Shown here piece after piece: positions 1-64,000 of a stretch of 64,000 nucleotides of DNA (positions are counted from its first letter, which is position 1; every line of letters begins with the position of its first letter). The DNA is from Leisingera sp. M658 (lineage in GTDB: Bacteria; Pseudomonadota; Alphaproteobacteria; Rhodobacterales; Rhodobacteraceae), in the NCBI RefSeq assembly GCF_025144145.1, contig NZ_CP083546.1, positions 695,001 through 759,000 on the forward strand. The letters are read 5' to 3'. The notes beneath the pieces are model-generated. The model made no database searches. It was not told where the DNA came from and worked only from the letters and a program-made list of their open reading frames with translations. The translations under genes were made by a program, and so were the position numbers.

Positions 1-224
1 CGTGCCTCTTCACCTTTTTCCAAATACTCAAAATTCAAAGACGGTCAAATGCGAGGCGCTTTCCGCAATACTCCCGCCCTTTGCAAAGGGTATTCAAAGT
101 TTGCACGTCACGGCGGGCGCATGTTCGATACATCTGCGGGGGGCGGGAGAGTGCCTTGTCTCCTGCAGAGGGCAGAGGCGGAATCATTTGATCCATCTGC
201 CCCTTTTGCCCTAAACGCGGGGCC
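1..224. other. Left-edge intergenic region with repeat remnants
   Basis: No gene can be supported before lysA; the open frames here lack a plausible ribosome-binding site and any family resemblance. Positions 5-29, read on the minus strand, resemble the tail of repeat family 1 (GAGTATTT followed by an A-rich stretch and GGTGAAG). Positions 67-79, also minus strand, carry a second GGCGGGAGTATT core. The stretch is probably the 3' flank of a gene lying off the left edge plus the lysA leader. Confidence 0.5.
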
Positions 225-1490
225 ATGGATCATTTTCTCTACCGCGACGGCGCGCTTTTCGCCGAAGACGTTCCCATCTCCGAGATCGCCGCGGCGGTGG
301 GCACTCCGTTCTACGTCTATTCCACCGCAACTCTGCTGCGCCACTTCCGCCTGTTTGACGAGGCGCTGGAGGGCACTGAGCACCTGGTCTGCTATGCGAT
401 GAAGGCCGCCAGCAATCAGGCGATCCTAAAAACTCTGGCCGAGGCCGGGGCGGGCATGGATGTGGTCAGCCAGGGCGAGTACCTGCGGGCCAAGGCCGCG
501 GGGGTTCCGGGGGACAGGATTGTTTTTTCCGGCGTCGGCAAGACGGCAGAGGAAATCCGGGTGGCCCTGACCGGCGGCATCCGCCAGTTCAACGTCGAAT
601 CCGAGCCGGAAATGGAAGTGATCAGCGCCGTGGCGCTGGAGCTGGGCGCTGTGGCCCCCATCACTATCCGGGTCAATCCGGATGTGGACGCCAAGACCCA
701 TGCCAAGATTGCCACCGGTAAATCCGAGAATAAATTCGGCATTCCGATTGCCCGCGCGCGGGACGTCTATGCCCGCGCCGCCGCCCTGCCGGGGTTGGAC
801 GTGGTCGGGATTGACGTTCACATCGGCTCGCAGCTGACCGATTTGGAACCGTTCCGGCTTGCCTATCAAAAGGTGGCGGAGCTGACGGAAACCCTGCGCG
901 CCGACGGCCACGATATCCGCCGCCTTGATCTGGGCGGCGGTCTGGGCATTCCTTACGAGCGTTCCAACACCGCGCCGCCCCTGCCGGTGGAATACGGCAG
1001 GATGGTCAAGGAGACGCTGGGCCATCTGGGCTGCGAGATCGAGATTGAGCCGGGGCGGCTGATTGCCGGCAACGCGGGCCAGCTGGTGTCCAAGGTGATC
1101 TATGTGAAATCGGGCGAGGGCCGTGATTTCCTGATCCTGGATGCGGCGATGAACGACCTGATCCGCCCGGCGATGTATGAGGCGCATCACGATATCGTGC
1201 CGGTGCAGGAGCCTGCGCCAGGTGCCGAGAGCCAGCCTTATGACATTGTCGGCCCAGTCTGCGAAACCGGCGATACCTTTGCCAAACAGCGCGATCTGCC
1301 GCCCTTGGCAGCGGGCGATCTGGTATCTTTCCGCAGTGCCGGTGCTTACGGCGCGGTGATGGCAAGCGAGTATAATTCGCGGCCTTTGATCCCCGAAGTG
1401 CTTGTGCATGGGGATCAATTTGCGGTTATTCGCCGGCGGCCGGACTATGAAGAGATGATAAACCGCGATACCATCCCGGAGTGGCTCTGA
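225..1490 (+). CDS. lysA: Diaminopimelate decarboxylase
   Basis: Cytoplasmic PLP enzyme that decarboxylates meso-diaminopimelate to L-lysine, the last step of lysine synthesis. The 421 residues match the usual length. The fold-type III (alanine racemase-like) features are all visible: the PLP lysine in CYAMKAASN (Lys60), HIGSQ near residue 200, the glycine-rich GGGLGIPY, EPGRLI, the catalytic CETGD segment and GAYGAVMASEYNSRP near the C-terminus. The ATG gives the standard N-terminus MDHFLYRDG. The next gene, for a DUF4175 membrane protein, follows after 37 bases in the same direction and may be cotranscribed. A second fold-III decarboxylase, for ornithine, lies near 39.2 kb and is clearly distinct. 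Confidence 0.97.
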   Translation: MDHFLYRDGALFAEDVPISEIAAAVGTPFYVYSTATLLRHFRLFDEALEGTEHLVCYAMKAASNQAILKTLAEAGAGMDVVSQGEYLRAKAAGVPGDRIVFSGVGKTAEEIRVALTGGIRQFNVESEPEMEVISAVALELGAVAPITIRVNPDVDAKTHAKIATGKSENKFGIPIARARDVYARAAALPGLDVVGIDVHIGSQLTDLEPFRLAYQKVAELTETLRADGHDIRRLDLGGGLGIPYERSNTAPPLPVEYGRMVKETLGHLGCEIEIEPGRLIAGNAGQLVSKVIYVKSGEGRDFLILDAAMNDLIRPAMYEAHHDIVPVQEPAPGAESQPYDIVGPVCETGDTFAKQRDLPPLAAGDLVSFRSAGAYGAVMASEYNSRPLIPEVLVHGDQFAVIRRRPDYEEMINRDTIPEWL

Positions 1491-1527
1491 CGCGATCCGG
1501 CGCGGGCCATCAGAACGTGAGGCCCGT

Positions 1528-4146
1528 ATGTCCTTGTTCCGCCGAGATGACCGGCAGGCCGATCCGGTCCTGAAACGCCTGCGCTGGCCTGTGCTGCTGA
1601 CGCAGGCCGGACTTGTGGCCGAACGGGCGATGCGGGGCTTCTGGCCGCTGGCCTCGGTGCTGATGACGGCGCTGGCGGCGCTGATGCTGGGCCTGCATCT
1701 GCTGCTGCCGGAAACAGCGGTTTGGGCCGCTTCAATCGTTATTGTTGTGAGTGCCGCAGCTGCCGCGGGATGGGGTGCCTGGAGGTTCCGCTGGCCTGCC
1801 CGGGGCGAGGCTTTGGAGCGTCTGGACGAAACCCTGCCGGGGCGGCCGGTTGCAGCGATGCTGGACACCCAGGCTATCGGGGCAGAGGACGCCGCCTCGA
1901 TCGCTTTGTGGAACGCGCATCAGCGCCGGATGGCTGAGGCCGCGGCACAGGCGCGGGCGCCTGCACCGGATCTGAACGTTGCCGCAGCGGACCCTTATGC
2001 GTTGCGATACGTTGCGGGGCTGTTTCTGGCGGTGGCGCTGCTGTTCGGGTCGATCTGGCAAGCAGTGTCGATCAAGGAACTGGGAGCGGAGGGCACAGCC
2101 GTCCTCAGCGGACCGGCCTGGGAAGGCTGGGCAGAGCCGCCCGCCTATACCCGCTTGCCGGTTCTGTATTTGAACGACCAAGCCGGGGGTAACTTAAAGC
2201 TGCCGGAAGGCAGCCGCGTCACCCTGCGGTTCTATGGCGAGGCGGGGGCGCTCAACCTGTCGCAGAGCGTCACAGGCCAAAGCGCAGAACAGCCGCCGGA
2301 CTTGGACGGTGCGATCGAATTCGACGTCAACCGCAGCGGCTCAGTTTCAATCGATGGCTCCGGCGGGCGCAGCTGGCAGGTGGAGGTGATCCCGGATCAT
2401 CCGCCCAAAGTCGCGGTTGCGGGCCAGCCGGAGCTGGAGAACGACGGCTACACAACACTGGCCTTTGCGGCCCGCGATGACTATGGCGTCGCTGCGGGTC
2501 AGGTCCGGATAGCATTGGATCTGGCTGCGGTGGAGCGGCGCCACGGGCTGGCGGCAGACCCCGACCCGCGCGAGGCGCTTGTGCTGGATCTGCCGCTGCC
2601 GCTGTCAGGCTCGCGCAAGGAATTTACCGAAAAGCTGATCGAAGATTTCGCCCGGCACCCTTGGGCCAACCTGCCGGTGGTGTTCACGTTCTCGGCAGTG
2701 GACGAGGCCGGGCAGTCCGCGGCGGCTGCTGGCTTTGGCACCGAGCTTGTCACCCGCCGTTTCTTTGACCCGCTGGCGGCTGCGGTGGTCGAGCAGCGCC
2801 GGGATCTGCTGTGGTCGCGCGCAAATGCGCCGCGGGTGGCGCAGATCCTGCGCACCCTGTCGCACCGCCCCGAAGGCCTGTTCCGCGACTATGGCGGTTA
2901 CCTGCGGCTGCGCACCATCCTGCGGCGGCTGGAAAGCTATACTGTGCAGGGCAGCCTCGCGGAGCCGCAGCAGGCGGAAATCACCGCTGCGCTGTGGGAT
3001 CTTGCGATCCAGCTGGAAGAGGGCGACGTGGGCGACGCGCTGGAACGGATGCAGCGGGCGCAGGAACGGCTGAGCCAGGCCATGCGCGATGGCGCCAGCG
3101 ATCAGGAGATCGCCCAATTGATGCAGGAGCTGCGCGAGGCGACCCAGGACTATATGCGCCAGCTGAGCCGGCAGGCAGAGGCGAACGGCGAGGTATTGGA
3201 GCCGGGCGAGATGCCCGAGGACATGATGACCCTCAGCCAGGATGACCTGCAAGCGATGATGGACCGCATCCAGGAGCTGATGGAGCAGGGCCGTATGGCC
3301 GAAGCCGAGCAGGCGCTGCGCGAGTTTCAGGAAATGATGGAAAACATGCGGATGACCCGCGCGCAGCAGGGGCAGGGCCAGGGCGACGAGGGCCGCCAGG
3401 CGATGGAGGGGTTGGGTGAAACCCTGCGGGAGCAGCAGGGGCTTTCCGATCAGGCCTTCCGCGACCTGCAGGAGCAGTTCAACCCCGGTGCCCGCAGCGG
3501 CGAGAGCCAGGGTAACGAAGGCCGTGACGGCGGTCTGGGCCGCGGCCAGAGCCATCAGGGCGGGCAGGGCGGTGACAGCGGCCAGGACGGACAAGGCAGT
3601 GATGGTGCGGACAGCCGCAATCCCGAAGGCTCCGGCCCTGATGGCCGCGAGCAGCCGGGCGCGGGCGGCTCGCTTGCAGACCGCCAGCAGGCCCTGCGCC
3701 GGCAATTGCAGCGCCAGCAGGAGGGATTGCCATATTTGGACGGTGAGGCCGGTGATGCCGCCCGCGAAGCCCTGGACCGGGCGGGCCGTGCGATGGAGGG
3801 CGCAGAAGATGCACTGCGCGGCGGTGATATAGCCGAGGCGATTGACCAGCAGTCCGAGGCGATGGAAGCGTTGCGCGAAGGCATGCGCAACCTGGGCGAA
3901 GCGCTGGCGCAGCGCGAAGACGGCCAGCGCAATGGCCAGGGGCAACCTTCGGCCACGGCTGAGGGCGAGCGGCTGGACCCGCTGGGCCGCGGCAACGGAT
4001 CGGTGGATGATGGCGGCAAGGTGGGAGAGGGCAATGCCTACCGCCGCGCCTGGAATTTGCTGGAGGACATCCGCCGCCGGGCAGGAGAGCGTGAGCGCAG
4101 CGAGCGGGAGCGCAATTACCTGCAACGGCTGCTGGACAGGTTCTGA
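1528..4146 (+). CDS. DUF4175 / TIGR02302 family membrane protein
   Basis: Large inner-membrane protein of 872 residues of unknown function. Two hydrophobic helices lie at about residues 35-80 and a third at about 152-175. A long, probably periplasmic, beta-rich region follows. From about residue 500 the protein becomes Q-, E-, R- and M-rich, with strong coiled-coil character and low-complexity GQGQ/GGQGGDSG-type stretches, ending in a basic helix (RRRAGERERSERERNYLQRLLDRF is the C-terminal segment by position). It matches the TIGR02302/DUF4175 family that accompanies lysA in many alphaproteobacteria. Function is not known; size and topology suggest an envelope scaffold, which is inference only. 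Confidence 0.85.
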   Translation: MSLFRRDDRQADPVLKRLRWPVLLTQAGLVAERAMRGFWPLASVLMTALAALMLGLHLLLPETAVWAASIVIVVSAAAAAGWGAWRFRWPARGEALERLDETLPGRPVAAMLDTQAIGAEDAASIALWNAHQRRMAEAAAQARAPAPDLNVAAADPYALRYVAGLFLAVALLFGSIWQAVSIKELGAEGTAVLSGPAWEGWAEPPAYTRLPVLYLNDQAGGNLKLPEGSRVTLRFYGEAGALNLSQSVTGQSAEQPPDLDGAIEFDVNRSGSVSIDGSGGRSWQVEVIPDHPPKVAVAGQPELENDGYTTLAFAARDDYGVAAGQVRIALDLAAVERRHGLAADPDPREALVLDLPLPLSGSRKEFTEKLIEDFARHPWANLPVVFTFSAVDEAGQSAAAAGFGTELVTRRFFDPLAAAVVEQRRDLLWSRANAPRVAQILRTLSHRPEGLFRDYGGYLRLRTILRRLESYTVQGSLAEPQQAEITAALWDLAIQLEEGDVGDALERMQRAQERLSQAMRDGASDQEIAQLMQELREATQDYMRQLSRQAEANGEVLEPGEMPEDMMTLSQDDLQAMMDRIQELMEQGRMAEAEQALREFQEMMENMRMTRAQQGQGQGDEGRQAMEGLGETLREQQGLSDQAFRDLQEQFNPGARSGESQGNEGRDGGLGRGQSHQGGQGGDSGQDGQGSDGADSRNPEGSGPDGREQPGAGGSLADRQQALRRQLQRQQEGLPYLDGEAGDAAREALDRAGRAMEGAEDALRGGDIAEAIDQQSEAMEALREGMRNLGEALAQREDGQRNGQGQPSATAEGERLDPLGRGNGSVDDGGKVGEGNAYRRAWNLLEDIRRRAGERERSERERNYLQRLLDRF

Positions 4147-4223
4147 AATCCGGCCGCCAGCGGCAACCGGTGTCTTAAACGCCAGGAAAAGGACGCTGAC
4201 CGAACGGTGTTACGGGGGTGGCG

Positions 4224-5201
4224 TTACTGGGTGCTGGTCAGGGATCTGACCTGGCCATCCAGCCACAGCCGCATCTGATCCACCCAGCCGACATAACTGC
4301 TGAGCGCCGGATCCGCTTGCGGCAGTTTTTCCGAGATCAGCGGCGCGTTGTCATAGACCATGACCAGCATCAATGCGGCAATCACCGACAGTGAAAACCC
4401 GCGGGCAAAGCCGCTTTTGCGCCGCACCGGCAATTCTTCCGAGGCGGCCTGCGGTGCAGGGGCCGCACTGCCTGCAGAGCGCAAAGTTGAATTGATTTCT
4501 TCTATATCCGGCAGCAATTCCTTGCGCGAGCCGGTTTCAGCTGCGGCCAGCTGGCGCGGGTCTTCACCGCGGATGCGGGCCATCCGGTCGCGGGCCTGGC
4601 GGCTGCGGCGGGCGGCCTCGTCTTCCGGCGTTGCGGCTTCCTCGAGACCCAGATCAGGTTGCGTTTCCAGGCCGTGGCCCTCAGCCGCCCGCAGCGAGAC
4701 TTCGCGCTCGGCCTCCTCGCGCAGGATATCGGACAAGGCAGGATCCAGAGCGCGGGTCCGCTGCGGCGCTGGCGGCGCCGGGGGTTCCTCGTCTGCGGCT
4801 TCCGTTTCATCCGCGCCCGGCTGACCGTCCGGATCATCCTCTACGCGGGTCTCCGGTGCGCCGGCTGCGGGCTCCGCCGGAACCTGCGGCTCCGGAACAG
4901 GTGCAGGGGGGGCGTCCGGGATTTCGCCTGTGGTTTGGTCCGGGGTTTCCTCTGGAGTTTCCTCTGGGACATCCCCGGGCATGTCCGGCTCAGGGTGTTC
5001 TTCTGCTGCTGGCGAAAGTGCTTCGCCGTTTGCTCCCGTGTCCGGCGCGTCTTCCCCAGCGGTGCGTGCTGCAACAGCCCCCGCTGCCGCCTGAAACCAG
5101 GTCTGGCCGCAATTCGAACACTGCACATCCCGGCCTTCGTCGGGGATCACGTCCTCGGGAACTTCGTACTGGGCTGCACAATTCGGGCAGGTCAGGCGCA
5201 T
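4224..5201 (-). CDS. MJ0042-type zinc-ribbon protein with C-terminal membrane helix
   Basis: The 325-residue protein opens with MRLTCPNCAAQYEVPEDVIP and has paired cysteines Cys5/Cys8 and Cys28/Cys31, the MJ0042 zinc-ribbon common in alphaproteobacteria. The middle (about 45-200) is acidic and proline/glutamate-rich, probably disordered. A single hydrophobic helix lies near residues 266-285, with about 40 residues after it. Two adjacent ATGs (5204 and 5201) are possible; GAGGAG precedes both, and the second gives better spacing and the canonical family start. It is transcribed divergently from ftsE. Ligand and role are unknown; a membrane-tethered cytoplasmic ribbon is the likely topology. 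Confidence 0.85.
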   Translation of the reverse strand: MRLTCPNCAAQYEVPEDVIPDEGRDVQCSNCGQTWFQAAAGAVAARTAGEDAPDTGANGEALSPAAEEHPEPDMPGDVPEETPEETPDQTTGEIPDAPPAPVPEPQVPAEPAAGAPETRVEDDPDGQPGADETEAADEEPPAPPAPQRTRALDPALSDILREEAEREVSLRAAEGHGLETQPDLGLEEAATPEDEAARRSRQARDRMARIRGEDPRQLAAAETGSRKELLPDIEEINSTLRSAGSAAPAPQAASEELPVRRKSGFARGFSLSVIAALMLVMVYDNAPLISEKLPQADPALSSYVGWVDQMRLWLDGQVRSLTSTQ

Positions 5202-5418
5202 CATGCTCTCCTCGGCACCATCCTGCCGGCCAGCAGGCGGCAGGTTGTTTTTCAAGGGATTATATGCAGGCCGGCGGCCCGGTGAAAGGGTCAATTGCCG
5301 TTGCCGCCCCAGCCTGGCGGCGGCGGGGGTTTCCTGGCAACAGAGCCCCATTGAAACTGCTGATCCCTTGGGGCAAAACACCGGAGCGCCATTTTTGCGG
5401 CGCAATCGGGGGGCAGCA

Positions 5419-6096
5419 GTGATCGAGCTGGAGAACGTGGGCTATAATTACGGCGGCGGCGAGCTGCTGGACGGGGTGTCAGTGCAGCTGGCGCCAGGCT
5501 CTTTTCATTTCCTGACCGGCCCGTCCGGCGCGGGCAAGACGACGCTCTTGAAGCTGTGTTATGGCGCGCTGATGCCGACCTCGGGCCGGGTGCGGGCCTT
5601 TAACATGGATGTAAAGGGGCTGGACCGCGATCAGATGGCCCATCTGCGCCGCCGCGTCGGGGTTGTGCACCAGGATTGCCGGTTCCTGGACCATTTGCCG
5701 GTGATCGAGAATATCGCCCTGCCGCTGCTGGTTTCCGGGCGGGAGCTGACGCATGAGGAACCCAACCTGCGCGAGCTGCTGAATTGGGTCGGCCTGTCTG
5801 AACGTGCCCATGCGCTGCCGCCGGAATTGTCGGGCGGCGAACGGCAGCGGGCGGCGCTGGCCCGGTCAGTCATCCTGTCGCCGGATGTGATTATCGCGGA
5901 TGAACCGACGGGTAACGTGGACTGGGAAATGTCGCAGCGGCTGCTGCAGCTGCTGGTCGAGCTGAACCGGATGGGCAAGACCATTCTGGTGGCGACCCAT
6001 GATCTGTCGCTGATCCGGGCGGCCAAGAACCAGGTGCAGGCCCGGGTGCTGCGGATCTCCAACCGTCAATTGCAGCTGGCGGGGGCGGACTTATGA
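5419..6096 (+). CDS. ftsE: Cell-division ATP-binding protein FtsE
   Basis: ATPase subunit of the FtsEX complex, which couples cytokinesis to activation of septal peptidoglycan hydrolases. The GTG start gives MIELENVGYNYGGG and about 225 residues, the family length; the frame is open for 216 bases further upstream but that part resembles nothing. Walker A is GPSGAGKT (34-41), the ABC signature is LSGGERQRAAL, and Walker B is VIIADEPTGNVD followed by the switch histidine in ATHD. It overlaps ftsX by four bases (ATGA), so the two are translationally coupled. The 5' region is shared with the divergent zinc-ribbon gene. Confidence 0.95.
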   Translation: MIELENVGYNYGGGELLDGVSVQLAPGSFHFLTGPSGAGKTTLLKLCYGALMPTSGRVRAFNMDVKGLDRDQMAHLRRRVGVVHQDCRFLDHLPVIENIALPLLVSGRELTHEEPNLRELLNWVGLSERAHALPPELSGGERQRAALARSVILSPDVIIADEPTGNVDWEMSQRLLQLLVELNRMGKTILVATHDLSLIRAAKNQVQARVLRISNRQLQLAGADL

Positions 6097-6992
6097 CCGA
6101 GGGCAAACTGCGCAGGCTGGTCCTGGGTGATACCCAGGCCAACCGGGTGGTGCCGCCAAGCGGCTTTACCGCCCATTTGACATTGTTTGTTTCCGGCGCG
6201 ATGGCCTTTCTTGCTGTCTTTGCGCTGGCGTTGTCGATGGCCTCCGGGCGGCTGGCAGACCAATGGGCCTCAGAGCTGGCGCGGGCTGCAACCCTGCGCA
6301 TCAACGCGCCGGCAGAGCAACGCGCAGCACAGACCGAGGCGGCACTGGAGATTCTGCGCCAGACACCGGGTGTGGCCACCGCACGCGCGCTGTCGGGAGA
6401 GGAACAGGCGGCGCTGCTGGCGCCCTGGTTCGGCTCCAGCCTGCCGGTTGGCAGCCTGCCGCTGCCGCAGCTGATCGAAGTCACCGGCGAGGACCCCGGA
6501 TATGACGCTGCCGGGCTGCGCCTGCGGCTGCAGGCCGAAGTGCCGGGCGCGGTTCTGGATGACCATACCCGCTGGCGTGCCCCGCTGGTCGATGCCGCCC
6601 GGTCGCTGCGCAGGCTGGCCTGGGTGTCGATCCTGCTGATCGGCAGCGCAACGGCGGCAATGATCACCCTGGCCGCCAATGCGGCCCTTGCCGCCAATGC
6701 GCAGGTGATTGAGGTTCTGCGGCTGGTCGGGGCGCTGGACAGCTATATCGCCCAGGCTTTTATACGCCGCTTTACTCTGCGCGCCTTAAGCGGCGCTGCA
6801 GCGGGGGTGGCCCTTGGCATGATTGGCGTCTGGCTGATGCCGGAAGCCTCGGATGAAGGCGGCTTCCTGACCGGTCTCGGCTTTCAGGGCTGGGGCTGGC
6901 TGGTACCGCTGGTGATCCCGGTACTGGGCGCGCTGGTGGCCTTTGCCGCCACCACCCGAGCCGCCACCAAACGTTTGGGAGCACTGTCGTGA
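6093..6992 (+). CDS. ftsX: Cell-division ABC permease FtsX
   Basis: Membrane partner of FtsE. At 299 residues it has the FtsX layout: a cytoplasmic N-terminus, a first transmembrane helix around residues 30-50, a periplasmic domain of about 120 residues, then three helices in the C-terminal half (about 172-195, 222-250 and 265-290). The second and third helices flank the segment QVIEVLRLVGALDSYIA, the family's conserved cytoplasmic loop. The start overlaps ftsE by four bases and the stop overlaps the plsC-like gene by four (GTGA), so ftsE-ftsX-plsC reads as one coupled operon. Confidence 0.93.
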   Translation: MTEGKLRRLVLGDTQANRVVPPSGFTAHLTLFVSGAMAFLAVFALALSMASGRLADQWASELARAATLRINAPAEQRAAQTEAALEILRQTPGVATARALSGEEQAALLAPWFGSSLPVGSLPLPQLIEVTGEDPGYDAAGLRLRLQAEVPGAVLDDHTRWRAPLVDAARSLRRLAWVSILLIGSATAAMITLAANAALAANAQVIEVLRLVGALDSYIAQAFIRRFTLRALSGAAAGVALGMIGVWLMPEASDEGGFLTGLGFQGWGWLVPLVIPVLGALVAFAATTRAATKRLGALS

Positions 6993-7738
6993 AAAACCCG
7001 GTTCAATGGCTGCGTTCAGCTGTCTTTCTGCTGCAGATGTATCTGGCAATGCTGGTGCTGGGGCTATTGTTTGCTCCCTGGGCCGCGGTATCCCCCAAGG
7101 GTGCGCGCACGGCCTGTAAGTCTTATGCGCGCTGGGTCCTGTGGACCGCGCGCTGGATGGTTGGCATTCAGACCGAAGTCCGTGGCCAGGTGCCCTCTGA
7201 TGAAGTGATTGTCGCCGCCAAGCATCAAAGTTTCCTGGATATCCTGATCATCTTCAACGCTGTACCCTCGGCCCGCTTCATCATGAAGCGCGAATTGATG
7301 TGGACCCCGGTGATTGGTGTTTATGCCAAGCGTCTGGGCTGCGTGCCTGTCAACCGCGGCCGGCGCGGGTCGGCCATTGCCAAGATGGTCAAGGATGTCG
7401 CCGCGCAAAGCCGCGAGCCGGGCCAGCTGATCATCTATTCCCAAGGCACCCGCGTGGCCCCGGGCGACCGCAAGCCCTATAAGATAGGTACTGCAGTGCT
7501 GTATGAGGGGCTGAACCAGCCCTGCGTTCCGGCCGCCACCAATGTCGGCGTGTTCTGGCCGCGCAGCGGTATTTACCGCAAGCCGGGCCTTGCAGTGGTG
7601 GAGTTCCTGGAACCGATGCAACCGGGGAGCAGCCGGGACGAATTTATGGCGCAGCTGGAGATGCGGGTAGAAAGCCGGTCGGATGAACTGATGCGGGAAG
7701 CCGGGTTTGACCCGGGCGCGACTGAGCAACGGGCCTGA
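6989..7738 (+). CDS. plsC: 1-acyl-sn-glycerol-3-phosphate acyltransferase (PlsC family)
   Basis: Membrane-associated acyltransferase expected to convert lysophosphatidic acid to phosphatidic acid. An N-terminal hydrophobic helix (about 10-32) precedes the catalytic HX4D box, KHQSFLD (His79, Asp84). The second block (KRELMWTPVIG) and the third, SQGTRVAPG, follow; the usual PEGTR appears here as SQGTR. The GTG start overlaps the ftsX stop by four bases. A second HX4D acyltransferase in the window, near 46 kb, is much longer and PlsB-like. Whether this one is the housekeeping PlsC or acts on another lipid, such as an ornithine-lipid precursor, cannot be told from sequence alone. Confidence 0.88.
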   Translation: MKNPVQWLRSAVFLLQMYLAMLVLGLLFAPWAAVSPKGARTACKSYARWVLWTARWMVGIQTEVRGQVPSDEVIVAAKHQSFLDILIIFNAVPSARFIMKRELMWTPVIGVYAKRLGCVPVNRGRRGSAIAKMVKDVAAQSREPGQLIIYSQGTRVAPGDRKPYKIGTAVLYEGLNQPCVPAATNVGVFWPRSGIYRKPGLAVVEFLEPMQPGSSRDEFMAQLEMRVESRSDELMREAGFDPGATEQRA

Positions 7739-7765
7739 CCCGCCGGAGCGGGACGCTCGCCGGGG

Positions 7766-7813
7766 CCAAGAAAATTCGAATTTTCTTGGCAAAATTCTTT
7801 GAAGAATTTTTTA
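7766..7813. terminator. Two tandem AT-rich palindromes, probable bidirectional terminator
   Basis: A perfect 24-base palindrome (7766-7789, centre TTCGAA) is followed at once by a second hairpin, AAAATTCTT (7791-7799) paired with AAGAATTTT (7802-7810), with a run of T ending at 7812. It lies between the convergent plsC-like and EthD-like genes. The T run favours plus-strand termination after plsC, and the symmetry would also stop minus-strand transcripts. Confidence 0.7.
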
Positions 7814-7838
7814 CCCGGCGGGTGCCGGGCGGGCTGTA

Positions 7839-8147
7839 TCAGCGGAGGACTTCGCCTATCAGAACCTGCGGCTGGACGTCCGTAAAGTTTGGAATGTCGT
7901 CCAGAGCCGGCCCTGCTGCCTGCATCGCGGTGTCCATGGCCGCCTGATCGGCAAAGGTCATCGTGGCGATGGCAAAAAACGGCGCCGGGACATCCGGCCC
8001 GCCCGCCAGCCCCTTGGTCACCACAATTGACTGCAGATGCGGCCCGATGTGCTGGTCGACAACCTTCATGTGGGTGTCCGCGTAATAGGCATAGTCGAAT
8101 TTTCTTCCGTCACTGACGGGGTAGATGACTTGTAAAGAAACGGCCAT
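7839..8147 (-). CDS. EthD family protein
   Basis: A 102-residue protein with the compact ferredoxin-like EthD fold pattern: an N-terminal strand MAVSLQVIYPVSDG, the segment FDYAYYADTHMKVVDQHIGPHLQ typical of EthD proteins, and a second strand pair ending in QVLIGEVLR. The ATG has a textbook AGGAGG eight bases upstream; the frame is open further upstream but that extension is implausible. EthD proteins form dimeric alpha+beta barrels and occur in degradation gene sets, but the activity of most is unknown. It is followed closely by nothing on its strand, so it appears to be a single gene. Confidence 0.8.
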   Translation of the reverse strand: MAVSLQVIYPVSDGRKFDYAYYADTHMKVVDQHIGPHLQSIVVTKGLAGGPDVPAPFFAIATMTFADQAAMDTAMQAAGPALDDIPNFTDVQPQVLIGEVLR

Positions 8148-8266
8148 TGCGGTGCCTCCTGCGGGGTGAAATCGAGGCTCAGTAAAGAGCGGATCGCCAG
8201 CCGTGCCAATCAAAAAAGGGCAGCTGCGGCGAGCTGCCCTTTGATATGTTCGGTGACTTGCCAGGT

Positions 8267-9658
8267 TCAGCTGTGAATCGGCCCGTCGCCGCAGGCCAGG
8301 GCGGCCTCGCGCACCGCCTCGGAATAAGTCGGATGCGCGTGGCAGGTCAGCGCCACATCCTCGGCGGAGGCGCCGAATTCCATCGCCACGCACAGCTCGT
8401 GGATCATGTCGCCCGCGGCCGGACCGATGATCGCCGCGCCCAGGATGCGATCGGTTTCCTTGTCGGCGATGATCTTGACAAAGCCGCCCTCGGCCTGGCC
8501 GACGGCCTTGGCCCGCGCATTGCCCATGAACATGAATTTGCCGGTCTTGATCTTGTGCCCTGCGGCCTTCAGCGCGTCCTCGGTGGCGCCCACGGTGGCC
8601 ACTTCCGGCGTGGTGTAGACGACGCCCGGAATGACGCCGTAATTCACATGGCCATGCTTGCCCGCAATCACACTGGCAACTGCCATGCCCTCGTCCTCGG
8701 CCTTATGCGCCAGCATCGGGCCTTCGATCACGTCGCCGATGGCATAGACGCCGGGCACACTGGTGCGCCAGTGATCGTCCGTGGCGATCTGGCCGCGTTC
8801 AGTCAGTTTGACACCCAGCGCGTCCAGCCCCAAGCCTTCGCTGTAGGGCTTGCGCCCGGTGGCAACCAGCACCACATCGGCGTCCAGTGTCACCTCATCG
8901 CCGCCTTTCTTGGGCTGGTATTTGACCTTGGCCTTGGTTTTGGTGGTCTCCACCCCCTGCACCGCAGCGCCCAGGATGATGTTCAGCCCCTGCTTTTCCA
9001 GGATCCGCTTGAAGCTGCGCTGCACGTCCTTGTCCATCCCCGGACAGACCGCATCCATGTACTCCACCACGGTCACTTCCGAACCCAGACGGGCATAGAC
9101 CGAGCCCAGCTCCAGCCCGATCACACCTGCGCCGATGACGGCCAGTTTCTTGGGGATCTTCGGCAGCTCCAGCGCGCCGGTGGAGGAGACCACGATCTTC
9201 TCGTCGATTTCGACGCCCGGAATGGAGGATGGCACCGAGCCGGAGGCGATCACGATGTTCTTGGCCTCATGCACCTCGTCGCCGACCTGCACCTTGCCCG
9301 CCGCGGGGACCGAGGCCCAGCCCTTGATCCAGTCGATCTTGTTCTTCTTGAACAGGAATTCGATGCCGCCGGTATTCTGGGTGATGACCTCATCCTTGTA
9401 GGTCTTCATCTGGTCCCAATCGACCGACGGCGATTTGCCCTTGAGGCCCATATGGGCAAAGTTGTGCTCTGCCTCATGCAGCAGATGGGTCGAATGCAGC
9501 AATGCCTTGGACGGAATGCAACCCACATTGAGACAGGTGCCGCCAAGGGTTTCGCGGCCCTCGACCACAGCTGTCTTCAGTCCCAGCTGGGCGCAGCGGA
9601 TGGCGCAGACATAGCCGCCGGGGCCGGCGCCGATTACGATGACGTCATATTGGGACAT
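8267..9658 (-). CDS. lpdA: Dihydrolipoyl dehydrogenase (E3)
   Basis: FAD flavoprotein that reoxidises dihydrolipoamide with NAD+; here it should serve the 2-oxoglutarate dehydrogenase complex whose E1 and E2 genes lie upstream on the same strand. The 463 residues show [10 protein letters not shown] (FAD), the redox disulfide [11 protein letters not shown] (Cys42/Cys47), the NAD-binding [12 protein letters not shown] segment and the C-terminal catalytic HPTYSE (His442, Glu447). The chosen ATG gives [12 protein letters not shown]; an upstream ATG would add 15 residues without family support. Three small genes separate it from odhB, so it may have its own promoter. Confidence 0.96.
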
Positions 9659-9728
9659 GGGTTGGTTTTCCTCTGTTCTCCCCGGTTCCGTTTGGCGGAA
9701 CACGCATGAGGGGATAGTGGTCTTAGGA

Positions 9729-9998
9729 TCAGACGGGGGTCAACATCTTGATCGAGATATTGGTGACCCCGTCGCGTTCAAGGTGCATAGCGAGCTCTTC
9801 CGAGCCGAAGAAAGCGCGCGCCTTCTCCAGATCAGTGATCGCGAACAGCGCCACGGCGTGGTTGTTGCGGTCCGGATCGCTCCAGACGTTCATGTCGGTG
9901 ATGCCTGCGGCCTGGCGGTTGGCCTTGTCTTGCCGGAAAACGGTCAGCCAAGCGGTGAAATCGGCCACATCGGCCTGCCAGAGAACATGGGTTGCCAT
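9729..9998 (-). CDS. Small hypothetical protein, ABM/cyclase-like
   Basis: An 89-residue cytoplasmic protein, [14 protein letters not shown] onwards, with alternating strand and helix segments ([31 protein letters not shown]) like dimeric ferredoxin-fold proteins of the antibiotic biosynthesis monooxygenase type. No catalytic residues can be assigned. AAGGAG sits eight bases before the ATG, which decides the start over an upstream in-frame ATG. It lies 70 bases upstream of lpdA on the same strand and could share its transcript. Confidence 0.7.
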
Positions 9999-10107
9999 TG
10001 GAGTTACTCCTTTGTGTTTTCTGCAGGCAGAGTGCACTGCATTGGCAAGGGAGCGCTTTGATTCCACTCAATTAAGGCATGTTCTGTGGTCAGGTGTGCA
10101 GAAAGGG

Positions 10108-10162
10108 GGCGCTGCCCCCGGCCCTGACGGGCCTCCCCCGGAGTATTTCGGCAAAGGTGAAT
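10108..10162 (+). repeat. Dispersed intergenic repeat, family 1, copy A
   Basis: The unit begins with a GGGGGC-GCT-GCCCCC hairpin, continues with a smaller GGCCCTGACGGGCC hairpin, then the core CCCCCGGAGTATTTCGG and a CAAAGGTGAA tail. The same architecture occurs near 53.1 kb in both orientations, and partly at 1-90 and 25,370. It lies between the small ABM-like gene and the MAPEG gene. Confidence 0.65.
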
Positions 10163-10164
10163 AA

Positions 10165-10557
10165 TCATGCTGTAAGCACTCCCGCAAGCATCGCGGCAAG
10201 GCCGCTGGTGGCGATGAGCCAGATGGCGGTGCGCAGGTAAGGCATGCCGATGAGGTAGGCAGGCAGGTAGAGGACGCGGCCGCTGAGGTAGGTATAAATC
10301 CCGCCGGTAATCAGAGCGTTTTTGAGGCCACCCAGTTCCGCGACCAGCGCGAGGCTGATGAAGACAGGGGCGGTTTCCAGGAAGTTGGTGAAGGCCCGCC
10401 GTGCCCGGCCTGCGAGTGCGCTGCGGCTGACGGAGCTGTCGCGCGGGCCTGCGGTCCAGGCGTTGCCCACCGAGAGCTTCAGCAGGAAGCTGTCGCAGCT
10501 CACGTGGATCAGGGCGAGGATCGAGAGGCAGACAAGGCCCCAGAGCGGGAGGGTCAT
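10165..10557 (-). CDS. MAPEG family membrane protein
   Basis: A 130-residue protein with four hydrophobic helices (about 4-24, 55-75, 78-95 and 105-128). The segment FTNFLETAPVFISLALVAEL and the spacing of charged residues (ARRAFTN, GRVLYLPAYL) match the MAPEG superfamily (membrane-associated proteins in eicosanoid and glutathione metabolism). Bacterial members are mostly uncharacterised; a glutathione-dependent activity is possible but not shown. The start at MTLPLWGL is preferred to an in-frame ATG 11 codons earlier because the extra residues are polar and unlike the family. Confidence 0.78.
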   Translation of the reverse strand: MTLPLWGLVCLSILALIHVSCDSFLLKLSVGNAWTAGPRDSSVSRSALAGRARRAFTNFLETAPVFISLALVAELGGLKNALITGGIYTYLSGRVLYLPAYLIGMPYLRTAIWLIATSGLAAMLAGVLTA

Positions 10558-10627
10558 TAGAGTTCTGTCCGATGCGGGCTTGCAAGGCAACTAACAGTCG
10601 AGAATAGAAATACCGGGCAATCTGACT

Positions 10628-10852
10628 TTATGGGAACTGCAAGGTTTGTCTTAGCGCATAGTATAAGTGCCAAGCGTCATGCGTACGTGTTTTCGTCAAA
10701 AAAAGACACGCGTTATGCTCTTGGACGCTTTCCTGGTCCAAGTTGGGACACAATCCCTGAGCTAGAGCATATCTTTGATTTTCAGTGCGAATTATTGTCG
10801 CTCCGAACAGAAGTAAAAACACAGCGAAAATGAAGATCAGTGTATTCTTCAT
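10628..10852 (-). CDS. Hypothetical small membrane-anchored or secreted protein
   Basis: A 74-residue reading frame that begins MKNTLIFIFAVFLLLFGATII, a good signal anchor or signal peptide, followed by about 50 polar residues with two cysteines (LCPNLDQ, HNACLF). GAGG lies a few bases before the ATG. Base composition is clearly lower in GC than the neighbours, which suggests acquisition or weak constraint. No family was recognised. The strand is uncertain because a strong plus-strand terminator stands just beyond its 5' end. Confidence 0.45.
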   Translation of the reverse strand: MKNTLIFIFAVFLLLFGATIIRTENQRYALAQGLCPNLDQESVQEHNACLFLTKTRTHDAWHLYYALRQTLQFP

Positions 10853-10888
10853 GTGCGCCTCAAAGACTATGAGCAGTGCATAACTGAA

Positions 10889-10930
10889 GCGTATCCCGAA
10901 GTTTCCACTTTGGGATACGCGCGATTTTTT
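10889..10930 (+). terminator. Strong rho-independent terminator, plus-strand orientation
   Basis: GCGTATCCC (10889-10897) pairs with GGGATACGC (10912-10920). The stem continues through a G-U pair and AAGT/ACTT around a TTCC loop, and TTTTTT ends at 10930. The T run lies on the plus-strand side, so it terminates rightward transcription, yet no recognised plus-strand gene precedes it. It may shield odhB from antisense transcripts. Confidence 0.75.
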
Positions 10931-10935
10931 AGGCC

Positions 10936-12459
<1,524 letters not shown>

Positions 12460-12471
12460 GTCTCTTTATCC

Positions 12472-15423
12472 TCAGATGCTCAGCGCTTCGTTCACGAGGG
12501 CTGCTTGTTGGGCTTTGTGCTGGCTGGCCAGACCGGTTGCGGGCGAGGCCGAGGTGGCGCGGCCTGTATAGACGGGCCGGGTGTGCTTGGCCTTGATGCG
12601 GGTCAGCACCCATTCGATGTTGGGTTCAATGAAGCTCCAGGCGCCCTGGTTCTTGGGCTCTTCCTGGCACCAGACCATTTCCGCCTGTTTGAAGCGTTCC
12701 AGCTCCTTGACCATGGAAATGGCCGGGAACGGATAGAACTGCTCCACCCGCATCAGATAAACATCGTCGATGCCGCGGGCATCGCGTTCTTCCAAGAGAT
12801 CGTAATAGACCTTGCCCGAGCACATGACGACACGCTTGATCTTGTCATCCGCCACCAGTTGGGTGTCGGAGTTTCCGTGCTGGGCATCATCCCATAGCAC
12901 CCGGTGGAAGCTGGAGCCGGTGGTGAACTCTTCCGCCTTGCTGACCGCCAGCTTGTGGCGCAGCAGCGACTTTGGAGTCATCATGATCAGCGGCTTGCGG
13001 AAGGTGCGGTGCAGCTGGCGGCGCAGGATATGGAAGTAGTTCGCCGGCGTGGTGCAGTTGGCCACAATCCAGTTGTCCTGGCCGCACATCTGCAGGAAGC
13101 GTTCCAGCCGGGCTGAGGAGTGCTCAGGACCCTGGCCCTCGAACCCGTGCGGCAGCAGGCAGACGAGGCCGGACATCCGCAGCCATTTGCTCTCGCCCGA
13201 GGAAATGAACTGGTCGAACATGATCTGGGCGCCGTTGGCAAAATCGCCGAACTGGGCTTCCCACAGGGTCAGCGCGTTGGGTTCCGCCAGCGAGTAGCCG
13301 TATTCAAAGCCCAGCACCGCATATTCCGACAGGGCGGAGTCGATCACGTCATATTGCGACTGGCCCGCGCGGATGTTGTTGAGCGGGTAGTAGCGCTCCT
13401 CGGTCTCCTGGTTGACGATGCCGGAATGGCGCTGCGAGAAGGTGCCGCGGGTGGCGTCCTGGCCGGCAAGGCGCACCGGGTAGCCTTCCAGCAGCAGCGA
13501 GCCAAAGGCCAGCGCCTCGCCCGTCGCCCAGTCAAAGCCCTGGCCGGTTTCAAACATCTTGCCGCGGGCATCCAGGAAACGGCCCACGGTGCGGTGCATC
13601 GGGAAACCATCGGGTACCCGGCTGAGCGAAGCGCCGATTTCTGACAGGGTTTCCGGCGCGATCGCGGTGCGGCCGCGCTGGTAATCGGCGTCTTTCTTGT
13701 CCAGATGCGACCAGCGTCCGTCCAGCCAGTCGGCCTTGTTGGGCTTGTAATTCTTGCCGGTCTCAAACTCTTCGTTCAGATGCGCCTGGAAGGCGGCCTT
13801 CATGTCCTCGATCTCGCCCTCGGGGATCAGACCATCCTTGACCAGCCGGTCAGTGTAGAGCGTCAGCGTGGTTTTGTGGCCCTTGATCTTTTTGTACATC
13901 AAGGGGTTCGTGAACATCGGCTCGTCGCCTTCGTTGTGACCGAACCGGCGATAGCAGAAGATGTCGAGCACCACATCCTTGTGGAACTTCTGGCGGAACT
14001 CGGTGGCGACGCGGGCGGCATGCACAACCGCCTCCGGGTCGTCGCCGTTGACGTGGAAAATCGGCGCCTCAACCACCAGCGCATTGTCGGTGGGGTAGGG
14101 GGAGGAACGTGAAAAATGCGGCGCGGTGGTGAAACCGATCTGATTGTTCACCACAATATGCATGGTGCCGCCCGCCTTGTGGCCCTTGAGGCCCGACAGC
14201 GCAAAGCACTCCGCCACCACGCCCTGACCGGCAAAAGCCGCGTCGCCATGCAGCAGGATCGGCAGCACCTTGCTGCGGTCGGTGTCGCCAAGCTGGTCCT
14301 GCTTGGCACGGACCTTGCCGATCACCACCGGGTTCACCGCCTCAAGATGCGAGGGGTTGGCCGTCAGGCTGAGATGCACATTGTTGCCATCGAACGCGCG
14401 GTCGGACGACGCGCCAAGGTGGTATTTCACATCGCCGGAGCCATCCACGTCTTCGGGCTTAAAGCTGCCGCCCTGGAATTCGTTGAAGATGGCGCGGTAA
14501 GGTTTCTGCATCACATTGGCCAGAACCGACAGACGGCCGCGGTGCGGCATGCCGATCACGATGTCGCACACCCCCAGCGCACCGCCGCGTTTGATGATCT
14601 GTTCCATCGCCGGAATGAGGCTCTCGCCGCCGTCCAAGCCGAACCGCTTGGTGCCGGTGTATTTGACGTGCAGGAATTTCTCGAATCCTTCGGCCTCGAC
14701 CATCTTGTTGAGGATCGCCTTGCGGCCTTCGCGGGTAAAGGTGATTTCCTTGTTGTAACCCTCGATCCGCTCTTTCAGCCAGGCGGATTGCTCGGGGTCG
14801 GAGATGTGCATGTACTGTAGTGCAAAGGTGCCGCAGTAGGTGCGCTTCACAATATCGACAATTTGCCGCATGGTGGCAACCTGCAGCCCCAGTACATTGT
14901 CGATGAAGATCGGCCGGTCCATGTCGCCGTCGGTAAAGCCGTAGGTCTTGGGGTCCAGCTCCGGATGCGCCGCGGCGGCGCGCATGCCCAGCGGGTCAAG
15001 GTCGGCGGCCAGATGGCCCCGGATCCGGTAGGCACGGATCAGCATCAGGGCGCGGATCGAGTCAAGAACGGCGCGCTGCACCTGATCGTCGGTGACCTCA
15101 ACGCCCTTGGCGGAAGCCTTGTCCCTAATCTTCTTGCCTGCACCCTTGGTCTCGGCCGGGGCCGGCCATTCACCGGTCAGCGCGCCGGTGAGATCATCAT
15201 CCAGCGCCGGCGGCCAGTCGTTGCGCGCCCAGGACGGGCCCTTGGCCTCTGCCTTCACGTCCAGTTCTGCGTCGCCCATCTGGCGGAAGAACTCGGCCCA
15301 GGCGGCATCCACCGCGCCCGGGTCATTGGCGTAACGGGCATAAAGCTGCTCCAGATACTCCGCATTGTGCCCCTGCATGAAGGAGGAGGCGCGGAAGAGG
15401 TCGTTGGGGCTTTGTTCGGTCAT
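12472..15423 (-). CDS. sucA: 2-oxoglutarate dehydrogenase E1 component
   Basis: Thiamine-diphosphate enzyme that decarboxylates 2-oxoglutarate and transfers the succinyl group to the E2 lipoate. At 983 residues it has the E1o-specific N-terminus (SSFMQGHNAEYLEQLYARY), the GMPHRGRLSVLANV motif, and the TPP-binding GDAAFAGQGVVAE to NNQIGFTT stretch. The transketolase-like pyrimidine domain has LPHGFEGQGPEHSSAR. The start overlaps the stop of the DUF805 gene upstream by four bases (ATGA), so its translation is probably coupled to that membrane protein, an uncommon partner. The odhB gene follows. Confidence 0.97.
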   Translation of the reverse strand: MTEQSPNDLFRASSFMQGHNAEYLEQLYARYANDPGAVDAAWAEFFRQMGDAELDVKAEAKGPSWARNDWPPALDDDLTGALTGEWPAPAETKGAGKKIRDKASAKGVEVTDDQVQRAVLDSIRALMLIRAYRIRGHLAADLDPLGMRAAAAHPELDPKTYGFTDGDMDRPIFIDNVLGLQVATMRQIVDIVKRTYCGTFALQYMHISDPEQSAWLKERIEGYNKEITFTREGRKAILNKMVEAEGFEKFLHVKYTGTKRFGLDGGESLIPAMEQIIKRGGALGVCDIVIGMPHRGRLSVLANVMQKPYRAIFNEFQGGSFKPEDVDGSGDVKYHLGASSDRAFDGNNVHLSLTANPSHLEAVNPVVIGKVRAKQDQLGDTDRSKVLPILLHGDAAFAGQGVVAECFALSGLKGHKAGGTMHIVVNNQIGFTTAPHFSRSSPYPTDNALVVEAPIFHVNGDDPEAVVHAARVATEFRQKFHKDVVLDIFCYRRFGHNEGDEPMFTNPLMYKKIKGHKTTLTLYTDRLVKDGLIPEGEIEDMKAAFQAHLNEEFETGKNYKPNKADWLDGRWSHLDKKDADYQRGRTAIAPETLSEIGASLSRVPDGFPMHRTVGRFLDARGKMFETGQGFDWATGEALAFGSLLLEGYPVRLAGQDATRGTFSQRHSGIVNQETEERYYPLNNIRAGQSQYDVIDSALSEYAVLGFEYGYSLAEPNALTLWEAQFGDFANGAQIMFDQFISSGESKWLRMSGLVCLLPHGFEGQGPEHSSARLERFLQMCGQDNWIVANCTTPANYFHILRRQLHRTFRKPLIMMTPKSLLRHKLAVSKAEEFTTGSSFHRVLWDDAQHGNSDTQLVADDKIKRVVMCSGKVYYDLLEERDARGIDDVYLMRVEQFYPFPAISMVKELERFKQAEMVWCQEEPKNQGAWSFIEPNIEWVLTRIKAKHTRPVYTGRATSASPATGLASQHKAQQAALVNEALSI

Positions 15424-15911
15424 AGTGGTGCCTCTTGCGGGTTGGGACCGTATTTGTTCTCACCTGGCTGGGATTTCTTTGAGGTAAAGAAAAGGAACAA
15501 AACGAGCGGGATCATTGCTGCTGCGAAACCTACTCCACTTTGGAGCTGCTGCAGATTGGGTAGAGCTTTCAGTGCGAACATCAGGATTGCGAAGAGTGCA
15601 AATGGCACAACAAATATTGTACTGGCTGCTATGCCTACATCGTGCAGACGCCGCGAAAGTGCAGCGAAAAACGGTATGGCGAACAATCCAGTATAAAGAT
15701 TAAAGAACCAGGGGTATTGAGGCCCGAGATGGAAATAGACGCCAAAGTGAATTTTGAAGCCGCCTTCGGGCTGTTCCGCAGTCAGGTTTAATCCAACGAA
15801 CTGGACAAGTGCCAAAAACAAAACAAAAAACCAGAACTCGCTTCGGGCTGCGCGCCCGCCGAATTGTGCATAATTGCCCATGCAAGTTTTGATTGAGGCC
15901 CAAAAGCCCAT
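15420..15911 (-). CDS. DUF805 family inner-membrane protein
   Basis: A 163-residue membrane protein with about four helices. The DUF805 hallmarks are present: NYAQFGGRAARSEFW at the N-terminus and LSRRLHDVG in the middle, with a polar C-terminal tail rich in K, Q and P. Function is unknown for the family. It sits between sucD and sucA and overlaps sucA by four bases, so ribosomes finishing it would start E1. GC content is lower than in the flanking suc genes. A 13-bp inverted repeat lies in its leader. Confidence 0.85.
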   Translation of the reverse strand: MGFWASIKTCMGNYAQFGGRAARSEFWFFVLFLALVQFVGLNLTAEQPEGGFKIHFGVYFHLGPQYPWFFNLYTGLFAIPFFAALSRRLHDVGIAASTIFVVPFALFAILMFALKALPNLQQLQSGVGFAAAMIPLVLFLFFTSKKSQPGENKYGPNPQEAPL

Positions 15912-15935
15912 TGCTGCACCATACTTTATCTTGTG

Positions 15936-15977
15936 GGTTTTCCGCGCTCGCTCAAAACAAAGCTAGCGCGGAAAACC
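15936..15977. promoter_or_regulatory. Perfect inverted repeat between sucD and the DUF805-sucA unit
   Basis: GGTTTTCCGCGCT (15936-15948) and AGCGCGGAAAACC (15965-15977) form a 13-bp stem with a 16-base loop in the only real gap between sucD and sucA. On the minus strand the stem is not followed by a T run, so it is a weak terminator at best. It may instead stabilise or process the mRNA between the sucCD and sucAB portions. Confidence 0.55.
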
Positions 15978-15990
15978 GTGTTTCTTTGGC

Positions 15991-16875
15991 TTATTTGCCG
16001 ATCGCTTTCAGCACTGCTTCACCCAGGCCGGCCGGGCTTTCGGCGACCACGATGCCTGCGGCTTTCATCGCTTCGATCTTGTCCTCGGCGCCGCCTTTGC
16101 CGCCGGCGACAATCGCGCCTGCATGGCCCATGCGGCGGCCCGGAGGGGCGGTGCGGCCGGCGATGAAGCCCGCAACCGGCTTGGAACGGCCCTTCTTGGC
16201 TTCATCCGCCAGGAACTGCGCGGCCTCTTCCTCGGCGGAGCCGCCGATTTCGCCGATCATGATGATGCTTTCGGTCTCGTCATCCGCCAGGAACCATTCC
16301 AGCACGTCGATATGCTCGGTGCCTTTGATCGGGTCGCCGCCGATGCCCACGCAGGTCGACTGGCCCAGGCCCACGTCGGTGGTCTGCTTCACCGCCTCAT
16401 AGGTCAGGGTGCCGGAGCGCGAGACAACGCCAACCGAGCCGCGGCGGTGGATGTGGCCGGGCATGATGCCGATCTTGCAGGCGTCCGGGGTGATCACGCC
16501 GGGGCAGTTGGGGCCGATCAGGCGCGATTTGGAGGTTTCCAGCGCCCGCTTCACCCGCATCATGTCCAGCACCGGAATGCCTTCGGTGATGCAGACGATG
16601 ACTTCCATTTCGGCGTCGATCGCCTCGAGGATGGAATCGGCGGCAAACGGCGGCGGCACGTAGATCACCGAGGCATTGGCTTCGGTCACATGCTTGGCTT
16701 CATGCACGGAATTGAAGACCGGCAGGTTCAGATGCGTCTGGCCGCCTTTGCCGGGGGTGACGCCGCCGACCATTTTGGTGCCATAGGCGATGGCCTGTTC
16801 AGAGTGGAAAGTACCCTGCGAGCCGGTGAAGCCCTGACAGATAACTTTGGTGTTTTCGTCGATGAGGACTGCCAT
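15991..16875 (-). CDS. sucD: Succinyl-CoA synthetase, alpha subunit
   Basis: Forms ATP or GTP and succinate from succinyl-CoA with SucC. The 294 residues open with the CoA-binding Rossmann domain ([21 protein letters not shown], then [15 protein letters not shown]). They carry the phosphorylated active-site histidine in RRMGHAGAI (His251), plus GPNCPGVI and SRSGTLTYE segments. Length and ends match the family. Unusually it is not next to sucC: a glycosyltransferase and a lipoprotein gene lie between them on the same strand, with gaps of only 5, 38 and 13 bases, so they still appear cotranscribed. Confidence 0.97.
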
Positions 16876-16888
16876 GATGTCGGTTCCT

Positions 16889-17716
16889 TCAAGCGGTATG
16901 TGTCTGTTGGTTCTGCGGGGTGGCCAGGGAGCGGCCGTCGAAGCGGATTTTTTCGAGGGTGGCCCGCCTCAGGACCACACTGGGAAATACTCTGAAGCCG
17001 CCGCGGAATTCATAGATCCCGCGCCGGAGTTTCTGGCGGAGCAGCGGCCAGCCCTTGGGGCGGTGGCGCGCCGGGCCGATGGCATGTTCGCCGGGGGCCT
17101 CGTTGCCCTGTTCGGCCAATGCGGGCTGGACCTGATAGACCTTGATGCTGCGCGCAGGCTTTGAGGCGTCAAAGTTAAACAGAAGATTGTCGAGCGTGAT
17201 TTCAAACGGACGGCTGTCCAAGAGATGCTGCGCCGCCCGGCGGGAGACCGCATAGGCTGCACCGCCCGCGTGGCGCGACAGCATCTGGCGCACCTCGCGG
17301 CCCATGTAGGTAAAGCCATCCTTGCCAAGCGCCACCTGCAGCTTTTTGGCCCGCCAGCGTTCGAATTTGACGATACCGGCATCCTGCGGCCACCAGGACA
17401 GGTCGTTCAGCCAGGCGCCGGTGTCGGGCGACAGGAAGACGTCATCCTCCAGGACCAGCGCCACATCGGCGTCTGATGCCAAAAACGCCTCCCAGGCCTT
17501 AGCATGGCTGAGGGTGCAGGCCATGTCCTTGGTCTGGAAATAGCCCCAGTTACCTTCTGGTGCGCATTGCTTGAGCATCTCCTCTCGGCTGACCTGGGTA
17601 CTGTCCACCGCATCGATGCGCACAGCAGACAGCCCGGCCTGATCCAGCTCCCGCTGCATCAGCTCGGCCCGGCCTGTGGCCTGCTGCAAGCCTATGAGGT
17701 AGACGGCGGCTTTCAT
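16889..17716 (-). CDS. Glycosyltransferase family 25 protein
   Basis: A 275-residue protein of the GT25 (LPS biosynthesis) family. It begins [24 protein letters not shown], the family's conserved start, has the acceptor-loop SHAKAWE, and shows the acidic sugar-nucleotide/metal motif [11 protein letters not shown] at about residue 88. The C-terminal third is basic ([14 protein letters not shown]), suggesting peripheral membrane binding. Members usually transfer galactose or glucose to lipooligosaccharide; the sugar here is unknown. It lies inside the sucC-sucD interval and has no visible surface-polysaccharide neighbours apart from the lipoprotein gene before it. Confidence 0.85.
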
Positions 17717-17754
17717 CGATTACATTCCTTAGCCTTCAACTTTCATTTCCGAGC

Positions 17755-18504
17755 CTAATTGTATCGCTGGAAGTACAAGAAAGTTGAGTAGGTGCTGTGG
17801 CTGCTTTTTGTTCTGCCGCCGATTTGCAGGGTGACATCACCTTTCATGTAGCCAGCACCGTGCTGTCCTTTCCGGCCTGCTATCGCAGCTGGCTGGTACC
17901 CGTTTGCTACGGCGGCGCGCTTGGCTGTGTCGAAAAGCATGAAGCCGTCATTGCGTCCAATAATACCGAATTGTGCGCTGCAAGAGGGGCCGGAACGTGT
18001 GTTCCGGGCCTCGACGGAGATGTACGGCTTGGTAGCGCCGATAATCGAACGGCTGTAGGATTTCTTGTAGTTGCTGCCTCGTGCCGTAAATCCTGCGCCT
18101 AATAACGATGGGGTCTCCCGGCCTGTCTCAATGTAGCTCATGCAGAAACCAGAGATGTTCTGCATGTCAGCCTGAATGCCTGACCCGGAACTTGAGACTA
18201 GAAGGGGAGGCGCCCCTGCAGGCGCCGACGGCGAGGCATTGGCTCCTGTTGGCAGCCTGCTGTGTGTTGCCAAAGCAGTCGCAGCCGCCACGGCTTGCGT
18301 GGTAGTGGCAGGGACGAATGTATCTGTCGCCGGATCGTATTTCCCACCCGTAGCTTGAACGGCGGCTGTATTAGAGGCCGGCTGTTCATTACTTAAGCTG
18401 CCCGCCGGTGACGCGGTGTACTGATTGGTTCCAGCGGAGTAACCGCTGGAACAGGCCGCGCCCATTAACGTAAGGCAAGCTGCTGGAAGGACGCTGAAAC
18501 GCAT
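17755..18504 (-). CDS. Hypothetical lipoprotein
   Basis: A 249-residue protein with a lipoprotein signal: [20 protein letters not shown], with a lipobox ending at Cys18. Residues 20-100 are rich in S, A, T and P, probably a flexible linker. The remainder forms a small domain with cysteines in [11 protein letters not shown] and [10 protein letters not shown] that could make a disulfide. The ATG lies five bases after the sucC stop. No family was recognised. Lower GC than sucC and sucD hints at later insertion into the operon. Confidence 0.72.
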
Positions 18505-18509
18505 GGTGA

Positions 18510-19703
18510 TCAGCCCTTCACGGCCTTTACGATTTTCTCGGCGCCGTCTTTCAGGTTGTCGGCGGCGATCACGTCGAGGCCGGAGGTGTTGATGATCTCC
18601 TTGCCTTTTTCGACGTTGGTGCCTTCCAGGCGGACCACCAGCGGCACCTTCAGGCCGACTTCCTTGACTGCGGCAACCACGCCCTCGGCGATGACGTCGC
18701 AGCGCATGATGCCGCCGAAGATGTTGACCAGGATGCCTTTGACCTGCGGGTCCGAGGTGATGATCTTGAACGCCTCGGTCACTTTCTCCTTGGTTGCGCC
18801 GCCGCCCACGTCGAGGAAGTTGGCAGGCTCGGCACCATAGAGCTTGATGATGTCCATGGTGGCCATCGCCAGGCCGGCGCCGTTCACCATGCAGCCGATC
18901 TCGCCATCCAGCGCGATATAGTTCAGGTCGTACTTCGAGGCTTCCAGCTCTTTCGGGTCTTCTTCGGTGGTGTCGCGCAGCTCGGCCACGTCGGCGTGGC
19001 GGTAGACCGCGTTGCCGTCAAAGCCGACCTTGGCGTCCAGCACCTTGAGGCTGCCGTCGTCCGCCACGATCAGCGGGTTGATCTCCAGCATCTCCATGTC
19101 TTTATCGACGAAAGCTTTGTAGAGCTGGCCCATCAGTTTGACGCATTGCTTGACCTGCGCGCCTTCCAGGCCGAGCGAGAAGGCGATGCGGCGGCCGTGG
19201 TAGGCCTGGTAGCCGGTGGCCGGGTCAACGGAGAAGGACAGGATCTTTTCCGGGGTGGCGGCGGCCACTTCCTCGATGTCCATGCCGCCCTCGGTGGAGC
19301 AGACAAAGGAGATGCGCGAAGTCTGGCGGTCAACCAGCAGCGCCAGGTACAGCTCGGTCTGGATGCCGGAGCCGGCCTCGATATAGATACGGTTCACCTG
19401 CTTGCCGGCGGGGCCGGTCTGATGGGTCACCAGGGTGCGGCCCAGCATCTTCTTGGCTTCCTCGGCGGCTTCCTCAACCGATTTGGTCAGGCGCACGCCG
19501 CCCTTTTCACCGGCGTCGGCCTCCTTGAAGGAGCCCTTGCCGCGGCCGCCTGCGTGGATCTGCGCCTTCACCACCCAGAGCGGGCCGTCAAGTTCACCTG
19601 CGGCGGTTTTGGCGTCTTCGGCTTTCAGCACCACTTTGCCGTCTGACACCGGAGCACCGTAGCTGCGAAGGAGGGCTTTGGCCTGATATTCGTGGATGTT
19701 CAT
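18510..19703 (-). CDS. sucC: Succinyl-CoA synthetase, beta subunit
   Basis: ATP-grasp subunit of succinyl-CoA synthetase, paired with SucD. The 397 residues start [19 protein letters not shown], exactly the family N-terminus, so the in-frame ATG 13 codons upstream is rejected. Visible motifs are the ATP-grasp [11 protein letters not shown] segment, [25 protein letters not shown] and NFLDVGGGA. It is the first gene of the suc run; its 5' region carries two GTGATCAC palindromes about 115-145 bases upstream of the start. Confidence 0.97.
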
Positions 19704-19812
19704 CTGAAACTGTCCCGTCTGGCTGCAATTGTCTGGCTTCAATAGGCCGTCTTAAAGCCAAGTGTTAAAGGCTTTTTTGACAGGGTGCGGGGAAATGATG
19801 AAGATTTTCGAG

Positions 19813-19848
19813 TTTTGTGATCACGGTTTTTGGGGGTGTGATCACAAA
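19813..19848. promoter_or_regulatory. Paired GTGATCAC palindromes upstream of sucC
   Basis: Two copies of the self-complementary octamer GTGATCAC occur at 19817-19824 and 19838-19845. Each has T-rich or A-rich outer flanks (TTTT before the first, AAAT after the second), and their centres are 21 bp apart. The same doublet, with 20-bp spacing, stands before sdhC. This is the only intergenic DNA between the mdh terminator and sucC, so it is probably a regulator site for the suc operon. The protein is not identified. Confidence 0.65.
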
Positions 19849-19951
19849 TTATCGGAAGCTTAACGGCGGTGATTCGAACCTGGCTGTTATGGACCGCTAC
19901 CGCCGCATCGTAGGCCAAAAGCGTCAGTCGCCGGTCCGGTTGTGCCGAAGC

Positions 19952-19980
19952 AAAAGAAAAGGGCCCGCCAAAGCGGACCC
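19952..19980 (-). terminator. Rho-independent terminator of mdh
   Basis: On the minus strand GGGTCCGC pairs with GCGGGCCC (one G-U) around TTTG, followed by TTTTCTTTT. It begins about 25 bases after the mdh stop and separates mdh from sucC, which therefore needs its own promoter. Confidence 0.85.
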
Positions 19981-20005
19981 TCTGATCTGTGTAAGGCTAA
20001 AAGGC

Positions 20006-21064
<1,059 letters not shown>

Positions 21065-21125
21065 TTATGTATGCTGCGCTGATATCGCTAAAGGGCGTGT
21101 AATTCAGGGCTTTCGGAGGCCGGTA

Positions 21126-21494
21126 ATGGCGGCATTTGACGCTATGTTTTTCGTTTTTGCCATTCCCGCGGTCGTTTTTGCGGGCGTGTCCAAGGGCGGT
21201 TTCGGTTCCGGCGCGGCCTTTGCATCCGCGGCGATTCTGGCGCTGGTGATTGAGCCGGGCGCTGCATTGGCGCTGATGCTGCCGTTGTTGATGCTGATCG
21301 ATCTGGCAGCGTTGAAGCCCTATTAGGGGCGTTGGAACCTGCGCGCCTCGCTGCTGCTGATTGCCGGGGGGTTGCCCGGAGTGGCGCTGGGGGTGAAGCT
21401 GCACCATTCGATCCCGGAGCGCTGGTTCTTTGCGCTCACCTATGTTCTGCTGACGGTGACAGGCACCAAGCTGATTTGGGACGGGGTGACATGA
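21126..21494 (+). pseudogene. Truncated TauE/SafE-family permease remnant
   Basis: The first 66 codons encode a typical TauE/SafE N-terminus (AIPAVVFAGVSKGGFGSGAAFASA, by position) and run into a TAG at 21324-21326 where the family usually has KPYW, so a Trp-to-stop change is likely. The same frame then continues for 55 codons with RASLLLIAGGLPGVALG fused directly to a family C-terminus (PERWFFALTYVLLTVTG). The central half of the roughly 250-residue protein is missing. Both lesions make this a pseudogene. The GNAT gene starts on its last bases (ATGA). Confidence 0.8.
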
Positions 21495-21982
21495 GTGGCG
21501 AAACAGGGTGCCAGCTGCGCGTGGCAAATGAGCAGGACTACGGTGATCTTCTTTGCTTGTACCGGGAACTGATGGGGGACTTGCCGGTCTTGTCCGGCTC
21601 AGAAGGCGCAGCGGTGCTGAGCAGGATTCTGGCTTTGCCGGGTACCTGCATTTCCGTGGCTGAGGCTGAAGGCCAGGTTGTGGCAGCTGCGACTTTGCAT
21701 GTATTGCCAAATCTTACGCATGGCGGGCGGCCGTATGCGCTGATCGAAAATGTTGTGACGCTGCAAGCGTTCCAGTGCCGCGGGTTTGGCCGGGCTGTCA
21801 TGACCTTTGCGCAGGATCAAGCCTGGGCAATGGACGCTTACAAGATCATGCTGTTGACCGGCAAGGCGGCTGGGGTGCGGGGCTTTTATGAACGGCTGGG
21901 CTATTCAGGCGATGACAAGCACGCCATGACCCTTCGCCGCAGCCCAGCACGCCAGCCGCAGCCTGGAAACCTGCCTCAATAA
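21491..21982 (+). CDS. GNAT family N-acetyltransferase
   Basis: A 163-residue protein that probably transfers an acetyl group from acetyl-CoA to an unknown small molecule or protein. The GNAT fold is visible: strand 4, IENVVTL, is followed by the acetyl-CoA loop QCRGFGRAVMTFA (the Q/RxxGxG/A motif), and the C-terminal helix GVRGFYERLGYSG is typical. The ATG overlaps the stop of the TauE remnant by four bases, which implies that the permease gene was once intact and coupled to it. An upstream ATG at 21332 in the same frame has no support. Confidence 0.85.
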   Translation: MSGETGCQLRVANEQDYGDLLCLYRELMGDLPVLSGSEGAAVLSRILALPGTCISVAEAEGQVVAAATLHVLPNLTHGGRPYALIENVVTLQAFQCRGFGRAVMTFAQDQAWAMDAYKIMLLTGKAAGVRGFYERLGYSGDDKHAMTLRRSPARQPQPGNLPQ

Positions 21983-21989
21983 CTTCTGC

Positions 21990-22304
21990 TCAGGCGTCGC
22001 TGTCGGTGTCCGGCAGTGCTTCTGCGAGCACTTCGTAAGACTGGCCTGATGCCACCAGGCAGGTCATGCCGTTGGGGGTCGTGACTGTGATGGTCCAGCT
22101 GCCGGTCTTGCCGGAGGCAAAGGTTTCCATCACCATGCCCTTCTGGCCCACGCCGATGCTTTGACGGCTTTCGCCGTATTTTTCGGCCAGCCGTTTAATC
22201 ACCGTATCGCGCGGGGCGCAGTTGCGGCTTTGCGCGGTGGCAGGTACCGCTGCCAGGGTCAGTGCGGCAAAGACTGCCGGCAGTGCGAAGATTGATATTT
22301 TCAT
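21990..22304 (-). CDS. Hypothetical secreted protein
   Basis: A 104-residue periplasmic protein: a classical signal peptide (MKISIFALPAVFAALTLAAVPATAQS) is cleaved after ATA-Q, leaving about 80 residues. Two cysteines (RNCAPRD and GMTCLVA) could form a disulfide. The pattern VIKRLAEKYGESRQSIG...GSWTITVTTPNGMTCL is one I associate with small conserved alphaproteobacterial proteins of unknown function. It is convergent with the GNAT gene and shares its upstream region with mcl2. Confidence 0.75.
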   Translation of the reverse strand: MKISIFALPAVFAALTLAAVPATAQSRNCAPRDTVIKRLAEKYGESRQSIGVGQKGMVMETFASGKTGSWTITVTTPNGMTCLVASGQSYEVLAEALPDTDSDA

Positions 22305-22585
22305 CTCGTTTTACCCTTTCCGGAACGGCCGGACAGAGCCGGGTGCCTGACGGCAGCCCCCGGTATCCCTGTGCGGGCCGGTGTGTAACGCAATTCGAAA
22401 TGCAGGCCCCATGCCTGCGGGCATCAGGTGCGGCCTGGGGCGGCGGCAGGGGTCCTGTGCCTTGGTATCTATCAGTTTGGCAATCAGGTGCTGATAAGTG
22501 GTTAACCCTGCGGGCGCTTGAAAATCACTAAATGTATCAGCATCTTGCTGCATGCGCGGAGAAGGTTACGCTGCGCTGCGGCGGA

Positions 22586-22607
22586 ATTGTACTTGAAAGT
22601 ATACAAT
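22586..22607. promoter_or_regulatory. Candidate operator upstream of mcl2
   Basis: ATTGTA (22586-22591) and TACAAT (22602-22607) form a dyad with a 10-base spacer, about 50-70 bases before the mcl2 ATG. The right arm reads GTATACAAT, resembling half of operators used by GntR-type regulators. The rest of the 350-base gap between the secreted-protein gene and mcl2 shows no gene. Confidence 0.35.
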
Positions 22608-22654
22608 CGAATCTGTACCGCTTTACGCAACAAAATAACTTTTGGAGAGCCTTG

Positions 22655-23509
22655 ATGGACCCGCGCACGCGCCCGTACCGTTCGGTTTTGTACATTCCCG
22701 GCTCCAAGCCGCGTGCACTGGAGAAGGCCAGAACCCTGCCGGTGGACGCGGTGATCTTTGATCTGGAAGACGCGGTGTCGGTGGATGAAAAACCCAATGC
22801 CCGCGCGACCTTGACCCAGGCGCTGGAGACGGGCGGCTTTGGCGCCCGGATGAAGATCGTGCGGATCAACGGGCTGGATACGCCGTGGGGGCGTGAGGAT
22901 GCGAAAGCGGCGGCACAGATGGATTGCGACGCGATTCTGCTGCCCAAGGTAAATGCGCCTGCGGATCTGGATGCGCTGGCGGAGATCACCGGGGATATTC
23001 CGCTGTGGGCGATGATGGAAACCCCGCGCGGCATGCTGAATGCCGCTGCCATCGCGGCGCACCCCAAGCTGCAGGGCATGGTGATGGGCACCAATGATCT
23101 GGCCAAGGAATTGCAGACCCGTTTCCGCCCCGACCGGCTGCCGATGATGGCGGGGCTGGGCCTGTGCCTGCTGGCCGCCAAGGCCGAGGGGCTGGTGATC
23201 GTCGACGGGGTCTATAACGCTTTTAAGGATGTTGAGGGGCTGTCGGCGGAATGTGCGCAGGGCCGCGACATGGGATTTGACGGCAAGACCCTGATCCATC
23301 CGGCGCAGGTGGAGGTTGCCAATGCTGCCTTTGCCCCGACCGAGCGCGAGGCCGAGACCGCCCGCCGCCAGATCGCCGCATTTGATGAGGCGCAAGCCGC
23401 AGGCCAGGGTGTTGCCGTGGTCGATGGCAGGATAGTCGAGAACCTGCATGTGGTTACGGCGCGTGAAATCCTGGCAAAAGCGGATGCAATCGCCGCGCTT
23501 TCGGCCTAG
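22655..23509 (+). CDS. mcl2: (3S)-malyl-CoA thioesterase (HpcH/HpaI family)
   Basis: A 284-residue citrate-lyase-beta-like protein. It has SVLYIPGSKPRALEKA, the metal-site segment VIFDLEDAV, KIVRINGLDTPWG, the METPRG motif and GKTLIHPAQVE. In the ethylmalonyl-CoA pathway two paralogues exist: malyl-CoA/beta-methylmalyl-CoA lyase (Mcl1, longer) and (3S)-malyl-CoA thioesterase (Mcl2), which releases malate. The shorter length and the position beside mch and the suc/mdh genes, as recalled for Rhodobacter sphaeroides, favour Mcl2. GGAGAG precedes the ATG; the 41-codon upstream extension is rejected. Confidence 0.85.
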   Translation: MDPRTRPYRSVLYIPGSKPRALEKARTLPVDAVIFDLEDAVSVDEKPNARATLTQALETGGFGARMKIVRINGLDTPWGREDAKAAAQMDCDAILLPKVNAPADLDALAEITGDIPLWAMMETPRGMLNAAAIAAHPKLQGMVMGTNDLAKELQTRFRPDRLPMMAGLGLCLLAAKAEGLVIVDGVYNAFKDVEGLSAECAQGRDMGFDGKTLIHPAQVEVANAAFAPTEREAETARRQIAAFDEAQAAGQGVAVVDGRIVENLHVVTAREILAKADAIAALSA

Positions 23510-23543
23510 CTGTTGTCCCGGCTGACAGCATTTGGAGACTGAT

Positions 23544-24092
23544 ATGGCGTTACTGATCCTTGGCATCCTGTTGTGGTGGGGCGGCCACCTGTTCAAACGG
23601 CTGGCACCGGAGGCGCGCGCGTCCATGGGCAACGGCGGCCGCGGTGTGGTTGCGCTGGTGCTGGTTGCCGGCGTGGTGCTGATGGTGCTGGGCTACCGCA
23701 GCATGGAGTTCATCCCCGTCTGGGCGCCGCCGTCCTTCATGGTGCATATCAACAACCTGCTGGTCTTGATCGCCATCTGGATGATGAGTCCGGCGCCAAA
23801 GAAAGGCGCGCTGCTGAACGGCATGCGCCACCCGATGCTGGCGGGCTTCAAGCTTTGGGCTGCAGCGCATCTGCTGGTCAATGGCGACCTGGCGTCGATC
23901 ATCCTGTTCGGCGGTCTGCTGGCCTGGGCAGTGGCTGAGGTGATCGTGATCAACCGTTCCGAACCGGACTGGCAGCCGGGCCCCAAGGGCTCCATCGCCA
24001 AGGACGGGATGTTCTTTGCCGCTTCGATTGTTCTGATGGGGGTGATCGGCTACGTCCACGCAATGGTCGGGCCTTCGCCCTTTCCGGGATAG
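23544..24092 (+). CDS. NnrU family membrane protein
   Basis: A 182-residue integral membrane protein with about five helices. It opens MALLILGILLWWGGHLFKRLAP, the NnrU signature region, and contains GMRHPMLAGFKLWAAAHLLVNGDLASIILFGGLLAWA by position, in which two histidines may face the membrane. NnrU is named for a nitrite/nitric-oxide-related locus but its biochemistry is not established; related NnrU/isoprenoid-isomerase proteins suggest haem or lipid chemistry. GGAG lies seven bases before the ATG. It sits between two EMC-pathway genes. Confidence 0.82.
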   Translation: MALLILGILLWWGGHLFKRLAPEARASMGNGGRGVVALVLVAGVVLMVLGYRSMEFIPVWAPPSFMVHINNLLVLIAIWMMSPAPKKGALLNGMRHPMLAGFKLWAAAHLLVNGDLASIILFGGLLAWAVAEVIVINRSEPDWQPGPKGSIAKDGMFFAASIVLMGVIGYVHAMVGPSPFPG

Positions 24093-24114
24093 GGGCTTTG
24101 CTGGGTAGGATGCT

Positions 24115-24318
24115 ATGAAACTTTACCGTTTTTTGTCCGAGGACGACACTTCTGCCTTTTGCCACAAGGTCACGCAAGCGCTGAACAAGGGCTGGGAGCT
24201 GCACGGCAGCCCGACCCAGGCTTTTGATCCCGTGAAGGGGATCATGCGCTGCGGCCAGGCGGTGGTGAAAGAGGCGGACGGGACCTACACCCCTGAGACC
24301 AAACTGGGAGAACACTGA
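24115..24318 (+). CDS. DUF1737 domain protein
   Basis: A 67-residue protein, MKLYRFLSEDDTSAFCHKVTQALNKGWELHGSPTQ onward by position, matching DUF1737, a short strand-helix-strand domain centred on the KGWELHGSP motif. Function is unknown. Its stop shares one base with the mch start, so it is translationally coupled to mesaconyl-CoA hydratase; that pairing is the only clue to its role. Confidence 0.8.
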   Translation: MKLYRFLSEDDTSAFCHKVTQALNKGWELHGSPTQAFDPVKGIMRCGQAVVKEADGTYTPETKLGEH

Positions 24319-25364
24319 TGGCCAAGACCAGTCCGGCCAAAACCAATCCGGGACGCTTTTTCGAAGACTATACCGTTGGCGAGGTGATCCGCCATGCGGT
24401 GCCGCGCACGGTGTCGGGCGGCGAGCGGGCGCTGTATCACGCGCTTTATCCGGCGCGCCATGCGCTGTATTCTTCGGATGAATTTGCCCGGGCCTCTGGT
24501 CTGCCGTCGGCGCCGCTGGATGATCTGGCGGCCTTCCATGTGGTGTTCGGCAAGACGGTGCCGGACATTTCACTGAATGCGCTGGCGAATCTTGGCTATG
24601 CCGAGGGACGCTGGCTGCTGCCGGTCTATCCTGGCGACACCTTGCGCTCGGAATCCGAAGTGATCGGCCTCAAGCAGAACTCCAATGGCAAATCCGGTGT
24701 GGTCTATGTGCGCACCCGCGGGTTGAACCAGCGCGATGACTGCGTGATGGAGTATGTGCGGTGGGTAATGGTTCGCAAGGGCGATCCGGATGCCCCGGCG
24801 CCGGAGACGGTGATCCCGGAATTGAACAAGGTGATCCCGGCGGACCAGCTGGTGATCCCGGCCGGGCTGGACTTCAGCAACTACGATTTCACCCTGGCGG
24901 GCGAGCCGCACCGCTGGGGCGACTATGCGGTGGGCGAGACCATTGACCATGTGGATGGCGTCACCATCGAGGAAGCCGAACATATGATGGCGACCCGCCT
25001 GTGGCAGAACACCGCCAAGGTGCATTTTGACAATACTGCCCGTCCCGATGGCACCCGGCTGATCTATGGCGGTCATGTGATTTCAATGGCGCGCGCGCTG
25101 TCGTTCAACGGGCTTGCCAATGCGCAGATGATTGCGGGTCTGAACGGCGGCGCGCATGCCAATCCGTGCCTGTCGGGTCTGACCGTGCGGGCTTGGTCCG
25201 AGGTGCTGGACAAGGCGGACACAAGCGCGCCTGGCGTTGGTGCAATCCGGTTGCGGCTGGTGGCGACCAAGGGCGGCGCGCCGTTTGAGCTGAAGGGCGA
25301 GGATGGCAAATACCTGCCGGACGTGCTGCTGGATCTCGATTACTGGGCCTTGATGCCGAAGTGA
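24318..25364 (+). CDS. mch: Mesaconyl-C1-CoA hydratase (beta-methylmalyl-CoA dehydratase)
   Basis: EMC-pathway enzyme that hydrates mesaconyl-C1-CoA to beta-methylmalyl-CoA, the substrate cleaved to glyoxylate and propionyl-CoA. The 348 residues form two MaoC-like hot-dog domains: the first begins GRFFEDYTVGEVIRHAVPRTV (about 11-160), the second GDYAVGETIDHVDGVTIEEAEHMM (about 200-340). This double-hot-dog length is what is known for Mch. The adjacent mcl2 and the ccrA and ecm genes elsewhere in the window support the pathway assignment. Confidence 0.9.
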   Translation: MAKTSPAKTNPGRFFEDYTVGEVIRHAVPRTVSGGERALYHALYPARHALYSSDEFARASGLPSAPLDDLAAFHVVFGKTVPDISLNALANLGYAEGRWLLPVYPGDTLRSESEVIGLKQNSNGKSGVVYVRTRGLNQRDDCVMEYVRWVMVRKGDPDAPAPETVIPELNKVIPADQLVIPAGLDFSNYDFTLAGEPHRWGDYAVGETIDHVDGVTIEEAEHMMATRLWQNTAKVHFDNTARPDGTRLIYGGHVISMARALSFNGLANAQMIAGLNGGAHANPCLSGLTVRAWSEVLDKADTSAPGVGAIRLRLVATKGGAPFELKGEDGKYLPDVLLDLDYWALMPK

Positions 25365-26124
25365 CGCAAGGGGGCTTTGCCCCCGCGCGCCTTGGGCGCT
25401 CATCCTCAGGATTAAGTGTTTGTCATTGCCGCTGATGCGGCCTGTGCCAGATTAAGGGCGGCCGGTTTTTCGGGGGCCATCCGGGAGACTGGCGGAGGGC
25501 GGACAACCCCTGGAAAAACCTGAATCTGGTGGCATTGCGGTCGTAAAATATCCCGCCAGCCGCCGCCCCACGTGGGCGGCGGTCCCCTTCCAACTTGCTG
25601 ACCAGGACATGTGCCAAAATGCTAGGACCGGGACGCCGCGTCCGATGGGGCGTGACGGCAGCGCGGATTGAACGATCCGGTCGCAATCGGCGCAGGCCAT
25701 GTGTTACCCGGCAGGCGATTTGCATGGCAAATCTGCCGAGAGGGCGCGGGCGGACAATGCGGTTCACCAGTGAGCCTTGTGGAGAGACCCAAGACGAACG
25801 CGACCGTCCAGCAGGCTTTCTGCTGCGTTGCAGCCCACGTCACCGAAACCGCCATTGAACCCCGTAATGAGATGCCGAAGCCATACCGTCCTTTTGCTGC
25901 GCGGTGTTTGAACTCGAATGGTGCGGGACAGAGCCACCCTTCGCTGCGGACGGGCCAATGGCAGCTATCTGAGCGAAGCGCCATGGGGAGCCAGCGCTAT
26001 GACATTGATCTATCGCACTACCAATATGGTTCCGCCCAATACTGCCCAAATAGCCGAATGAGTTAGGGAGATGCGCGCAGGCGGCACCAACGCGTCCAAG
26101 TCGCCGGCAAAACTACTGGCAGGA
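25365..26124. other. 760-base gene-poor gap with strong secondary structure
   Basis: No convincing gene is present: open frames on both strands lack ribosome-binding sites and recognisable motifs. The left edge has a GGGGGC-TTT-GCCCCC hairpin (25370-25384) resembling repeat family 1. CCAGATTAAG near 25448 and its imperfect complement near 25523 bracket an 80-base fold with GGTTTTTC arms. CCGCCGCC (25560-25567) pairs with GGCGGCGG (25575-25582) around CACGTG. The right part (25,650-26,100) looks like degraded coding DNA, but no parent family could be recognised. Confidence 0.5.
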
Positions 26125-27132
26125 CTACTGGAAAACGGCGCTTTCCCACTCTTCGAGAAATGTCCGCCGCTTCAGTTTGTCCAAATAGGTAAGCAGCGCG
26201 GGTTCCAGAGCAATGGTCGACTGGCGAACACTGTCTTGCGCTGAAACAAGAGGCGGCAGCTTGATGTGTTTTTCACCAGCCTTGCTGGATTGCAGAAAGA
26301 TCAGATGGCGGATGAACGCGGCTGCAATTTGGGGGTTTGGTGCGTCTTTTGAAACGAAGACGGTCCGCATTATTGTTGTCGGAAAATCGGACGGCAGGAT
26401 GATCTGCAGACCATCATCCGGATTGGGGCGCGCCGCGGCATAGCTGCCAAGCACATTATAGGCAACTGCGATGGTACCGTTGGCGAGGTCATCAATCATC
26501 TCGCCCGAACAGCAATAGAGACGCACGCCCAGGCTTCCCATCACCTCCGTCAACCTCCAGTAGGTCTCGGAGGCGCGAGCATCCTGGGTGGCAAACAGAT
26601 ATCCGACGCCGGACTTACGAACATCATAGGTGCCGATCCGGTTGCGGAAGAAATCCGGCCGATCGCGCATGGCCTGGATCAATGCCTGCCTGGTTTTTGG
26701 AATTTCATGTCCGGAAAAAGCCGCGCGGTTAATCACAATGGCAGCAGGTTCGGTGGTGAAGGCAAAAAGACTGTGCCGCCATTGTGCCCAATCAGGGACT
26801 TCCAGCGCCGGAACGGCACGGGCGTAGCCATCATTAGCAAGTTTGAGCTGAAGATCCATCGCGCTGGAGATCGCCAGATCGAACGCCTGCGGCGCCTGAC
26901 GGATCAACCTGTCTACTTCAATGGTTCCGGTGACCAGATATTCCACCGAGACATTCGGGTTCACCGTTAGAAAACTGGTAATGATCGGGGCGATGAACGA
27001 GGTGTCGGTGCTTGAGAGCACCCGCAGGGTCCGGGTCGCGGATTGCCCTTCAAAGACTTGCCGGTCTTCCCAGTCTTGCGCGGCCGCCAGCAACGGCCAA
27101 AGACAGATGATCACAGCGAAAAGATAACGCAT
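26125..27132 (-). CDS. Orphan periplasmic solute-binding protein linked to the TctED system
   Basis: A 335-residue secreted protein (signal peptide MRYLFAVIICLWPLLAAAQ) of the ABC-type Fe3+/2-aminoethylphosphonate-like binding-protein class. LRVLSSTDTSFIAPIITSFL and SGEMIDDLANGTIAVAYNVLG match that fold. No permease or ATPase gene accompanies it. It overlaps the histidine kinase gene by 22 bases, and that gene overlaps the response regulator, so all three are one transcript. The inference is that it presents a ligand to the sensor kinase rather than feeding a transporter. The C-terminus keeps the family's lobe-closing helices. Confidence 0.82.
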   Translation of the reverse strand: MRYLFAVIICLWPLLAAAQDWEDRQVFEGQSATRTLRVLSSTDTSFIAPIITSFLTVNPNVSVEYLVTGTIEVDRLIRQAPQAFDLAISSAMDLQLKLANDGYARAVPALEVPDWAQWRHSLFAFTTEPAAIVINRAAFSGHEIPKTRQALIQAMRDRPDFFRNRIGTYDVRKSGVGYLFATQDARASETYWRLTEVMGSLGVRLYCCSGEMIDDLANGTIAVAYNVLGSYAAARPNPDDGLQIILPSDFPTTIMRTVFVSKDAPNPQIAAAFIRHLIFLQSSKAGEKHIKLPPLVSAQDSVRQSTIALEPALLTYLDKLKRRTFLEEWESAVFQ

Positions 27133-28478
27133 GCGCCGCCTTCCGGTTTATTTGAAAGATCCAATGTCCCGCCATGCGCAACTGCAACATCCCGTGCGAT
27201 CGTCAAGCCAAGCCCGGAACCGATGATGTTTTTGGCGTTTGCACCCCGGGTAAAACGTGACGCCAGGGTGCCGATCTCGTCCGCAGGGAAACCTTGCCCC
27301 TGGTCGCGGACTTCAACCTGCGCCCGGGGCTTCGACCTGATGCGGATATGGATGGCAGTTTCGCTTGGCGCATATTTGAGCGCATTGTCGATGATGTTGC
27401 GGAGGGCGTTCTGAAGCAGGATCGGGTCGCCTGAAATCGGCACCGTAGCTTCGGTATCCAACCGCAGCTCTACATCTTTCATCTCAGCCACCGGTGACAG
27501 GCGCTGCACAAGTTCCTTTGTCAGATCAACCAGGTCAAGGTTCTGGCGTTCCAGATGATCGGCGCGAAAAGTGATCATCGCATGATCCAGAAGCTGCCCG
27601 GCAGCGCGCGAACTTTCGTCGATAGCGCGCACCATGGCCCTTAATGCCTGGCGGTTTTCCTCCTTGCTGACGCGCTGCAAAGTTGCCTCGGCATGGGACC
27701 GGACCGTGGCCAGTGGCGTGCGCACCCGATGGGCGGCTTCGGCGATGAAATCTTCGGATTGCTGCAGGGAGTAGTCGAGGCGTGTCATAAACCTGTTCAG
27801 AGATGAGACCAGCGGGGCCATTTCCGACGGCACCGGCTGCGAGACCGGCCGCAGGTCCTGCGGCCCGCGGCGGGTCACTGACAGGGCAAGCCGCCTGAGC
27901 TGTCCAATGGTTGTGGAGGTTGCCCAGAACGACAGCAGTGTGGCCAGCAGAAAGAACCCCAAGCCAAAAATGGCGACGTTGCGGGAAATCAGGTTCAGCG
28001 TTCCGGCCAGAGCATCCTGGGTCTGCGCAATTGAGACCGTAATCCGGGTTTTGGCATCTGCCCCGATCAAGACACGCGATGCCGTAGCCAGGCGCATTTC
28101 GGCCCCGCGGAAAGCAACTGTCTGAAAGCCGGCCTTCTTTCCGGGCGGCATTTGCAAGCGCGGCAGGTCTTCATATCCCGACAACACGGTGTCATCCTGA
28201 TAGATCGCATAAAATATCCGGTCATCGGATGCCGTCGCCAGCATGGCGAAAGACGCATAGGGAAAGTCGATTTCAACGGCACCATCACGCAGGATGGCCG
28301 CGTCCAGTATCGATGTCACCGAGGCGTTTATGATGTTGTCCTGGCCTCGCTGTGCAATTTGCGCCGCATAGCTCCGCGCCACAAAATATAAGAGAATGGC
28401 AAGCAGAGCTGCGCCGCCGATCAGGGTGATCGCCAGGCGGTTCCGCAACGATCCTGAAACACGAAACGCATCACTCAT
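27111..28478 (-). CDS. tctE: Sensor histidine kinase, TctE type
   Basis: A 455-residue inner-membrane kinase. Helices at about 14-35 and 166-187 enclose a periplasmic domain of about 130 residues resembling the two-component sensor kinase N-terminal domain (2CSK_N) of TctE. A HAMP-like linker follows. The phospho-acceptor histidine is in EAAHRVRTPLATV (His250). The ATPase N-box is NIIDNALKYAP, G1 is DQGQGFP and G2 is GSGLGLTIA. The ATG chosen gives MSDAFRVSGSLRNRL and overlaps the response-regulator stop by eight bases. In the known Tct system TctE responds to tricarboxylates such as citrate. Confidence 0.9.
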   Translation of the reverse strand: MSDAFRVSGSLRNRLAITLIGGAALLAILLYFVARSYAAQIAQRGQDNIINASVTSILDAAILRDGAVEIDFPYASFAMLATASDDRIFYAIYQDDTVLSGYEDLPRLQMPPGKKAGFQTVAFRGAEMRLATASRVLIGADAKTRITVSIAQTQDALAGTLNLISRNVAIFGLGFFLLATLLSFWATSTTIGQLRRLALSVTRRGPQDLRPVSQPVPSEMAPLVSSLNRFMTRLDYSLQQSEDFIAEAAHRVRTPLATVRSHAEATLQRVSKEENRQALRAMVRAIDESSRAAGQLLDHAMITFRADHLERQNLDLVDLTKELVQRLSPVAEMKDVELRLDTEATVPISGDPILLQNALRNIIDNALKYAPSETAIHIRIRSKPRAQVEVRDQGQGFPADEIGTLASRFTRGANAKNIIGSGLGLTIARDVAVAHGGTLDLSNKPEGGACVIFSL

Positions 28479-29136
28479 GGTCCAACCGGTATCCAAGACC
28501 GCGATGGGTGGTGATCTTGAGGCTGGAGTTCTCAAGGTGCTTGCGAAGCCTGCCTATATACACTTCAATCGCGTTTTCCGACACATCCTCATCGTAGGAA
28601 AAGAGGCTGTCGGCCAGCTTCTGTTTCGGGAAAATCCGGCCAGGAGCATTGATCAGAAGCTCAAGCAGCCGCAGTTCACGATTTCGCAGGTTGACGGTCT
28701 CGCCGCCAACCGCGAGGCGGCCTGCCACCGGATCAAAGGTCACGCCGCCGATGCGCAATACGGTTTGCGCAGTACCGGTCTTGCGGCGCAGCACGGCGCG
28801 GCAACGCGCCTGAAGCTCGGCGTGATCAAACGGTTTGGTGAGATAATCATCCGCTCCGAGATCCAGCAGGCTGATTCTGTCGGAAACCTGGGAACGCGCG
28901 GTCAGAACGATGACAGGTGTGTCCTTCTCCCGGGCCCGGTGCTGCTTGAGAAACGTCCGGCCATCCCCATCCGGCAGCATAATATCCAGCAGAATCAGAT
29001 CATAATCGCCAACTTCGGAATAAGTGATGGCATCCCGGATTTTACACGCATGATCAACCACATGACCGTCAAATTTCAACCGTGAACAAATCGCATTTGC
29101 CAGGTCGGCATTATCTTCGATCAAGAGAAACTTCAT
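28471..29136 (-). CDS. tctD: Response regulator, OmpR/TctD type
   Basis: A 221-residue transcription factor. The receiver domain (1-115) has the acidic pocket LLIEDN (Glu7, Asp8), phospho-acceptor Asp51 in LLDIMLPDGDG, and the lysine in LTKPFDHAE. The winged helix (125-221) ends in ENAIEVYIGRLRKHL and THRGLGYRL, as in OmpR/PhoB members. It is the first gene of the minus-strand operon and faces tctC across a 106-base divergent region with two TGACA/TGTCA dyads, its likely targets. Confidence 0.92.
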   Translation of the reverse strand: MKFLLIEDNADLANAICSRLKFDGHVVDHACKIRDAITYSEVGDYDLILLDIMLPDGDGRTFLKQHRAREKDTPVIVLTARSQVSDRISLLDLGADDYLTKPFDHAELQARCRAVLRRKTGTAQTVLRIGGVTFDPVAGRLAVGGETVNLRNRELRLLELLINAPGRIFPKQKLADSLFSYDEDVSENAIEVYIGRLRKHLENSSLKITTHRGLGYRLDHE

Positions 29137-29162
29137 CAGGATTTACCCCGCTTTTTGCGGCG

Positions 29163-29227
29163 TGACAGGTCTGTGTCAGGTTGGCGTGTTTGAATGTCTC
29201 AACTGAGCCGTCTTGCGGACAGTTGTC
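29163..29227. promoter_or_regulatory. Candidate TctD operators in the divergent tctD/tctC region
   Basis: TGACA (29163-29167) and TGTCA (29174-29178) form one dyad; GACA (29218-29221) and TGTC (29224-29227) form a second, closer one. Their centres are about 52 bp apart, roughly five helical turns, between the divergent start codons. Response regulators of this class usually bind tandem or dyad sites in such positions. Assignment to TctD is inference. Confidence 0.4.
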
Positions 29228-29242
29228 AAATGGGAGGAAAAA

Positions 29243-30229
29243 ATGACGACATTCAAAATCGGCCGTCGCGTCCTTATGGCGGCCGCTGTTGCGGCGCTTG
29301 GTCTTGGAGCGCCCGCATCTGCCGCCGAAGAACCAGTCCTCGACAGTATTCACTTTCTGATTCCAGGCGGTGCCGGCGGCGGATGGGACGGCACAGCCCG
29401 TGGCACTGGCGAGGCCCTGACCAAGGCTGGGCTTGTCGGCAACGCATCCTACGAAAACATGTCCGGGGGCGGCGGTGGCAAGGCCATCGGCTATCTCATC
29501 GAAAACTCTGAAAGCAACCACGGCACCTTAATGGTCAACTCGACACCCATCGTGATCCGGTCACTGACAGGTGTGTTTCCGCATAACTTCCGCGATCTGA
29601 CCTTGGTTGCCGGTACAATCGGTGATTATGCCGCGCTGGTTGTTGGCAAGGACAGCCCTATCGACTCTATGGAAGACCTTTTGGCCGCCTTCGACGCCGA
29701 TCCGCGCGCAACTGCGATTGGCGGTGGTTCGGTTCCCGGCGGCATGGACCATCTGGTCGCCGCGATGGTGATGGAAGCAGCGGGCAAGGATCCGCTGGAC
29801 GTCAAATACATTCCGTACGATGCGGGCGGCAAAGCCATGGCCGCGCTTTTGTCGGGTGAAATTGCAGCCCTGTCGACCGGTTTTTCGGAAGCAGTGGACC
29901 TGGCGGCTGCGGGCGAGATCAAAATCATCGGGGTGACATCCGAGGAGCGCGTTGCGGCAGCACCGGATGCGATGACGATGAAAGAACAGGGCATCGGTAC
30001 GACATTTGTGAATTGGCGCGGTTTCTTCGGCGCGCCGGGGCTGCCGGCGGACAAGGTCGCCATGTACCAGGCGGCACTTTCAAAGATGTATGACACGCCG
30101 GAGTGGGAGGATGTCCGAGGCCGCAACGGCTGGGTCAATATCCACAACTCGGGCGATGCGTTCAAAACCTTCCTGGAAGAGCAGGAACAAGTCATCGGCG
30201 ATTTGATGAAAAAGCTGGGCTTCCTGTGA
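29243..30229 (+). CDS. tctC: Tripartite tricarboxylate transporter substrate-binding protein
   Basis: Periplasmic receptor of a TTT-family secondary importer. The 328 residues begin with a signal peptide (MTTFKIGRRVLMAAAVAAL, cleaved after ASAAE). The Bug/TctC fold is shown by IHFLIPGGAGGGWDGTARG, the substrate-loop glycine-rich MSGGGGGKAIGYL, and the middle segment SVPGGMDHLVAAMVMEAAGK. GGGAGG precedes the chosen ATG. Substrates of the family include citrate and other carboxylates; which one is bound here cannot be read from sequence. tctB and tctA follow. Confidence 0.93.
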   Translation: MTTFKIGRRVLMAAAVAALGLGAPASAAEEPVLDSIHFLIPGGAGGGWDGTARGTGEALTKAGLVGNASYENMSGGGGGKAIGYLIENSESNHGTLMVNSTPIVIRSLTGVFPHNFRDLTLVAGTIGDYAALVVGKDSPIDSMEDLLAAFDADPRATAIGGGSVPGGMDHLVAAMVMEAAGKDPLDVKYIPYDAGGKAMAALLSGEIAALSTGFSEAVDLAAAGEIKIIGVTSEERVAAAPDAMTMKEQGIGTTFVNWRGFFGAPGLPADKVAMYQAALSKMYDTPEWEDVRGRNGWVNIHNSGDAFKTFLEEQEQVIGDLMKKLGFL

Positions 30230-30283
30230 AGCCCGGACTGGCAGAGCGGGTGATCGCTCTGCTCGTTGCAACGGGAGGGAAAA

Positions 30284-30766
30284 ATGGCACTTGATCGTTG
30301 GATTGCACTGATATTGCTAGGTATTTGCCTGACTTATGGCTTTACCGCCTGGTTCACGATGGATACGGGGCTTGCACCGTTCATGCAGCGCAACCCGATC
30401 TGGCCAAGCACCTTTCCCAAAGTGCTTTCAATCCTGGGCGTGCTCGCCTCGCTGGTTGTTCTTCTGGGGCTCGAAAAGGGCGACGTGACGATTGGTGAAA
30501 TCGATTACCGGCGGCTGGGCGAATACAAGCTAGGGCAGGCCATCCTGCTGCTGGCGCTGATGGTTGCCTATGCGCTGTGCCTGCGCCCGCTGGGCTTCAT
30601 CGTTTCAACCGCTGCCTTTCTGATCCTCGGCTCGTTTGTTCTGGGAGAGCGCAAGTGGCATATCATGATCATCGTTGCGCTGATCGCCACATTGGTTGTC
30701 TGGTACCTGGTGCAACAGGTCCTTGGCATTTACATGCGCCCGCTGCCGGGCTTTTTCGGAGGCTGA
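30284..30766 (+). CDS. tctB: Tripartite tricarboxylate transporter small permease subunit
   Basis: A 160-residue membrane protein with four helices: about 6-25, 42-62, 82-105 and 120-150. It starts MALDRWIALILLGICLTYG and contains the family segment MQRNPIWPSTFPKVLSILGVL. GGGAGGG precedes the ATG. Its stop is one base from the tctA start. It partners TctA in the membrane and couples with TctC. Confidence 0.9.
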   Translation: MALDRWIALILLGICLTYGFTAWFTMDTGLAPFMQRNPIWPSTFPKVLSILGVLASLVVLLGLEKGDVTIGEIDYRRLGEYKLGQAILLLALMVAYALCLRPLGFIVSTAAFLILGSFVLGERKWHIMIIVALIATLVVWYLVQQVLGIYMRPLPGFFGG

Positions 30767-30767
30767 T

Positions 30768-32282
30768 ATGCTTGAAGGACTTCTCATCGGTCTGCAAACG
30801 GCGTTCTCAATCCAAAATCTTTTGATGGTGATCGGCGGTTGCCTGATCGGTACTTTTATCGGCATGCTTCCCGGTCTTGGGCCAATGTCGATCATCGCCA
30901 TCATGATTCCGGTGGCGATTTCAATGGGCGATCCATCGGCGGCACTGATTTTGCTGGCCGGTGTCTACTACGGGGCCATTTTTGGCGGCTCAACCTCGTC
31001 GATCCTGCTGAACGCTCCAGGCGTCGCAGGAACGGTAGCTTCGAGTTTTGACGGATATCCGATGGCCAAGCAGGGCAAGGCCGGCAAGGCCCTGACTATT
31101 GCCGCCATTGCCAGCTTTTGCGGCGGCACCGTGGGGGCGCTGCTGTTGATGGTTTTTGCCCCCGCCCTGTCCTCGGTCGCGCTTCTCTTTCACTCGGCTG
31201 AGTATTTTGCACTGATGGTCGTCGGCCTGTCGGCGATTGCGGCCTTTGCTGGCACCGGGCAGGTTGCCAAGGCTCTGTTGATGACTGTGCTTGGCCTGAT
31301 CATGGCGACAGTTGGGGAGGGCGCATTGTTCAACCTGCCGCGCTTCACGATGGGGATCATGGATCTGCAATCCGGCTTCGGTTTCATCACTCTTGCCATG
31401 GCGATGTTCGCCCTGCCCGAAGCGCTCTTTTTGGTGTTGAAGCCAAAGGAGACACATGACGGCAGCGGTGACGAGATCAAGGATTTGCGGATCAACCGTG
31501 CCGAGGCCAAGGCCATCGCACCAGTGATTGGCAGGCAGTCGCTACAAGGTTTCTTCATCGGAGTTCTGCCAGGCGCAGGCGCAACGATCGCCAGCTTTCT
31601 GGGATATGCGGTCGAACGTAACATCGCAACCAAGGACGAGCAGGCTGAATTTGGCAAAGGCTCGATCAAGGGTCTTGCCGCCCCGGAAACAGCCAATAAT
31701 GCCGCCTGCACCGGTTCATTTGTGCCCTTGCTGACCCTGGGCATTCCCGGTTCGGGCACGACCGCGATTCTGCTCGGCGCGCTCATCGCACTGAACGTAA
31801 CACCCGGCCCGCGTTTGATGATTGACGAACCGCAGGTGTTCTGGGCAGTCATTATGTCGATGTTTATTGGCAATCTGGTGTTGCTCGTACTGAACCTGCC
31901 GTTGATCCCCTACATCGCCAAGGTGCTTTTGGTTCCGCGCAACTACCTGATCCCCTTCATTCTCTTTTTCACGCTGATGGGGGCGTATATTGGTCAAAAC
32001 AACGCGACCGAATTGCTGATCCTGGTGGGGTTCGGCATCTGCGCCACGGCACTGAGGTTTGCCGACTATCCACTTGCCCCCCTGCTTATCGGGTTCATTC
32101 TTGGCGGCATGCTCGAAGATAATTTCGCCCGTTCGATGCAGCTCTACGATGGTGTTTCGTTCATTTGGGAACGCCCGATTACAGTCGGCCTTCTCGTGGT
32201 CGCGGGCCTGCTTGTCGTTCTTCCCGGTTATCGGGCAAGGCGGGCCGCACTGCGTGCCTCAGGCACAGCTGATGGTGATTAG
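30768..32282 (+). CDS. tctA: Tripartite tricarboxylate transporter large permease subunit
   Basis: A 504-residue permease with about ten to twelve hydrophobic helices. Family motifs are clear: GTFIGMLPGLGPMS near residue 25, YYGAIFGGSTSSILLN (about 65-80), and in the second half GVLPGAGATIASFLGYAVE followed by GIPGSGTTAILLGALIALNVTPGP by position. These two related halves are the inverted-repeat signature of TctA. The chosen ATG gives MLEGLLIGLQTAF. No terminator with a clear T run was found directly after the stop. Confidence 0.94.
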   Translation: MLEGLLIGLQTAFSIQNLLMVIGGCLIGTFIGMLPGLGPMSIIAIMIPVAISMGDPSAALILLAGVYYGAIFGGSTSSILLNAPGVAGTVASSFDGYPMAKQGKAGKALTIAAIASFCGGTVGALLLMVFAPALSSVALLFHSAEYFALMVVGLSAIAAFAGTGQVAKALLMTVLGLIMATVGEGALFNLPRFTMGIMDLQSGFGFITLAMAMFALPEALFLVLKPKETHDGSGDEIKDLRINRAEAKAIAPVIGRQSLQGFFIGVLPGAGATIASFLGYAVERNIATKDEQAEFGKGSIKGLAAPETANNAACTGSFVPLLTLGIPGSGTTAILLGALIALNVTPGPRLMIDEPQVFWAVIMSMFIGNLVLLVLNLPLIPYIAKVLLVPRNYLIPFILFFTLMGAYIGQNNATELLILVGFGICATALRFADYPLAPLLIGFILGGMLEDNFARSMQLYDGVSFIWERPITVGLLVVAGLLVVLPGYRARRAALRASGTADGD

Positions 32283-32586
32283 GCGGCGAAATTTGGAACC
32301 TGGTCTACGCCCGCCGTTCAGCGCCTTGTACCAGTTCGAGTGTGCCGCAGAAAACGTAGCTTGAGCTCTTGCCGGTTTTCTCTGCGCAGAAGACGAGCGG
32401 CTGCTCTGCTGAAATCGCATGGGCAAAGAGCGTTCCGGTATTTGGCGTCAACACGCTCTTTGCCCATGCTTACAGCGCGAACAGGTGTAGATCAAAGCAA
32501 CACGGCAGATGTTTTCAGCCGGATGAACAGGGGAGGCTGGCAGAAATGTGATGACCCTTGGCGCGATTGCCGCTTAAGCTGGCTGC
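32283..32586. other. Intergenic region containing a 17-bp inverted repeat
   Basis: No gene is supported between tctA and the DUF1194 gene. GCATGGGCAAAGAGCG (32417-32432) and CGCTCTTTGCCCATGC (32454-32469) are perfect complements, extended by one T-A pair, around a loop of about 20 bases. Neither side has a T run, so it is not an ordinary terminator. Confidence 0.6.
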
Positions 32587-33288
32587 ATGCGGGTTTTGCA
32601 GCTTCTGGTTATCTCGACGCTCTCCCTCTGGCCGTTGCGGGCAGCGGCCTGCGATCTGGCATTGGTGCTGGCAGTGGATGTCTCGGGGTCGGTGGATGCC
32701 GAGGAGTACCGCATTCAGATGGACGGGCTGGCGGCGGGGCTGCGCGACGGGGTGGTGTCAGAGGCGCTGGTCAAGGCGCGTGCGCAGGTGCTGTTGGTGC
32801 AATGGTCCGGCGAGTCACGGCAGGAGGTGACGTTGCCTTGGGCTCCGGTGCGCAGTTTTGCCGATGTCGAGGCATTGGCCCGGCAGATCGAACAGGCGCC
32901 GCGGCCCTGGCGCAATTACTCCACTGCAGTGGGGGAGGCGCTGTTTCTGGCGCTGGATCAGTTTTCCGCAGTGCCGGATTGCAGGCGCAGGGTGATCGAC
33001 ATTTCCGGCGACGGATTTTCCAATGAAGGTGTTGAGCCGCGCGAAGCGCATGGGGCGCTGTCTGCCCTTGGGGTGACAGTGAACGCCATCGCCATCGAGC
33101 AGAGCGAACCGGATCTGACAGCCTATTTTTTTGAAAATGTGATCCGCGGCGACGGGGCTTTTGTGGTCACCGCCTCCAGCTTTGACGACTACCCTGCGCG
33201 GATCCGCAAGAAGCTGGTGCGGGAGGTTGCAAAGCAGACAGCTGCGCTGCCGCCCGAGGCAGACAGGAGGGCGCTGGCTTTGCAGTGA
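32587..33288 (+). CDS. DUF1194 von Willebrand factor A domain protein
   Basis: A 233-residue secreted protein: the signal peptide MRVLQLLVISTLSLWPLRAAA is followed at once by a VWA domain with a metal-ion-dependent adhesion site, DVSGSVDAEEY (residues 30-40), and ISGDGFSNEG near 140. The whole mature protein is the DUF1194 domain, an alphaproteobacterial VWA type of unknown function. It is monocistronic by position, about 195 bases before sdhC on the same strand; the sdh promoter region lies between. Confidence 0.87.
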   Translation: MRVLQLLVISTLSLWPLRAAACDLALVLAVDVSGSVDAEEYRIQMDGLAAGLRDGVVSEALVKARAQVLLVQWSGESRQEVTLPWAPVRSFADVEALARQIEQAPRPWRNYSTAVGEALFLALDQFSAVPDCRRRVIDISGDGFSNEGVEPREAHGALSALGVTVNAIAIEQSEPDLTAYFFENVIRGDGAFVVTASSFDDYPARIRKKLVREVAKQTAALPPEADRRALALQ

Positions 33289-33334
33289 TTTGCAGATTGT
33301 CTTGTGATTCTGCAAAAATTTTCCAATTTGTAAA

Positions 33335-33368
33335 TTTGTGATCACTAATTATTTGCTGTGATCACAAG
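33335..33368. promoter_or_regulatory. Paired GTGATCAC palindromes upstream of sdhC
   Basis: GTGATCAC occurs at 33338-33345 (flank TTT) and 33358-33365 (flank AAG), with centres 20 bp apart, about 120-145 bases before the sdhC ATG. It matches the doublet before sucC in sequence, spacing and distance from the start. A possible half-site, TTGTGATT, lies about 30 bases to the left. Confidence 0.65.
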
Positions 33369-33482
33369 TCGTGGCCTTTTAGCGCCAACAGAGCAATTTC
33401 CCGTGTTTTTTAACACTTCCTTCGGGTGACACGCCGTAAAAATCGGCTAAAACGTCGTCAGCCAACCTGAAAAGGAGCCAAC

Positions 33483-33866
33483 ATGGCCGATGTCAATCGG
33501 GGCAACCGCCCGCTTTCGCCGCATTTGCAGGTCTACCGGCCGCAGCTGACCTCCCTGACGTCGATCCTGACCCGGATCACCGGCAATGCGCTGATCGTCT
33601 CGGCGCTGCTGATTGCCTGGTGGTTCCTGGCCGCCGCAACCTCGCCTGAATACTTCACCATTGCCAATGGCGTGCTGACCAGCTGGTTCGGCGATCTGGT
33701 GATGACCTTGTCGGCGCTGGGCCTTTGGTATCACACACTGGCGGGTATCCGGCACCTGATCTGGGACAACGGCTATATGCTGGACCTGGACCAGGCCGAG
33801 AAGCTGGGCTGGTTTGTGATCACAGGATCAGTGATCCTGACCGTTCTGACCATTATTATCGTCTAA
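33483..33866 (+). CDS. sdhC: Succinate dehydrogenase cytochrome b556 subunit
   Basis: Membrane anchor of complex II. The 127 residues begin with the family motif RPLSPHLQVYRPQLTS and have three helices (about 30-52, 63-90 and 105-127). The haem-region histidines lie in LWYHTLAGIRHLIWD. AAGGAG precedes the ATG. It opens the sdhCDAB operon, with sdhD 17 bases downstream. Confidence 0.95.
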   Translation: MADVNRGNRPLSPHLQVYRPQLTSLTSILTRITGNALIVSALLIAWWFLAAATSPEYFTIANGVLTSWFGDLVMTLSALGLWYHTLAGIRHLIWDNGYMLDLDQAEKLGWFVITGSVILTVLTIIIV

Positions 33867-33883
33867 GCTGAAGGACACACGCG

Positions 33884-34255
33884 ATGCGATTTCTGACTGA
33901 CCGCAAGCGCGCCGTTGGCATGGGCGCTGCAAAATCCGGAACCAGCCATCATTGGGCGATGCAGGTGAGCTCGGTTGCTCTCTTGATCCTGGTGCCGCTG
34001 TTTGTCTTCACCTTCGGCTCCGCGCTGGGCGGATCTTACGAGGAGATCACCGCCTATTATTCGCGCCCGTTCCCGGCGCTTGTGGCGGCGCTGACCATCT
34101 GGGTCGGCATGATGCACTTCAAGTCCGGCGCCCAGATCATGATCGAGGACTATGTTCACGGCGTCAAAGGCCGTCTGACGATCATTCTGGTCAACTGCCT
34201 GTCTTATGTTGTCGCCGCGACCAGCGCCTATGCGTTGATCCGCCTGGCCCTGTAA
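33884..34255 (+). CDS. sdhD: Succinate dehydrogenase hydrophobic membrane anchor
   Basis: A 123-residue membrane subunit with three helices (about 25-48, 61-80 and 98-120). It starts MRFLTDRKRAVGMGAAKSGTSHHW and has the haem-ligand/quinone-site segment MHFKSGAQIMIEDYVHG. With SdhC it anchors the catalytic subunits and carries haem b. It sits in the operon between sdhC and sdhA with short gaps. Confidence 0.94.
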   Translation: MRFLTDRKRAVGMGAAKSGTSHHWAMQVSSVALLILVPLFVFTFGSALGGSYEEITAYYSRPFPALVAALTIWVGMMHFKSGAQIMIEDYVHGVKGRLTIILVNCLSYVVAATSAYALIRLAL

Positions 34256-34273
34256 TCTCCGAGGTTTCCATCA

Positions 34274-36079
34274 ATGGCTGCTTACGAATACGAAACACAT
34301 GAATATGACGTGGTCGTGGTTGGCGCCGGCGGGGCTGGCCTCCGCGCGACGCTGGGCATGGCGGAACAGGGGCTGCGCACTGCATGCGTGACCAAGGTGT
34401 TCCCGACCCGCTCCCACACCGTGGCGGCGCAGGGCGGTATTGCCGCCAGCCTGGGCAACATGGGCCCCGACAGCTGGCAGTGGCATATGTATGACACCGT
34501 CAAGGGCTCCGACTGGCTGGGCGATACCGACGCGATGGAATACCTGGCGCGCGAAGCCCCCAAGGCTGTTTACGAGCTGGAACATTATGGCGTGCCGTTC
34601 TCGCGTACTGAGGAAGGCAAGATCTACCAGCGCCCGTTCGGCGGCCACACCACTGAATTCGGCGAAGGCCCCGCCGTGCAGCGCACCTGTGCCGCGGCTG
34701 ACCGGACCGGCCACGCGATCCTGCACACGCTGTATGGCCAGTCGCTCAAGAACAACGCGGAATTCTATATCGAGTATTTCGCCATCGACCTGATCATGTC
34801 CGACGACGGGCAGTGCCAGGGCGTGGTGTGCTGGAAGCTCGATGATGGCACCATGCATATCTTCAACGCCAAGATGGTGGTGCTGGCGACCGGCGGTTAT
34901 GGCCGCGCCTATTTCTCCGCCACTTCGGCGCATACCTGTACCGGCGACGGCGGCGGCATGGTGGCGCGCGCCGGTCTGGCGCTGCAGGACATGGAGTTCG
35001 TGCAATTCCACCCGACCGGCATCTACGGCTCCGGCTGCCTGATCACCGAGGGCGCGCGCGGCGAGGGCGGCTATCTGACTAACTCCGAAGGTGAGCGGTT
35101 CATGGAGCGCTATGCGCCCCAGTACAAGGATCTGGCGCCGCGCGACTATGTCAGCCGCTCGATGACCATGGAAATCCGAGAAGGCCGCGGTGTGGGCGCC
35201 GAGGGCGACCATATCCACCTGAACCTTTCACACCTGCCGGCCGAAGCGCTGGCGGAGCGGCTGCCGGGCATTTCCGAAAGCGCTAAAATCTTTGCTGGTG
35301 TGGACGTCACCAAGGAGCCGATCCCGGTTCTGCCCACCGTGCATTACAACATGGGCGGCATCCCGACCAACTATTGGGGTGAGGTGCTGAACCCGACGGC
35401 TGACGACCCGACCGGTGTGGTGCCGGGCCTGATGGCCGTGGGCGAGGCTGGCTGCGCCTCGGTGCATGGTGCCAACCGGCTTGGCTCCAACTCGCTGATT
35501 GATCTGGTGGTCTTTGGCCGCGCCTCCGCCATCCGTGCGGGCAAGGTTGTGGACCCTGAGGCAGCAAATCCGGTGCTGAACACGGCTTCCGTTGATAAGG
35601 CATTCGACCGTTTCGATGCCTTGCGCAATGCCAAGGGCGGCATCCCGACCGCGGATCTGCGGCTGGAGATGCAGAAATGCATGCAGGCCGACGCTGCCGT
35701 GTTCCGCACTGCGGAAACCATGGCCGAAGGCGTAGAAAAGATGACCGCGATCGCCGCCAAGCTGGACGACCTGCAGGTGACCGACCGGTCGCTGGTCTGG
35801 AACTCCGACCTGATGGAAACGCTGGAGCTGACAAACCTGATGCCCAGTGCATTGGCCACCATCGTCGGCGCCGAAGCCCGCAAGGAAAGCCGCGGCGCGC
35901 ATGCGCATGAGGATTTCTCGACCCGCGACGATGAAAACTGGCGTGTCCACACCGTCTCCCGCGTGGCGGGCAACAAGGTAGAACTCAGCTACCGTCCGGT
36001 GATCACCGACCCGTTGTCGACCGAAGCCGAAGGCGGTATCAGCCTCAAGAAAATCGCGCCGAAGGCGAGGACGTTCTGA
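34274..36079 (+). CDS. sdhA: Succinate dehydrogenase flavoprotein subunit
   Basis: Oxidises succinate to fumarate using covalent FAD. The 601 residues show the dinucleotide fold [14 protein letters not shown], the FAD-linked histidine in [11 protein letters not shown] (His48), the active-site [20 protein letters not shown], and [11 protein letters not shown] near the C-terminal third. Length is normal. Its TGA shares one base with the ATG of a small secreted-protein gene, so sdhA is not directly followed by sdhB. Confidence 0.97.
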
Positions 36080-36372
36080 TGAAAAAGCTTACACTTTCTG
36101 TTGGCCTGGCAATGGCCTGCTTTACCATGCCGGCCTCGGCTAACCCGATCCTCTATGCGATGAACGAACAGCCTTATTGTTTGGAAGAGGTCGCTAATTC
36201 GGAGGTCCTTCATGTCAAAGGCCTTAAGCGTGTTGGCAACAGCGGTGTCCGCATGACGATCAAGCAGAGCAAGAGGGTCGAGGCCAAGGCCAAAGACTTC
36301 CGAACCGCAAGATCGGCCTTCACGGCCTGTATGGCGCGCAGACTCGAAGCCCATTCTGTAACGGTCGAGTAA
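36079..36372 (+). CDS. Hypothetical secreted protein between sdhA and sdhB
   Basis: A 97-residue protein with a signal peptide ([21 protein letters not shown], cleaved before NPILY). The mature part is about 75 residues, basic, with two cysteines (QPYCLEEV and FTACMAR). No family was recognised. Its ATG overlaps the sdhA stop by one base and the sdhB start lies 27 bases after its end, so it is embedded in the operon. It would reach the periplasm, whereas the Sdh catalytic head is cytoplasmic; a role in complex II is therefore not obvious. Confidence 0.75.
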   Translation: MKKLTLSVGLAMACFTMPASANPILYAMNEQPYCLEEVANSEVLHVKGLKRVGNSGVRMTIKQSKRVEAKAKDFRTARSAFTACMARRLEAHSVTVE

Positions 36373-36399
36373 TCGCCAGGGACCCGAAGGAGACAGACC

Positions 36400-37179
36400 A
36401 TGGTTCAATTCAGCCTTCCCAAGAACTCCAAGATCACCACCGGCAAGACCTGGCCCAAGCCGGACGGCGCCAGCAATGTGCGCAAGTTCAAGATCTACCG
36501 CTGGAACCCGGATGACGGCCAGAACCCGCGTGTCGATACCTATTTCCTGGACATGGACAGCTGCGGCCCGATGGTGCTGGACGCGCTGATCAAGATCAAG
36601 AACGAGATCGACCCGACGCTGACTTTCCGCCGCTCCTGCCGCGAGGGGATCTGCGGGTCGTGTGCGATGAACATCGACGGCATCAACACGCTGGCCTGCA
36701 TTTATGGCATGGATGAGATCAAGGGCGATGTGGCGATCTATCCGCTGCCGCATATGCCGGTGGTCAAGGACCTGATCCCGGACCTGACACACTTCTATGC
36801 CCAGCATGCTTCAATCATGCCTTGGCTGGAAACCAAGACCAACCGCCCCGCCAAAGAGTGGAAGCAGTCGATTGAGGACCGCAAGAAGCTGGATGGGCTT
36901 TATGAATGCGTGATGTGCGCCAGCTGCTCAACGTCCTGCCCAAGCTACTGGTGGAACGGCGACCGTTACCTTGGACCCGCAGCCCTCCTGCACGCCTACC
37001 GCTGGATCATCGACAGCCGGGATGAGGCGACGCCGGAACGTCTGGATCAGCTGGAAGACCCGTTCAAGCTCTACCGCTGCCATACCATCATGAACTGTGC
37101 CAAGACCTGCCCCAAGGGTCTGAACCCGGCCAAGGCGATTTCACATATCAAGCAAATGATGGTCGAGCGCAGCGTTTGA
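36400..37179 (+). CDS. sdhB: Succinate dehydrogenase iron-sulfur subunit
   Basis: Electron-transfer subunit with three Fe-S clusters. The 259 residues place the [2Fe-2S] ligands at Cys80, Cys85, Cys88 and Cys100 ([10 protein letters not shown]). The [4Fe-4S] ligands are at Cys170, Cys173, Cys176 and Cys237, and the [3Fe-4S] ligands at Cys180, Cys227 and Cys233. All key residues are present. GAAGGAG lies before the ATG. A rho-independent terminator stands about 60 bases after the stop and closes the operon. Confidence 0.97.
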
Positions 37180-37237
37180 TATGCAACAAGACTGATCCGC
37201 AAGGATCCGCTGCCCAGCAGCGATGAAAATTGCACCG

Positions 37238-37273
37238 CCCCCGGTTTCCTGCGAAACCGGGGGTATTGTTTTT
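37238..37273 (+). terminator. Terminator of the sdh operon
   Basis: CCCCCGGTTTC pairs perfectly with GAAACCGGGGG around CTGC (11 bp), followed by TATTGTTTTT. It lies between sdhB and the small lipoprotein gene. Confidence 0.9.
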
Positions 37274-37298
37274 CCCCAGGCAGACGGCAGGCACAGAA

Positions 37299-37568
37299 AT
37301 GAAATCCATCTTTCCGGCCATTGCGGCCTTGAGCATTCTTTCAGGCTGCTTGTCGGCGGCAGACAATGACCGCTTGGGCGCGCAGCTTGCTGCCACCGAC
37401 GCCCGCATCCCCGGTTGTATCGACGCGGCAGGCATCACCGGCCAGTACCGGGTGCGGACCGAGTTCCTGGGCCATGGGGCCGGGGCGATTGTCTTGCGGA
37501 CCGTGCAGCCTGGGCAAAATGTGACGGACAGGCAGGCGGCGCAGGCAACCTCCTGCATTAACGCCTGA
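37299..37568 (+). CDS. Small hypothetical lipoprotein
   Basis: An 89-residue protein with a lipoprotein signal, MKSIFPAIAALSILSGCLSA (lipobox LSGC, Cys17). The mature part has two further cysteines (IPGCIDAA and ATSCINA), likely paired. No family was recognised. It begins 26 bases after the sdh terminator; no clear Shine-Dalgarno sequence is seen (GGCACAGAA precedes the ATG). An upstream in-frame ATG would start inside the terminator and is rejected. Confidence 0.68.
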   Translation: MKSIFPAIAALSILSGCLSAADNDRLGAQLAATDARIPGCIDAAGITGQYRVRTEFLGHGAGAIVLRTVQPGQNVTDRQAAQATSCINA

Positions 37569-37613
37569 CGCATGCGGGTTGAGCTTCGGTTGAGCCGCCC
37601 CTAGGCTGCAGGC

Positions 37614-38324
37614 ATGCAACCACATGTTTTTGCCATTCTTTTAGCCGGGCTTGCCGGTCTCGCCATGCCGTTAGGCGGCTTCCTTGCCTGGTGCGAGCAT
37701 ATCCGCAACCCGATGCTCCGGGACGAGGTGCTGCACACCATCGGGGCCATTGGCGGCGGGGCGCTGGCCTCGGCGGTGGCGCTGGTGCTGGTGCCGGAAG
37801 CGGCCGAGGTGCTGCCGCCCGCTTGGGCGGTTGGCCTGTTTGCCGCTGGCGGAGCGGTGTTTTATGCGGTCGATGCGCTGTTGCAGCGCCGTGGCGGCAG
37901 CGGCGCCTTGCTGATGGCGATGCTGCTGGACTACCTGCCGGAAGCGATGGCGCTGGGGGCTATGCTGGTGGCGGATGCGGCCACCGCCAAGCTGCTGGCG
38001 CTGATGATCTTCCTGCAGAACCTGCCCGAAGGCTTTGCCGCCTTCCGCGAAGTCTGGAGTGGCAGCAGCCCGGCCTGGCATGTGTTGCTGGCCTTTCTTG
38101 GGCTGGCCGCGCTCGGGCCTGCCTGTGCGCTGGTTGGGCTTTTTTGGCTGGCGGACGCCCGTGCTGCGCTGGGGGCGATCATGATCTTTGCGGCTGGCGG
38201 CATTCTCTATCTGCTGTTCCAGGATATTGCGCCCAAGGCCCATTCCAGCCGCAGCAGCGTGCCGGCACTGGGTGCGGTTGCCGGTTTTGCGCTGGGGCTG
38301 GCCGGGGAGCTTCTGACCGGCTGA
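37614..38324 (+). CDS. ZIP-like divalent metal transporter
   Basis: A 236-residue membrane protein with about eight helices, of the ZIP family size. The two central helices carry LLDYLPEAMALGAML and IFLQNLPEGFAAF, corresponding to the HNxPEG metal-site motifs of helices IV and V. The prolines and glutamates are kept, but the first histidine is Asp and the second is Gln. A short cytoplasmic loop around residue 100 has RRGGSG and no histidine cluster. Transport of Zn, Fe or Mn is therefore uncertain, and selectivity may be altered. Confidence 0.75.
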   Translation: MQPHVFAILLAGLAGLAMPLGGFLAWCEHIRNPMLRDEVLHTIGAIGGGALASAVALVLVPEAAEVLPPAWAVGLFAAGGAVFYAVDALLQRRGGSGALLMAMLLDYLPEAMALGAMLVADAATAKLLALMIFLQNLPEGFAAFREVWSGSSPAWHVLLAFLGLAALGPACALVGLFWLADARAALGAIMIFAAGGILYLLFQDIAPKAHSSRSSVPALGAVAGFALGLAGELLTG

Positions 38325-38453
38325 GACTTGCCTGCGGGGTTTGCAATGCGGTGCTTGCATGACGCCTTTGCACAATCATCTGCTGCAGCGGGTTTGGCCT
38401 GCGCCTATCCTCCTGCGCAAGGGAGGACCGTGCCAGACTATGGAGGCAACCCG

Positions 38454-38606
38454 ATGGACACCGTGAAACCGCAAAAGAAGCAGGCTGCACAAGACGCGCT
38501 GGACGCGCTGGAGCAAGCCTTCGCCTATTACACCCCGGAACCGCTGCCGGCGGTTGAGCAGGCTGACCCCGGCGAATGGGTGATCGAATACTATCAGGCG
38601 GCCTGA
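38454..38606 (+). CDS. Small conserved hypothetical protein
   Basis: A 50-residue acidic protein, MDTVKPQKKQAAQDALDALEQAFAYYTPEP by position, predicted to be a helix followed by a proline-rich tail. GGAGGC lies nine bases before the ATG, which supports it over the longer frame upstream. No function is known. It lies between the ZIP-like gene and another tiny gene on the same strand. Confidence 0.6.
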   Translation: MDTVKPQKKQAAQDALDALEQAFAYYTPEPLPAVEQADPGEWVIEYYQAA

Positions 38607-38653
38607 GTGCCATAGTGGTTGAGCTTGCTGCTGCCGCCGCATAGGTAAGGGCC

Positions 38654-38851
38654 ATGCCCCTATTGCTGCTGCTTCTCCTCGCCGGTGTGTTCGGCTATTT
38701 CCTGTGGCGCCGCAGCGCTTCCGGCCTGACCCGCGATTGCCGCTGGCGCCAGCAGCGTGCCAAAAGTCAATGGCGCTGCAGCTATTGCGGTGCGGTTGCG
38801 CCAGGCGGGGAAGCCCCGCGGATCTGCGGCAATCCGCAGCGCAAGCCCTAA
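38654..38851 (+). CDS. Small membrane-anchored zinc-finger-like protein
   Basis: A 65-residue protein with an N-terminal hydrophobic helix (MPLLLLLLLAGVFGYFLWRR) followed by a cytoplasmic CRWRQQRAKSQWRCSYCGA segment and ICGNP. Four cysteines arranged as a single cysteine, CxxC and a single cysteine could bind zinc. It resembles short conserved Rhodobacteraceae proteins of unknown function. The start codon is supported by the clean membrane helix. Confidence 0.65.
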   Translation: MPLLLLLLLAGVFGYFLWRRSASGLTRDCRWRQQRAKSQWRCSYCGAVAPGGEAPRICGNPQRKP

Positions 38852-38863
38852 GGGAAGCTCTCC

Positions 38864-38990
38864 CGCGCCCGCAGGCGCACCGGCTGCGCCGGAGCGCCTT
38901 CCGTGCGGCCTTGGGCCCGGCACCGCGCCAAGGCGCGGTGCCGGGCCCAACTGCGGCGGGGCTTGGCAAAGCCCCTGAAGCAGGCGGGAG
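38864..38990 (+). repeat. Dispersed intergenic repeat, family 2, copy 1
   Basis: It begins CTCTCCCGCGCCCGCAGG and passes through a CACCGGCTGCGCCGGAG hairpin. It contains a near-perfect palindrome in which TTGGGCCCGGCACCGCGCC (38911-38929) and its complement (38932-38950) are separated by two bases. GGCTTGGCAAAGCC forms a last small hairpin. The order of elements matches copies near 55.05 and 63.2 kb. The rest of the gap up to the ornithine decarboxylase leader holds no gene. Confidence 0.7.
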
Positions 38991-39086
38991 CGCACCGGTC
39001 TGCCGGTCTGCTGCAGGGATGGCAAAGAAAACACTTGAACGACTCAGGCACATGCCCGATATGGACGCCCAAGACGCCAACGCACG

Positions 39087-39139
39087 CGCCTCTGGCGAAA
39101 GGGGTTACGCCCCTACGGTTACGTAGCGACGGTAACGTC
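39087..39139 (+). ncRNA. Structured leader upstream of ornithine decarboxylase (speF-like element candidate)
   Basis: Four short perfect hairpins follow one another. CGCC/GGCG has a TCT loop (39087-39097), GGGG/CCCC a TTACG loop (39101-39113), TACG/CGTA a GTTA loop (39114-39125) and GACG/CGTC a GTAA loop (39128-39139). They end 50 bases before the decarboxylase start. A conserved speF leader RNA (Rfam) is known upstream of alphaproteobacterial ornithine decarboxylase genes; whether this is a member needs a covariance-model search. Confidence 0.55.
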
Positions 39140-39188
39140 TCTGACAGAACTGAGCGGTCATATATGGCCGGGTCTTTTGGAGATGACC

Positions 39189-40358
39189 ATGAACGCAAAC
39201 GTAGCCGGGCTGTCTGCCCGTAATTGCGAAACTGTATCCCGCACTCTGAGCTTCATCGCCGCAAACCGGTTTGAGCGGCCGACATTGGTGGTGGACGCCG
39301 AAGCGGTTGCCGCCAAATACCAGGCGCTGGCTCGCGGGCTGGGCCGGGCCCGCATTCACTATGCGGTCAAGGCCAACCCGGCAGCGGGCATTCTTGAGCG
39401 GCTGGTGCAGGAGGGATCCAATTTCGACGCGGCCAGCCGGGCGGAGATCGAAATGTGCCTGGCGGCAGGCGCTGCGGCCAGCCGGATCACCTTTGGCAAT
39501 ACCATTAAACGCCCTGCCGACATTGCCTTTGCCCACAGCATCGGCATCACCCATTTCGCCGCCGATGCGCGTGAGGAGCTGGACAAGCTGGCCGCGCATG
39601 CGCCGGGCGCCAGGATTTGCCTGCGGCTGATCGTTGAGGCCAGCGAGGCCGATTGGCCGCTCAGCCGCAAATTCGGCTGCACGCCGGACAAGGCGCTGAA
39701 GCTGATGGATTATGCTGCCGCCCGCGGCTTGCAGGTCGATGGCTTGTCGTTCCACGTCGGTTCGCAAACCCGCGAGCCGCAGATGTGGCAGGGCACGCTG
39801 GAGCAGGTGGCGCGGGTCTGGCGCCAGGCGCATGAGGCAGGCCATGAACTGAACCTGCTGAACATCGGCGGCGGTTTTCCGGCCTCTTATGGCTCGGACA
39901 TGATGCCGGCCGAAGATTACGCCCGCGCGGTGATGGAACTGGTCGGCGCGCATTTCGGCGATGTGCCGGAGATCATGGCTGAACCGGGCCGCGGACTGGT
40001 GGCCGAGGCAGGCGCCATTGCCGCCGAGGTGCTGCTGGTCTCGCGTAAGCATGACGATGATCTGCACCGCTGGGCCTACCTCGATATCGGCATGTTCTCG
40101 GGCCTTGCCGAAACCATGGGCGAGGCAATCCGCTACCGGATCACCACGGACCGCGACCATGAGACCACCGGCCCCTGCATTCTGGCCGGACCTTCCTGCG
40201 ACAGCGCGGATGTGCTGTACGAGCGCAAGCCCTACCAACTGCCGCTGGGGCTGAGGGGCGGCGACCGCGTGGTGATCCATTCTTGCGGGGCTTATACCTC
40301 GACCTATGCGTCGGTCGGCTTCAACGGCTTCCCGCCGTTGGACGTGGTAGTGATCTGA
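39189..40358 (+). CDS. speC: Ornithine decarboxylase, fold-type III (eukaryotic-like)
   Basis: PLP enzyme that makes putrescine from ornithine. The 389 residues show the PLP lysine in HYAVKANP (Lys61), HVGSQT near 200, GGGFPASY, AEPGRGLV, and the catalytic cysteine loop PSCDSADVLY (Cys337). CDSxD distinguishes ornithine from diaminopimelate or arginine enzymes. Two ATGs six bases apart are possible; GGAG abuts the first and is six bases from the second, so the second is chosen. A run of hairpins lies upstream. A DUF1989 protein follows. Confidence 0.93.
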   Translation: MNANVAGLSARNCETVSRTLSFIAANRFERPTLVVDAEAVAAKYQALARGLGRARIHYAVKANPAAGILERLVQEGSNFDAASRAEIEMCLAAGAAASRITFGNTIKRPADIAFAHSIGITHFAADAREELDKLAAHAPGARICLRLIVEASEADWPLSRKFGCTPDKALKLMDYAAARGLQVDGLSFHVGSQTREPQMWQGTLEQVARVWRQAHEAGHELNLLNIGGGFPASYGSDMMPAEDYARAVMELVGAHFGDVPEIMAEPGRGLVAEAGAIAAEVLLVSRKHDDDLHRWAYLDIGMFSGLAETMGEAIRYRITTDRDHETTGPCILAGPSCDSADVLYERKPYQLPLGLRGGDRVVIHSCGAYTSTYASVGFNGFPPLDVVVI

Positions 40359-40457
40359 TCGTTGTGATCCGATGGTGCAGCCCAGCCGCGGCTGCGGGGC
40401 TTGCAAACCTGCGGCGATGCGGTCTTGATGGGGCAAACAGACAGGAAAGTTTGCCCC

Positions 40458-41312
40458 ATGACCGACATTCCCGCAGCCCCGGCCGATGCGGAGGCCCGCC
40501 GCGCTGTCCAGCCAGTGGTCTGCTATCCTAACGAAACCCTGCCGGCGCCCGATCTGGCGCTGTATCACCAGGCCCGGCTGGGCGCAGTGAAGACCGGCGA
40601 GGTGCTGGCGCAGCCCCGCGAAGCCGCCTGTTTTGAGGTGCCGGCCGGGCATTTCTTCCGGATCGGCTCAGTGCAGGGGCCGCAGGTCGGCGACCTCAAC
40701 CTGTGGAGCAGGAACGACCTGAGCGAGCGGTTTTACTCCGGCAAGACCCGCGCCTTGCATGGCACCCATATCACCACCGGCGAACGGATGTGGACCAGTT
40801 TCCCGCATCTGCGCCCCATGGCCACGATTACCGCAGATACCTTGGGCTGGTACGGGATCGACGATTTCGGCGGTTCGGTGCATGATGTGATCGGCACCCG
40901 CTGCGATCCTTACACCGGCAACCTTTTGGCCGGCAGCCAGTACCACCACTGCTGCCATTCCAATCTGACACGCGCATTGGCGGAACACCTCGGCCTTTCC
41001 CTGGCGGAGGCGGAACCGCATGTGCATGACGTGCTTAACGTTTTCATGTGCACCGGCTTTACCCGGGATACCGGCCAGTATTTCATGAAGGCCAGCCCGG
41101 TGCGGCCCGGTGACTATCTGGAATTCTTTGCCGAAATTGATCTTCTCGGCGCCCTCAGCGCCTGTCCCGGCGGCGATTGCTCGGCTGAGCATTCCAGCGA
41201 TACCGCCGCCTGCCATCCGCTGCTGATCGAGATCTTTGAGCCCGCAGCAGGCGCGCTGAAGGGCTGGCAAAGCCCGCCCCGCAATGGTTATGACCGCAGC
41301 CATGGCCGATAG
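40458..41312 (+). CDS. DUF1989 (urea carboxylase-associated) family protein
   Basis: A 284-residue cytoplasmic protein matching DUF1989: FEVPAGHFFRIGSVQGPQVGDLNLW, TRALHGTHITTGERMWTSFPHLRPMATI and GTRCDPYTG by position. A cysteine/histidine-rich run, YHHCCHSN, is followed by HDVLNVFMCTGF. These His and Cys residues could bind a metal. Members accompany urea carboxylase/allophanate genes elsewhere, but none is in this window; here it follows ornithine decarboxylase by 99 bases. The activity is unknown; nitrogen or polyamine metabolism is a reasonable guess. The ATG chosen follows a poorly matched ribosome-binding site. Confidence 0.8.
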   Translation: MTDIPAAPADAEARRAVQPVVCYPNETLPAPDLALYHQARLGAVKTGEVLAQPREAACFEVPAGHFFRIGSVQGPQVGDLNLWSRNDLSERFYSGKTRALHGTHITTGERMWTSFPHLRPMATITADTLGWYGIDDFGGSVHDVIGTRCDPYTGNLLAGSQYHHCCHSNLTRALAEHLGLSLAEAEPHVHDVLNVFMCTGFTRDTGQYFMKASPVRPGDYLEFFAEIDLLGALSACPGGDCSAEHSSDTAACHPLLIEIFEPAAGALKGWQSPPRNGYDRSHGR

Positions 41313-41505
41313 CGGTCAGAATAGGAAAGCTGCAGTTTCACCGGAAGCGCCAATATTGGCGTGAATTCTGGAGGGATAGAGATTTTCTGGAATGCAGCGG
41401 CGTCACACGCGTTCAGCCTTAAGGGCACCATGAGGCAATGCAGGCAGAGAATGCATTCAAGGTGCCTCTTGGCCGCATTGGTTAAACGTTCAGGCTGGCA
41501 ATAAA

Positions 41506-41537
41506 AAGGGCAGTGGAAAACCGCTGCCCTTACTTTT
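41506..41537. terminator. Bidirectional terminator between the DUF1989 gene and deoD
   Basis: AAGGGCAGTGG (41506-41516) pairs with CCGCTGCCCTT (41521-41531), with one G-U and an AAAA loop. TACTTTTT follows on the plus strand and TTTTTAT on the minus strand, so it serves both convergent genes. The DNA from 41313 to here holds no gene. Confidence 0.88.
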
Positions 41538-41555
41538 TAATGAATTAACGCGATA

Positions 41556-42260
41556 TCAGGAAAATGCGGCTTCCAACGCAATTTCCACCATGTCGCCAAA
41601 GCTGCGTTCCCGCTGATCGGACGGCAAGGCTTCGCCAGTGCCCAGATGGTCAGACACCGTCAGCACTGCCAGAGCCCGGCAGCCATGCCGGGCCGCAAGC
41701 GTGTAAAGCTCTGCGGCTTCCATCTCCACGCCGAGAATGCCGTGGCGCACCATCTGCTCATTCAGGTCGGGGCGTTCGTCATAAAACACATCTGACGAGT
41801 AGATGCCGCCGATATGTGTTGCGGCATCACGTTTCGCCGCAGCTTGCGCCGCCGCCTGCAGCAGGCCCCAATCAGCGCATGGGGCAAAGTTCAGCTCCCG
41901 GAAGATACCGCTGGAGGGGCTGTTCAGAGTGCTGGCAGTCATCGCCAGAATCACGTCGCGGACCTTGACCCTGTCCTGCATCCCGCCGCAGGAGCCGATG
42001 CGGATCAGCGTCTTGGCACCGAAATCGCGGATCAGCTCATTGGCATAGATCGACAGCGAGGGCATCCCCATGCCGCTGCCTTGAATGGTCACCGGATGCC
42101 CGTTCCAGCTGCCGGTGAATCCCAGCATCCCGCGCACCTCGTTGACCAGCTTGGCGTCTTTCAAAAATGTCTCTGCAGCCCATTTCGCCCGGTAGGGGTC
42201 GCCGGGCATCAAAACAGTTTCCGCAATATCGTCTTTTGCGGCACCAATATGAATGGTCAT
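41556..42260 (-). CDS. deoD: Purine nucleoside phosphorylase, DeoD type
   Basis: Phosphorolysis of purine (deoxy)nucleosides to base and (deoxy)ribose-1-phosphate. The 234-residue protein is the hexameric trimeric-subunit type: [27 protein letters not shown], the phosphate-site [17 protein letters not shown] and IRIGSCGGM, the ribose-site EMEAAELY, and the catalytic aspartate in [14 protein letters not shown] precedes the ATG. It follows the H-NS-like gene by 21 bases and is probably cotranscribed. A nucleoside-type ABC importer near 57 kb could supply its substrate. Confidence 0.95.
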
Positions 42261-42281
42261 GGTTTTGCTCCGCCGTCAGGT

Positions 42282-42599
42282 TCAGATTTCCAGGTCGGAA
42301 ATATCCATGCCTGCGGTCAGCGCAGCATGCACCCAATGCGGTTTGCGGCCGCGGCCGGTCCAGGTTTCGTCATGGTTGCTGGGGTTGCGGTATTTTGGGG
42401 CCGCTTTGTTTTTCTTTACGCCTTGACGCGAGGCGCCGGCGATTTCTTCCAAGGAGAAGCCGTATTTCGCAGCCGCTTCTTCAGCCGCTTTCAAAGCTTC
42501 CTGGCGTTCGCGCAGTTCTGCTGTACGCAGCGCTTCTTCCACATCGCTTTGCAGCTGAAGAAGTTCTTTTCTGGTCATTGCCGAAAGATCGAGGGTCAT
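42282..42599 (-). CDS. H-NS family DNA-binding protein (HvrA-like)
   Basis: A 105-residue nucleoid-associated regulator. The N-terminal half (about 5-55) is a charged coiled coil for dimerisation (LQLQSDVEEALRTAELRERQEAL). The C-terminal half has KYRNPSNHDETWTGRGRKPHWV, the H-NS core with the TWTGRGRxPxW DNA-binding loop. In Rhodobacter a homologue (HvrA/Spb) modulates photosynthesis and nitrogen genes; here the targets are unknown. GGAG lies seven bases before the ATG. A hairpin stands just upstream, and deoD follows in the same direction. Confidence 0.9.
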   Translation of the reverse strand: MTLDLSAMTRKELLQLQSDVEEALRTAELRERQEALKAAEEAAAKYGFSLEEIAGASRQGVKKNKAAPKYRNPSNHDETWTGRGRKPHWVHAALTAGMDISDLEI

Positions 42600-42617
42600 T
42601 CTGCACTCCACATTAAA

Positions 42618-42644
42618 TGACATACCGGAAGCCCCGGTATGTCA
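42618..42644 (-). terminator. Hairpin between ecm and the H-NS-like gene
   Basis: TGACATACCGG pairs with CCGGTATGTCA over five loop bases, an 11-bp perfect stem. On the minus strand it lies downstream of ecm and about 19 bases before the H-NS-like ATG, followed by TTTAAT. It may end ecm transcription, or act in the leader of the regulator gene. Confidence 0.5.
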
Positions 42645-42716
42645 CTCTTTATGGCGCAAATGCCAGACGCGTTTCAGCATCTTTTTGGAAATTCGCGGAA
42701 AATTGCCCAAGAACGG

Positions 42717-44684
42717 TCAATTCACTGCAATTTCCGGTGGCTTTGCCAAGTTCACAATGTCGCTCATAATTGAATTGAGCTCAAAATCTTTGGGAGTGTA
42801 AACGCGCGCCACGCCCATGGATTTCAGCCGTTCCGCATCGTCATCGGGGATAATCCCGCCGACAATCACCGGGATATGGCCAAGGCCGGCCTCCTGCATC
42901 CGGCTCATCATTTCCTCGACCAGCGGCAGGTGGCTGCCCGACAGGATCGACAGGCCAACCACATGGGCGTCGTCTTTTTGCGCGGCTTCGACCAGCTCTG
43001 CCGGGGTCATGCGGATGCCGTCATAGGTGATGTCCATGCCGCAATCGCGGGCGCGGAAGGCGATTTGCTCGGCGCCGTTGGAATGGCCGTCCAGCCCCGG
43101 CTTGCCGACCACGAATTTGATGCGGCGGCCCAGCACGTCGCTGACTGCATTCACCGCATCGCGCAGGTCATCCAGTCCTTCGGTCTTGTTGGAAACGGAC
43201 GCCGACACGCCGGTCGGGCCGCGGTAAGTACCGTGGACCTTGCGCATTTCCTCGGCCCATTCGCCGGTGGTGACGCCAGCCTTGGCGGCGGCGATGGACG
43301 GCTCCATAATATTGGCGCCGCTTTGCGCCGCAGCCCGCAGGGCGGCGAGTGCAGCTTCGACCGCCGCAGTGTCTCGTTCAGCGCGCCAGGCGTTCAGGCG
43401 GTTGATCTGCTCCTGCTCCACCGCCGGGTCCACAACCATGATGCCGCCGTCCTCGGTCTGCAGCGGCGAGGGTTCGCCCTCGGTCCATTTGTTGACGCCG
43501 ACCACAACGGTCTCGTTCTTCTCAATCCGGTTCAGACGCTCGGCGTTGGAGTCGACCAGGCGGCCCTTCATATACTCGATGGAGGCCACGGCGCCGCCCA
43601 TCGATTCCAGGTTGGCCAGCTCGGCCCGGGCGCCGTCCTTCAGCTCTTCGACCTTGGCATCCACCGCCGGGTTGCCATCGAACAGGTCGCCGTATTCCAG
43701 CAGGTCGGTCTCATAGGCCAGAATCTGCTGCATCCGCATCGACCACTGCTGGTCCCAGGGGCGGGGCAGGCCAAGCGCCTCGTTCCAGGCGGGCAGCTGC
43801 ACCGCGCGGGCGCGGGCCTTTTTCGACAGGGTCACCGCCAGCATCTCGATCAGGATACGGTAGACGTTGTTTTCCGGCTGCTGTTCGGTCAGACCCAGCG
43901 AATTCACCTGCACGCCGTAACGGAAGCGGCGGAATTTCGGATCGCCCACGCCGTAGCGGTCGCGGCAAATCTCATCCCACAGATCGACAAAGGCACGCAT
44001 CTTGCACATCTCGGTGACAAAGCGGATGCCCGCATTCACAAAGAAGGAAATCCGCCCGACCATCGCCGGGAAGTCCTCCGGCGCGATGCGCGGTTTCAGT
44101 TCGTCCAGCACCGCCTGGGCGGTCGCCAGCGCAAAGGCCAGCTCCTGCTCCGGTGTCGCACCGGCCTCTTGCAGGTGGTAGGAACACACGTTCATCGGGT
44201 TCCACTTGGGCACGTTGGTATAGCAATACTCGGCCACATCCGCGATCATTTTCAGGCTGGGCTTGGGCGGGCAGACATAGGTGCCGCGGCTCAGGTATTC
44301 CTTGATCAGATCGTTCTGCACCGTGCCCTGCAGTTTGGCGACATCCGCGCCCTGTTCCTCGGCCACCGCGATGTAAAGCGACAGCAGCCAGGGCGCCGTC
44401 GCATTGATGGTCATCGAGGTATTCATCTGCTCCAGCGGGATCTGATCGAACAGCGCCCGCATGTCGCCCAGATGACCGACCGGCACCCCGACCTTGCCCA
44501 CTTCGCCGCGCGCCAGCACGTGGTCGCTGTCATACCCGGTCTGTGTCGGCAGGTCGAAGGCCACCGACAGGCCGGTCTGTCCCTTGGCCAGGTTGGCGCG
44601 GTACAGCGCGTTGGACGCCGATGCCGTGGAGTGGCCGGCATAGGTGCGGATCAGCCAGGGGCGGTCTTTTTGCATCTGCGGCAT
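42717..44684 (-). CDS. ecm: Ethylmalonyl-CoA mutase
   Basis: Adenosylcobalamin enzyme that turns (2R)-ethylmalonyl-CoA into methylsuccinyl-CoA in the EMC pathway. At 655 residues it is shorter than methylmalonyl-CoA mutase, as Ecm is. The TIM-barrel part has RTYAGHSTASASNALYRANL and the substrate region PTQTGYDSD. The C-terminal cobalamin domain has GLDGHSNGAEQ, with the axial histidine His534 (DxHxxG), and VVGLSILSGSH. The first ATG follows GAGG. It is divergent from the acyltransferase gene, and ccrA, the previous pathway enzyme, lies 3 kb away. Confidence 0.94.
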   Translation of the reverse strand: MPQMQKDRPWLIRTYAGHSTASASNALYRANLAKGQTGLSVAFDLPTQTGYDSDHVLARGEVGKVGVPVGHLGDMRALFDQIPLEQMNTSMTINATAPWLLSLYIAVAEEQGADVAKLQGTVQNDLIKEYLSRGTYVCPPKPSLKMIADVAEYCYTNVPKWNPMNVCSYHLQEAGATPEQELAFALATAQAVLDELKPRIAPEDFPAMVGRISFFVNAGIRFVTEMCKMRAFVDLWDEICRDRYGVGDPKFRRFRYGVQVNSLGLTEQQPENNVYRILIEMLAVTLSKKARARAVQLPAWNEALGLPRPWDQQWSMRMQQILAYETDLLEYGDLFDGNPAVDAKVEELKDGARAELANLESMGGAVASIEYMKGRLVDSNAERLNRIEKNETVVVGVNKWTEGEPSPLQTEDGGIMVVDPAVEQEQINRLNAWRAERDTAAVEAALAALRAAAQSGANIMEPSIAAAKAGVTTGEWAEEMRKVHGTYRGPTGVSASVSNKTEGLDDLRDAVNAVSDVLGRRIKFVVGKPGLDGHSNGAEQIAFRARDCGMDITYDGIRMTPAELVEAAQKDDAHVVGLSILSGSHLPLVEEMMSRMQEAGLGHIPVIVGGIIPDDDAERLKSMGVARVYTPKDFELNSIMSDIVNLAKPPEIAVN

Positions 44685-44889
44685 GTCGGGCCTCGCGAGT
44701 CAGTGTGATGGTAATTTTATTTCGTCACGCAGATGTAAACTGCAATTTTCGACCCGTGTCAATTCGCTGCGTTGCGGCATTGCCCTTAGCGGTACCACTT
44801 TTCCCAATTTCTCCAAAAGGTAGATTGCGGCAAAGCCGCCTCCCGCATAGGGTCCGCGGTATTTATGTACAATTTTCATTGAGGGCATT

Positions 44890-45978
44890 ATGGCTGAAAC
44901 CAGCAGGCTGAGCGAATTTGACGGGTTGCGCGCCATTGCCTTGCTGTCTGTCGTTCTGTTCCACTACTTTCAGCGTTTTCCAGAATTCTACCCCTACGGA
45001 GACAGTCTTCTGCCCGTGACGGGATACGGCTACCTTGGTGTCCACCTGTTCTTTGTCATTTCCGGTTTCGTCATTTCGGTCTCGCTCAGGTCCGGAAGCG
45101 GCTTGCACGTGTTTCTGCTCAAGCGCCTGCTGCGGCTGTGGCCGCCTCTTGCGGTCTGCGCGGTCATCACTTTTATAGCCATGCACCTCATCGACAGCGC
45201 ATACAGCAACTCTGTGCAGACCGGATTCAGCGGCTTTGCGGCATCGCTAAGCTTTATTCCCCCAGCCTTTTGGCGGTTCAATTTCGGCTTCGACGGCTAC
45301 ATTGACGGGGTGTACTGGACATTGACCTGTGAAGTGCTGTTTTACCTCTGGGCGGCGGTTTTGTTTGCAGTCTTCGGGCCCCGCCGGTTTGCTGAACGTG
45401 CAGCCCTGGTGCTTTTGGCCGGGCAATCTGTCTTGTTAGCGGCAGAAGTCGTTTTTCCGGATCTTGTGCCTTCACAGCTGAACATGCTGATGCTCGTGGG
45501 CTACGCGCATTTATTTGCGGCCGGTGTCCTTTTTGCCCGGGTATACAGCCATGGCGCCTGCACCCGTACCCTTGCGCTGCTGGGGGCAAGTGTTGCGGTG
45601 GCGCTGGGCATGGCGCAGGACGCAGGAGAGGCCGCAATTCTGACGCTGATCTACCTGATCGTTGCCGCCTGCGCCTGGCGCCTGCCTGCGGCGCGGCTGC
45701 TGGGATGGCGCCCCTTGTCCTGGATCGGGCTGGTCAGTTATTCGGTTTATCTGCTGCACAACAATATCGGCATCACGCTGTTGTCCCTGTTACCCCCGGG
45801 CCTGCCCGGCGCGGTGTATTTTGCCAGCGCTGCGGGGGTGCTGGGCGGGATAGTGCTGCTTTCCTGGGGTGTCTTCACCTGGGTCGAGAAGCCCTCGCAA
45901 TCTCTTGCCAGGCGATTGGGCGCGTGGTTCCGGGAACCCAGACCGGCAGGTCTGCCGGACGGCCTGCAACAGGAGTAA
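44890..45978 (+). CDS. Acyltransferase family 3 (OafA/YrhL-like) membrane protein
   Basis: A 362-residue integral membrane protein with about ten helices. Family hallmarks are FDGLRAIALLSVVLFHY with the catalytic histidine at residue 25, the GYLGVHLFFVISGFVIS segment and KRLLRLWPP. Members transfer acetyl, succinyl or other acyl groups to sugars of surface polysaccharides or to peptidoglycan. The acceptor is unknown. It is divergent from ecm and precedes the PlsB-like gene by about 80 bases in the same direction. Confidence 0.88.
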   Translation: MAETSRLSEFDGLRAIALLSVVLFHYFQRFPEFYPYGDSLLPVTGYGYLGVHLFFVISGFVISVSLRSGSGLHVFLLKRLLRLWPPLAVCAVITFIAMHLIDSAYSNSVQTGFSGFAASLSFIPPAFWRFNFGFDGYIDGVYWTLTCEVLFYLWAAVLFAVFGPRRFAERAALVLLAGQSVLLAAEVVFPDLVPSQLNMLMLVGYAHLFAAGVLFARVYSHGACTRTLALLGASVAVALGMAQDAGEAAILTLIYLIVAACAWRLPAARLLGWRPLSWIGLVSYSVYLLHNNIGITLLSLLPPGLPGAVYFASAAGVLGGIVLLSWGVFTWVEKPSQSLARRLGAWFREPRPAGLPDGLQQE

Positions 45979-46059
45979 TGCGCGATAGCATTGCGGCAGG
46001 TCCGGCGCCCGCCCTCAATTTCCCTTGTAACGCCCTGCGGCCTGCGCAACTGTCCTGAT

Positions 46060-47490
46060 ATGACGCAAACCGTGGAAATTCCGCTGTGGTTATTCATGCT
46101 GGTCGTGGGCTTCGCCGCGGTGACTTTTGCCTCGCATTTTCTGTTTCCCTCGGTGCGCTGGTTTTTCCGGCGGCGTCTGGAGCGTGCCGTGGCGCGGCTG
46201 AACCAGCGGCTCGAACGCCCGATTGAGCCGTTCAAGCTGGCCCGGCGCCACGACATGATCCAGCGGCTGATCCATGATCCGCAGGTGGCCCAGGCGGCGG
46301 CGGATCACGCGGCCGCAGAAGGCATCCCCGAAAACGTGGCGTTTGAACAGGTGCGCCGCTATGCCCGCGAGATCGTGCCCGGATTTTCCGCTTTTGCCTA
46401 TTTCGGCCTCGCCATCCGCGCGGCGCGGCTGTTGTCCAATGCGGTCTACAGGGTGCGGCTGGGCCATCAGGACGAGGCGGCGCTGCGCGCCATCGACCCG
46501 AATGCAACGGTGGTCTTTGTGATGAACCACCGTTCGAACATGGACTATGTGCTGGTCACTTATCTGGCGGCGGATCGCACTGCGCTGTCTTATGCGGTGG
46601 GGGAATGGGCGCGGGTCTGGCCGCTGTCACGCCTGATCCGGGCGATGGGCGCCTATTTCATCCGCCGCCGTTCGCGCAATGATCTCTACCGCAAGGTGCT
46701 GGCCTCCTATGTGCGGCTGGCAACCCGCGGCGGATCCACCCAGGCGATGTTCCCCGAAGGGGGCCTTAGCCTGGACGGTGCCATTGCTGCGCCCAAACTG
46801 GGCCTGCTGAAGTATATTGTCGAAGGCTATGACCCGGAGGGGCGCGATGTGGTCTTTGTGCCGGTGGCGTTGAATTACGACCGGGTGCTGGAAGACAGGA
46901 TCCTGACCTCTGCTGCCAAGGATGGCGACCGCAGGTTCCGGGCCCGGATCGGCCTGGTGGCGCTGCGGCTGCTGCGGCTGTTGTGGCTGTGGATGACCGG
47001 GCGTTACCACCGTTCGGGCTATGCCGGAGTGAACTTTGGCCGCCCCCTCAGCCTGGCCGCGTTTGGTGCCGGGCGGCAAGGGGACATGACCAAGCCGCTG
47101 GGTCGTGAGCTGATGGCACGGATCAGCGCCATTGTTCCGGTTCTGCCGGTGCCGCTGATTGCCGCCATTCTGCAGCAGCACGGTCCCCTTAGCCGTGCCG
47201 CCGTTGAGCATCAGCTGGCGGATCTGATTGCGGCGATGCCGCTGGCCCATGTCCACATGCCGCGGGAAAACCTGGGCTATGCCGCGGACGCAGGGCTGCG
47301 GCAGCTGGTGCGGCGCGGTCTTGTCACCGAGGACAACGGGCGGTTCAGCCCGGTTGCGGCGCGGCGCGATCTGCTGGCCTTCTATGCCAATTCCATCCGC
47401 CACCTGTTGCCTCGAAACGGCTCGAACGCGGATGGCGGCGATGGTTTTTCTGCACCTGCCAAGGACAATGCTGCATCTGCAGGGTCATAA
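46060..47490 (+). CDS. PlsB-like glycerol-3-phosphate 1-O-acyltransferase
   Basis: A 476-residue membrane-associated acyltransferase. An N-terminal helix (about 10-28) is followed by the HX4D catalytic box VMNHRSNMDY (His157, Asp162). Block II is GAYFIRRRSRNDLYRKVL and block III is MFPEGGLSLDG; VFVPVALNYDRV matches block IV of the PlsB/GPAT type. It is shorter than E. coli PlsB (about 800) and longer than PlsC. It probably catalyses the first acylation in phospholipid synthesis or a related step. The start is chosen at MTQTVEIPLW; upstream in-frame residues look unconserved. ccrA follows by about 110 bases. Confidence 0.85.
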   Translation: MTQTVEIPLWLFMLVVGFAAVTFASHFLFPSVRWFFRRRLERAVARLNQRLERPIEPFKLARRHDMIQRLIHDPQVAQAAADHAAAEGIPENVAFEQVRRYAREIVPGFSAFAYFGLAIRAARLLSNAVYRVRLGHQDEAALRAIDPNATVVFVMNHRSNMDYVLVTYLAADRTALSYAVGEWARVWPLSRLIRAMGAYFIRRRSRNDLYRKVLASYVRLATRGGSTQAMFPEGGLSLDGAIAAPKLGLLKYIVEGYDPEGRDVVFVPVALNYDRVLEDRILTSAAKDGDRRFRARIGLVALRLLRLLWLWMTGRYHRSGYAGVNFGRPLSLAAFGAGRQGDMTKPLGRELMARISAIVPVLPVPLIAAILQQHGPLSRAAVEHQLADLIAAMPLAHVHMPRENLGYAADAGLRQLVRRGLVTEDNGRFSPVAARRDLLAFYANSIRHLLPRNGSNADGGDGFSAPAKDNAASAGS

Positions 47491-47602
47491 AATTACCCAT
47501 ACTTGCCAAAAGAGGTTGCAATATTACCTTCTCAATCCTATCCCTCAGGTAACCGCTGCGATTCTGCACCGCGGCAATTGACAGGATGCAAAGGAGGCCA
47601 TC

Positions 47603-48889
47603 ATGGCATTGGATACCCAGACTGACGTCATGTCGTACGAGGCGCCCGAGAAAGATCTCTATGAGATGGGCGAAATGCCCCCGATGGGATATGTGCCCAA
47701 GAAGATGTACGCATGGGCGATCCGCAAGGAGCGCCACGGCGAGCCGAACACTGCGATGGAGCAGGAAGTGGTCGACGTGCCCGAGCTGGACAGCAACGAA
47801 GTGCTGGTTCTGGTGATGGCGGCGGGCGTCAACTACAATGGTGTCTGGGCCTCCCTCGGCACGCCGATCTCGCCCTTTGACGGCCACAAGGCGCCTTATC
47901 ACATTGCCGGCTCCGATGCTGCCGGCATCGTTTGGGCCGTTGGTTCCAAAGTCACCCGCTGGAAAGTCGGCGACGAGGTGGTGATCCACTGCAACCAGGA
48001 CGACGGCGACGACGAGGAATGCAACGGCGGCGATCCGATGTTCTCGACCAGCCAGCGGATCTGGGGCTATGAGACTCCGGATGGTTCGTTTGCTCAGTTC
48101 ACCAACGTGCAGGCCCAGCAGCTGATGCCGCGCCCCAAGCACCTGACCTGGGAAGAAAGCGCCTGCTACACGCTGACGCTGGCCACCGCCTACCGGATGC
48201 TGTTCGGCCACGAACCGCATGACCTGAAGCCGGGCCAGAACGTTCTGGTCTGGGGCGCTTCGGGCGGCCTGGGGTCCTATGCGATCCAGCTGATCAACAC
48301 GGCGGGCGCCAACGCCATCGGCGTGATCTCGGATGAAAGCAAGCGCGACTTTGTCATGGGCCTGGGCGCCAAGGGCGTTCTGAACCGCAAGGACTTCAAC
48401 TGCTGGGGGCAGATGCCCACAGTGAACACCCCCGAATACGCTGCCTGGTTCAAGGAAGCGCGTAAATTCGGCAAAGCGATCTGGGACATCACCGGCAAAG
48501 GCGTAAACGTCGACATGGTGTTCGAGCATCCCGGCGAGAGCACTTTTCCTGTCTCGACTTTCGTCTGCAAAAAGGGTGGCATGGTTGTGATCTGCGCGGG
48601 CACCACCGGCTATAACCTGACCTTTGACGTGCGCTACATGTGGATGCATCAGAAACGTTTGCAGGGCTCGCATTTTGCCCATCTCAAGCAGGCCGCGTCT
48701 GCAAACAAACTGATGGTCGAGCGCCGCCTGGATCCCTGCATGTCCGAAGTCTTTACCTGGAACGATCTGCCGGAGGCGCATATGAAGATGCGGCGCAACG
48801 AGCATCTGCCCGGCAACATGTCGGTACTGGTTCAGGCGCCAAAGACCGGCCTGCGCACCCTTCAGGATGTGCTCGACGCCAAAGGCTGA
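47603..48889 (+). CDS. ccrA: Crotonyl-CoA carboxylase/reductase
   Basis: Key enzyme of the ethylmalonyl-CoA pathway: NADPH-dependent reductive carboxylation of crotonyl-CoA to (2S)-ethylmalonyl-CoA. The 428 residues belong to the medium-chain dehydrogenase family, with NADPH-binding WGASGGLGSYAIQ (218-229) and the catalytic-pocket VNYNGVWASLG. KRLQGSHFAH contains a histidine at the place of the CO2-binding histidine known in this family. AAAGGAGG precedes the ATG. A terminator follows. Its presence, with ecm, mch and mcl2, implies acetyl-CoA assimilation without isocitrate lyase. Confidence 0.96.
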   Translation: MALDTQTDVMSYEAPEKDLYEMGEMPPMGYVPKKMYAWAIRKERHGEPNTAMEQEVVDVPELDSNEVLVLVMAAGVNYNGVWASLGTPISPFDGHKAPYHIAGSDAAGIVWAVGSKVTRWKVGDEVVIHCNQDDGDDEECNGGDPMFSTSQRIWGYETPDGSFAQFTNVQAQQLMPRPKHLTWEESACYTLTLATAYRMLFGHEPHDLKPGQNVLVWGASGGLGSYAIQLINTAGANAIGVISDESKRDFVMGLGAKGVLNRKDFNCWGQMPTVNTPEYAAWFKEARKFGKAIWDITGKGVNVDMVFEHPGESTFPVSTFVCKKGGMVVICAGTTGYNLTFDVRYMWMHQKRLQGSHFAHLKQAASANKLMVERRLDPCMSEVFTWNDLPEAHMKMRRNEHLPGNMSVLVQAPKTGLRTLQDVLDAKG

Positions 48890-48922
48890 TTTGCCGGCGC
48901 TTCCAAGATGGACTGAAATCTC

Positions 48923-48957
48923 CCCGCGAATCATATCTGTGCTTCGCGGGTTTTTTT
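48923..48957 (+). terminator. Terminator of ccrA
   Basis: CCCGCGAA (48923-48930) pairs with TTCGCGGG (48943-48950) around 12 bases, followed by seven T. It lies 33 bases after the ccrA stop and separates the gene from luxR. Confidence 0.9.
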
Positions 48958-49243
48958 GTAATTTTATCTTTTTCAGGAAGTTAACTGCTGCGCCCTCCCT
49001 ATTTCTGGGGAGGCGCGGTTCGGAGGCCGCGTAATTAAGTTGTTGGTGTTGCGCTCCCGGCGCAATTCCCGCGCAATCGGATGCCTTGCAGCAGTAAACT
49101 GCCCAAACCCTTGAGGTTGTCATTGACCGCACAAAGCCCCGCACTGCAAAAGAACAACAGTTGTCTGCAACGAACCCCGAGACAGCCTTGCTGGTTGTGA
49201 ATAGCCGGATCGGGCAGGCTCTGGACTGAACTGGTATACGGCA
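48958..49243. promoter_or_regulatory. Upstream region of luxR
   Basis: No gene is seen. CCTCCC and GGGAGG form a small hairpin near 48,995-49,015, and ACAACAGTTGT, an imperfect palindrome, lies near 49,152-49,162. No convincing lux-box was identified. The luxR ATG has a weak ribosome-binding context, so expression may be low or translationally controlled. Confidence 0.35.
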
Positions 49244-49963
49244 ATGGCACATAAGGCAGAGTTGGACCGCATTCTGGAGGCGCTTGACGCCACCAAGACC
49301 CTTGACGGGCTGCAATCGATTATTGACCAGGTGCGCGGCGTGTTCGGGGTTGATCATGCCATGTATCATTGGGTCGACAGCGCCGGCGACCACTACCATT
49401 TCGGCACCTATCCGCAGGCTTGGGTCGAGCGCTACCAGGAAATGGCCTATGTGCGGGTCGATCCGGTGGTGGCCGGCTGCTATCAGCGGTTCCACCCGGT
49501 TGACTGGAAGCGGCTGGACTGGTCGCCGAAACCGGCTCGCGAATTCCTGAAAGACGCGCTGGAGCATGGGGTCGGCAATCAGGGTTACTCCATTCCGATC
49601 CGCGGGCCGAACGGGCAATTTGCGGTGTTTACCGTCAGCCATAATTGCGACGACGAGACCTGGGAAAAGCTCACGGAACGCTGCAGCCGCGATATGATCC
49701 TGATGGCACATTATTTCAACCGGAAGGCGCTTGAGTTCGAGCCGAGCCGCAGCCCGGAGCAGGCTCAGCCGCTGTCGCCGCGTGAAGTGGACGCACTGAC
49801 ATTGCTGGCCATCGGTTACAGCCGTGCACAGGTGGCAAAAACCCTGTCAATCTCTGAGCACACGCTGCGTGTCTATATTGAAAGTGCCCGGTTCAAGCTT
49901 GGCGCAATCAATACGACGCACGCCATTGCCCGGGCCATGACACTCGGTTTTATTGTAGTTTAA
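49244..49963 (+). CDS. luxR: LuxR-family quorum-sensing transcriptional regulator
   Basis: A 239-residue regulator. Residues about 18-160 form the autoinducer-binding domain, with the pocket residues in YHWVDSAGDHYHFGTYPQAWVERY and YVRVDPVV by position. The C-terminal LuxR helix-turn-helix (about 175-235) has LSPREVDALTLLAIGYSRAQVAKTL and SEHTLRVYIESARFKLGA. Adjacent luxI on the same strand makes a cognate pair; it likely binds a long-chain acyl-homoserine lactone. Targets could include luxI itself. The gene follows the ccrA terminator. Confidence 0.92.
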   Translation: MAHKAELDRILEALDATKTLDGLQSIIDQVRGVFGVDHAMYHWVDSAGDHYHFGTYPQAWVERYQEMAYVRVDPVVAGCYQRFHPVDWKRLDWSPKPAREFLKDALEHGVGNQGYSIPIRGPNGQFAVFTVSHNCDDETWEKLTERCSRDMILMAHYFNRKALEFEPSRSPEQAQPLSPREVDALTLLAIGYSRAQVAKTLSISEHTLRVYIESARFKLGAINTTHAIARAMTLGFIVV

Positions 49964-49965
49964 CG

Positions 49966-49999
49966 TCAGAGTGTGGCGGCCATTGTAAATACACTCTGA
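49966..49999. promoter_or_regulatory. Dyad between luxR and luxI
   Basis: TCAGAGTGT (49966-49974) and ACACTCTGA (49991-49999) are perfect 9-base arms separated by 16 bases, starting two bases after the luxR stop. No T run follows. It may be a LuxR-type operator of the luxI promoter, although lux boxes are usually shorter (about 20 bp), or the foot of luxR mRNA. Confidence 0.5.
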
Positions 50000-50023
50000 A
50001 ATTGCATTATGCAGGCGTAATCT

Positions 50024-50050
50024 GTCCCCACTGATCTACCAGAAGGGGAC
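50024..50050 (+). promoter_or_regulatory. Hairpin covering the luxI ribosome-binding site
   Basis: GTCCCC (50024-50029) pairs with GGGGAC (50045-50050). The right arm is part of the luxI Shine-Dalgarno sequence (AAGGGGA), which lies seven to twelve bases before the ATG. Folding would hide it, so luxI may be translationally repressed or RNA-regulated. Confidence 0.5.
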
Positions 50051-50056
50051 TAATCA

Positions 50057-50698
50057 ATGCTTCGCTATATCTACGGCCATGATCTTCACAACCATGCAGA
50101 CCTTGCACACTCTATGTTCCGCGACCGTGCGGATCAATTCCAGGCCCGGCTGGGCTGGGAGGTGCAGGTGGACTGCAAGGGTGAGGAGCGCGACCGCTAC
50201 GACCAGCTGGATCCGCTCTATGTGATCTGGGAAATGCCGGATGGCAGCCATGGCGGCTCGATGCGGTTTCTTCCGACCACTGGCCCGGTGATGGTCAATG
50301 ACGTCTTTCTTGATCTGGCCGGCGGGGTGCCGATCTGCAGCCCGCTGATCTGGGAATGCACCCGGTTCTGCCTGTCCCGCGACGCGGGCGGCAATGTGGC
50401 GGGGGCGCTGACCCTGGGCGGGGTTGAGATCATGCGCAATTTTTCCGTCGCGCATTTCGCCGGGGTCTTTGACCGCCGCATGGTGCGGATCTACCGCAGC
50501 CTCGGCTTCAGCCCGGACATCATCGGCACCCAGGGCGAAGGCCGTGAACGGATCTGCCTCGGCTTGTGGGAATACACGCCCGAGGTCTATCTGAACGTTG
50601 CCTCCAAGGCCGGGATTGCCCCCGATCTGTCGCAGCTCTGGTTCGATCGGTCCTTTGGCAGTGCCGGTGCGGCAGCGCCCATGGCTCTCACTGGCTGA
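50057..50698 (+). CDS. luxI: Acyl-homoserine-lactone synthase
   Basis: Makes an N-acyl-homoserine lactone from S-adenosylmethionine and an acyl-ACP (or acyl-CoA). The 213 residues retain the LuxI core: the N-terminal MFRDRADQFQARLGWEV region, EERDRYDQLDPLYVI, GGSMRFLPTTGPVMV and WECTRFC by position. The acyl chain length cannot be read from sequence. A hairpin over the ribosome-binding site and a dyad before it suggest tight control. Confidence 0.95.
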   Translation: MLRYIYGHDLHNHADLAHSMFRDRADQFQARLGWEVQVDCKGEERDRYDQLDPLYVIWEMPDGSHGGSMRFLPTTGPVMVNDVFLDLAGGVPICSPLIWECTRFCLSRDAGGNVAGALTLGGVEIMRNFSVAHFAGVFDRRMVRIYRSLGFSPDIIGTQGEGRERICLGLWEYTPEVYLNVASKAGIAPDLSQLWFDRSFGSAGAAAPMALTG

Positions 50699-50761
50699 TT
50701 GAGTCGAAATCCGGGGCCGGATCCTCTGGCGGACCCGGTCCCGCGGCTGTAGGGTCGCGCA

Positions 50762-52300
50762 ATGACAGCTCTGCCCGTACAGTTCTCCGACGACCAGGCC
50801 ACCGCTTTTGACAGCGTGACCGAGCTCCTGCGCAAGGCAGGGGTGGATCTTGATGACGGGTTGCTGCACCCGCCCCGCGGTGACGCCGGGGTGATGGCAG
50901 TGATCGGCAAGGCAGGATCGGGCAAGACGCTGCTGCTGGCCGAATTGTACAAGGCGCTGGAGCAGGCCGGGGTCGAGGTCGTCTCGGGCGACTATGAAAG
51001 CCGCAAGAAAAGCGACGACCGCCGCACCCTGGCGATCCTGGCGCCAACCAACAAGGCCGCCAGCGTGCTGCGCCTGCGCGGCGTGCCGGCCACCACAATT
51101 CACCGCATTCTTTACACACCGGTCTATGACCCGGAATACGAACGCATCGCCGAATGGCTGGCGGGGCAGGGGGACAAGCCCGAGATTGAAGGGCTGACCG
51201 AGGAAGCCCTGGCCCGCGCGGCTGCGTTCTTTGAGAAAAACAAATCAATCCCCGGCGCCCTGGCCGCCGCGGGCCTGCGCGGCTCGGATTTCATCACCGG
51301 CTGGAAACGGCGTGAGGAGCCGCTGGACATCGGCTTTGTTGACGAAGCCTCGATGCTGGACGACCGCCAGTTCGAGGACCTGAAGGAGATTTTTCCCAAT
51401 CTGGTGCTGTTTGGCGACCCGGCGCAGCTGGCCCCGGTCAATCAGTCAGGCTCAATGGTGTTTGATACCCTGCCGGAGCCGCAGCGCCTGATCCTGAACC
51501 GCATCCACCGGCAAGAGGCTGGCAATCCGATCCTGGATCTTGCCCACGCATTGGCCGACCCGGAGCTGCGGTTCGAGGATTTTGAGCGGATGATCGAAGA
51601 CACCGCCCGGCGCGACGACCGTGTGGTTTGGGGCCAGCGGGTTGAGGTTGACCTGATGGCGCGCTCACCGGTGCTGGTATGGCGCAACAATACAAGAATC
51701 CGGCTGATCAATGCCTTCCGGAATGTCCACGGCGCTCCGGAGGATGCGCTGATCGCCGGAGAGCCATTGATCTGCGACGGTATCGAACTGCCGATGAAAC
51801 ACCGCAAGAAACGCTTGGACTTGGAGGCACGCGGGCTGATCAAGGGCGCCCAGGTGATCTTTCTCGGGGCCGGCCGTAAACCCGGATTCTCCCGCTTGCA
51901 TGTGATGGGGGCCGAGGATCCGCAGGTCTCTGCGGCCTCTATCGTGAAAATCGAAATGCCGGATGAGGAAGAGCCGTTCATTCCCTACGCCGCCCGTATG
52001 GGCGCTACTTTCCTGCATGGTGCGGCGGTGACCATTCACAAGGCGCAAGGCTCGCAATGGGACACCACTCAGGTGTTTGCTCCGGATATCTATGCCGCCG
52101 CCCGCATGGGCCGGGTCGAAGCAGGCCAGCCGCTGTGGAAGCGCCTCGCCTATGTGGCGATCACCCGGGCGCAGGAGCGGCTGATCTGGGTGGTGCGCAA
52201 CCGATTGGCCAAACCGTCGGGCCCATTGCAGGTGGATGACCTGAAGGCGGTGCCAGCCGCCGCGCTGACGCTGGAAACGCAGGAGAATACCCCGGCATGA
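50762..52300 (+). CDS. RecD-like ATP-dependent DNA helicase
   Basis: A 512-residue superfamily 1B helicase. Walker A is IGKAGSGKTLLL (49-56), motif II is FVDEASM (about 192-198), motif III is FGDPAQLAPV, motif V is TIHKAQGSQWD and motif VI is YVAITRAQERL. A zinc-finger-like region is not seen. It matches AAA_30/UvrD_C_2-type RecD2 relatives but is shorter than full RecD, so a role in recombination, repair or replication-fork processing is inferred. Its stop overlaps the SDR gene start (ATGA). Confidence 0.88.
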   Translation: MTALPVQFSDDQATAFDSVTELLRKAGVDLDDGLLHPPRGDAGVMAVIGKAGSGKTLLLAELYKALEQAGVEVVSGDYESRKKSDDRRTLAILAPTNKAASVLRLRGVPATTIHRILYTPVYDPEYERIAEWLAGQGDKPEIEGLTEEALARAAAFFEKNKSIPGALAAAGLRGSDFITGWKRREEPLDIGFVDEASMLDDRQFEDLKEIFPNLVLFGDPAQLAPVNQSGSMVFDTLPEPQRLILNRIHRQEAGNPILDLAHALADPELRFEDFERMIEDTARRDDRVVWGQRVEVDLMARSPVLVWRNNTRIRLINAFRNVHGAPEDALIAGEPLICDGIELPMKHRKKRLDLEARGLIKGAQVIFLGAGRKPGFSRLHVMGAEDPQVSAASIVKIEMPDEEEPFIPYAARMGATFLHGAAVTIHKAQGSQWDTTQVFAPDIYAAARMGRVEAGQPLWKRLAYVAITRAQERLIWVVRNRLAKPSGPLQVDDLKAVPAAALTLETQENTPA

Positions 52301-53034
52301 GCAAGTCCATCCTGATCACCGGCGCCAGCTCAGGCATCGGCCGCGCCGTGGCAGAATTGTTCCTCGCCGAAGGCTGGCAGGCTGGTCTGATTGCACGGCG
52401 GGCGGACAAGCTGCAGGAGGTGGCGCAGGGCCACTCAGGCGCCCATGTGCTGCCTGCCGATGTCACTGACCCGGCGGCTGTGGATCATGCGGTGAACAGC
52501 TTTGCCATGGCGGCGGGGCGGCTGGATGTTCTGTTCAACAACGCAGGCATTTTCACCCCGTCCGGCACCATTGATGAAATCCCGTTGGAAGATTGGTTTG
52601 CCTCCGTCAATGTGAACCTCACCGGCATGTACCTGACGGCCCGTGCGGCCTTCCGCCAGATGCGGCAGCAATCGCCGCAGGGCGGGCGGATCATCAACAA
52701 CGGCTCAATCGCCGCCCATGTGCCGCGGCCCCATTCGGCGCCTTATGCGGTCACCAAGGCAGCGATCACTGGCCTCACCAAAAGCCTGTCGCTGGATGGG
52801 CGCCCTTTTGATATTGCCTGCGGACAGATCGACATCGGCAACACCCGGACCCCGATGGTCGAAGACCTGAGCCAGCGTCATGCCGACGCCAACCCTGGTG
52901 CAGAACCGATGCATACATTTGCGGTGAAGGATGCAGCAAACTCAGTGCTGCATATGGCGAATTTGCCGCTAGAGGCAAATGTTCAGTTCATGACGGTGAT
53001 GGCGACCAAGATGCCCTATATCGGCCGCGGCTGA
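52297..53034 (+). CDS. Short-chain dehydrogenase/reductase
   Basis: A 245-residue classical SDR. The NAD(P)-binding motif is GASSGIG (9-15), NNAG is at 81-84 (LFNNAGIF), and the catalytic set is Ser137, Tyr150 and Lys154 (YAVTK). Substrate unknown. The start overlaps the helicase gene by four bases, so the two are coupled, without an obvious functional link. It ends about 50 bases before a pair of family 1 repeats. Confidence 0.9.
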   Translation: MSKSILITGASSGIGRAVAELFLAEGWQAGLIARRADKLQEVAQGHSGAHVLPADVTDPAAVDHAVNSFAMAAGRLDVLFNNAGIFTPSGTIDEIPLEDWFASVNVNLTGMYLTARAAFRQMRQQSPQGGRIINNGSIAAHVPRPHSAPYAVTKAAITGLTKSLSLDGRPFDIACGQIDIGNTRTPMVEDLSQRHADANPGAEPMHTFAVKDAANSVLHMANLPLEANVQFMTVMATKMPYIGRG

Positions 53035-53087
53035 ACTCTCCCGTCCGTCACCGGCGCATTAGATATGCGCCGCTCCCGTTGGGCGTG

Positions 53088-53143
53088 GCGCTGCGCTGGC
53101 GCGCAGCGTGCCTCCGGCGGGAGTATTTTCGCAAAGGAGAAAC
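53088..53143 (+). repeat. Dispersed intergenic repeat, family 1, copy B
   Basis: GCGCTGCGCTGGCGCGCAGCG hairpin-forming region, then the core GCCTCCGGCGGGAGTATTTT, then CGCAAAGGAGAAAC. It matches copy A near 10.1 kb in order and lies head to head with copy C, forming a convergent pair after the SDR gene. Confidence 0.65.
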
Positions 53144-53150
53144 AGGGGGG

Positions 53151-53212
53151 TTCATCTTTCCCAAGTACTCCGGGGTGAATTGGCCGCGAGGCCAAGAGGG
53201 GCAGCGCCCCTT
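53151..53212 (-). repeat. Dispersed intergenic repeat, family 1, copy C (inverted)
   Basis: Read on the minus strand it has GGGGCGCTGCCCC, a GGCCTCGCGGCC hairpin, the core CACCCCGGAGTACTTGGG and an AAAGATGAA tail, the same layout as copy A. Together with copy B it sits between the convergent SDR and TIGR02186 genes and may serve as a terminator region. Confidence 0.65.
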
Positions 53213-53998
53213 TTACCGGTTCCGAAGCAGGCTGAAAGCGGCTGAGGCGCCCCAGCCGGAGGCAATTGCAATGGCCAGTGCCATCAGGCCATAAAGAAAC
53301 GGCTGCTCGCGGGACATCGAAAACAGGAACCGTTCCAGCCCCACTTTACGCACATCGATTGTGGTCTCGTAACTGGAGACAACCTCGCCGCCGCGGGTTA
53401 GAAAGATGCGGGTCTGGTAGTCGCCCTCAGTCAGGTCCGCCGGCATCTCGATAGCGGTGCGGAACAGGGTCTGCTCATCCACTGCGACAGTGTTTTCCCG
53501 CAGCGAATAGAGCCCGTTGTCCTCGCGGATGCGCACCACCGCGTCAGCAAAGGACTGGGCGCCGCGGATGTGCATCGCCGCACCGACCGAACGGATAGCC
53601 CGTTCGATGGACACCCGGAAACGCAAATCTTCGGTATCCGTCAGCACCTGGTCAAACGGTGCGCTGGTGGCCACCGCATAGAACGCCGGGGCCGAGTCCA
53701 CCAGCACGCTGTCCACATTGACCCAGATCCCCAGCTTCTTTTCCTTGCGGCGCACCATCACCGCCGGGGCAGGGCCGGACACTGTGACAATCACTTCCAG
53801 CGGATCCTCCGACGGGATCGGGGTTTCGCGTTTCACCGCGCCGAAGATCAGAATCTCCGAACCATCGAAAGTGGCGGTGATCGCGACCCGGTCCTGGCTG
53901 AGGCCCAGAACAACTTCTTCCTTGGCGGCCTGGGCGGCAGACTGCGGCAGCAGTGCCAGGGCGGCAGCTGTGAGGGCGGACATAAGCAGCTTGCGCAT
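53213..53998 (-). CDS. TIGR02186 family membrane-anchored protein
   Basis: A 261-residue protein with a signal peptide (MRKLLMSALTAAALALLPQSAAQA), a beta-rich periplasmic domain of about 200 residues, and a C-terminal helix (about 235-255, PFLYGLMALAIAIASGWGASA). This pattern matches the TIGR02186 family, so a single-pass anchor facing the periplasm is expected. It follows a TauE/SafE permease gene by two bases, suggesting an accessory role for that exporter. Function unknown. Confidence 0.85.
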   Translation of the reverse strand: MRKLLMSALTAAALALLPQSAAQAAKEEVVLGLSQDRVAITATFDGSEILIFGAVKRETPIPSEDPLEVIVTVSGPAPAVMVRRKEKKLGIWVNVDSVLVDSAPAFYAVATSAPFDQVLTDTEDLRFRVSIERAIRSVGAAMHIRGAQSFADAVVRIREDNGLYSLRENTVAVDEQTLFRTAIEMPADLTEGDYQTRIFLTRGGEVVSSYETTIDVRKVGLERFLFSMSREQPFLYGLMALAIAIASGWGASAAFSLLRNR

Positions 53999-54000
53999 GA

Positions 54001-54924
54001 TCAGTGGCCTCCCGCAGCGCCGAGCGAGTACAGCTCAGCCGGTTGCAGCAGCAGCTCAAGCCCCAGCTTGGCGCAGACGATGATCACCATCAGCGCCAGC
54101 AGGATCCGCAGCTGTTCGGCCTTGAGATAGACACCGATGCGGGTGCCGATCTGGGCGCCGATCACGCCGCCGACCAGCAGCAGCACTGCCAGAACGATGT
54201 CCACCGTATAGTTGGTGGTGGCATGCAGCATGGTAGTGAAAGCGGTGACCGTGATGATCTGGAACAGCGAGGTGCCGACAACCACTTTGGTCGGCATGCC
54301 AAGGATGTAGATCATCGCAGGCACCATGATGAAACCGCCGCCGACACCCATGATGGCGGCCAGAATACCGACGCAAATGCCGACCAGCACCGGCGGGATC
54401 ACTGAAATGTACAGGCCCGAGGTGCGGAACCGCATCTTGAACGGCAGGGCATGTACCCAGCTGCGCTGGCGCCGTGCTGCAGGGGCCGCGCCGCCCGCTT
54501 TCTTGGACTTGCGGATGGCGTTCAGGCTTTCGACGAACATCAACCCGCCGACCACACCCAGGAAGACGACATAGCAAAGCTTGACCAGCAGATCGACCTG
54601 GCCAAGCGCCTTGAGGTAGTTGAACACCACCACCCCAAGCGCCGCGCCCATCAGGCCGCCGGCCTGCAGCACAAGCCCCATCTTGATATCGACCGTGCGC
54701 CTTCGAAAATGCGCCAGCACGCCGGAAAAGGACGAGGCGACAATCTGGTTCGCTTCCGTAGCCACCGCCACGGCCGGCGGGATGCCGATGAAAAACAACA
54801 GCGGCGTCATCAGAAAGCCGCCGCCGACTCCGAACATGCCCGAGAGAACCCCGACCATTCCCCCGAGGCCCAGGAGAAGGAAGGCATTGACCGAGACCTC
54901 AGCTATGGGAAGGTATATCTGCAT
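54001..54924 (-). CDS. TauE/SafE family sulfite/sulfonate exporter-like permease
   Basis: A 307-residue membrane protein with about eight helices. Both internal repeats carry the family pattern: GMVGVLSGMFGVGGGFLMTPLL near residue 25 and GILAAIMGVGGGFIMVPAM in the second half. It starts near MQIYLPIAEVSVNAFLLLG. Family members export sulfite or sulfoacetate or transport other anions; substrate unknown. A remnant of a different TauE-type gene is at 21.1 kb. The TIGR02186 gene follows closely. Confidence 0.88.
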   Translation of the reverse strand: MQIYLPIAEVSVNAFLLLGLGGMVGVLSGMFGVGGGFLMTPLLFFIGIPPAVAVATEANQIVASSFSGVLAHFRRRTVDIKMGLVLQAGGLMGAALGVVVFNYLKALGQVDLLVKLCYVVFLGVVGGLMFVESLNAIRKSKKAGGAAPAARRQRSWVHALPFKMRFRTSGLYISVIPPVLVGICVGILAAIMGVGGGFIMVPAMIYILGMPTKVVVGTSLFQIITVTAFTTMLHATTNYTVDIVLAVLLLVGGVIGAQIGTRIGVYLKAEQLRILLALMVIIVCAKLGLELLLQPAELYSLGAAGGH

Positions 54925-55043
54925 GGTCCTTGTTAAACCGCAGTTCGTTCAGAAATCAATGATCTATGCCGCTCTGCAGCGTGCAGGACTGATTTGACGC
55001 ATCAAACTGGACTTATCGTTGGGTTTGCGGAACGGGGGCAGGC

Positions 55044-55135
55044 GGGACGCTCCCGCGCCCGCAGGAGATGGCTGCGCCATCCCCTTGGCGGCCTTGGGCC
55101 GGGCACCGCACTGCGTGCGCTGCAACAGGGGTCTG
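55044..55135 (+). repeat. Dispersed intergenic repeat, family 2, copy 2
   Basis: GACGCTCCCGCGCCCGCAGG is followed by an AGATGGCTGCGCCATC hairpin, CCTTGGCGGCCTTGGGCC, and GGGCACCGC. The elements are in the same order as in copies 1 and 3, with less palindromic material at the end. It lies in the gap between the permease genes. Confidence 0.65.
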
Positions 55136-55162
55136 CTGTGACGCCTCTGATGGGCAGAAAGG

Positions 55163-55191
55163 GAAACACCCGGCGCGGGGCCGGGTGTTTC
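55163..55191 (-). terminator. Terminator of the BMP-type ABC operon
   Basis: GAAACACCCGGC pairs with GCCGGGTGTTTC around five bases. On the minus strand it follows the last permease stop by about 20 bases, and CCCTTTC comes next. The stem is strong but the T run is weak. Confidence 0.7.
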
Positions 55192-55210
55192 AGCAGGGCA
55201 GACGCAGGGC

Positions 55211-56176
55211 TTAACGCTCTTTGACGTAAGGCTCGCCGCCAGCGCGGGGCGGGATTGCCTTGCCGACAAAACCTGCAAGAATCACCACCGTCAGCACGTA
55301 AGGCAGTGCGTCCATCGCCTGCACTGGAATGGTGATGCCGCCCAGTTCGATGTTCTGGAACCGCAGCGCGACGGCCTGCAAAAGGCCGAACAGCAGGCAG
55401 GCGCCCATCGCGTGCCAGGGCCGCCACTTGGCAAAGATCAGCGCCGCCAGCGCAATGAACCCGCGGCCCGCTGTCATGTCCTTGACAAAGCCTGCCTGCA
55501 ACGCGGTGGCCAGATAAGCACCGGCAATGCCGCACAACAGGCCGCAGATCATCACTGCGGCATACCGCAGGCCAACTACGGAAACACCTGCAGTATCCAC
55601 CGCCGCCGGGTTTTCCCCCACCGCACGCAAGCGCAGGCCAAAGCGGGTGCGGAACAGCACCCACCAAGTGGCAGGCACCGCCAGAAAGGCGATGTAGACC
55701 AGGATCGAATGGCCAGACAGCAGCTCGGAATAAACCGGCCCCAGTCCCGGCACGCCGGACAGGCTGTCGGCAAACGGCAAGGAGACCGGGCCAAACCGGC
55801 CGCCGCTGATCAGCGAAGGTGTGCGGCCGCCTTGCTGGAACCAGTCCTGTGCGATCAGCACGGTCATGCCTGCCGCGAGAAAGTTGATCGCCACGCCGGA
55901 AATCAGCTGATTGCCGCGGAAGGTGATCGACGCCACCCCGTGCAGGCCCGCCAGCACCAGCGAAGATCCGATACCGGCAAGCAGCCCCAGCCAGACATTG
56001 CCGGTGACGGCAGCGACAGCGGCGGAAAAGAAGGCCGCCATCAGCATCTTGCCTTCCAGGCCGATGTCGAAGATGCCCGCGCGTTCGGAAAAGAGGCCCG
56101 CGAGACAGGCCAGCAACAGCGGCGTCGCCAGACGGACGGTGGAGTCCAGCAGTTGGATGATCGTCAGGAAATCCAT
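55211..56176 (-). CDS. ABC transporter permease, nucleoside (BMP-type) family
   Basis: A 321-residue permease with about nine helices, of the BPD_transp_2 type. GLFSERAGIFDIGLEGKMLMAAFF and FRTRFGLRLRAVGENPAAVDTAG are the family signatures; the latter is the cytoplasmic coupling loop. Such pairs with a two-domain ATPase and a BMP-like receptor import nucleosides such as guanosine or xanthosine. Its start overlaps the previous permease stop by one base. Confidence 0.92.
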   Translation of the reverse strand: MDFLTIIQLLDSTVRLATPLLLACLAGLFSERAGIFDIGLEGKMLMAAFFSAAVAAVTGNVWLGLLAGIGSSLVLAGLHGVASITFRGNQLISGVAINFLAAGMTVLIAQDWFQQGGRTPSLISGGRFGPVSLPFADSLSGVPGLGPVYSELLSGHSILVYIAFLAVPATWWVLFRTRFGLRLRAVGENPAAVDTAGVSVVGLRYAAVMICGLLCGIAGAYLATALQAGFVKDMTAGRGFIALAALIFAKWRPWHAMGACLLFGLLQAVALRFQNIELGGITIPVQAMDALPYVLTVVILAGFVGKAIPPRAGGEPYVKER

Positions 56177-57270
56177 CAGCTCCGCCCCTTCCGCACCGCC
56201 AGAAAGATCTTTTCAAGCGGCATCCGCACCATGTTGTCCAGCGCGCCGGTGAACAGGATCACCAAGGCCTGGATCACCACGATCAGCTCGCGCGGGATTG
56301 AGGTCCAGAGCGCCAGCTCGGCGCCGCCCTGATACAGGAACCCGAACAGGATCGCCGCCAGGAATACGCCGAACGGATGGTTGCGGCCCATCAGTGCCAC
56401 CGCAATGCCGATGAAACCGGCGCCTTCGGTGGCGTTCAGCACCAGCCGTTCGGCCTCGCCCATCACGTTGTTGACCGCCATCATGCCGGCCATCGCGCCG
56501 GAGATCAGCATCGCGATCATGACAGTCCGGACCGAGGAGATGCCGGCATAACGCGCTCCGGGTTCCGATTTGCCAAGCGAGCGGATTTCATAGCCCAACG
56601 GAGTGCGCCAGATCAGCAGCCAGATAAACAGGCAGGCGCCGACAGCAACCAGCAGGCTGACATTGGCCGGCGCCGATTTGGAAAAGCTGATGCCGACCGG
56701 GGCCAGCAGCTCATGCAAAGACGGCAGATGCACAGCTTCGGGAAACCGCGCGGTGGCCGGGTCCATCGAGCCTTGGGGGCGCAGCACGTTGACCAGCACA
56801 TAATTCAGCACCGCCGCGGCGATGAAGTTGAACATGATGGTGGTGATCACGATATGGCTGCCGCGTTTGGCCTGCAGGTAGGCAGGGATTGCGGCCCATG
56901 CGGCGCCGAAAATCCCGGCACCCAAGGCGGCAAAAACCAGCGCCAGCGACCAATGCGGCCAGGGGATCAGCAGGCAGACCAGCGCCACGCCAAGCCCGCC
57001 CAGCATCGCCTGGCCCTCGCCGCCGATGTTGAACAGGCCGGCATGGGCAGCAACCGCCACGGCAAGGCCTGTGAACATGAAATTTGTGGCGTAATACAGC
57101 GTGTAGCCCCAGCCATAGGTCGAGCCTAGGGCGCCATCAACCATCAGTTTGACCGCGGCGACCGGGTCTTCGCCGATCCCGAGGATTACCAGGGCTGACA
57201 GGATCGCGGCCAGCAAAAGACTGATCAGCGGGATCAGGACCACATCGGCCCATTTCGGCATCTTTTCCAT
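56176..57270 (-). CDS. ABC transporter permease, nucleoside (BMP-type) family
   Basis: A 364-residue permease, the partner of the shorter one. HAGLFNIGGEGQAMLGGLGVAL is the family motif and RTPLGYEIRSLGKSEPGARYAG the coupling loop. About nine to ten helices are expected. The start is directly beside the ATPase stop. Two distinct permease genes are standard for this importer class. Confidence 0.92.
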   Translation of the reverse strand: MEKMPKWADVVLIPLISLLLAAILSALVILGIGEDPVAAVKLMVDGALGSTYGWGYTLYYATNFMFTGLAVAVAAHAGLFNIGGEGQAMLGGLGVALVCLLIPWPHWSLALVFAALGAGIFGAAWAAIPAYLQAKRGSHIVITTIMFNFIAAAVLNYVLVNVLRPQGSMDPATARFPEAVHLPSLHELLAPVGISFSKSAPANVSLLVAVGACLFIWLLIWRTPLGYEIRSLGKSEPGARYAGISSVRTVMIAMLISGAMAGMMAVNNVMGEAERLVLNATEGAGFIGIAVALMGRNHPFGVFLAAILFGFLYQGGAELALWTSIPRELIVVIQALVILFTGALDNMVRMPLEKIFLAVRKGRS

Positions 57271-58800
57271 TTACGCGGCCTCCCCCGCGACACCGGCCAT
57301 CAACAGGCCCAGCTCTTTCTCGTCGGTCTGATCGGCGGGGCGTTCCCCCATGATCACGCCGTCGAACATCACCGCAACCCGGTCCGCCAGCGACAGGATT
57401 TCCTCCAGCTCAACCGAGACCAGCAGGATCGCCTTGCCTTGATCGCGCAGCTCGACGATCTGTTTGTGAATGAATTCGATGGCGCCGATATCGACACCGC
57501 GGGTCGGCTGGCCGATCAGCAACAGCTCGGGGTTCCGCTCAATCTCGCGCGCGACGACGATTTTCTGCTGGTTGCCGCCGGAAAAGCTTTTGGCGGCCAG
57601 CCAGGGATCCGGCGGGCGCACGTCGAACTTCTCCATCTTGGCTTCGGTATCCGCCCGCAGGGCGGCGTTATCCATCAGCAAACCATTCCTGTAAGCCGGA
57701 TCGCGGTGATAGCCAAAGGCCACGTTCTCCCAGGCGTGGAAGTCCATGATGAGGCCCTCGCGCTGGCGGTCCTCCGGCACATGACCGATATGGGCGTCCC
57801 GCCGCGCACGGGCGTCTGCGCCCTGGCCGCGCAGCGGCAAGGGGCTGCCATGCAGTTTTATGCTGCCGCTGCCTGCGCGCATGCCGCCCAGAACCTCCAG
57901 CAACTCTGACTGGCCATTGCCAGCCACGCCTGCGATGCCGACAATCTCGCCCGCGCGCACGGTCAGGTTAATCCCCTTGACGCGTTCAACGCCGGCCTCA
58001 TCCACCACCCGCAGGTTCTCAATCTCCAGGATCGGGGCACCGGGCCGGGCAGGCACCTTGTCCACCCGCAACAGCACCTTGCGGCCGACCATCAGCTCGG
58101 CCAGATGTTCGGGGCTGGTCTCAGCCGTTTTGACGGTGGCGGTCATCTGGCCGCGCCGCATCACCGAAACGGTGTCGGTATACTCCATGATCTCCCGCAG
58201 CTTGTGGGTGATCAGGATGATGGTTTTGCCTTCGGCGCGCAGCCGGTCGAGGATACGGAACAGCTGGTCGGCCTCGGAGGGTGTCAGCACGCCGGTCGGC
58301 TCGTCCAGGATCAGGATCTCGGCCTTGCGGTACAGTGCCTTGAGTATCTCAACCCGCTGCTGCATGCCGACACCGATCTCGTCAATGCGGGCATCTGGGT
58401 CCACAAACAGCTCGTATTCCGCCTCCAGCGCCTTCAGCTCCTTGCGGGCGCGGCGCAGCGAAGGCATCAGCATGCCGCTGTCCTCGGCGCCCAGCACGAT
58501 GTTTTCCAGCACGGTGAAGTTCTCCACCAGTTTGAAATGCTGGAACACCATGCCGATGCCGGCAGCAATCGCCGCCTGGCTGTCGGGGATCGCGGTGCGT
58601 TGCCCCTTGATCCAAACCTCGCCTTTGTCGGCCTTGTAGAATCCATAGAGGATCGACATCAGCGTTGATTTTCCCGCACCGTTTTCCCCGATGATCCCGT
58701 GAATGGTGCCGGGGGCGACGCTGATCGAGATGTCCTTGTTCGCCTGGACCGGGCCAAAGGCCTTGGAAATACCTTTGAGTTCAATGGCGGGGGCGGTCAA
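57271..58800 (-). CDS. ABC transporter ATP-binding protein, two-domain (BMP-type)
   Basis: A 509-residue ATPase with two nucleotide-binding domains. The first (1-240) has GENGAGKSTLMSILYG, GVGMQQRVEILKAL and ILILDEPTGVLT. The second (260-505) has a degenerate Walker A, GVAGNGQSELLEVLG, with SFSGGNQQKIVVAREI and QPTRGVD. This asymmetry is normal for sugar- and nucleoside-type two-domain ATPases. Its start overlaps the NTF2-like gene by four bases. Confidence 0.93.
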   Translation of the reverse strand: MTAPAIELKGISKAFGPVQANKDISISVAPGTIHGIIGENGAGKSTLMSILYGFYKADKGEVWIKGQRTAIPDSQAAIAAGIGMVFQHFKLVENFTVLENIVLGAEDSGMLMPSLRRARKELKALEAEYELFVDPDARIDEIGVGMQQRVEILKALYRKAEILILDEPTGVLTPSEADQLFRILDRLRAEGKTIILITHKLREIMEYTDTVSVMRRGQMTATVKTAETSPEHLAELMVGRKVLLRVDKVPARPGAPILEIENLRVVDEAGVERVKGINLTVRAGEIVGIAGVAGNGQSELLEVLGGMRAGSGSIKLHGSPLPLRGQGADARARRDAHIGHVPEDRQREGLIMDFHAWENVAFGYHRDPAYRNGLLMDNAALRADTEAKMEKFDVRPPDPWLAAKSFSGGNQQKIVVAREIERNPELLLIGQPTRGVDIGAIEFIHKQIVELRDQGKAILLVSVELEEILSLADRVAVMFDGVIMGERPADQTDEKELGLLMAGVAGEAA

Positions 58801-59150
58801 TCGGGCTCTCCCATGCCTGTAAATCCAATCAGCCGCACCACCTTGCCGTCCTCAAGATCAGCAAAATACTGGCCGCGCACCATGCGCTGGCCGTCCTTTT
58901 CGAAATCCACCGTGGCGCGCACGTGGCCATGGTGTTCCGAGACGGCAACCACCTTGGCCGCGCCACCGGGCATCATCGCGCTGAACTGCGCGACATATTC
59001 CAGATAGGCATCACGGCCTTCGATTGGGGCAGGAGAGTTGGGATCGGAGTAGTAAAAACGAGGCCCGATGGCCGCGTCCGTTTTTGCAGCGCGGCCTTCA
59101 GGCGTTGGGTCGCCCCAGGCCGCAAACAGAGTGTGAAGTGAATCCGTCAT
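58797..59150 (-). CDS. NTF2-like (SnoaL-type) protein inside the ABC operon
   Basis: A 117-residue cytoplasmic protein with the cone-shaped NTF2/SnoaL pattern: an N-terminal helix LHTLFAAWGDPTPEGRAA, FYYSDPNSPAPIEGRDAYLEYVAQF by position, and a beta-sheet VAVSEHHGHVRATVDFEKDGQ. No catalytic residues are assignable. It lies 17 bases after the receptor gene and overlaps the ATPase gene by four bases, so it is made with the transporter. Its role is unknown; nucleoside handling is a guess. Confidence 0.78.
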   Translation of the reverse strand: MTDSLHTLFAAWGDPTPEGRAAKTDAAIGPRFYYSDPNSPAPIEGRDAYLEYVAQFSAMMPGGAAKVVAVSEHHGHVRATVDFEKDGQRMVRGQYFADLEDGKVVRLIGFTGMGEPD

Positions 59151-59167
59151 GGCCTGGGGCTTTCTCT

Positions 59168-60163
59168 TTAGAAGCTCAGCGCGGGGCAGCTGTCATCCGA
59201 CATGTAATCGTGCACCTTGATCTCGCCCGAGGCGATTTTGGCGGCAGCTTCATCCACGGCGGATTGCATCTCGGCAGAGACCAGGGAGGCGTTGTGCTCG
59301 TCCATGGCATAGCCGACACCGCCGTTGGCCAGGCCCATGACAGAGAAGCCGGTTTCCATGTCCGTGCCGTCGGTGAAGGCCTCAAACACGGCGTTACCGA
59401 CCTTTTTGGTCATCGAGGTCAGCACCTTGCCCGGATGCAGGTGGTTCTGGTTGCTGTCCACGCCGATCGACAGGATACCTTCGTCAGCTGCGGTCTGCAG
59501 CACGCCGACGCCAGTGCCGCCTGCCGCGGCATAGACCACGTCAGCGCCCTGGCTGATCTGCGCCTTGGTCAGCTCGGATCCCTTCACCGGGTCGTTCCAG
59601 GCCGCCGGCGTGGTGCCGGTCATGTTGGAGATCACGTTGGCGTCCGGATTGGCCGCCTTGACCCCTTCGGCATAGCCGCAGGCGAACTTGCGGATCAGCG
59701 GAATGTCCATGCCGCCGATAAAGCCGACAGTGTTCGATTTCGACGCCATCGCCGCCATCATGCCAACCAGATAGGAACCTTCGTGCTCGTTGAACACAAC
59801 CGAGCGCACGTTGTCGCCTTCAACCACCATGTCGATGATGGTGAATTTGGTGTCAGGATAATCCGCAGCCACCTGGCCCAGGGCATCGGCAAAGGCAAAA
59901 CCGACCATCACAATCGGGTTGGCGCCGGCCTCGGCAAAGCGGCGCAGCGCCTGCTCGCGCTGGGCTTCGGACTGCAGCTCGATCTCGCGGTAGTTTCCGC
60001 CGGTCTCATCGGCCCAGCGCTGGGCGCCGCCATGGGCCGCCTCGTTAAAGCTTTTGTCGAACTTTCCGCCCAGGTCGAAGATCAGCGCAGGCTCGGCCAG
60101 CGCGGCACCTGCGGTCAGGGCCAGCGACGCGGCTGCGCCCATCAGCGATTTCATCAGGGTCAT
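59168..60163 (-). CDS. BMP-type substrate-binding lipoprotein/periplasmic receptor
   Basis: A 331-residue receptor of the Bmp/PnrA nucleoside-binding class. It has a signal peptide (MTLMKSLMGAAASLALTAGAALA), then EPALIFDLGGKFDKSFNEAAHGG by position, the canonical GKFDKSFN start of BMP proteins. MVGFAFADAL and FIGGMDIPLIRKFACGY follow. There is no lipobox cysteine, so it is soluble. GGGAG lies seven bases before the chosen ATG. It heads the ABC operon. Confidence 0.92.
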   Translation of the reverse strand: MTLMKSLMGAAASLALTAGAALAEPALIFDLGGKFDKSFNEAAHGGAQRWADETGGNYREIELQSEAQREQALRRFAEAGANPIVMVGFAFADALGQVAADYPDTKFTIIDMVVEGDNVRSVVFNEHEGSYLVGMMAAMASKSNTVGFIGGMDIPLIRKFACGYAEGVKAANPDANVISNMTGTTPAAWNDPVKGSELTKAQISQGADVVYAAAGGTGVGVLQTAADEGILSIGVDSNQNHLHPGKVLTSMTKKVGNAVFEAFTDGTDMETGFSVMGLANGGVGYAMDEHNASLVSAEMQSAVDEAAAKIASGEIKVHDYMSDDSCPALSF

Positions 60164-60318
60164 CAGGTTAACTCCCACTGTCATTATTGTTGGATGCAGC
60201 GGGGGTTTTCCGCTGCCCGGCCCCGTTCAGGCCTTAAAGGGTGCGGCAATTTAGCCTGCAGGTCGGGGAGGGGGTCAACCGCTTTTTGACCAAATGGTGC
60301 GGAATCCGCGCAACTGGC

Positions 60319-60744
60319 CTAAGGTAACGCTTTCCGCATCAGGATCGCGTCCGCTGCGGCGGCACCCTGGCGGGGGTAGTAGCCCTTCCGGCGGCCGCAC
60401 TCCGCGAATCCGCCGGCCCGGTAAAGTGCCTGCGCTGGGGCATTGTCCTCGGCCACCTCCAGGAAGGCTTCGGCGGCACCTCGATCCAGGACGGCTGTTT
60501 CCCACTCGGCCATGCAGCGCCGCGCCAATCCCTGGCGCTGATGCGCAGGATCGGTGGCAATTGTCAGCAGTTCCGCCTCATCGGCAATTACCCGCACCAG
60601 GGCAAAACAGCGGGCATCGCCGGCGGCGAAAACCAGCGGGCTGTCCAGCAGTGCGGCAAACTCTGCCGCGTTCCAAGGGCGGGACCGGGTAAAGGCCGCG
60701 GCATGGGTCGCGGCCATCTTCTTTGGTGTCAGCGGTTCACTCAT
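60319..60744 (-). CDS. rimI: Ribosomal-protein-alanine N-acetyltransferase-like GNAT (RimI)
   Basis: A 141-residue GNAT protein. LLTIATDPAHQRQGLARRCM includes the acetyl-CoA loop, and FLEVAEDNAPAQALYRAGGFAECGRRKGYY is the RimI-like C-terminal part. It overlaps the tsaB stop by eight bases and may acetylate ribosomal protein S18 or other N-termini. The ATG is preferred to a TTG one codon earlier. Confidence 0.87.
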   Translation of the reverse strand: MSEPLTPKKMAATHAAAFTRSRPWNAAEFAALLDSPLVFAAGDARCFALVRVIADEAELLTIATDPAHQRQGLARRCMAEWETAVLDRGAAEAFLEVAEDNAPAQALYRAGGFAECGRRKGYYPRQGAAAADAILMRKALP

Positions 60745-61333
60745 CAATCAGCGCAGGCGGAACATCACTGGAAGGCGCCGCATCTGCAGCGCGCAGGTAC
60801 AGCGGTGCAGGCGGCTCAGTCACGGTGCGGAACTGTGCAGCGGCAATGCGTGCAACAGCTTCGGCAATCCCCGCCGGGCTTGCCTCGGGCGCAAAGGCCA
60901 GCCCGGCACCGCGGGCGGCATCTTCAGCCTCCTGGCGCGGCATCAGACGCGGTGCCTCGCCGGGCAATGCGGCATAGATCTGATCGCGCGGGGCGGGCAC
61001 GGCGGGCAGGGTGCCTTCGGCAGCGCGGGCCTCAAACCCGTCGACGCCCACCGCCGGCACCTCCAGCCCCAGCGCCAGCCCGCGGGCGGCGGAAACGGCA
61101 ATGCGGATGCCGGTGAAATTGCCGGGGCCGATGCCAACGCCAATCGCATCCAGATCCTGCCAGGTGGCACCGCCTTCGGCCAGCACCTCCTCCAGCAGCA
61201 GCATCAGCCGCTCAGCCTGGCCGCGGGTCATTTCCTCGAGCCGGGAGGCCAGCACCACATCGCCGCGCAGCAAAGCGGCCGCACAATGCGCGGCCGATGT
61301 GTCAAAACCCAGAACCAGCGGTTCGGACGTCAT
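60737..61333 (-). CDS. tsaB: tRNA threonylcarbamoyladenosine biosynthesis protein TsaB
   Basis: A 198-residue ASKHA-fold protein that supports TsaD in t6A37 synthesis. VLGFDTSAAHCAAAL is the N-terminal phosphate motif and GIGPGNFTGIRIAVSAARGLAL is the family signature (GPGxFTG). It is shorter than E. coli TsaB (about 230). It sits between nfuA and rimI in one run, the order often seen in alphaproteobacteria. Confidence 0.92.
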   Translation of the reverse strand: MTSEPLVLGFDTSAAHCAAALLRGDVVLASRLEEMTRGQAERLMLLLEEVLAEGGATWQDLDAIGVGIGPGNFTGIRIAVSAARGLALGLEVPAVGVDGFEARAAEGTLPAVPAPRDQIYAALPGEAPRLMPRQEAEDAARGAGLAFAPEASPAGIAEAVARIAAAQFRTVTEPPAPLYLRAADAAPSSDVPPALIDE

Positions 61334-61354
61334 GGTTTGCCCTTTCGCAGCCAG

Positions 61355-61921
61355 TCAGACAGCAACCGGGCGCACCTCGGTGACTTCCGGGATGTAATGG
61401 CGCAACAGGTTCTCGATACCCATCTTCAGGGTCAGGGTCGAAGACGGGCAGCCGGCGCAGGCGCCCTGCATATGCAGATAGACCACACCGCGGTCAAAGC
61501 CGTGGAAGGTGATGTCGCCACCGTCCTGAGCCACCGCCGGGCGCACCCGGCTGTCCAGCAGCTCCTTGATCTGGTTGACGATCTCGGCATCCTCGCCGGA
61601 ATGCTCGGCATGGCCGGAGGCTGGGTCGGCCGAGCCGTCCGCCATCACCGGCTGGCCGGATTGGAAATGCTCCATCACCGCGCCCAGGATAGCGGGCTTG
61701 ATGTGGTCCCACTCAACGCTGTCCGCCTTGGTCACGGTCACAAAGTCATTGCCGAAAAAGACGCCGGTCACGCCGTCTACCGCAAAGATACGCGAGGCCA
61801 GCGGCGATTTGCCTGCGGCATCAGCACTTGGGAAATCAGCGGTGCCTGCTTCCAGAACGGTCTGGCCCGGCAGGAATTTCAGCGTCGCCGGGTTGGGCGT
61901 GGATTCAGTCTGAATGAACAT
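61355..61921 (-). CDS. nfuA: NfuA-type iron-sulfur cluster scaffold
   Basis: A 188-residue protein. The N-terminal Nfu_N domain (1-88) begins MFIQTESTPNPATLKFLPG, and the C-terminal NifU-type domain (about 110-188) has GACAGCPSST with the CxxC pair Cys155/Cys158. It carries and transfers Fe-S clusters, such as to SdhB. It is first in the nfuA-tsaB-rimI run. Confidence 0.93.
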   Translation of the reverse strand: MFIQTESTPNPATLKFLPGQTVLEAGTADFPSADAAGKSPLASRIFAVDGVTGVFFGNDFVTVTKADSVEWDHIKPAILGAVMEHFQSGQPVMADGSADPASGHAEHSGEDAEIVNQIKELLDSRVRPAVAQDGGDITFHGFDRGVVYLHMQGACAGCPSSTLTLKMGIENLLRHYIPEVTEVRPVAV

Positions 61922-61990
61922 GTCGGGTCTCCGTTAAGCGTGCCCCCGATATGCGCCCTGCGGCCCGCCAAGTCAAGATTTGGAACTATT

Positions 61991-62590
61991 CTAAATCGTT
62001 CGGGCTGCGGCGTGATCCAAAGCCTGTTCCAGCCGGTCGTCGCCCCAGAACAGTTCTGTGCCGCTGGTGAAGCTGGGCGCGCCGAAAATGCCTGCGGAGC
62101 TGGCCGCCTCGGTCTGTGCGCGCAGTGCCGATTTGATTTCAGGCGATTGCGCGCGGTCCAGCAGGTCCGCATCCAGTCCAGCTTTGTGCAAACAGTCCAG
62201 CAGAACGGGTTCGGCGGAGATATCGGCCCCGTCGCCGAACTGGGCCAGATACACGGCCTGTGCAAAAGCTTCGGTCCGGTCCTGCTCCGATGCGGCCAGC
62301 GCCAGCCGTGCAGCCATCAGTCCGTTTTGCGGAAACGGATCGGGGTGGCGGAACCGCAGACCGCGGGCTGCGCAGATCCGCTGCATGTCGCGCCACATAT
62401 AGCGCCCTTTGGCCGGGTAGAGGTTGAACGGCGACGTGTCCCAGCCCTGGGCGGCAAAGATAGGACCCAGCAGAAACGGCTTCCAGATAACAGCAATGCC
62501 GCGCGCTTTGGCGGCGCTGCTGATCCTCATCGCGCTGAGATAGGAGTAGGTGGAGGCAAATTCGAACCAGAAAGCGACACTGCGTTCCAT
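61991..62590 (-). CDS. DsbA-family 2-hydroxychromene-2-carboxylate isomerase-like protein
   Basis: A 199-residue thioredoxin-fold protein of the HCCA-isomerase/kappa-GST type. VAFWFEFASTYSYLSAMRIS replaces the CxxC active site with a serine-containing motif, as in the family, and GIFGAPSFTSGTELFWGDDRLEQAL is its C-terminal signature. Substrate probably a glutathione adduct or aromatic acid; unknown here. The leader has a T9G7 tract beside its start. Confidence 0.85.
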   Translation of the reverse strand: MERSVAFWFEFASTYSYLSAMRISSAAKARGIAVIWKPFLLGPIFAAQGWDTSPFNLYPAKGRYMWRDMQRICAARGLRFRHPDPFPQNGLMAARLALAASEQDRTEAFAQAVYLAQFGDGADISAEPVLLDCLHKAGLDADLLDRAQSPEIKSALRAQTEAASSAGIFGAPSFTSGTELFWGDDRLEQALDHAAARTI

Positions 62591-62598
62591 TGGCTTTA

Positions 62599-62614
62599 CC
62601 CCCCCAAAAAAAAA
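62599..62614 (-). repeat. T9G7 homopolymer tract at the isomerase ribosome-binding site
   Basis: On the coding strand nine T are followed by seven G, eight bases before the isomerase ATG. The G run could act as part of the Shine-Dalgarno sequence, and its length may vary by slippage. Confidence 0.6.
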
Positions 62615-62617
62615 CTG

Positions 62618-63073
62618 TCAGGTAATGGCTTCCAGTTTTTCTTTCGACAGATCGCCTGGCACGATGGTGATCGGCACCGGCAGGGCGCCGGATGTTTTGG
62701 TCAGCTGAGTGACCAGCGGTCCCGGCCCTTTGCGCCCGGTGCCGGCACCCAGTACCAGCACGCCGATTTCCGCGTCGTCCTCAATGTACTTCAGAATTTC
62801 GGGCACCGGTTCGCCTTCGCGGATCACCAGATCGGGGTCGACGCCTTGGCGGTCGCGCATCCATTTGGCAAAGACCTCGAAATGGGCGTGGATCCGCTCG
62901 CGCGCCTCTTCCCGCATCACTTCGCCGACTCCGATCCAATGGTTGAACTCATCCGGCGGGATGACTGACAGGATGGTCACGCCCGCACCGGTATGCGCCG
63001 CCCGCATCGCGGCAAAGCGCATCGCGTTCAGGCATTCGCGGCTGTCATCCAGGACCACTAGGAATTTGCGCAT
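62618..63073 (-). CDS. Universal stress protein family
   Basis: A 151-residue UspA-domain protein. It begins MRKFLVVLDDSRECLNAMRFAA, has the ATP-binding-loop region VLVLGAGTGRKGPGPLVTQL and ends PVPITIVPGDLSKEKLEAIT, the usual layout of Usp. Function is to support stress survival; the signal is unknown. The start at MRKFLVV is preferred to an ATG 13 codons upstream. The isomerase gene follows. Confidence 0.9.
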   Translation of the reverse strand: MRKFLVVLDDSRECLNAMRFAAMRAAHTGAGVTILSVIPPDEFNHWIGVGEVMREEARERIHAHFEVFAKWMRDRQGVDPDLVIREGEPVPEILKYIEDDAEIGVLVLGAGTGRKGPGPLVTQLTKTSGALPVPITIVPGDLSKEKLEAIT

Positions 63074-63194
63074 CTTCGCTCTCTCGTTGTTCCGCAGCGG
63101 ATCATGAACCAAGCGGGCGCATCAGGCAATAGAGCCACAACTGCCTGGCCGTTGCGTTCATCTGGCTCTAGGCATACCGCCAGTCAGGCTTGAG

Positions 63195-63335
63195 GGGGCG
63201 CTCCCGCTCCCGCAGGAGTTTCCGGCTGTGCCGGAACCCCCTTGGCGGCATTGGGCCGGGCGCCGCGCAGATGCGCGGCGCGGCACCGTGCGCAGGCACG
63301 GTGCAATGCCCAACCGCATCGCGGGCTTTTGCAAA
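63195..63335 (+). repeat. Dispersed intergenic repeat, family 2, copy 3
   Basis: CGCTCCCGCTCCCGCAGGAG starts the element, with TTCCGGCTGTGCCGGAA as its first hairpin. GCGCCGCGC/GCGCGGCGC (63260-63281, AGAT loop) and GCACCGTGC/GCACGGTGC (63283-63304, GCAG loop) form two adjacent stems. They lie inside outer arms GGCATTG (63247) and CAATGCC (63304), a three-way-junction-like fold. The rest of the gap between the stress protein and the aminotransferase has no gene. Confidence 0.7.
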
Positions 63336-63389
63336 AAAAGGCCGCAGGCGGACGGGAGCCTTGGCCGGCAGCGCTGTGCGCGCAGAACG

Positions 63390-64000
63390 TTACCGCTGGC
63401 CGGACGCCCAGTCCCAGTACATATCGCGCACCAGCTTGGCTACGGGACCGGCCTGATACTGGCACGCGTCAAAGGCGGTGACTGGGGTGATCTTGCTCAT
63501 ATTGCCGGAGAGAAAGACCTCGTCGGCCTCTTCGAAGTCCTGATAGCCTAGCACGCACTCATGTACCTTGATACCGTCTGCGCGCATGTGGCCGATGTGG
63601 CGGGCGCGGGTGATGCCGGCCAGAAACGTGCCGTTTGGGATCGGAGTGAACACCTCGCCATCGCGCACCATGAAGACATTGCTGGTCGCGGTTTCCGCCA
63701 CATTGCCCATCGCATCCAGCGCCAGCGCATTGGAGAACCCTTTGCTGCGTGCCTCCCGCAGCATCCGGGCGTTGTTGGGGTACAGGCAGCCGGCCTTGGC
63801 ATTCACCACCGCGTTTTCCAGGACGGGACGGCGGAAGCGGGTGCGGGTGAGCGTTGCCGCAGCAGCTTCCGGCGCCATCGGGATTTCCTCCAGACTGACC
63901 GCAAAGCAGGTGCTGTCCGCCTTGGGCGCGATCAGGGTTTCATCCCCGTCGGCCGCCCAGTACATGGGCCGGATATAGACCGCAACACCAGCCGCAAACC
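63390..64000 (-). CDS. ilvE: Branched-chain amino acid aminotransferase (partial, runs off the right edge)
   Basis: The C-terminal 203 residues of a fold-type IV PLP aminotransferase; the frame stays open to the window edge (AAGVAVYIRPMYW). The PLP lysine is in VVNAKAGCLYPN, and AETATSNVFMVRDG and GTFLAGITRARHI are the BCAT signature region. It makes or degrades Val, Leu and Ile with 2-oxoglutarate. The internal Met in RPMYW is not a start. It reads leftward on the minus strand and is followed by a family 2 repeat. Confidence 0.93.
   Translation of the reverse strand, partial: FAAGVAVYIRPMYWAADGDETLIAPKADSTCFAVSLEEIPMAPEAAAATLTRTRFRRPVLENAVVNAKAGCLYPNNARMLREARSKGFSNALALDAMGNVAETATSNVFMVRDGEVFTPIPNGTFLAGITRARHIGHMRADGIKVHECVLGYQDFEEADEVFLSGNMSKITPVTAFDACQYQAGPVAKLVRDMYWDWASGQR

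Follow-up and report, generated by a model that had tools for sequence, protein, structure and literature searches.

An octamer doublet upstream of two TCA operons

Why does the same palindromic octamer, GTGATCAC, stand twice in close succession upstream of both sucC and sdhC in Leisingera sp. M658, and which protein would recognise it? We addressed this question computationally in a stretch of 64,000 nucleotides (the window), in the whole 4.89 Mb genome and in the genomes of relatives. Our answer, reached by comparing sequences, is that the doublets are very probably (about 0.93) operator pairs of AkgR, whose dimers at sucC and sdhC most likely activate both operons. The features concerned are the following (coordinates in the window).

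19838..19845, minus strand: predicted distal AkgR operator of the sucC promoter (GTGATCAC), conserved in the family, centre at about -109 from the inferred transcription start
19817..19824, minus strand: predicted proximal AkgR operator of the sucC promoter, centre at about -88, flanked on the outside by AAAA (sucC strand)
19739..19769, minus strand: inferred sucC promoter (prediction), TTTAAC (19769-19764) and TATTGA (19744-19739)
18510..19703, minus strand: target gene sucC, with sucD and sucA downstream (searched by tblastn in relatives)
33338..33345, plus strand: predicted distal AkgR operator of the sdhC promoter, centre at about -118
33358..33365, plus strand: predicted proximal AkgR operator of the sdhC promoter, centre at about -98
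33426..33453, plus strand: inferred sdhC promoter (prediction), GTGACA (33426-33431), 16 nt, TAAAAC (33448-33453)
33483..37179, plus strand: target operon sdhC-sdhD-sdhA-(small ORF)-sdhB, in the same order in R. sphaeroides

Upstream of sucC, the octamers occupy 19817-19824 and 19838-19845 (21 bp from start to start); the doublet (19817-19845) reads GTGATCACGGTTTTTGGGGGTGTGATCAC and lies at -142 to -114 relative to the sucC ATG at 19703 (minus strand). Upstream of sdhC, they occupy 33338-33345 and 33358-33365 (20 bp from start to start), and the doublet (33338-33365), which reads GTGATCACTAATTATTTGCTGTGATCAC, lies at -145 to -118 relative to the sdhC start at 33483 (plus strand). These positions and spacings exactly reproduce those of an earlier note on this DNA, which had also placed the doublets about 115-145 bases from the start codons (we found 114-145 nt) and at these two places alone in the window. 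Indeed, they are the only exact doublets in the whole 4.89 Mb genome (spacer of 8-20 nt). The window holds eight octamers, against 0.98 +/- 1.01 in shuffled sequences, and two doublets, against none in the shuffles; four octamers (16490, 33816, 35999 and 56843) are singles outside the doublets.

Other candidate sites of this genome were rejected as targets. Besides sucC, 12 near-doublets (at most two mismatches, spacer of 13) were found, none of which has AT-rich outer flanks and spacer, and the single palindrome-like sites inspected elsewhere were mostly intragenic. Between the suc and sdh operons, the window also contains malyl-CoA lyase-like and MaoC-like (mesaconyl-CoA hydratase-like) genes (22532-25364), and the R. 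sphaeroides genome has similar genes at the corresponding place (L206).

Conservation and spacing in the family

A scan of relatives, which the earlier note had proposed as a check on conservation at sucC and sdhC, bore the doublet out. In a family sample of 296 genomes, essentially one per genus, it was found in 273 (spacer of 8-20), usually exactly twice, and the reversed-pattern control matched in a single genome out of the 296. In the rest of the class it is nearly absent (5 of 381 genomes match with a spacer of 11-14). Upstream regions were inspected in about 60 genomes. All the 120 doublets located less than 400 nt from a recognised sucC or sdhC start have a centre spacing of 21 bp (105) or 20 bp (15), counts which include some regions entered twice. 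Three genomes (G252, G122 and G170; loci L163, L175 and L182) carry a sucC triplet, with three GTGATCAC at 21+21 bp.

The aligned upstream regions have kept the octamers, the outer TTT/AAA flanks and weak promoter-like elements, and the sucC and sdhC regions have in common only the octamers and these flanks. Neither region is therefore a copy of the other. That the doublets are due to chance, or to common descent of the two upstream regions, has a vanishingly small probability: the shuffles gave none, the reversed control one, and the shared parts are limited to octamers and flanks. Conservation in the family relative to the control, together with the placement at sucC and sdhC, already refutes this explanation.

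Third doublets, present in some genomes, were mostly discarded as chance matches with odd spacing or in unrelated or coding DNA. There are exceptions. At L058 (genome G037, 1501-1529), a 21-bp GTGATCAC doublet with an AT-rich spacer precedes fumC, which suggests that fumarase belongs to the AkgR regulon of some genera. At L097 (G263, 1501-1529), an acetyl-CoA acetyltransferase gene has a 21-bp doublet about 200 nt upstream. At L062 (G157, 1501-1529), in a stretch without sucC, the doublet lies between mdh and sucA; the predicted operator pair remains with the suc genes despite the different gene order. In another family, L208 (G421, 992-1020) carries a doublet of the same spacing directly before a GntR gene that is divergent from a TonB-type receptor gene; the GntR protein is about 30% identical to AkgR and is possibly a related regulator sharing the operator geometry.

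Co-occurrence of the doublet with AkgR

The doublet and a strong AkgR ortholog occur together or are missing together in nearly all the 296 genomes: 270 have both, 20 have neither and 3 + 3 are discordant (Fisher p = 5e-25). In other words, the ortholog is lacking in 20 of the 23 genomes without the doublet versus 3 of the 273 that bear it. Three AkgR-positive genomes have no exact doublet: two of them carry a one-mismatch pair (GTGATCGC) at 21 bp, and sucC was undetected in the third. A strong ortholog is missing from three genomes that bear the doublet, all of them assemblies of more than 200 contigs. In the 18 genomes that have a detected sucC and lack both doublet and AkgR, no GTGATCAC was found within 350 nt of sucC. 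On the sucC tree the loss label requires about seven changes, so that the losses look repeated; a tree-corrected sign test of the co-occurrence was not significant, the independent pairs numbering two when well supported and seven on the best tree.

The candidate regulator gene and its own site

The genome encodes 14 FCD-type GntR proteins. The AkgR candidate among them (P0001, locus L015) is a protein of 217 aa encoded on the minus strand at C1:3361942-3362592, with PF00392 and PF07729 (GntR and FCD) above the cut-off. An octamer lies a few nucleotides upstream of its start codon, with a second one 44 bp further out, and such a start-abutting GTGATCAC was found among the 14 only at this gene. 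In all the 30 closest orthologs the octamer precedes the start by no more than 60 nt, mostly by 7-22 nt. It is absent at akgR of R. sphaeroides and of three other AkgR-bearing genomes tested, so autoregulation of akgR is probably lineage-specific.

Probable identity with the AkgR regulon of R. sphaeroides

Genome G046 was assigned to R. sphaeroides by a 100% match over 170 aa to the malyl-CoA lyase of PDB 4l9y, which we take to be the protein of that species. It contains exactly two doublets, both of 21 bp, upstream of sucC and sdhC, and a GntR protein 78% identical to P0001 is encoded two genes past sdhB. Imam et al. (mBio, 2015) reportedly named RSP_0981 AkgR and described it as an activator of TCA genes. 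The published loci are RSP_0974-6 for sdh, RSP_0967-6 for sucCD and RSP_0981 for the GntR gene, the last being a predicted regulator of sucCD, sdh and the alpha-ketoglutarate dehydrogenase genes (PMC4344238). The position of the G046 protein near sdhB fits these locus numbers, and we therefore equate it with RSP_0981. A literature search for the octamer together with TCA or GntR returned one relevant paper, which reports GTGATCAC among R. sphaeroides AkgR sites, citing Imam et al. 2015 (PMC6365646).

Thus, a GntR+FCD ortholog, the synteny of RSP_0981 near sdh, the exact GTGATCAC and the targets sucCD/AKG dehydrogenase and sdh were all found. Regulator, motif and targets are already known, and the Leisingera genome joins that regulon. 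The earlier note had proposed one dimeric regulator for both TCA operons and had mentioned the AkgR/CceR type as a possible one. Conservation, co-occurrence, the own-gene site, orthology and synteny with RSP_0981 and the published motif and targets support this proposal, and of the two names AkgR fits; CceR does not. CceR (RSP_1663, LacI family) is also a predicted regulator of R. sphaeroides sdh and mdh, but the doublets do not match its predicted motif, [AGT]GTT-N6-8-AAC[ACT] (PMC4344238).

Another GntR/FCD protein, or a different regulator altogether, could bind the doublets, given the 14 FCD-type proteins of the genome and the fact that at least one other GntR, from Pseudomonas and about 32% identical to AkgR, has the same GTGATCAC (PMC6365646). 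We consider this very unlikely: among the 14, only the AkgR ortholog has the start-abutting site, and its co-occurrence with the doublets and its synteny and orthology with RSP_0981 also speak for it.

Promoter geometry and mode of action

At sdhC, 37 of 52 distinct upstream regions have a GTGACW element that begins 57-60 nt beyond the doublet, with a TA-rich box about 16 nt later; further GTGACW cases lie near 48-51 and 78-79 nt, close to whole helical turns away. At sucC, a TTTAAC-like element 46-47 nt past the doublet, with a TATA-like box 25 nt on, was found in a subset of relatives. Provided that the predicted promoters are correct, transcription would start at about 19732 (minus strand) for sucC and about 33460 (plus strand) for sdhC, and the operator centres would lie at about -88 and -109 (sucC) and about -98 and -118 (sdhC).

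This geometry bears on two other explanations. The first is that AkgR bound at the doublets represses both operons rather than activating them. Many FadR-type GntR proteins are repressors, and the akgR site is placed as for a repressor. Repression at the doublets is nevertheless unlikely, as the distance of their centres from the inferred starts (about 88-118 bp upstream) and their fixed phase with the promoter are typical of activators, and AkgR is described as an activator in PMC6365646. The second is that the repeats work through RNA or DNA structure (a hairpin formed by the two octamers, or a terminator downstream of mdh) and are no binding sites for a protein. The octamers are self-complementary, and those of a doublet can pair with one another; but the repeats lie upstream of the inferred promoters, before two unrelated operons, their helical spacing is fixed and they vanish along with AkgR, which makes this extremely improbable.

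Proposed mechanism and significance

In the activation by AkgR that we favour, one GTGATCAC palindrome would be the operator of one AkgR dimer (GntR family, FCD domain). Two dimers would bind the same helix face two turns apart, probably cooperatively, with the sucC and sdhC transcription starts about 90 to 118 bp downstream. The paired AkgR would most likely activate both operons jointly, the signal being a metabolite that the FCD domain binds; alpha-ketoglutarate or a neighbour is the candidate. At the site abutting the akgR start codon, in this lineage, AkgR would repress its own gene.

Activated targets may carry pairs (sometimes triplets) of operators and most akgR genes one site beside the start, a rule which may be new; there may likewise be no earlier description of the invariant pairing at two turns or of its phase with the promoter. 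Whether an obligatory, promoter-phased operator pair (a dimer of dimers, two turns apart) separates activated targets from the self-repressing akgR operator throughout the family seems to us evenly poised.

The analysis connects what was a mere sequence pattern with a named regulator, and it points to a near-universal AkgR-type control of the oxidative TCA branch in the family, the doublet being present in about 92% of the sampled genera. Strict pairing would provide a simple rule for finding true AkgR-activated promoters, and it opens the question of how a GntR/FCD protein activates.

Comparison with known systems

The closest system is the AkgR (RSP_0981) regulon of R. sphaeroides, with an orthologous regulator (78%), the same motif and the same targets. 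It differs in that akgR adjoins sdh in R. sphaeroides, whereas it is far from the TCA cluster in the Leisingera genome, where akgR has an operator of its own that R. sphaeroides lacks. CceR shares with AkgR the predicted control of sdh, but its motif differs from the doublets. In Pseudomonas simiae, the GntR protein PS417_07240 from the deoxyribonate cluster shares about 32% identity with AkgR and has the same GTGATCAC (PMC6365646); it differs by a single site, another pathway and its gammaproteobacterial host. Finally, CRP class I/III promoters are alike in having sites on one face, upstream of -35, at helically phased distances, although the CRP motif (TGTGA-N6-TCACA) is not that of the doublets and AkgR is not of the CRP family.
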